A stretch of DNA of 20,411 nt from a virus: IMG/VR virus record IMGVR_UViG_3300035698_014311, positions 1 to 20,411 of that record; one strand, written 5' to 3'. Below are positions 1-20,411 of this stretch, piece by piece. Position 1 is the stretch's first letter, and the number at the start of each line of letters is the position of its first letter. The notes under the pieces are model-generated. The model was not told the DNA's origin. It saw only the letters and a list, made by a program, of their open reading frames with translations, and ran no database searches. Position numbers and translations under genes: made by a program.

Positions 1-1100
1 ACAACAGAGTTAATCTCTGTGTTAGCATCAACACAAGTTAAGGTATCGTCAATATCATTAACATATTCTCCAGCACCACAAGCAGCAGGGTAGTTATCAT
101 GGGTAGTCCAATCACTAGCCCAAACATAGGTAGAGGAAGCATAAGCCTGTACACTATAACCAGCTACAGCGTGATTACCCCATCCATAGGCTGTGTTCCA
201 ATCTTCAACCGGCATGGTAGTGGAGCCATTAATATAATCCGCAACTCTCCCATCTGTAAAATAAAGCCTCGTGACTCCCTCAGCCAGGGCATCGGTGGTT
301 GTGCCTGATAAATCAGTCGCAAAATCAACAGAATCATAATGATCAAGATCGCTTATTTGCGATTCTGTTATATCTAAATTAGGTAAAGACGTAATGTGTT
401 CTGGTGTAGTTGATGCAAAATATTTTGATTCAGTTAGATAACCTCCCAAGGAGTGATCACCCCAATCGTAAGCTGTATTCCATTGGCCAACGGGCATTGT
501 AGTCGATGCATTTATATAATCAGCCACCCGAGTATCTGTGTAATAAAGATTTGATGATCCCTCATCTAGAGCATCAGTTGTGGTGCCTACTAAATTTCTC
601 ATAAAATCTGCTCCCTCATATCCGTCTAACGTTCCGGTCCAATTGCCAGTTGCATCCAATGTTATGGCTTCTCCTACGCAGTTTATCCCTGTTCCCTCTA
701 CTTCTGAGCAATCAAAACTTATGGATCCGCCTGATTCCGTAATCCCGGTCCCGCCTGTTAAATATGTACTAACCCGGGCATCGGTATAATATAAATTTGT
801 GCCTCCCTCTGATAAATCGTCCGTGTCTCCGGTAATACCGCCGGCAAGAGTATGTACATGGCCCGGATCCGAGCTGGCTGCATTTGTAAGTAAATAATCT
901 AAAGAAGTAACAACTGCCGAATTACTAGCACCGATTTTAGCTTCTAAGGCATCCGCCCAGTCGCTCTCAATAGTTTCTCCGCTGGCCCAATCATTAAGAG
1001 TGGCCGGGAAAGTATTGGCTGCGATGGCAGCATTAATACCAAAGGCTAAAATTACTATTAAAAGTAAAATTAAATTTGAAAATTTGTAAAACGATTTCAT
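1..1100 (-). CDS. Secreted tail-fibre-like repeat protein, C-terminus cut by the window edge
   Basis: The frame stays open from the ATG at 1100 to the left edge, giving 366 complete codons and no stop. Residues 1-28 form a classic signal peptide: basic start, hydrophobic core around residues 9-20, then a likely AIA|AN cleavage site. The rest is rich in Thr, Ser, Gly and Asp and carries motifs common in phage tail fibres: NLYYTDARV (residues 102-110), NLYYTDTRV (183-191) and LYFTDGRV (279-286), each after a D(D/A)L-x-EG segment, plus WNTAYDWGDH (207-216) and WNTAYGWGNH (301-310). Two 50-residue blocks repeat with a 94-residue period. The start overlaps the stop of the upstream 36-residue ORF as ATGA. 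Family knowledge points to a receptor-binding or fibre protein. The signal peptide is unusual for a virion protein, so a displayed or secreted adhesin is the alternative. The gene call is firm, the role moderate. Confidence 0.85.
   Translation of the reverse strand, partial: MKSFYKFSNLILLLIVILAFGINAAIAANTFPATLNDWASGETIESDWADALEAKIGASNSAVVTSLDYLLTNAASSDPGHVHTLAGGITGDTDDLSEGGTNLYYTDARVSTYLTGGTGITESGGSISFDCSEVEGTGINCVGEAITLDATGNWTGTLDGYEGADFMRNLVGTTTDALDEGSSNLYYTDTRVADYINASTTMPVGQWNTAYDWGDHSLGGYLTESKYFASTTPEHITSLPNLDITESQISDLDHYDSVDFATDLSGTTTDALAEGVTRLYFTDGRVADYINGSTTMPVEDWNTAYGWGNHAVAGYSVQAYASSTYVWASDWTTHDNYPAACGAGEYVNDIDDTLTCVDANTEINSV
153..302 (-). repeat. Fibre repeat copy 2 (residues about 267-316)
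   Basis: This copy encodes TTTDALAEG, LYFTDGRVADYIN, STTMP, WNTAYGWGNH and AGY in order. It matches the block at 435-584 almost residue for residue, while the DNA differs at many third positions. Selection therefore appears to be on the protein rather than recent duplication. Confidence 0.75.
435..584 (-). repeat. Fibre repeat copy 1 (residues about 173-222)
   Basis: This copy encodes TTTDALDEG, LYYTDTRVADYIN, STTMP, WNTAYDWGDH and GGY, 282 nt (94 codons) upstream in reading order of the second copy. A shorter, more diverged relative (TDDLSEG, NLYYTDARV) lies at residues 93-110 without the WNTAY half. Confidence 0.75.
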
Positions 1101-1207
1101 AAAGATTTTTTGATGGTTTCAAATCCTGTCACCATCTTATTTTTAACTGATTGTAAGAAAGCTTTTTTTTCTGCTTTCTTCTTTTTTTTAGCTCGATTTT
1201 TTTTCAT
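1097..1207 (-). CDS. 36-residue lysine-rich basic protein
   Basis: A short ORF runs from the ATG at 1207 to a TGA that overlaps the ATG of the fibre-like gene (ATGA at 1097-1100), the arrangement seen at many real junctions in this window. The protein starts MKKNRAKKKKKAEKKAF and has roughly 15 lysines in 36 residues. Its second half (SVKNKMVTGFETIKKSL) could form an amphipathic helix. I recognise no family. It may bind nucleic acid or an acidic partner, or act mainly as a coupling ORF for the fibre gene. It lies downstream of the capsid terminator, and I see no promoter of its own and no good ribosome site. A poly-A-rich chance ORF is the alternative; the exact overlap argues against that. 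Confidence 0.55.
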   Translation of the reverse strand: MKKNRAKKKKKAEKKAFLQSVKNKMVTGFETIKKSL

Positions 1208-1234
1208 ATAGTTCAGTCAATTTATTATTTCCTT

Positions 1235-1266
1235 AAAAGGAGGGGAGCAAGGGTGCGCCCCCCTCC
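1235..1266 (-). terminator. Intrinsic terminator after the capsid gene
   Basis: On the minus strand, GGAGGGG (1266-1260) pairs with CCCCTCC (1245-1239), with an extra inner GCA/TGC pairing closing a CCCT loop, and TTTT follows (1238-1235). It begins 10 nt after the capsid stop. A GC-rich stem with a U-tract closes the portal-protease-capsid unit. The short U-tract leaves room for read-through into the fibre-like gene, which has no visible promoter. Confidence 0.8.
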
Positions 1267-1275
1267 ATATTTAAT

Positions 1276-2445
1276 CTAAGGTATAGTGATCAATGAGCGG
1301 ATCGCTTGTGCTTGGATAACATTTCCAGCAATACGTTCCACAACACGGATAGCAGTCATATCGTAGTTGAAAGCCTGAGTCGTATGTTGAGACAATAGAA
1401 CAGTCATTCGTTGTCTGTCACCGATGTAGTAACCACGTTTGAAATCTCCGAAGAAAATTTCAGACTCTGGTAACCAATTCAGCTCAACAACAGGATAACC
1501 ATTATATCGATCAACTTCCTTGTCAGTCACACGCGGCTGCCATAGGTATTGTCCATTATCATCCTTTACTTTCTTCAATTCCTTAATGTTCGTACCATGC
1601 GCCAAGAAGATAGCTTTTGTTCTGTATTTGGTAGGTAGAGCGTACTCAAGGTTGATGATGTCATCAAAATCAAGGTTTCCGTTACAAGTGACAGTTGCAA
1701 TTGTACCACCTGCCCGCGCGGTTACTAAACCGGTTGGTGCAGTTGTACCATTACCCTGTGCAAATGCTTCGTCTTCCCTGTCAGCAAATTCCTCGGCGAA
1801 TAAGCTAATAATCAACTTAACTACATTAAATTCTGTGCTATCAGCAATCAATTCGTCAGAGCTATACAAGATAGCTGCCAACTTGAAGGCTGTTAGGGTG
1901 TGTTCAGTGAAATGTGCAGTAGTAGTAGATTTAATTTTGTTCTCCTGTGTCCATACACCTACTGGTCCTGATTCTACTCCTGGGAGTTTCATCACATCAC
2001 GTTTCATTGGAATAACTCGACAAACCTTTCTCGCAACAGTAATATCAGCTAGTTCTCTAATAAGCTCTGCTCTAAACTCATCCGGAAACAGGTACCCGCC
2101 GTCTGCGGCTGTTCCCTCGGATAAAGCTTTTGCAGCCAAGTGGTTGTTTGTAACAACCGCGTGAAAGAAACCAACAATCTTTTCCTCTTTGGTCAGCTCA
2201 TCTTTATTACGGATGCTCTTACCATTAAGAATAGCTTTTAGTTTACTATCACATGGATCGGTTTGCTCAATCAGTTTATCAACTGATTTCTTAAGGTTTT
2301 TCACATCGCCTAGGTTGTCTAGGCCTAGGTTGGCTGTGATATCCTTTGCGATCTTTTTTGCCTTATCATCCAATTTATCGTTGCTTGATTTTTTTTCCTC
2401 AATGTAGCGCTTTTTTCCGCCTACCATTATATATTTTTTTCCCAT
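1276..2445 (-). CDS. HK97-family major capsid protein
   Basis: A 389-residue protein that forms the icosahedral shell. Residues 1-95 are charged, helical and lysine-rich, corresponding to the delta/scaffold region that HK97-type proteases remove. The capsid fold follows: YLFPDEFRAELIREL, where the P-loop/N-arm region begins, then KLPGVESGPVGVWTQEN, the spine-helix area, FAEEFADREDEAFAQGNGT (typical E-x-A-x-x-x-G-x-G signature), PTGL, the A-domain segment AIFLAHG, and a C-terminal YDMTAIRVVERI strand. Length and motif order fit the family (about 380-420 residues with a delta domain). It lies 4 nt after the protease stop and just before the terminator, the usual protease-capsid order. Function is confident; the exact processing site cannot be read. 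Confidence 0.95.
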   Translation of the reverse strand: MGKKYIMVGGKKRYIEEKKSSNDKLDDKAKKIAKDITANLGLDNLGDVKNLKKSVDKLIEQTDPCDSKLKAILNGKSIRNKDELTKEEKIVGFFHAVVTNNHLAAKALSEGTAADGGYLFPDEFRAELIRELADITVARKVCRVIPMKRDVMKLPGVESGPVGVWTQENKIKSTTTAHFTEHTLTAFKLAAILYSSDELIADSTEFNVVKLIISLFAEEFADREDEAFAQGNGTTAPTGLVTARAGGTIATVTCNGNLDFDDIINLEYALPTKYRTKAIFLAHGTNIKELKKVKDDNGQYLWQPRVTDKEVDRYNGYPVVELNWLPESEIFFGDFKRGYYIGDRQRMTVLLSQHTTQAFNYDMTAIRVVERIAGNVIQAQAIRSLITIP

Positions 2446-2449
2446 CTGT

Positions 2450-3613
2450 TTATTTATTTTTTAATTTATTAAGCGCTAAGTTGGTGTACTTAGCTGTATG
2501 TTGCAAAGCTCGAATTAGAACCTGCTCGTCATAATGATTTTCAGGTTTAGATTCCACCTTTGTTTTCCCGACCTTTTTTTTCTTGGTACCCTCGTCTTTT
2601 TTTACACCTTTGTGTAATTCGACGACCAAGTTATCAAAATTCTTTTGATCATATTTATAATAATCTAAGAGTTTCACTATCAAGTATCTCTCGTCAGCGA
2701 CAATTACTCCCTTTTTATGCATCTTCATCAAATCCTTAAGTCTAAAATCCTTGAAATCAGGGGCTTTTTCTCCAAATTCTGTGTAATGCTTGGCTAAGTG
2801 GTTATAAACTCCACTACGCTCGCTTGACGGGATTTTTACGCCGCCACTGGCTCCCAGTAATGCTCCCATAGCGGCTGCAACCCCTCTCCAAACTGTTTTA
2901 TTCGGAGATAGCGCCTTGTGATGTGGGAGTTTGTAGGCTGCTTTAATATCAGAATTATCACTGTCAAACCAGGTGGCCATTAGTCTTAATTGATCGACAG
3001 TTGCTTTTTTCATCTCCAACGGAGCATCCCAGGCCTGGTCTTTGGCGGCCAATTCATGCTTTTTAAATGGTACGATTTTCTTTTGCTTAAACTGTTCCAT
3101 CCAGGCATCAATTTCTTTAGCATGTTTGTTCTTGTCTGTTTTTTCAATCTTTAGCCCGCGCTTGATTACTTCCGCGCTTGGGTTAGCCGGGACCGGGACC
3201 GCGCTAATCTCTAATAATTCGTAGCTCTTGATTTGCGGTACTCCTTGATCGTCTGTTTCTGTGTTTCCTTTTTTATCTCTTTTAAAATGTTTTATAAAAC
3301 CAACACTAAAAGTTTTTAAAAAGCCCTCACTGTACATAGCACTAATCTCCCGGGCCAATTGGGTTATGTCATGAAAAACAGCATCAAAAATTAGTCTCCT
3401 GCTTACTCTACGGATATTAACCGCATTCCCGATCGTGTCTTCAGGGGCATATCGATGGCCAGCCTGCAACACGGGATTTCTTTTAAAAAGTTTTAGATCC
3501 CATTTGTTAATGTCAAGGCTCTCCCCATGCCGATCAACAGTCTCATCAGTAGCCACTCCAATGATTTTCCCGTCTTTTTTTTCAGCAGTTAATTGAATGT
3601 ATTCTTTTTTCAT
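2450..3613 (-). CDS. HK97-type prohead protease with a C-terminal extension
   Basis: This 387-residue maturation serine protease is expected to cleave the capsid delta domain during head assembly. The protease domain spans residues 1-155. It contains the AGHRYAPED segment (His53, likely catalytic), KTFSVGF (Ser103, likely nucleophile) and YELLEISAVPVPANPSA (131-147), the conserved strand that ends this family's core. Typical proteases stop near residue 200. Here a second domain follows at about residues 193-285: a WD-x-P-L-E start, AYKLPHHKALS, VWRGVAAAMGALLGASGGV and VYNHLAKHY. I have seen this YKLPHH/WRGV module attached to other phage head proteases but cannot give it a function. Residues 330-387 are Lys/Glu-rich. 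It sits 4 nt from both portal and capsid, with an AT-rich leader and no Shine-Dalgarno. Confidence 0.92.
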   Translation of the reverse strand: MKKEYIQLTAEKKDGKIIGVATDETVDRHGESLDINKWDLKLFKRNPVLQAGHRYAPEDTIGNAVNIRRVSRRLIFDAVFHDITQLAREISAMYSEGFLKTFSVGFIKHFKRDKKGNTETDDQGVPQIKSYELLEISAVPVPANPSAEVIKRGLKIEKTDKNKHAKEIDAWMEQFKQKKIVPFKKHELAAKDQAWDAPLEMKKATVDQLRLMATWFDSDNSDIKAAYKLPHHKALSPNKTVWRGVAAAMGALLGASGGVKIPSSERSGVYNHLAKHYTEFGEKAPDFKDFRLKDLMKMHKKGVIVADERYLIVKLLDYYKYDQKNFDNLVVELHKGVKKDEGTKKKKVGKTKVESKPENHYDEQVLIRALQHTAKYTNLALNKLKNK

Positions 3614-3617
3614 AATT

Positions 3618-5744
3618 TTATTTTAATACTGGAATTAATGTGCAACGACAGTTAGCATGCAATGGAGGATGAGCTATACTCTCAAACTTAAAATCCATTT
3701 TGCTTAAACTGTCACCGCGATTAAAATAGTTTTTATTTAATGAAATTGTCTTGCCATTCATAGCCTCGCAATATGGGCATGTTCTTTCGTCAAAGGCGGT
3801 CAACCATTCTTTACCCTCCACGACTCCGCTTTCCTTGTATGATTGATTTGCGGACCATGAAGTTGCCTTTGTAGTCTCTGTTCGAGCTATCCGGATGGAT
3901 CTATAACGTGCCATGTCATCAAAAAGTTTGCGGATCCGTCTCTCTAATTTTGGTATGCCCTCTCCCACTTTAATTCCCTCGGCAAAAGTTTTAGATAATT
4001 TTTTATTAGTTTCCTTGGTCATCTTGAAGCTAAATTTGAAGATCCGTTTTTCTATAAACTCCCTAACAACCGGGCTGTCTAGTGTCAGCTCGCTCTCTAT
4101 TCCTACAAATCCAAATGCTACTTTGCTCTGCTCTTTTATAATCTCTGCTTCCACGGGAGTCAAAATTTTAACTGCTACCTTTACCTCCTCCTCATCATTC
4201 AATTGAATGTCTTTGAGTTTAGCAGCTTTTTGATGCAAGCCGCTGATTACTTTTCTTTCCTGGGAGTTAAAAATGCCGTCAATTTTCTTTTTATAAATAT
4301 TCTCTAGCGATTTATGAGCGCCCCTTATTGCTTTTTCAAATTGTCTTTTTTTTTTAGTTTCTAGCTCCTTTTCTTCACTTACTAATTGACTTTTAATAAT
4401 AGGTATCAACTTTTCTTCAACTGCTTTTTCGACTTTTTCTTTTAATTCGTTTTTCATTTTCTCTGCCTTTTTTGTGTATTTATTCCTGGCGCTAAGCTGT
4501 CTCAAAAAATCTTTTTTGGGCTTTGGCTCCGGCTTTTCCATAGGCTGATCGATTGGTTGGAGATTAAGCGGTAAATATATTTTATCCCCGGCATCTCCTA
4601 TGCTATCTCTACCCTCACTCTCTCTCACTTCGTTGATTGTTAGATAGCCGTTCTTGATTCCTGATTCATTTTCTTTAAGTCGTAGCTCTCTATTCTCTGG
4701 TACGGGATCCTCATAACTCAAAAACATGTTTTCAGTATTTTTAAATCTAGGTATTAAAAACTCATTTAATTGCTCTACAATTCTTCTAATCTTTGGATTA
4801 ATAGTCCACCTGGCGAATGTATATGCGGCGGTCTCTGCATTGGCCCGGTTTACATCTTCTGTAAGTCCAAGGATTGATTTCGGGACTTTAAACATTCCTA
4901 AAATTTTGTCCCGGCTAAATCGTTGCTGCTCTAAGAAATCCATATCCTTTTGGGTTAGGCCCATCATCTCCCATTTCAAGCCTTTTTCAAGGATCATTGT
5001 TTTGTGGGAGTTTTCCAATCCCCGGTATTTCTCTTTTACTTTTTTCTCAAGATATTCTCTTTGGTCTTTAGTCAAAGTCTTTTCTGTAGTCAATAAACTG
5101 TCCGGCTTCGCGGAATTAAAGAAGAATTTGCGGTTGTATTCCTCTGAAAACTCATCTATGTCAATGGCGCGGGCAGCCGCCTCGATCACTCCCTTGCCTC
5201 TAAATTGGGAGGTTGGATCCGGCAGGCGGAGTAAAACAACTTCATTGATTTTTAAAGGTATTTTCTTATTAAAGTCTACCTCGTATGTGTATCCATCAAT
5301 TATATTATTCCCACCGATCTTAATCTCAAGTCTATCCGGGCGAAGTAGTATCATCTTGTCCGGTTCGTCATCCATGTAACTTATATAAATTGGCGCTTCT
5401 CCAGTCAAATCAAGGTATTGGCTCACAAGCGAAAAAAAATCAAACTTAGTCGTGACATCGTTTGCTCTGTATAAAAAATCAAGGACAGGATGGTCAGTCA
5501 CTTCCTCGATATCTTGTTTGTTTTTCTTAAACAATTGAAGCTGAATATTGCCTATCTCATCCGCTATTGCGGTGACGGCACCATAAACCCAGCCTGTTGC
5601 TGCTTTCAAATATTCACTTGTTTTCCTCTTGGGAGGAACTTCACCTGTAATCAAACTTGAACTATCAACGACCAGCTGTGCTTCGTTGAGTCTTTTTTCT
5701 CCTAGGTTATTCTGAAAACCGTAAAGCTCTTGAAAAATATCCAT
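3618..5744 (-). CDS. Portal protein fused to a MuF/SPP1 gp7-like minor head protein
   Basis: A 708-residue fusion. Residues about 1-400 are an HK97-type portal: VYGAVTAIADEIGNI (53-67), HPVLDFLYRAND (85-96), a LLRLPDP segment (171-177), the SRDKILGMFKVPKSILGL helix region (277-294) and NAETAAYTFARWTINP near 302-317. Residues about 400-560 are a charged Lys/Glu-rich, probably coiled-coil linker. Residues about 575-708 form a Phage_Mu_F-type domain: RIARTETTKATSWSANQSY (618-636), DERTCPYCEAMNGKTI (652-667) and HPPLHANCRC (692-701), whose Cys/His pattern could bind metal. Portals form the dodecameric DNA gate, and MuF proteins are minor head or ejected proteins. A fusion fixes one MuF copy per portal subunit. 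It is the first gene behind the 5856-5883 promoter. Confidence 0.94.
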   Translation of the reverse strand: MDIFQELYGFQNNLGEKRLNEAQLVVDSSSLITGEVPPKRKTSEYLKAATGWVYGAVTAIADEIGNIQLQLFKKNKQDIEEVTDHPVLDFLYRANDVTTKFDFFSLVSQYLDLTGEAPIYISYMDDEPDKMILLRPDRLEIKIGGNNIIDGYTYEVDFNKKIPLKINEVVLLRLPDPTSQFRGKGVIEAAARAIDIDEFSEEYNRKFFFNSAKPDSLLTTEKTLTKDQREYLEKKVKEKYRGLENSHKTMILEKGLKWEMMGLTQKDMDFLEQQRFSRDKILGMFKVPKSILGLTEDVNRANAETAAYTFARWTINPKIRRIVEQLNEFLIPRFKNTENMFLSYEDPVPENRELRLKENESGIKNGYLTINEVRESEGRDSIGDAGDKIYLPLNLQPIDQPMEKPEPKPKKDFLRQLSARNKYTKKAEKMKNELKEKVEKAVEEKLIPIIKSQLVSEEKELETKKKRQFEKAIRGAHKSLENIYKKKIDGIFNSQERKVISGLHQKAAKLKDIQLNDEEEVKVAVKILTPVEAEIIKEQSKVAFGFVGIESELTLDSPVVREFIEKRIFKFSFKMTKETNKKLSKTFAEGIKVGEGIPKLERRIRKLFDDMARYRSIRIARTETTKATSWSANQSYKESGVVEGKEWLTAFDERTCPYCEAMNGKTISLNKNYFNRGDSLSKMDFKFESIAHPPLHANCRCTLIPVLK

Positions 5745-5762
5745 AAGTTTAAAATAAGATTT

Positions 5763-5797
5763 AAAAAACTACACTTGCCTAAATAAGCTCGCGTAGT
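5763..5797 (-). promoter_or_regulatory. Terminator-like hairpin in the portal-operon leader (possible attenuator)
   Basis: In the minus-strand transcript ACTACGC (5797-5791) pairs with GTGTAGT (5774-5768), seven pairs including one G-U, across a 16-nt loop, and six U follow at once (5768-5763). It lies inside the leader, about 50 nt downstream of the promoter and about 20 nt before the portal ATG, so it could attenuate head-gene transcription. The stem is weak and the loop large; chance is a real alternative. Confidence 0.4.
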
Positions 5798-5819
5798 CTT
5801 AAGTCTTGATAAAATACAG

Positions 5820-5835
5820 CTCCCAGGGTAGGGAG
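5820..5835 (-). promoter_or_regulatory. Small leader hairpin near the 5' end of the head-operon transcript
   Basis: CTCCC (5835-5831, read on the minus strand) pairs with GGGAG (5824-5820) around a 6-nt loop, about 15-30 nt downstream of the predicted transcription start. It may protect the 5' end of the abundant head mRNA or form part of a larger leader fold with the hairpin at 5763-5797. Confidence 0.4.
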
Positions 5836-5855
5836 TGCATTGAAATTGTAATTAT

Positions 5856-5883
5856 ATTATAGCATACTGATATCATTTGTCAA
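5856..5883 (-). promoter_or_regulatory. Consensus sigma70 promoter with extended -10 for the head operon
   Basis: On the minus strand a perfect TTGACA -35 box (5883-5878) is followed by a 16-nt spacer and a perfect TATAAT -10 box (5861-5856) directly preceded by TGC, giving TGnTATAAT. Transcription would begin near 5849, leaving a leader of about 105 nt before the portal ATG at 5744. The -35 box overlaps the stop of the Com-like gene. This is likely a strong promoter dedicated to portal, protease and capsid. Confidence 0.87.
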
Positions 5884-6044
5884 TTTTTTTTCTTCATTCT
5901 TAAGCCTAGTCTTTGATCACAATTAATTTGAATGATAGCCTTGCACTTGCTGCACTCCAATTCTAAGTTGGCCCCTATTGGGAGGACCGCTTCTTTTATT
6001 AATATTGTCTTGCAGACAAAGCAATGTAAAATAATTCCATTCAT
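5880..6044 (-). CDS. Mu Com-like zinc-ribbon protein
   Basis: A 54-residue protein starting one base after the terminase stop (TAA-T-ATG). It has two CxxC knuckles about 20 residues apart: HCFVCK (Cys8, Cys11) and ECSKCKAIIQIN (Cys31, Cys34), followed by a basic tail. This spacing and the short strand pattern match the Mu Com family, whose founding member is an RNA-binding zinc finger that activates translation of the mom DNA-modification gene. No mom-like gene is visible here, so the target is unknown; it could act on a head-gene mRNA or simply be a structural zinc ribbon. Its coding end supplies the -35 box of the head promoter. The call as a real gene is strong because of the spacing and the cysteine pattern. 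Confidence 0.82.
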   Translation of the reverse strand: MNGIILHCFVCKTILIKEAVLPIGANLELECSKCKAIIQINCDQRLGLRMKKKN

Positions 6045-6045
6045 A

Positions 6046-7419
6046 TTAAATAATTGTTAGTACCATGCCCTCGCTCTCAACCGCATTGGTTGCTAAGCCA
6101 ATTGACCAAAAACTATCGCCATGGCCGTCAGGCATTTCTACACTTTTTAAATCATTATCTACGTTGAGCATTTGTGTTAACATGCGCTTGTCATCAATAA
6201 ACTCAATCCTATTTGTTACGATTAAATCTTCTAAGGCGGTTGACATTCTCCCTTTGCTTTTGACTGTAAAGTTAATCGGCTCTAGCTCTCCCGGGAGCTT
6301 GCCTTGCTCATCAAAGCTTTCCAATTCTCCCCGGGTTGAGTCAAAATAACATAAGTCTATGCCTAAATTTTCAATTGCCAAAGTCACATACTCAAGCTGG
6401 GCTGTATAATCCCAATGGTCCATAAACTTCTGATGGATCTGAATAAGTTTGTTTTTGTTTCTTCTAAATACTGCAAAATGGGAGGGATGGACCTTTTTTC
6501 CCAAATCCCAGCCGGCCAATATGTCTCCGTCAAACTCATGCTTCTTGTGTATATCTAAATTCTTGAGTTTTGGATTAACGCAATTCTGTAAGGCTTTGCT
6601 ATCTAAAAATGCATCCTCTGAATAAGCCGGGTTGCACATGTACTCCTGGTTAAATATCCGGGTGCCTCTCTCCTCGCGCTTTTGTAGTAAATCCTCGAAA
6701 CTAAACCACTCGGGCCAAAGTGCTATCCTTTGTTTTTCGCTGACCATTGCCGGCTGGACTAAACATGCAAAAGTTTTGGCTAGGCCTTTGTCAAAGAAAA
6801 AGTCATCGGTAGTCTGCGGGGTGCCTGCTATGTGGAGCTGGTCCCAGGTCATGTCCAGGATTTCAGTTTTTAAAATTTTATTAACCTTAATAATTTTTGT
6901 CAGCAAAAGTTTGCTATCTGGATCCTGAAATGGATCATCAACGTAAATCAAGGGGCAATGAATACCACGTTTAAACTCTAGTAGTCCGTGCGGGTGGAGT
7001 GTTACGTGGTGCTTCCCGTCCCAGGTAAATTTTAAAACGCTTTCCCCAGCTTTTTTACAATCTATGATCCCGGCAAAGAAAGGATTTGACAAAATGGCAA
7101 TTTTTATTTTCTTTGTGTGGTAAGCTGCCATCTTGCTGTTATAACTGAAATAATGGGCCTCCAGGTCTTGGGAGTGGGAGTTAAGTAAAAGCCACATGAA
7201 ATGCGCATAAAACGACACGCTCTTGAAGTGATCACGTGCCGATATTCGCATTGTCTTTTTGTTGTCCTGCAAGTAATTCGCTATGTTGTTTACATGCTTT
7301 CCGCCGACAAACTCTTTATTTTTAAATATCGCGCTTGATTCACAAAATATGTTATTAATAAAAAACTCTAAACTAATCTTGCTCTGTATCGCTAGTTTTA
7401 TTATCTGTTCCTGATCCAT
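6046..7419 (-). CDS. terL: Terminase large subunit (packaging ATPase and nuclease)
   Basis: A 457-residue motor that translocates and cuts phage DNA at the portal. The N-terminal ATPase has a deviating Walker A, ARDHFKS (61-67), a form seen in many TerL proteins, and Walker B IYVDDP (158-163) with the acidic pair. A coupling-type segment, HIAGTPQTTDD (196-206), follows. The C-terminal RNase H-like nuclease supplies acidic residues in GWDLG (Asp305), CYFDST (Asp360) and GHGDSFWSIGLA (Asp435). Length is normal. The start overlaps the small-subunit gene by 47 nt, and the Com-like gene follows by one base. Function is confident. Confidence 0.95.
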   Translation of the reverse strand: MDQEQIIKLAIQSKISLEFFINNIFCESSAIFKNKEFVGGKHVNNIANYLQDNKKTMRISARDHFKSVSFYAHFMWLLLNSHSQDLEAHYFSYNSKMAAYHTKKIKIAILSNPFFAGIIDCKKAGESVLKFTWDGKHHVTLHPHGLLEFKRGIHCPLIYVDDPFQDPDSKLLLTKIIKVNKILKTEILDMTWDQLHIAGTPQTTDDFFFDKGLAKTFACLVQPAMVSEKQRIALWPEWFSFEDLLQKREERGTRIFNQEYMCNPAYSEDAFLDSKALQNCVNPKLKNLDIHKKHEFDGDILAGWDLGKKVHPSHFAVFRRNKNKLIQIHQKFMDHWDYTAQLEYVTLAIENLGIDLCYFDSTRGELESFDEQGKLPGELEPINFTVKSKGRMSTALEDLIVTNRIEFIDDKRMLTQMLNVDNDLKSVEMPDGHGDSFWSIGLATNAVESEGMVLTII

Positions 7420-7894
7420 TTTGTTTTATTATCTTATTTATATCATCAACACCCATTTTATCAAGAACTTTTAAAACATCAACCAATGCAATTGAGCCAG
7501 AAAAATTAACATTCTGCTGTACTTCTTCTTTTACTTTTCCAAGTCCCCTGTCTAAGAAAGCATTGGCCGCCATAACTTGTGCGGCTCCCCCCTCTCCCGA
7601 CATCACCTTGGCCAAAGTTATTGCTGCCTTCTTTATATTCCCCTTCAAATAATCAACTGCAATTCGTTTTTCTATCTCAATCATTTCATTCGCATGTTGT
7701 TCGTATAACTCTCTTAGGAGGCCTGTTACACAGAACCAACGTCTGATGCTTGCCTCGTGAAAATCTAAACTGTATTCTCTAAAAATTTCTAGCTTAATCT
7801 TCTTAGAGGTATAGCCTTTATATTTGAGATCGATTGCAGTTGTATAATAAGCTGGTATAATTTCTTTATTGTAACTCTTTGTAACATTAGCCAT
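7373..7894 (-). CDS. terS: Probable terminase small subunit
   Basis: A 173-residue protein directly upstream of terL and overlapping it by 47 nt, the standard small/large order. The N-terminal third (about residues 20-55, YKGYTSKKIKLEIFREYSLDFHEASIRRWF) reads as a helix-turn-helix of the kind terminase small subunits use to bind the packaging site. The middle holds oligomerisation-type helices ending in AANAFLDRGLGK, a segment typical of small terminases and related phage DNA-binding proteins. The tail is acidic and disordered (SGTDNKTSDTEQD). The ParB-like gene ends 3 nt before the start. Assignment rests on position plus the motif; another phage DNA-binding protein is possible. Confidence 0.78.
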   Translation of the reverse strand: MANVTKSYNKEIIPAYYTTAIDLKYKGYTSKKIKLEIFREYSLDFHEASIRRWFCVTGLLRELYEQHANEMIEIEKRIAVDYLKGNIKKAAITLAKVMSGEGGAAQVMAANAFLDRGLGKVKEEVQQNVNFSGSIALVDVLKVLDKMGVDDINKIIKQNGSGTDNKTSDTEQD

Positions 7895-7897
7895 ATT

Positions 7898-8413
7898 TTA
7901 TGTTTCTTCATCTTTTTTGATTTTACTTGCTTTAACTTTATAACCACATGTCGGGCAAATAGCTTTCTCGACAACATTATCGATCTTGTCTTCGATCTCA
8001 TCGAGATCAAATCCTCCATCCTCTAAAGTTTCAGAATCAAAGTTTGCCAAAATATCAAAATCCCAGTCTCCACTTATCTTGTTGCTGCCAATATTATATT
8101 CTTGTAATTCTTTTTCCTCGAGTAATCTGCTTGGTACCCGGACATCAATTTCCTCATCACCACGGCCAAGTTTCATTAAAACTGCAATTCTTTGGTGGCC
8201 AGCAATAATAGTATTATCTTGATTGATAGCAGGAATTTCAGCTAAATTAAACTTACGTAAACTCACTTCAAGCTTCTCGGCCATTTCTTTTGTCATGGTC
8301 CTTGGGTTTCTATCATAAGGTACCAGATCTTTGACAATGCGCTTTTCAGTGGTCCACGTTAAAGACTGATCTTTTTTCCACTCTTTTTTAGTTTGACAAA
8401 ATTCTTCTTTCAT
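7898..8413 (-). CDS. ParB/Srx-fold domain protein with a single CPTC knuckle
   Basis: 171 residues. The ParB-like core covers about residues 24-105: RIVKDLVPYDRNPR, then an ExLExSLRKFN helix, and IIAGHQRIAVLMKLG (69-83), the G-H-x-R nucleotide-binding signature of the ParB N-terminal fold. It continues with LLEEKELQEYNIGSNKISGDWDFDILANFD, an arrangement common in phage ParB-like proteins that stand next to or are fused to DNA methyltransferases. No methyltransferase domain is present here. A CPTCG knuckle near residue 153 could bind zinc as half a site. Role is uncertain: DNA binding, CTP binding or nicking near packaging. It overlaps the upstream nuclease gene by 4 nt (ATGA) and precedes TerS. 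Confidence 0.8.
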   Translation of the reverse strand: MKEEFCQTKKEWKKDQSLTWTTEKRIVKDLVPYDRNPRTMTKEMAEKLEVSLRKFNLAEIPAINQDNTIIAGHQRIAVLMKLGRGDEEIDVRVPSRLLEEKELQEYNIGSNKISGDWDFDILANFDSETLEDGGFDLDEIEDKIDNVVEKAICPTCGYKVKASKIKKDEET

Positions 8414-8832
8414 ACTTTAACTACAGTTAAATTTATAGTTGGATGGTCTTTAAATATAGCTTCGCAAAGTTTCCACTTCATTTTCCAAAGGTCTGTTTCC
8501 ATTCCTTTGACCTCGACATATTCTTCTGATCCATCATTATGCAAAACTACAAAATCAATAAAATAATTGCAGATGTGATTAAACTCAACACCACTAGATT
8601 TCAATTCAAGCCCCGGTGTAGCAGTTAAAATTGGGTGATTATTATTTGTATTAAACCAAGCAATATTCAACTCAATCTCCACTTGTGGCTTCCAAGACTT
8701 AATATCTTTTCCGAGGATCCTTAAATCAAGCTCGGCAGCATAAGCCCCCTCTGCTCTGGAGTGATAACTCCGGCCATTATAAACTGACGATTTTGCATTG
8801 TATTTATTTTTTTTGTACGTCTGTCTGTACAT
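8410..8832 (-). CDS. DUF1064-type phage nuclease (PD-(D/E)xK fold)
   Basis: 140 residues with the layout of the DUF1064 family: a short basic start (YKKNKYNAKSSVYNG), then SYHSRAEGAYAAELDLR (22-38) whose Glu28 begins the active site, KDIKSWKPQVEIEL, YFIDFVV (Asp93) and EEYVEVKGMETDLWKMKWKL, where Glu107-x-Lys109 completes a D-(x)n-ExK nuclease site. Family members are short phage proteins thought to be endonucleases acting on branched DNA or during packaging. Here it lies just before the ParB-like and terminase genes, which fits DNA processing. The start overlaps the upstream glycosyltransferase by 29 nt; it is preferred because the basic N-terminus fits the family and an AAGAAG purine stretch precedes it. 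Confidence 0.85.
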   Translation of the reverse strand: MYRQTYKKNKYNAKSSVYNGRSYHSRAEGAYAAELDLRILGKDIKSWKPQVEIELNIAWFNTNNNHPILTATPGLELKSSGVEFNHICNYFIDFVVLHNDGSEEYVEVKGMETDLWKMKWKLCEAIFKDHPTINLTVVKV

Positions 8833-9673
8833 CTTTTTCTTCTTGGATTAATTTGATAAGTTCCTTGTATTCGTCAACTGAATATTTACTCAAATGCTTT
8901 TCTTTTATTTCGGCCAGTCTTTTTGCTGCTTCCGCAATTCTTGATTCCTCTGTAATAAAGCTTTCGAGCTGTTTGTCTGTGTCTGCTACCGGCATACCTA
9001 AAGCCCAACTGATCAAGGTTTTATTTTGACTTTTATATTTCCATTTGCCGGTGGTGAGTTTAGGATTAATAACTATGTCTCCCTCAATCACGTCATGCTG
9101 CCAAGTCTTCGCGCCCCAGGGGTAATTAACAACTTCTATCTTCCCCAGGTAAGACGGGCTTACTGCAAATGGCTTGTTTGACACCACAATAAGGTCTAGC
9201 TTCATTTTAGCCAACACGGGGACCGCAGCGCGCAAAGCTTCAAAATTCTGCGAATACCCAAACCAAACCACTTTTTTCGCTCTACCCTCGTGTTTCTTCC
9301 GATATTTAATGCTTTCTAGGTCAATTCTGTCCGGTATAATCGCCACAATCTTATTACCTGCAAACTGTAACACACTTTTTGCCAATTCTTCTGTGGCGCA
9401 AACAATCGCATCGCATGCTTCAATTGTCTGTTTAATCCTGTATCTCCAATCAAGCCAGTCCGGATCGCAAATATCCAAAATTTTAATTCCATCATAAAGC
9501 TCTGCATACTTTGCATCGTAGCATTTTTGAAAGATAACAACATCGTATTTTTTCCCAAGCTTAAACTTTTCTGCTGATGGCCAATGATTCATCACCCAAT
9601 TGGCCCGGATCATAGTTGATCCAATATCTCTTTTCCCATGATAATGTTCGAATGTTACTATTCCAATTTTCAT
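8804..9673 (-). CDS. GT-B glycosyltransferase-like protein
   Basis: 289 residues with two Rossmann-like halves. The N-terminal half has MKIGIVTFEHYHGKRDIGST, YDVVIFQKCY, ILDICDPDW and AIVCATEELAKSVL (89-102), the acceptor side. The C-terminal half has KVVWFGYSQNFEALRAAVPVL (134-154), LIVVSN, then GDIVINP and a KTLISWALGMPVADT segment near residues 218-232, where the usual E-x7-E helix is replaced by a degenerate version. It resembles GT4-type enzymes; donor and acceptor are unknown, and loss of the glutamates could mean a non-catalytic or divergent enzyme. The start overlaps the upstream glycosyltransferase gene as ATGA; the end overlaps the nuclease gene by 29 nt. Confidence 0.75.
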   Translation of the reverse strand: MKIGIVTFEHYHGKRDIGSTMIRANWVMNHWPSAEKFKLGKKYDVVIFQKCYDAKYAELYDGIKILDICDPDWLDWRYRIKQTIEACDAIVCATEELAKSVLQFAGNKIVAIIPDRIDLESIKYRKKHEGRAKKVVWFGYSQNFEALRAAVPVLAKMKLDLIVVSNKPFAVSPSYLGKIEVVNYPWGAKTWQHDVIEGDIVINPKLTTGKWKYKSQNKTLISWALGMPVADTDKQLESFITEESRIAEAAKRLAEIKEKHLSKYSVDEYKELIKLIQEEKDVQTDVQKK

Positions 9674-10638
9674 AATTTTATATTTAAAGTTTTTTCAATT
9701 AAATTTTTCCAATTTTTTTCATATCTCTTAAGGCTAAATATTTTCTCGGCTGTTGCTTTACCTTTCTGGCCAACCTCAACTGACATCTGATAATTGTCTA
9801 GGCAAGCCTTGATAAGATCTACCGCATGCTGTGGGTTTCGCTTTACCAAAAATCCATTGACTCCGTCTTCTATAAAAGTATCAGCATCTTGAGTGGGAGT
9901 GGTAATCATACAACATCCGGATAGCATAGCTTCTGTTCTGCTTCTTGGCATTGGGCTTTCCAGGGTAGGATTAAAATAAACTAAGCTCCTGCCTAAAAAT
10001 TCTCTGTACTCGTCCCAGTCTCTTGATCGCCAATCTACTGTAATGTGACAATGCTCTATTCCGTGCTGCTCTCTCAAAAGCTCCCGGGTGACTCTCAATA
10101 AATCCCGATCGTAATATTTATCTAGCCCGGCTGGACTAAGGCAGGTGACTACTCTTGCTTCTTTCGGTAGATCCCACCATTCCTTTGGATCAAGTCCGTG
10201 AATTAGCGGAGTACCAAAACCCCACTGCTTGGCTGCTGTCGCGCTATTAACGACCATGGTGTTTTTTCCAATCAAAGCTTTCATTTTATCAACAAGAAGT
10301 TTCGGACTATCAAATTTCTCCGGGTAGAAAGGTGTGCCGTGATTTATTACTATCTTTGGGATGTCCTGTATTGTTTCATTTAGGTGCATGTAGACACTTC
10401 CTTTGCCTAGCTCCATTAAGCTTGGCTCCAAGCATTGCTGGTCCAAATGTAAGATTGCCAGGTCGTACTTTCCTGGCTCGTAATAAGGCACCCAGTTGAC
10501 CATAAAATCTCCTCGGACATTCGGGGAGTAAATTCTTTTATAATTCTGTAGCCAGCTAAACTCCAAGAATGGGAGTTGTGATAAGCTGTACTGATGTGAC
10601 AGGTGCCAAGGGACACCAAAAACTTTTAATTTTTTCAT
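9670..10638 (-). CDS. GT-B (GT4-type) glycosyltransferase
   Basis: 322 residues from the ATG at 10638, chosen over an upstream TTG because it lies 2 nt after the previous stop and begins the fold directly (MKKLKVFGVPW). The N-terminal half (about 1-160) is the acceptor domain with VINHGTPFYPEKF. The C-terminal half has VVTCLSPAGLDKYYDRDLL, FLGRSLVYFNPT, the donor-site helix ESPMPRSRTEAMLSGCCMITT (Glu227 and Glu236, spaced close to the E-x7-E of GT4 enzymes) and FIEDGVNGFLV (255-265). Expected to transfer a sugar from a nucleotide-sugar donor; specificity unknown. Stop and next start overlap as ATGA. Confidence 0.83.
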   Translation of the reverse strand: MKKLKVFGVPWHLSHQYSLSQLPFLEFSWLQNYKRIYSPNVRGDFMVNWVPYYEPGKYDLAILHLDQQCLEPSLMELGKGSVYMHLNETIQDIPKIVINHGTPFYPEKFDSPKLLVDKMKALIGKNTMVVNSATAAKQWGFGTPLIHGLDPKEWWDLPKEARVVTCLSPAGLDKYYDRDLLRVTRELLREQHGIEHCHITVDWRSRDWDEYREFLGRSLVYFNPTLESPMPRSRTEAMLSGCCMITTPTQDADTFIEDGVNGFLVKRNPQHAVDLIKACLDNYQMSVEVGQKGKATAEKIFSLKRYEKNWKNLIEKTLNIKL

Positions 10639-10640
10639 AA

Positions 10641-11549
10641 TTATTTTTTTAAGTAACCACAATTAAGCGGGTGCCAATCAAATACTCTGGCTCCCAACAT
10701 GTCTGGTGTAAGATTTTTTAATTTCTCATGCATGTAAAAAGGATGATGGCTGATTTTCTCAAGTTTTGTAAATTGAAAATTACACATTCGGTCAACTAGC
10801 ATTTGCCTGATTTTTGGCAAGGCATTATTTTTTACAATCGTCTCTCGCCTCTCGGACATCATTGGATCCTCGTATCTAGCCTTGGCAATGTCAAAATATT
10901 TTCTCAATTTTTCAAGCTCTGCTTTGGTCATGAAAGTAAAATCATAACAATAAAGCTCTGCCCTGGATGGTATTATTAACTGATGATGTTTTGTAAGAGC
11001 CGGACCAAGTGGATAGCCATTTTTGTTTTCCACCTCTGTGATCGCGCTTATAAAATCAACTGTTTCGTAATTAATACCATAGCAAGTCTTCGGGTAGTCT
11101 CTTTTATTTACCAATAAAGGTGATCTGCATTTCTGAAAATATCTGTCAGCTAAAACAAAGTTATATTTCCTGATGCTGATTGCTTTGGGAGGTACTCGCT
11201 TCTTGTCACATTTGTAAATCAATTGTTTAAGGTATTCTGCATGTTCTGGATTAAAAATGTAATCAACGTCAAACTTGAAAGCCCAATCCCCAGTGCAGGC
11301 TTGGTACCCTATATTCAAGCTGACCCCTAGCTGGTCCCAATGCCAATCGTCTGGCCAATATTCATATATTATCTTAAGCTTCTCTGCTCCCCTTAATTTT
11401 TGAATTTCTGCGATCGAGCCGTCATCTTCTGGCGCGCCATTGACAACTACAACCTCATCGCAAAGGTCAAGAAAACTCTGGATGCTCTCTAGGTATGGAT
11501 ATTTCCAGGTCTTCGGATTTTTTATATTGCAGTGTGCTGATAATTTCAT
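10641..11549 (-). CDS. GT-A glycosyltransferase-like protein
   Basis: 302 residues. The N-terminal half has a GT-A nucleotide-sugar fold: SIQSFLDLCDEVVVVNGAPEDD (22-43), LKIIYEYWPDD, LNIGYQACTGDWAFKFDVDYIF (78-99) with a DVD metal-binding motif at 94-96 in the usual place after a conserved helix. The C-terminal half has PSRAELYCYDFTFM and a histidine-containing HHPFYMHEKL segment, which resembles the acceptor-side extension of short GT2-like enzymes. No transmembrane segment, so cytoplasmic. It begins inside the APS kinase stop (ATGA) and is followed 2 nt later by another glycosyltransferase, placing the sulfation genes in the same translational unit as sugar transfer. Confidence 0.8.
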   Translation of the reverse strand: MKLSAHCNIKNPKTWKYPYLESIQSFLDLCDEVVVVNGAPEDDGSIAEIQKLRGAEKLKIIYEYWPDDWHWDQLGVSLNIGYQACTGDWAFKFDVDYIFNPEHAEYLKQLIYKCDKKRVPPKAISIRKYNFVLADRYFQKCRSPLLVNKRDYPKTCYGINYETVDFISAITEVENKNGYPLGPALTKHHQLIIPSRAELYCYDFTFMTKAELEKLRKYFDIAKARYEDPMMSERRETIVKNNALPKIRQMLVDRMCNFQFTKLEKISHHPFYMHEKLKNLTPDMLGARVFDWHPLNCGYLKK

Positions 11550-11902
11550 ACTAACTTCGGATGTTCAAAAGGATATTTTTTTCCTTTTCTACCACCCTCT
11601 ACATAAATAAATTTGCAATCAGTTATTTTTTGTACTTCCCTCCTTAAATTCTTATAGGGACAGATTGTCGATATAATAACCTCGTATCCGCACTCACTCA
11701 TTCTCCTCGCTGTTTCTGCGATATTAATATTCTGCTCCCACCTGTCTAACTTACTAAATCCAAGCTTCACTTTTCTTTTTTCTCTCACTGTATCACCATC
11801 AAGGTGAATAGTTTTTATACTGTTGAATTTAAAACTTTCGTATAAAGCTATAGCTAATGTTGTTTTCCCGGCTCCGGAGTTGCCGACTATCCATGTGATC
11901 AT
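11546..11902 (-). CDS. Compact adenylylsulfate (APS) kinase-like protein
   Basis: 118 residues, against about 180-200 for CysC. It retains the signature motifs: Walker A GNSGAGKTT (7-15), HLDGDTVR (33-40), LGFSKLDRWEQNINIAETAR (47-66), which matches the APS kinase LGFS-x-x-DR-x-EN-x-R-x-x-E pattern, and ISTICPYKNLRREV (77-90), equivalent to the ISPYR region. It then ends soon after the FIYVEGG strand with a short GRKGKKYPFEHPKL tail; the lid and FTG-type region of standard enzymes are missing or reduced. CysC phosphorylates APS at the 3' position to make PAPS, the universal sulfuryl donor. Neighbours are a nucleotidyltransferase and a sulfotransferase. Fold and motifs are strong; activity of the shortened form is inferred. 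Confidence 0.82.
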   Translation of the reverse strand: MITWIVGNSGAGKTTLAIALYESFKFNSIKTIHLDGDTVREKRKVKLGFSKLDRWEQNINIAETARRMSECGYEVIISTICPYKNLRREVQKITDCKFIYVEGGRKGKKYPFEHPKLV

Positions 11903-12231
11903 AATTTTTTTCTTATTTTAGTACCAGAGATTTTTTCAATTTCCTCTGGGAATCTTTTAACTTTATATCCAACATCTCTCCCAACCCATATCTCATCAAA
12001 ATCATTTATTCTCCCAATATCTACTTTGCCGACAAAATTTCTCCAGTATGTTTTTATCATCCAAATTTGGATCATGTCTTTTCTCTCTCTGAGAGAATAT
12101 GGATTGTTTTTATCTTTTTTAGTATCTCGTATTAATATTGTTACATTGCCCTTTTTTAATGCTTCCTCTATTAAAGCTTGATGTCCCTCGTGGAATGGCT
12201 GGAATCTCCCAGCTACTATTATGTTTTTCAT
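11899..12231 (-). CDS. Small HxGH-type nucleotidyltransferase (possible APS-forming enzyme)
   Basis: 110 residues. It has the nucleotidyl-transfer loop GRFQPFHEGHQALIEEAL (8-25), a RDTKKDKNNPYSLRERKDMI segment, a WVGRDVGYKV motif and a C-terminal ISGTKIRKKL (101-110), the ISxTxxR phosphate-binding motif. This places it in the cytidylyltransferase-like superfamily that includes NMN adenylyltransferases, phosphopantetheine adenylyltransferase and ATP sulfurylase. The RTxGISTT motif of glycerol-3-phosphate cytidylyltransferase is absent. ISGT-x-x-R also occurs in ATP sulfurylases, and the neighbours are an APS kinase and a sulfotransferase, so APS synthesis is attractive, but the protein is far shorter than ATP sulfurylase. 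NMN adenylylation remains a serious alternative. It starts one base after the sulfotransferase stop and ends in an ATGA overlap. Confidence 0.78.
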   Translation of the reverse strand: MKNIIVAGRFQPFHEGHQALIEEALKKGNVTILIRDTKKDKNNPYSLRERKDMIQIWMIKTYWRNFVGKVDIGRINDFDEIWVGRDVGYKVKRFPEEIEKISGTKIRKKL

Positions 12232-12232
12232 A

Positions 12233-12817
12233 TCAAAATCTAATTTTTAAATCTTTTTTGTGTCCGACCTGGTTTATAATTAAAGTCTCTAATTGTTTGA
12301 CTCCTAAAAAGTTTTGAATTGTTAATGAAAATTGAGCAGGGAGTACAGTTATCTCTCGGCCCAATGTCATTTCTTCGTATGTTATCTCTAGAAATTCATG
12401 GCCTTTATTATTAAATAAATCATTAACCTGCCGTCTCTTTTTGTCAACAAATTTCTTGTGCCATATCAAGTCCTCGTATTTAAGATCAGTATTTATTTCG
12501 TTTATACATCTCAAATAAGTTCTGCCTGGGTTTCTAATCAAATGGATTACAGTTACGTCCATTCGCTTTAACTGTTCCACTATCTCTGAATTGATCTGAT
12601 TGTATTTAAGGTCAAAGCCTACAATAACCTTGGGGTGTTTATTATAAAAACTCTCAAGGAATACTGGGACCGATTGCTCGGATTTTTCGTACTGATTAAA
12701 TTCTCGGTTATGACAAAAAATCTCATCCGCAAAATATATATCCGGGTGGCTATTCAAAAATGCTCTTAATAAATGTGTACCGCTCCCTTGTTGGGAGATT
12801 AAAACTACTCTGTTCAT
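12233..12817 (-). CDS. PAPS-dependent sulfotransferase-like protein
   Basis: 194 residues with both PAPS-binding signatures. The 5'-phosphosulfate loop is VLISQQGSGTHLLRAFLNSHP (5-25), like the (S/T)-x-x-x-S-G-(S/T)-x-x-L of bacterial and carbohydrate sulfotransferases. The 3'-phosphate site is VTVIHLIRNPGRTYLRCINE (88-107), with the conserved R-(N/D)-P and a following hydroxyl position. A late YEEM and an IQNFLGV segment (167-173) match the LxYEDL and LxxFLG end of the fold. There is no lysine in the PSB loop (Gln-Gln instead of the Arg or Lys often present), which should be checked. Soluble, so probably acts on a cytoplasmic glycan precursor or protein. ATGA overlap with the upstream methyltransferase. 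Confidence 0.83.
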   Translation of the reverse strand: MNRVVLISQQGSGTHLLRAFLNSHPDIYFADEIFCHNREFNQYEKSEQSVPVFLESFYNKHPKVIVGFDLKYNQINSEIVEQLKRMDVTVIHLIRNPGRTYLRCINEINTDLKYEDLIWHKKFVDKKRRQVNDLFNNKGHEFLEITYEEMTLGREITVLPAQFSLTIQNFLGVKQLETLIINQVGHKKDLKIRF

Positions 12818-13251
12818 TTTTTTGGAGACATCCTACAATAAACTTCGTAGGGATTACCTTCATCATTAATTATTTCTTTAAGCTCGATTATATTCCAAGG
12901 TTTGTATCCGTACCACTCAAAAAGATCATCTCGGCGCAGCCAGTCAAACCAGCAAGCAGTAATACATTGGAAGTGGACCGGTTTACTGGCTCCAGTCCAA
13001 AGACCATGCGGGACTTTTATTTCAAAGATTCCATCTGGTTTAATTACCCGGTGACATTCATTCAAGATATTCTGTACGTCTCGCAAATGTTCAAGGACAT
13101 GATTGCTGTTCATAAAATCGACTGTGTTGTCTTTATATGGTAGCTCGTCTTTTTCAAAATCACAAACATGATTAAATCCAAAATAAACTTTGTCTACGTA
13201 GCTGTTAAAATCTGGCAATTTATGTTTTCCGCACCCTAAGCTTACTCTCAT
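12814..13251 (-). CDS. Small class I SAM-dependent methyltransferase
   Basis: 145 residues of the Methyltransf_11 type. Motif I is reduced to VSLGCGKHKLP (3-13) at the very start, as in short glycan-cluster methyltransferases. The acidic strand DFEKDELPYKDNTVDFMNSNHVLEHL carries the LPY-x-D-x-(S/T)-(V/F)-D and LEH motifs, then a post-motif helix and GIFEIKVPH. The C-terminal part is shorter than in most relatives and ends at YEVYCRMSPKK. Likely methylates a sugar or small molecule in the glycan pathway; substrate unknown. Its ATG overlaps the stop of the preceding small ORF as TAATG, and its stop overlaps the sulfotransferase start. Confidence 0.82.
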   Translation of the reverse strand: MRVSLGCGKHKLPDFNSYVDKVYFGFNHVCDFEKDELPYKDNTVDFMNSNHVLEHLRDVQNILNECHRVIKPDGIFEIKVPHGLWTGASKPVHFQCITACWFDWLRRDDLFEWYGYKPWNIIELKEIINDEGNPYEVYCRMSPKK

Positions 13252-13408
13252 TAATTTAAAAATTTAATTTTATTATCTTTGATCTCTAATATATCACCAA
13301 CTGCGAATCTCTGTATATAATGTCTTTGTCCTGCTATCTCTATCTCAATATATTTTGTAATAAACGGACACCACCAATGTCTAGTTATTTTTTTATTTTT
13401 AAAATCAT
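13251..13408 (-). CDS. Small ORF readable only with a -1 shift at an A7 run (programmed, error or mutation)
   Basis: An ATG at 13408 overlaps the radical SAM stop (TAATG), but its frame ends after MILKIKK at a TAA. Directly before that stop is A-AAA-AAA (13394-13388), a classic slippery heptamer. In the -1 frame the reading continues ITRHWWCPFITKYIEIEIAG, then GQRHYIQRFAVGDILEIKDN, ending in a TAA that overlaps the next ATG (TAATG at 13251). The full product would be 52 residues and would fit its neighbours exactly. No start codon precedes the second frame. Either a programmed frameshift, a lost A in a homopolymer (sequence error or phase-variable tract), or a decaying gene. The protein family is not recognised; the second half looks like a small beta-rich domain. 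Confidence 0.5.
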
Positions 13409-14160
13409 TATTTTAATCTTAGGAAATTACAGTCACGGCATAGTGGGAGTTTTTCTCTCCGGATATTAGCCAGCCAATACCTGTATGTTTTTAATAAAGG
13501 TTTATTATATAAATCAATCAAAGATTCCTCCATGATATTCCCGGCATTAACAGTGTAATGATAATCAGCGCAGCATAGAATGACATTTCCTAGATAATTT
13601 ACAAAGGCCTGGGTGCCTCCCTTGGAGCAAATATTTTTAACTACGTCTCCCTCCGGACCGCACTTCACATTCCCGCCCCGGTTGCAAAAAATCTCTTGTA
13701 AATTCTTATCAAATACTGGGCTTAAGCGGACCTCCACACCATTCTCTAAATCCTTAAATCTGGTATAAGTATCCTCGTTGTAACAAGTAATTAAAATCTG
13801 TGTCATGCCTGCATCAAAAAGCTTTTTGATGTCTGTCCTGCTAATCGCGATTCCGTTTGATCCAATAAAAATATTGTTATCCGGAAACATTTTTCTGGTT
13901 TCTTTAATAAAATCTGGTAGCCTAGGATCAAGTGTTGGCTCGTTCATTAAGTAAGGCGAAATTCTCCCAGTATAATTTATTTCCTTAAGGTCTTTCAAAA
14001 TTTTAAAATAAATCTTTTCATCCATCAATTCTTTATTCTTTGGGATAACTGAATTTGGGCATGTCTTACAATTAAGGTTGCAACCATTCAAGGTCTCGAT
14101 CTGGATCGCTTTGAAATTATCGACTTTGTTTAAGTTAATATCTCCTGTTTCAATTTGCAT
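13408..14160 (-). CDS. Radical SAM protein with a SPASM-like C-terminus
   Basis: 250 residues. The canonical CxxxCxxC cluster motif is CNLNCKTC (Cys27, Cys31, Cys34). A TIM-barrel core follows with YLMNEPTLDPRLPDF, FIGSNGIAISRTDI, where GSNG matches the SAM-contacting region, and MTQILITCYNEDTY. The last third has clustered cysteines (NICSKGG, VILCCADYHY, LCRDC near the end) as in SPASM or twitch domains holding a second iron-sulfur cluster. Similar enzymes in surface-polysaccharide loci act on sugars or alkyl chains; here the neighbours are methyltransferases and glycosyltransferases. Substrate unknown. The start overlaps the small HTH ORF by 31 nt; the stop overlaps the next ATG. Confidence 0.85.
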   Translation of the reverse strand: MQIETGDINLNKVDNFKAIQIETLNGCNLNCKTCPNSVIPKNKELMDEKIYFKILKDLKEINYTGRISPYLMNEPTLDPRLPDFIKETRKMFPDNNIFIGSNGIAISRTDIKKLFDAGMTQILITCYNEDTYTRFKDLENGVEVRLSPVFDKNLQEIFCNRGGNVKCGPEGDVVKNICSKGGTQAFVNYLGNVILCCADYHYTVNAGNIMEESLIDLYNKPLLKTYRYWLANIRREKLPLCRDCNFLRLK

Positions 14161-14297
14161 TTTTTTAGTCTTCCCAAGTGATAAAGTATAGTCGTATGAT
14201 GTACTTTAAATTTGCGCGCCAATGAATTAGCATTGTGCCTTGGGAGTGTATTTAAATAATTTATTAAAATAATGTCAGCTTTTGTTAATTTTCTCAT
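14130..14297 (-). CDS. 55-residue helix-turn-helix protein
   Basis: The ORF starts in an ATGA overlap with the preceding glycosyltransferase and ends 31 nt inside the radical SAM gene. The protein reads MRKLTKADIILINYLNTLPR, then NANSLARKFKVHHTTILYHL and a basic GRLKKCKLKQ tail. Residues about 7-46 fit a winged-helix or HTH of the MarR/ArsR/Fis-like type: a first helix, SLARKFKV as the supporting helix, HHTTILYHLGRLKK as the recognition helix. It may be a local transcription regulator, or a remnant of a larger HTH protein. There is no other gene in this 133-nt interval, and the overlap geometry matches its neighbours. Confidence 0.65.
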   Translation of the reverse strand: MRKLTKADIILINYLNTLPRHNANSLARKFKVHHTTILYHLGRLKKCKLKQEILT

Positions 14298-15856
14298 AGT
14301 CCTAATTTATACATCAGATTTTTCATCTTAATAATATCATCTCTCCGGTCCGGTGTAAGCTTACTTGATTTAAGCTCTGTCGCTTTGGCACCGTCAACAT
14401 AAATTAATTCAAAATCATTCCACTTGAATCTCTCTCTAAGCTCTTGGCTCATGCCGCCGTAATGAGTGATCCTCTCGTTAAACATCCCAGTCTTGATTAA
14501 ATACTCCCGGCGGATCGCGCTAAAATTCTCAACAAAACTTTTCTTCTGCGATCCTTTGTCTCCAAAAGCCCACACCTTTTCTGTAGTCTGCAATATCTCT
14601 CTTGCAAATTCTGCTATTGCTGTCGGCTCGGGTTTGAGCCTGCTGTCGCAAAAAACAAGCACTTCTCCCAGGGCTTCAATCACCCCTATGTTCCTGGCCA
14701 TGGCCAAGTTATAGCCCTCTGATTGCTCTGTGTAAAGATTTTTAACAATAAATTTATCGCTCTTGGCTTTTAAGAAATCATTATAAGTTTGGTCCCAAAC
14801 GACAATCACTTCTATGTTTGGATAAACCTGATCTTCCAATGATTTTACTATTTCATAAACTTGTTTTTCTCTCTCCTGGTGGGCTGGAATAATCACACTC
14901 ACCAAAGGCTCATCTGACACAACTTTATTATAAACCTTTGCGTATTCCCGGGCCATTCTCTGATATGGAAAATTCTTTATTACTTCCCACCCTTTTTTCC
15001 TTAATGTTAGCCTCAATTTCTCATCCTCCATTGTCATCTTTATTTTCTTTTTAAGGTCTTCGTAATTTTCAAATTCAACTATCACTGCGCTTTCCCCGTC
15101 CTTAACAATATCCTTGGCCATTCCGTTTGGAGTAGTAACTACCGGCACACCAGTTGCTAGTGCTTCCAAAAATGGGAGGGTGCCGCTTTCCCGGCCATCG
15201 CGGGAGTTTGCGGCAAGGATTGTGATGTTTTTATAAAAATCAATCCTCTCCTCGTTTTTGCAGTCGAAATAATCAAAGCGCATAATGTTTTTATGTTCTT
15301 CTGGTATTTCTTTCCAGTAGTCTTTGTCGTGTCTGCCCATAATATAAAGCGGATAGCCTAATTCAAAACAAGCTTTGGCAATTTCTTTTAATCCTTTCCA
15401 CGGCACAATTCGTCCGCAATATCCCACTGCCAATTCTTTAGGTGGGTAGTCTTTGATCCACTCCCATTCTGGAAAGTCGATCATGTTCTCGATCTTGACT
15501 GCTTTGCCTGGGTAAGCTTCATTTAAAACTCCCATACTATAATCTGTCTTGCAGCAAATAAAATTCATGTCCTGCCAGTCATAACTTAAAAGATTTTTTT
15601 GATTGTGGTGAGTCAAAATTTTAGGTTTATTCCTAAGCTCCGGGATCGCTTCCATCAGCTTCCGGGCTACATTCCAATATTGAAAATCTACCATGTCGAC
15701 ATGATCTAAAGTATTCCTCACGTTTTCGATGTGGTGTTCAACGTCCCTGGGAGGAATGTACATGTGTACCCACTCAATATGCGGGTTGTATTTTCTAATG
15801 CCGGCAGTCAAAGCTCCAATTGACCACGGGCTGTCTGATATTTGTAGAATTTTCAT
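14294..15856 (-). CDS. Bifunctional glycosyltransferase: GT-B (GT4-like) plus GT-A (GT2-like)
   Basis: 520 residues with two catalytic modules. Residues 1-312 are GT-B: MKILQISDSPWSIGALTAGI, ILTHHNQKNL, then AVGYCGRIVPWKGLKEIAKA (143-162), YIMGRHD, and the donor-site helix ESGTLPFLEALATGVPVVTT (223-242) with Glu223 and Glu231 as E-x7-E, followed by IVKDGESAVIV. Residues about 316-520 are GT-A: EPLVSVIIPAHQEREKQVYE (316-335), YPNIEVIVVWDQ, NLAMARNIGVIEALGEVLVF (383-402), and DSR (404-406) in the place of DxD. Two-domain fusions of this kind often add successive sugars. The weak DxD and the missing C-terminal DxxLxxR make the GT-A activity less certain. It lies behind the inverted-repeat element at 15867-15974. 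Confidence 0.87.
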   Translation of the reverse strand: MKILQISDSPWSIGALTAGIRKYNPHIEWVHMYIPPRDVEHHIENVRNTLDHVDMVDFQYWNVARKLMEAIPELRNKPKILTHHNQKNLLSYDWQDMNFICCKTDYSMGVLNEAYPGKAVKIENMIDFPEWEWIKDYPPKELAVGYCGRIVPWKGLKEIAKACFELGYPLYIMGRHDKDYWKEIPEEHKNIMRFDYFDCKNEERIDFYKNITILAANSRDGRESGTLPFLEALATGVPVVTTPNGMAKDIVKDGESAVIVEFENYEDLKKKIKMTMEDEKLRLTLRKKGWEVIKNFPYQRMAREYAKVYNKVVSDEPLVSVIIPAHQEREKQVYEIVKSLEDQVYPNIEVIVVWDQTYNDFLKAKSDKFIVKNLYTEQSEGYNLAMARNIGVIEALGEVLVFCDSRLKPEPTAIAEFAREILQTTEKVWAFGDKGSQKKSFVENFSAIRREYLIKTGMFNERITHYGGMSQELRERFKWNDFELIYVDGAKATELKSSKLTPDRRDDIIKMKNLMYKLGL

Positions 15857-15866
15857 AAGTGTTTTT

Positions 15867-15974
15867 AATAATTACTTTAGGCTAGCGCGCTTGACTATGT
15901 TATCAAGCGCAACCAACCAAACTTCAGAATCTTGCTAGAAGGAAGGAGTAACCAACCAGCCTAGAGTAATTATT
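15867..15974. repeat. Nested inverted-repeat element, 108 bp, function unknown
   Basis: The outer arms are 17 nt each, AATAATTACTTTAGGCT (15867-15883) and AGCCTAGAGTAATTATT (15958-15974), complementary except for one position that can pair as G-U in the plus-strand RNA and is C-A in the minus-strand RNA. Inside lies a perfect 8-bp hairpin, GCGCTTGA (15887-15894) with TCAAGCGC (15903-15910), loop of 8 nt. AACCAACC occurs twice (15911-15918 and 15950-15957), read as GGTTGGTT on the minus strand. It fills the whole gap between two genes and overlaps the methyltransferase stop. It could be a structured RNA, a small mobile hairpin element or a regulatory site. No tRNA features and no T-run are present on the minus strand. 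Confidence 0.7.
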
Positions 15975-16530
15975 TTATACAAGTCACATCTATTTTATAC
16001 AACTTGTCATTAAATTTAATATTTTCAAAACCTGCTGTTTGTAAATCTTTTCTTAGGTTGGAAGCGGTAAAATGGTTTAAGTGATTATCAAAAGCATGCT
16101 TCTGCGCCCCGCCTAATGCAAACTGCCACCGGATCGGATTAATTTTTCCTATTCCATTACAAAAAGCGCAATTCTCTTGCGCCTTAAATTCCCAATTCTG
16201 GGCCTTGTGCGGCACACATTCGCATATCTCTGACTTTGCAAAGTATTCGCACATTTTGCCTATGTCTGGGACCACTATGTTTAGTTTGCCACCTGGCCTT
16301 AAAATACGCATAATTTCGCGCAAAACTGTCTGTGTGTCCCTAAAAGATATATGCTCGAGTACGTCATGCATTATAATCTCATCGACTGTATCGTCTTCGA
16401 TTATGCTATCCCCGTAAACATACGGAGGCTCTGTTATATCCTGGGCTATATGTACATTCTCAAGTTTAAGAATATCCATATTCAAAAAGCCCTCTATCTG
16501 TTTGTTGTGTGATCCAATATTAATTTTCAT
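15970..16530 (-). CDS. Class I SAM-dependent methyltransferase with a Cys-rich insert
   Basis: 186 residues of the Methyltransf_11 or polysaccharide-cluster type: MKINIGSHNKQIEGFLNMDI (reduced motif I, then the acidic strand), VDEIIMHDVLEHISF, TVLREIMRILRPGGKLNIVVPDIGKM, and a C-terminal AQKHAFDNHLNHFTASNLRKDLQTAGF typical of this group. An insert at about residues 98-128 holds Cys-rich elements (ICECVP, ENCAFCNG) and might bind metal. It starts just downstream of the hairpin at 16541-16568 with no Shine-Dalgarno. Substrate unknown; the surrounding genes suggest a sugar or lipid-linked glycan intermediate. Confidence 0.85.
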   Translation of the reverse strand: MKINIGSHNKQIEGFLNMDILKLENVHIAQDITEPPYVYGDSIIEDDTVDEIIMHDVLEHISFRDTQTVLREIMRILRPGGKLNIVVPDIGKMCEYFAKSEICECVPHKAQNWEFKAQENCAFCNGIGKINPIRWQFALGGAQKHAFDNHLNHFTASNLRKDLQTAGFENIKFNDKLYKIDVTCIK

Positions 16531-16540
16531 AGGGTTAAGG

Positions 16541-16568
16541 AGGGGTGACGGCGAAGTTTATCACCCCT
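16541..16568. other. Perfect 8-bp hairpin between a small ORF and a methyltransferase gene
   Basis: AGGGGTGA (16541-16548) and TCACCCCT (16561-16568) pair around a 12-nt loop. The right arm contains the TGA stop of the 55-residue ORF, and the methyltransferase ATG lies 10 nt past the left arm. On the minus strand no U-run follows, so this is not a standard terminator for the sense mRNA. On the plus strand TTTGTGTTT follows, so it could stop antisense transcription. A role in mRNA processing or stability is possible. Confidence 0.55.
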
Positions 16569-16728
16569 TTGTGTTTAATAGTTTATCGATTGCTTTTTTG
16601 ATTTTGCTGTCTGGTGTAATCCGGAGGAAAGTAACAATTTTTGTGCCTGTTAAAGCATGTCTCAGCCCATGTTCAGCCACTTTTATTTCCTTTTCCTCCA
16701 CTAGAATTAGCGCATACGTTTTTGTCAT
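16561..16728 (-). CDS. 55-residue protein of unknown function
   Basis: Starts at the ATG at 16728 behind a strong ribosome site, GGAGG with an 8-nt spacer. The sequence begins MTKTYALILVEEKEIKVAEH, continues GLRHALTGTKIVTFLRITPD and ends KIKKAIDKLLNTKG. The pattern suggests a strand-helix-strand-helix domain of compact alpha/beta type. No family recognised. It overlaps the upstream 69-residue ORF by 56 nt and ends inside the hairpin at 16541-16568. The Shine-Dalgarno and codon sense support it as real. Confidence 0.65.
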   Translation of the reverse strand: MTKTYALILVEEKEIKVAEHGLRHALTGTKIVTFLRITPDSKIKKAIDKLLNTKG

Positions 16729-16882
16729 TTGTTTTACCTCCGATTGTCTTAAAAAATCTTACACAGTTATGGTTTGCAATCATTCTCGCAATGTAATGTC
16801 CTTTTGATTCCTCTGAATATTTCTCCCAATTCTCCGGTGTTAATACGTTAAGTTCGACCTTTATGGTTTTCCAATAATACAT
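16673..16882 (-). CDS. 69-residue protein of unknown function
   Basis: Starts at the ATG at 16882, five bases after AGGAGG, in preference to a GTG one codon upstream that is too close to the ribosome site. The first two thirds are well-formed: MYYWKTIKVELNVLTPENWE and KYSEESKGHYIARMIANHNC, then VRFFKTIGGK. The end (NVCANSSGGKGNKSG) is low complexity and covers the next gene's start. No family recognised. The methyltransferase stop lies within its ribosome site, so the two are probably coupled. If the natural end is elsewhere (a frameshift near the GGK stretch), the overlap would disappear. Confidence 0.6.
   Translation of the reverse strand: MYYWKTIKVELNVLTPENWEKYSEESKGHYIARMIANHNCVRFFKTIGGKTNDKNVCANSSGGKGNKSG
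16737..16741 (-). promoter_or_regulatory. Shine-Dalgarno GGAGG for the 55-residue ORF
   Basis: GGAGG on the minus strand with an 8-nt spacer to the ATG at 16728. It decides this start and is notable because most genes in the window lack such a site. Confidence 0.7.
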
Positions 16883-16887
16883 CACAC

Positions 16888-16893
16888 CCTCCT
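16888..16893 (-). promoter_or_regulatory. Shine-Dalgarno AGGAGG for the 69-residue ORF
   Basis: AGGAGG on the minus strand, 5 nt from the ATG at 16882 and overlapping the TAG stop of the upstream methyltransferase gene. Confidence 0.7.
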
Positions 16894-17476
16894 ATGTTTT
16901 CTTCGCCTTGATTAATGATCCTATAACATTGTGATTATAGTTTGGTAGTCCTTTCATCCTCTCGTCCAAATAAAAATCCATTAGCTTGCCGCTGCTTGCC
17001 ATCCTAGGCTCATGATCTAATATTTCAAAGCCTGCGCGCTTGAGTAATTCTTCAGCTCCCAAAGGAGTGAATCGTAAAAAGTCAGTCCCCTCGGGCTTGT
17101 GGGCCATGTAAACAAAAGCAAAAGATATATATAATATTCCTCCCTGTTTAAGTAAATAACTAATATTTATCAAAGCCTGCAATGGATTATACCAATACTC
17201 ACTAACCTCAATACAAAAAGCTAAATCAAACGAACTACAATAATGTTTATCAGTTTTCCAACAATCAAATTGTAAATTTAAATCAAATTTATAATCCGGA
17301 GGCTGTTTAACTTCATGCGGTTGCGGAAGGTCAAGAATTTTATAATCCTTGACCTCCCAGCTCCCAACTCGTCTCCGGATCGGTAACTGGGAACCGCCAA
17401 TATCTAAAACACTATCACATTTAACATTAATAGTTTTAAGCCAATTTTCTAAATGTATTCTTGTTTTACTTGCCAT
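16892..17476 (-). CDS. Class I SAM-dependent methyltransferase
   Basis: 194 residues: CDSVLDIGGSQLPI (20-33) is motif I with the GG pair, DYKILDLPQPHE gives the acidic strand, FDLAFCIEVSEYWYNPLQAL replaces the usual E-H-L-x-x-P with EVSEYWYNP, and LLKQGGILYISFAFVYMAHKPEGTDFLRFTPLGAEELLKRAGF is the classic Methyltransf_11 end, with the (H/T)-(D/E)-x-x-R-(F/Y) region common in polysaccharide and lipid methyltransferases. Substrate unknown. It starts 4 nt after the glycosyltransferase stop with an AGAGGG ribosome site 8 nt away. It is one of three small methyltransferases in the island, none closely similar to another. Confidence 0.84.
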   Translation of the reverse strand: MASKTRIHLENWLKTINVKCDSVLDIGGSQLPIRRRVGSWEVKDYKILDLPQPHEVKQPPDYKFDLNLQFDCWKTDKHYCSSFDLAFCIEVSEYWYNPLQALINISYLLKQGGILYISFAFVYMAHKPEGTDFLRFTPLGAEELLKRAGFEILDHEPRMASSGKLMDFYLDERMKGLPNYNHNVIGSLIKAKKT

Positions 17477-17480
17477 ACGT

Positions 17481-18323
17481 TTATCCCTCTAATAATAATT
17501 TAAAAACTCCCAAATATTCTTCTCCCATTCTCTCAATGCTTACGTCTTCCAAATTAAGTAATTCTCTAGTGCCTCCAAGAAAATCTGTATTTAAAACTTT
17601 AAGTCCACAGGCCATTGCTTCTAGCACAGTGTTCGGTGATGCATCTCCGAATGACGGGAATATTAAATGCGTACATTGTCTCATAATATCAGACATTTGC
17701 TCGGCTGTCTCGGCCCTTGGTAAGTGTTGATATTTTTCGCCTTGCCAAAAATCAAAATTTGAGTCTTTGTAATTATCAAGCGCCTTGCCAAAATCATATA
17801 TAAACCAAAACTCTGAGTCAGGATCTATCCTGTGATACATTTGATAATAATAATGCGCTTGCCAAAAACATTTCAATTCGCTACTGCCATGATAAGCAAA
17901 CAAATATCTGTCCCGGTTAGGCTTATCTTTAGGTGGGTAAAAAATATTTTTATCCACTCCGTTATAAATAATTGTCCCGTCTCCGCATAGCGGACCGCAA
18001 TAATTTTTCGCCCACTCACTCTGATAAATAACTACTGTGGCTATGTCAGCAAATTCCTTAAGCCTTTCGTGCGGTGTTGATCGCTTTGCTCTTGATTTCC
18101 TCGGTATGTTGTCAACTCTTAGTACGATCGGCTTCCCGGCTTTATCAGCTGCCTTAACTTCCCCTTTGTTAATCATTGAAACACCGGCTAAAAAAATTAT
18201 GTCAGCCTCCTCCCATTTGTCAACAAAAAAGGCCTTGCCCTCTAACGCTTTTTTAAAATTGCGAATAAAAGTCCAGCCTCCGCCAACAGTTTGTCTTGAT
18301 ATATTTGAAATATGAATTTTCAT
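17481..18323 (-). CDS. GT4-type (GT-B) glycosyltransferase
   Basis: 280 residues. The start MKIHISNISRQTVGGGWTFI holds the glycine-rich loop typical of the GT-B acceptor domain. VLRVDNIPRKSRAKRSTPHERL and VVIYQSEWAKNYCG are the characteristic middle section, followed by YNGVDKNIFYP (120-130). The donor domain has LFAYHGSSELKCFWQA, FWFIYDFG and the E-x7-E equivalent in FPSFGDASPNTVLEAMACGL (222-241). Asp227 stands where the first Glu is usual and Glu235 is present. Ends at LEG with only a short tail. Cytoplasmic, no membrane segment. ATGA overlap with the small basic ORF upstream. Confidence 0.86.
   Translation of the reverse strand: MKIHISNISRQTVGGGWTFIRNFKKALEGKAFFVDKWEEADIIFLAGVSMINKGEVKAADKAGKPIVLRVDNIPRKSRAKRSTPHERLKEFADIATVVIYQSEWAKNYCGPLCGDGTIIYNGVDKNIFYPPKDKPNRDRYLFAYHGSSELKCFWQAHYYYQMYHRIDPDSEFWFIYDFGKALDNYKDSNFDFWQGEKYQHLPRAETAEQMSDIMRQCTHLIFPSFGDASPNTVLEAMACGLKVLNTDFLGGTRELLNLEDVSIERMGEEYLGVFKLLLEG
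17485..17490 (-). promoter_or_regulatory. Purine-rich ribosome site AGAGGG for the methyltransferase
   Basis: AGAGGG on the minus strand, 8 nt from the ATG at 17476 and lying in the last codons of the glycosyltransferase gene. Confidence 0.5.
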
Positions 18324-18496
18324 AGATATTTTTTAATTTGATTGTCTTGCTCTTTCTTTTTTATTTTATCGATTATTTGTTGTCTGGTGCCGCCATAGCT
18401 TCCACACTCTTTAACTCTGTACTGTTTGTTGCTTCTGTGATTCCTGTGCGCGTAACCCTTAAACATTTCAGCGCTATGATTAATCTTTTTTATCAT
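18320..18496 (-). CDS. 58-residue basic protein of unknown function
   Basis: The frame is open from 18574, but that start is a TTG, and an ATG at 18541 sits only 2 nt from an AAGGAG. I choose the ATG at 18496, which overlaps the deacetylase by 17 nt; the ATG at 18466 is also possible. The chosen product begins MIKKINHSAEMFKGYAHRNH and includes CGSYGGTRQQIIDKIKKKEQ. It is rich in Lys, Arg and His. The C-terminal half is helical. No family recognised; nucleic-acid binding would fit the charge. The stop overlaps the glycosyltransferase ATG as ATGA, which supports it as a real gene. Confidence 0.6.
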   Translation of the reverse strand: MIKKINHSAEMFKGYAHRNHRSNKQYRVKECGSYGGTRQQIIDKIKKKEQDNQIKKYL

Positions 18497-19163
18497 TTCG
18501 GAGTTTCTTTTTCTCTTTTTCGAGTTTTTGTGTGATGTCATATCTCCTTGTAATATATTTAAATAATTCTTCAAGCTGATCCCAAAGTCCGTATTTCTCT
18601 ATCTCCCAGCCGTGGCCCCATATGTGATAGTAATCTCCCGAATCTAGCGCCTGGTCAAATTTCTGTTTTGCATATATGAGCCAGCCTCGTCCCTCATATT
18701 CTTTTCTGTCGGGAAAGACATGGATCGTAGATGCTATTCTAAAACTGTCATCAGGTAAAAAAATGTTACTTATCAATGTTGTCCGGGCTTCTTTAAAGCC
18801 ACAGCTTTTAACAACTTGTATTGTTCTATCATCAAATCTCCCGCGCGGGTAGCAAAAGCTTGTAATTTCTTTTCCGATTATATTTTCAAGCCATTCCTTA
18901 TTGCTCTTGATTTGTTGGTACTGATCATTGGTGGATAAAAATCTCAAATTATTCGGGTGGGAGGTTGTATGGCCTCCGATCTCATATCCCATACAATAAA
19001 GCTTCTTGATCTGATTCTCATCTAAGGAACAAATTGTCGGGATATAAAATATCCCAGGGAGCTTGTATTTATAAAGCAAATTCGCTATTCTAAAATCTTC
19101 CTCGCTCCCATCATCCCAGCTCGTAATTATTCTGATTTCTTTTCCTTTTTTTCTTTTGCCCAT
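18480..19163 (-). CDS. Polysaccharide deacetylase (NodB/CE4)
   Basis: 227 residues with the CE4 motifs in order: SWDDG (15-19; Asp17 base, Asp18 metal), GGHTTSHP (63-70; His65 and His69 metal ligands), FCYPRGRFDD (103-112), and HIWGHGWEIEK (180-190) carrying the late catalytic histidine. All metal-binding residues of an active enzyme are present. CE4 enzymes remove N- or O-acetyl groups from peptidoglycan, chitin-like or other polysaccharides. No signal peptide or membrane segment is seen, so it would act in the cytoplasm or be released by lysis, unlike most family members. The C-terminus is Lys/Glu-rich. It overlaps the upstream helical protein by 37 nt. Confidence 0.9.
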   Translation of the reverse strand: MGKRKKGKEIRIITSWDDGSEEDFRIANLLYKYKLPGIFYIPTICSLDENQIKKLYCMGYEIGGHTTSHPNNLRFLSTNDQYQQIKSNKEWLENIIGKEITSFCYPRGRFDDRTIQVVKSCGFKEARTTLISNIFLPDDSFRIASTIHVFPDRKEYEGRGWLIYAKQKFDQALDSGDYYHIWGHGWEIEKYGLWDQLEELFKYITRRYDITQKLEKEKKKLRNDKKD

Positions 19164-19468
19164 TTGAAATTCATTAATTTATTCACTATAAATTCCATGT
19201 AATTAGGCAGCTCAAGAGACATTTTTTTATACTTCTCGTAGACAGCTTGTACTGTCTTTGCCTCGTTGATTCTCAAGGACAGGTCCATGGCCTTTAGTTC
19301 GTCTTTTTCCTGCGACAATTGCACCCTTAGCTTTTGAATGTCAGTAGCAATTAAATCTGATTGCACGTCTTCCATCCACTCCTTGTCAAGCATAACTTCA
19401 CGGAGAGCTTTTGTTTTTACTTTTAGCGCTTTCCGAAGAAATAGAAAATACTTTATTCTTTGTAACAT
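19127..19468 (-). CDS. 113-residue helical, possibly coiled-coil protein of unknown function
   Basis: Starts at the ATG 2 nt after the previous stop. The N-terminus is hydrophobic and basic (MLQRIKYFLFLRKALKVKTK). The middle, about residues 25-85, is a long charged helix (DIQKLRVQLSQEKDELKAMD and following) with heptad-like spacing. The end is Lys/Glu-rich. No enzyme motifs and no cysteines. It could be a small structural, scaffold or membrane-peripheral protein. Placed between a putative DNA-binding small protein and the deacetylase, behind the 19697-19725 promoter. Confidence 0.7.
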   Translation of the reverse strand: MLQRIKYFLFLRKALKVKTKALREVMLDKEWMEDVQSDLIATDIQKLRVQLSQEKDELKAMDLSLRINEAKTVQAVYEKYKKMSLELPNYMEFIVNKLMNFKWAKEKKEKKSE

Positions 19469-19470
19469 AA

Positions 19471-19677
19471 TTAATTCTTTAAATAATTTATTAAAAATTT
19501 ATCTAAACTTGTTTTTTTGATTCTGTATCGTTTTCCTTTTAGGCTATCCCTGTATAAAACATGATGTTCTATTTCGTGCAGGTGAGTAAGTATAAACTTC
19601 CGGGTGCTTTGATAACATTGCGGTAGTGGCTCCGGTAGTAGTATCTCATTCATAAATAACCAAACTTTTTTTTCCAT
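19471..19677 (-). CDS. 68-residue protein with an excisionase-like C-terminus
   Basis: First gene behind the promoter at 19697-19725. ATG at 19677; an internal ATG at residue 9 is possible. The C-terminal part, SLKGKRYRIKKTSLDKFLIN (45-64), resembles the wing and final helix of MerR/Xis-type small DNA-binding proteins (G-x-RYRI-x-x-x-x-LDxFL). The N-terminal half (MEKKVWLFMNEILLPEPLPQ, then a His-rich helix THLHEIEHH) does not match a standard HTH of that family. It may be a divergent excisionase-like or early regulator; the likeness is limited to about 20 residues. The leader is only about 10-13 nt, with no Shine-Dalgarno. Confidence 0.6.
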   Translation of the reverse strand: MEKKVWLFMNEILLPEPLPQCYQSTRKFILTHLHEIEHHVLYRDSLKGKRYRIKKTSLDKFLINYLKN

Positions 19678-19696
19678 AAATTTAAATTATAATATC

Positions 19697-19725
19697 ATTA
19701 TACATCTTGCTTTATCTTCTGTCAA
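19697..19725 (-). promoter_or_regulatory. Perfect consensus sigma70 promoter
   Basis: On the minus strand TTGACA (19725-19720), a 17-nt spacer and TATAAT (19702-19697) match the ideal housekeeping promoter. The predicted start is near 19690, giving a very short leader to the ATG at 19677. It lies in the only intergenic gap of this end and probably drives the long glycan and packaging transcript, for which no other consensus promoter is visible until 5883. Confidence 0.87.
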
Positions 19726-19736
19726 CTGTGCATAAC

Positions 19737-20297
19737 TTACATAACTCCGCAATGAGTCTTAGAATAATATTTATTCCCCTTAACAATTTTATCACAGCCC
19801 CATTCATATTGTCTTCCTTCTTCTACTAGATCCATAAAAGCGTTGGCAGAGCAATCAAGATCATAAGCGCATTCGTTGTTTATTTCCGGGTGCCAGAAAT
19901 TATTAAAATGAAAGTAACCACGATCTAGGCTCCAACTTGGAGTATTGCCCCAGCCATTTTCTAATTTACTCCCAAGCAAACTTTCGCAGCAAGAAATATT
20001 GACCGCATAATCCTCCCATTTAAATCCTCTCTCTCGTGCTATGTAGCGAATTTTATTAGCCACGATCTGTCTCTGCTCGTAAACTGTTAGCTCAACTTTA
20101 TCCTGGGCTTGTGGTAAAAAAGTATGACGATCCGTGTCGCTCGAAAGCGCAATTAGTGTCAGCATCTTTATAATAATAGCTATACAAGCCACCATACCCA
20201 CAATACCCAGGACCATTTTTATATCTTGATCTGATTTCTTAATTTTGTAATGTCTCTTAAGTGATTTTGAAATTTTTGTTTTTATTTTTGTTTTCAT
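19737..20297 (-). CDS. Membrane-anchored lysozyme/transglycosylase-like protein
   Basis: 186 residues from the ATG at 20297. The frame is open beyond this ATG to the right edge of the window, so a longer protein cannot be excluded; this start is favoured because a basic tail (MKTKIKTKISKSLKRHYKIK) and one membrane helix (about residues 28-51) then form a normal N-in anchor. The extracytoplasmic part has a lysozyme-like, SLT-type core: YEQRQIVANKIRYIARERGF, NISCCESLLGS with Glu105 as the likely catalytic acid, WSLDRGYFHFNNFWHPEIN (the G-x-x-Q/H-F region) and CAYDLDCSANAFMDL. Paired cysteines (103, 104, 143, 149, 168, 183) suggest disulfides outside the membrane. It could be a lysin, a wall-opening protein for entry, or part of a host-wall modification system. 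Confidence 0.8.
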   Translation of the reverse strand: MKTKIKTKISKSLKRHYKIKKSDQDIKMVLGIVGMVACIAIIIKMLTLIALSSDTDRHTFLPQAQDKVELTVYEQRQIVANKIRYIARERGFKWEDYAVNISCCESLLGSKLENGWGNTPSWSLDRGYFHFNNFWHPEINNECAYDLDCSANAFMDLVEEGRQYEWGCDKIVKGNKYYSKTHCGVM

Positions 20298-20411
20298 TTG
20301 TTTATATAAATTAATAATCTTTATTCCTAGGGATGATATATCAGCTCCAAGCTCGATAAAATAACTTGTTTGTCCTAGAATCAACAAACTGTAAATATCA
20401 TCCCATAGGCT

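Follow-up and report, generated by a model that had tools for sequence, protein, structure and literature searches.

We propose that a 110-residue HxGH nucleotidyltransferase (NTase) encoded by a phage is a minimal ATP sulfurylase, that its 118-residue partner is a short-lid APS kinase, and that the pair supplies PAPS to the adjacent sulfotransferase (ST). We put the probability of this reading at roughly 0.7. APS kinase uses APS, APS reductase makes or uses APS, and sulfotransferases use PAPS. ATP sulfurylase is the simplest account of the NTase because APS is common to all of the settings in which the protein was found. A broader proposal is held with less confidence, at somewhat better than even odds: the NTases may constitute a third, unrecognised ATP sulfurylase family of ~105-130 residues on an NMN adenylyltransferase scaffold, which is widespread in SAR11, where it would complete the APS reductase route from sulfite to sulfate with a gain of ATP, and which, with the mini APS kinase in hundreds of viruses, would provide PAPS for sulfotransferases. 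No report of an alternative or minimal ATP sulfurylase was found in the open-access literature.

The window, by which we mean the whole stretch of DNA that was analysed, comprises a complete IMG/VR virus record, 20,411 bases long. Its minus strand carries phage head and packaging genes (by reading, capsid, protease, portal and terminase), together with a long series of glycosyltransferase, methyltransferase and related genes in which the ST, NTase and kinase genes are embedded. The order of transcription is methyltransferase, ST, NTase, APS-kinase-like protein and GT-A glycosyltransferase (Table 1). A single base separates the ST and NTase genes, and the methyltransferase/ST, NTase/kinase and kinase/GT-A junctions are 4-base overlaps, as expected for translationally coupled genes. 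The first-pass annotation of this DNA had described the ST, NTase, kinase and GT-A genes as consecutive and coupled; this description was borne out, and all of the motifs quoted in it are present in the translations. The arrangement of the ST, NTase and kinase genes is not a matter of chance, since the same arrangement recurs elsewhere.

Table 1. Features of the sulfotransferase-nucleotidyltransferase-kinase locus, in order of transcription
Feature	Coordinates	Strand	Basis
Methyltransferase, directly upstream of ST	12814..13251	-	Pfam Methyltransf_11, 46.9 bits
Sulfotransferase (ST), 194 aa	12233..12817	-	Pfam Sulfotransfer_3, AF2 model, PDB fold match
Putative 5'-phosphosulfate loop SQQGSGTHLL (ST)	12767..12796	-	Translation; Q10, S12, G13 invariant in 7 homologues
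Putative 3'-phosphate motif IHLIRNPGRT (ST)	12518..12547	-	Translation; I91, R95 invariant in 7 homologues
Mini HxGH nucleotidyltransferase (NTase), 110 aa, proposed minimal ATP sulfurylase	11899..12231	-	CTP_transf_like, AF2 model
HxGH nucleotide-binding motif, NTase residues 14-17	12181..12192	-	H14, G16, H17 100% in 141 homologues
GRD loop, NTase residues 84-86 in GRDVGY	11974..11982	-	G84, R85 100% in 141 homologues; absent from NadM profile A5
SGTKIR motif, NTase residues 102-107	11911..11928	-	S102, R107 100% in 141 homologues
Mini APS-kinase-like protein, 118 aa, short-lid form	11546..11902	-	Pfam APS_kinase
P-loop GNSGAGKTT (kinase)	11858..11884	-	Sequence; alignments A7, A10
LDGD motif (kinase)	11792..11803	-	L34, D35, G36, D37 invariant in A10
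GT-A glycosyltransferase, 302 aa	10641..11549	-	Pfam Glycos_transf_2, 26.8 bits

The ST was modelled for fold because its score against Pfam Sulfotransfer_3 (26.7 bits, E 7.8e-6) fell just below the cut-off of 27. The AF2 model, built with six viral homologues (pLDDT 84.6), found its best PDB match in 4gox, a sulfotransferase (Z 13.1; 176 residues, rmsd 3.1), and the first 35 rows of the fold comparison were sulfotransferases without exception. The predicted structure thus confirmed the sulfotransferase fold, and with it the identity given in the first-pass annotation. Judging from the neighbouring glycosyltransferases and methyltransferases, the ST probably acts on a sugar or surface polymer; a glycan as acceptor is our guess, from the glycosyltransferases only.

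The annotation had also called the 118-residue protein APS-kinase-like, and its sequence confirmed it as a member of the APS_kinase family (PF01583; 83.4 bits, cut-off 21.1). Its score against the NCBIfam equivalog apsK (TIGR00455) was 87.7 bits, below the cut-off of 138.7, and the nearest PDB sequence was 7yq0 (E 1.1e-18). In an alignment that includes two canonical APS kinases (A10), the P-loop, DGD and DR substrate motifs are retained in the window kinase, and the lid segment, which contains KAR and FTG and lies between the core and the PFE motif, is deleted. The same short-lid kinase occurs in two viral loci (L002 and L256) and in CPR bacteria. The kinases of the relatives are of two motif types: LDGD in the window, CPR bacteria and some viruses, and NADxR in SAR11 and marine phages. 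The SAR11 kinases score only 32-44 bits against APS_kinase.

The NTase matched Pfam CTP_transf_like (40.7 bits, cut-off 21) and scored below the cut-offs of both Pfam PF01747, the ATP sulfurylase family (15.3 against 24.3 bits), and TIGR01527, the NadM equivalog (32.5 against 181.2). In hhalign comparisons of profiles, the probability was 99.6% for NadM (E 2e-24) and 8.7% for ATP sulfurylase, so that profile homology was not found with the latter. An AF2 model built with 29 relatives (pLDDT 85.2) was nearest in the PDB to the archaeal NMN adenylyltransferase 1m8g (Z 10.4, rmsd 2.5, 105 residues), and the ATP sulfurylase 1jhd ranked lower (TMq 0.54). Because of this profile result and the nearest fold of the model, we regard the NTase as NadM-like by descent, derived from the archaeal NMN adenylyltransferase family and not from ATP sulfurylase. 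Its assignment to the ATP sulfurylase family itself was rejected, as both the QXRN loop and a profile match are missing. Several matches to the NTase were also set aside: those in Klebsiella, Vibrio and other phages are larger NMNAT-Nudix proteins of a different family, those in Cyanobium and Synechococcus are NadM-Nudix-like (by reading), and those in Uhrbacteria and archaea are NadM-like.

Among 141 distinct NTase homologues, G8, R9, Q11, P12, H14, G16, H17, P44, G84, R85, G88, S102 and R107 are 100% conserved. N43, V87, R35 and Y89 are conserved at 96% or more (V87 99%, Y89 96%), and D86 of the GRD loop varies. The active site of ATP sulfurylase is composed of a QXRN loop, a GRD loop, a GxxKxxD loop, HxxH and SGTxxR (PMC3779200). 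The mini-NTase possesses HxxH, the G and R of the GRD loop and SGT/SATxxR; the QXRN and GxxKxxD loops are absent from it, and GRFQPFH stands at the place of QXRN. HxxH is common to every HxGH nucleotidyltransferase, and SGTxxR, common to the NTase and ATP sulfurylase, is also present in NadM. As read from the sequences, the NTase residues may represent a partial convergence on a small-anion pocket. Alignment with NadM requires two gaps, and the NadM-invariant residues D74, W81, F92 and N99 (A5 numbering) are located within or next to the gapped segments, the columns of W81 and N99 being gaps in the mini-NTase. The NNPLV loop of NadM is replaced by GRDVGY.

A scan of viral contigs revealed at least 574 viral stretches related to the NTase; the NTase search was productive, whereas a kinase-only pattern search of viral contigs returned zero relatives. 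A P-loop kinase of the same family accompanies 83 of 92 distinct viral NTases, as a fusion partner in 48 and at a distance of no more than two genes in 35. The kinase is missing in the remaining nine, three of which begin at a contig edge with nothing upstream. The fused protein, about 255-300 residues long with the kinase part first, corresponds to PHROG 10255, which both window proteins also match. It is found in five cultured phages, of Stenotrophomonas, Xanthomonas and Clavibacter; an example of the fused protein is AMQ65958.1 of Stenotrophomonas phage DLP_6. The hosts of these phages should make APS themselves, an observation that counts against our explanation.

Pfam Sulfotransfer_3 was detected in 13 of 46 whole viral records (1.68 Mb). 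Eleven of these 13 matches are no more than 2.3 kb from the NTase, against an expectation of 13% (p=1.6e-8; distances were calculated manually from the coordinates). When HMMs built from the neighbouring STs were used, all 30 ST-bearing loci had the ST within five genes and none had it farther away, a count that is biased by its seeds. The STs adjoin kinases of both the LDGD and the NADxR type. A neighbourhood search for the trio in other phages, which the first-pass annotation had suggested, found it, for example in L256, where a window-type ST, the mini-NTase and the mini kinase occur in a gene order different from that of the window. The close relative L250, tried as a counter-example, has the same ST and lacks the pair nearby. 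In L250/L252, L254 and L257 a window-type ST occurs with the pair absent within about 6 kb, so the pair appears to be accessory to the ST and not a strict requirement; in L250/L252 a methyltransferase adjoins the ST as in the window. The NTase and kinase pair recurs with sulfotransferases in unrelated viruses, CPR bacteria and Pelagibacteraceae.

Genome contigs were scanned with a six-row NTase alignment; the pattern GRFQPFHE misses most of the SAR11 forms (GRWQP[FW]HDGH). In Peribacteria and their relatives, a chromosomal NTase is followed directly by the short-lid APS kinase. In one CPR class of 145 genomes, a full NTase is present in eight (88-101 bits), and the next-best matches are partial and NadM-like (63 bits or less). 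APS kinase is present in 13 of the 145 genomes, namely in all eight NTase carriers (p=3e-10), as the adjacent gene, and in five others. Two of these five have Sat-APSK fusions, two have CysD with CysN-CysC, and the fifth carries its kinase on an unreadable short contig. In this class, APS kinase always occurs with this NTase or, where readable, with a canonical ATP sulfurylase. PF01747 was absent from all 12 NTase genomes first examined and CysD from all 15 searched, each set including three Pelagibacteraceae. Sulfotransfer_3 occurs in 6/13 APS-kinase genomes of the class versus 5/132 others (p=5e-5). A second ST type (PKTGG) was found in only four genomes of the CPR search, all of them NTase carriers with the ST close by each time.

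The NTase forms of SAR11 were found by whole-genome search of 147 Pelagibacterales genomes. The NTase is present in 110, aprA in 111 and both in 102; the Fisher p value of 2e-15 for this co-occurrence overstates its significance because of shared ancestry and incomplete genomes, and the counts lack phylogenetic independence. A search for the classical single-chain ATP sulfurylase, by PF01747, detected it in only 6/147 genomes. SAR11 has been reported to lack sat and cysDNC (PMC5069961). Its aprAB genes are among the core genes under the strongest purifying selection, and the pathway continues to be described as incomplete (PMC12636525).

Thirty-eight SAR11 genomes have the NTase no more than 2.5 kb from aprA, in two architectures that probably reflect two evolutionary events. 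In 32 of them the arrangement is convergent, with kinase-NTase facing a 116-residue gene, aprA, aprB and an aprM-like gene, and in the other six the genes lie on the same strand in the operon-like order NTase-aprM-aprB-aprA. L206 and L210, the two same-strand loci that were inspected over their whole length, have this order with no kinase nearby, and therefore the NTase is linked to APS reductase independently of the kinase. The aprA and aprB genes are confirmed by NCBIfam matches of 996 and 194 bits; the aprM-like gene was named by position and look only. Elsewhere in SAR11, the pair adjoins a Rieske oxygenase, a DmdA-like protein and an SBP56/methanethiol-oxidase-like protein. One genome (G051) has two NTases, one in a Rieske oxygenase/DmdA-like/SBP56-like setting and the other, a fusion with the kinase, next to a Sulfotransfer_1 gene within a sugar cluster.

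In the mechanism that we infer, the NTase, on a NadM-like scaffold and with neither known ATP sulfurylase as its source, would catalyze the reversible conversion of ATP and sulfate to APS and PPi, and the mini kinase would convert APS and ATP to PAPS and ADP. In the phage, the NTase would run forward, pulled by the kinase, and the two genes would be a PAPS source for the ST. The reverse reaction would operate in SAR11, where the NTase would turn APS formed from sulfite by APS reductase into ATP and sulfate. The first-pass annotation had read the locus as a sulfation cassette, and this reading is supported by the recurrence of the pair with STs, by the alternation of the NTase with canonical ATP sulfurylase in one CPR class and by its linkage to APS reductase in SAR11.

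The annotation had cautioned that the NTase may be an NMN adenylyltransferase. Its ancestry agrees with this caution; the deletion of the NadM middle and the sulfur context speak against it. An explanation along these lines is that the NTase is a nucleotidyltransferase for NMN or another phosphate ester, that the kinase makes its substrate, as in NadR and RibF, and that the pair is a salvage module with an incidental ST neighbourhood. Kinase-NTase fusions of such logic are known, NadM is the nearest family by profile and fold, and a second NadM-like match occurs in just one of the eight NTase genomes of the CPR class, so that a double role of the NTase is conceivable. We nevertheless consider this explanation distinctly unlikely, as the NadM-invariant residues fall in or beside segments gapped in the mini-NTase, the kinase belongs to the APS kinase family and the neighbours include APS reductase, sulfotransferases and a methanethiol-oxidase-like protein.

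It is also conceivable, and in our judgement unlikely, that the subfamilies differ in function, the DGD-type pair (window, CPR bacteria and some viruses) making PAPS and the NADxR-type pair (SAR11 and marine phages) something else. The two kinase motif types would fit such a division, as would the NTase tree, in which the window and CPR sequences form a clade apart from the SAR11 ones (support 0.994). However, the NTase active-site residues are identical in the two clades, STs adjoin both types and it is the NADxR-type pair that APS reductase adjoins. Highly unlikely, in our view, is an activation of some other small oxyanion, or the synthesis of a 3'-phospho-nucleotide diphosphate donor other than PAPS whose group the ST homologue transfers, in a manner likened to the phosphoramidate pathway of Campylobacter capsules. 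APS kinase homologues can use other nucleotides, as Cj1415 phosphorylates CDP-phosphoramidate; the substrate residues of the NTase differ from those of ATP sulfurylase, and methyltransferases adjoin in the window. Against this stand the linkage to APS reductase in SAR11 and the CPR class, where the NTase stands in for canonical ATP sulfurylase as the neighbour of APS kinase. Moreover, on reading the window we recognised neither a glutamine-kinase nor an amidate gene.

If the NTase is a minimal ATP sulfurylase, it would fill the missing sat step of sulfite oxidation in SAR11. As a specific candidate for the absent enzyme, and one that can be tested, the NTase would account for the hitherto unexplained fate of APS in these very abundant ocean bacteria. 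ATP sulfurylase would be reducible to a bare Rossmann core, and many viruses and some CPR bacteria would make their own PAPS. The cysC genes that appear in papers on viral auxiliary genes may then often be one half of a PAPS module.

Compared with the ATP sulfurylase Sat (PF01747), the NTase is similar in its HxxH nucleotidyltransferase core, GRD-like loop, SGTxxR and common core fold, and in its partnership with APS kinase and APS reductase. It differs in its length (110 versus about 340-400 residues) and in lacking QXRN, GxxKxxD, the extra domains and profile homology. The same reaction is proposed for it as for CysD/CysN, and in the CPR class it occurs where CysDN is absent, but the proteins are unrelated; CysD is a PP-loop enzyme and CysN a GTPase. 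With archaeal NadM (TIGR01527) it shares the GRFQPFHxGH, NP[FY] and SGTxIR motifs and the nearest fold, whereas it lacks two middle segments, has a GR loop in place of NNPLV and scores far below the cut-off. The kinase resembles CysC (PF01583) in its P-loop, LDGD, VR, GFS-DR and PFE motifs, and differs from it in its length of 118 residues and in the deletion of the lid equivalent to KGLYAKARxGEIKNFTG. PHROG 10255 is the same fused kinase-NTase family, under the label 'kinase' and with no function assigned. Like PAPS synthase and the Sat-APSK fusions, the viral fusions are proposed to join a sulfurylase and an APS kinase in one polypeptide, although they are smaller, place the kinase first and have an unrelated sulfurylase part.

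A related viral record, IMGVR_UViG_3300033150_000367 (loci L250 and L252), carries a glycosylation cluster akin to that of the window, with an identical order of methyltransferase and sulfotransferase. Between the sulfotransferase and the next glycosyltransferase, however, the HxGH nucleotidyltransferase, the APS-kinase-like protein and the GT-A glycosyltransferase are all absent, and the cassette looks to have been either gained by insertion or lost. The window's glycan cluster also includes a radical SAM/SPASM protein, which has a look-alike near the sulfotransferase of another viral locus (L255), and, at its upstream end, a polysaccharide-deacetylase-like (NodB) protein.

Among the bacterial genomes, three of Pelagibacteraceae and one of a CPR bacterium have a pyruvate-kinase-like gene adjoining the nucleotidyltransferase module. 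The apr clusters of SAR11 encode, immediately after the APS reductase gene aprA, a conserved 116-aa protein without a Pfam match.

Features at the compared loci and in the window
Locus	Coordinates	Feature	Remark
L139	11208-12275	pyruvate-kinase-like gene	by reading
L143	10840-11820	pyruvate-kinase-like gene	by reading
L145	10338-11696	pyruvate-kinase-like gene	by reading
L136	10831-12270	pyruvate-kinase-like gene	by reading
L230	3186-3533	116-aa protein	after aprA
L206	11243-11590	116-aa protein	after aprA
Window	18480-19163	NodB-like protein	by reading
Window	13408-14160	radical SAM/SPASM protein	
L050	1776-6974	Bhz60 gene setting	

In five marine phage loci (L008, L010, L017, L022 and L033), the kinase-nucleotidyltransferase pair lies amid several small consecutive proteins, which look like 2-oxoglutarate oxygenases. 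In the cultured Stenotrophomonas phage Bhz60 (L050), NADAR, MazG-like and cysteine dioxygenase genes adjoin the fused kinase-nucleotidyltransferase; this is a further setting left unaccounted for if the pair supplies PAPS to a sulfotransferase.
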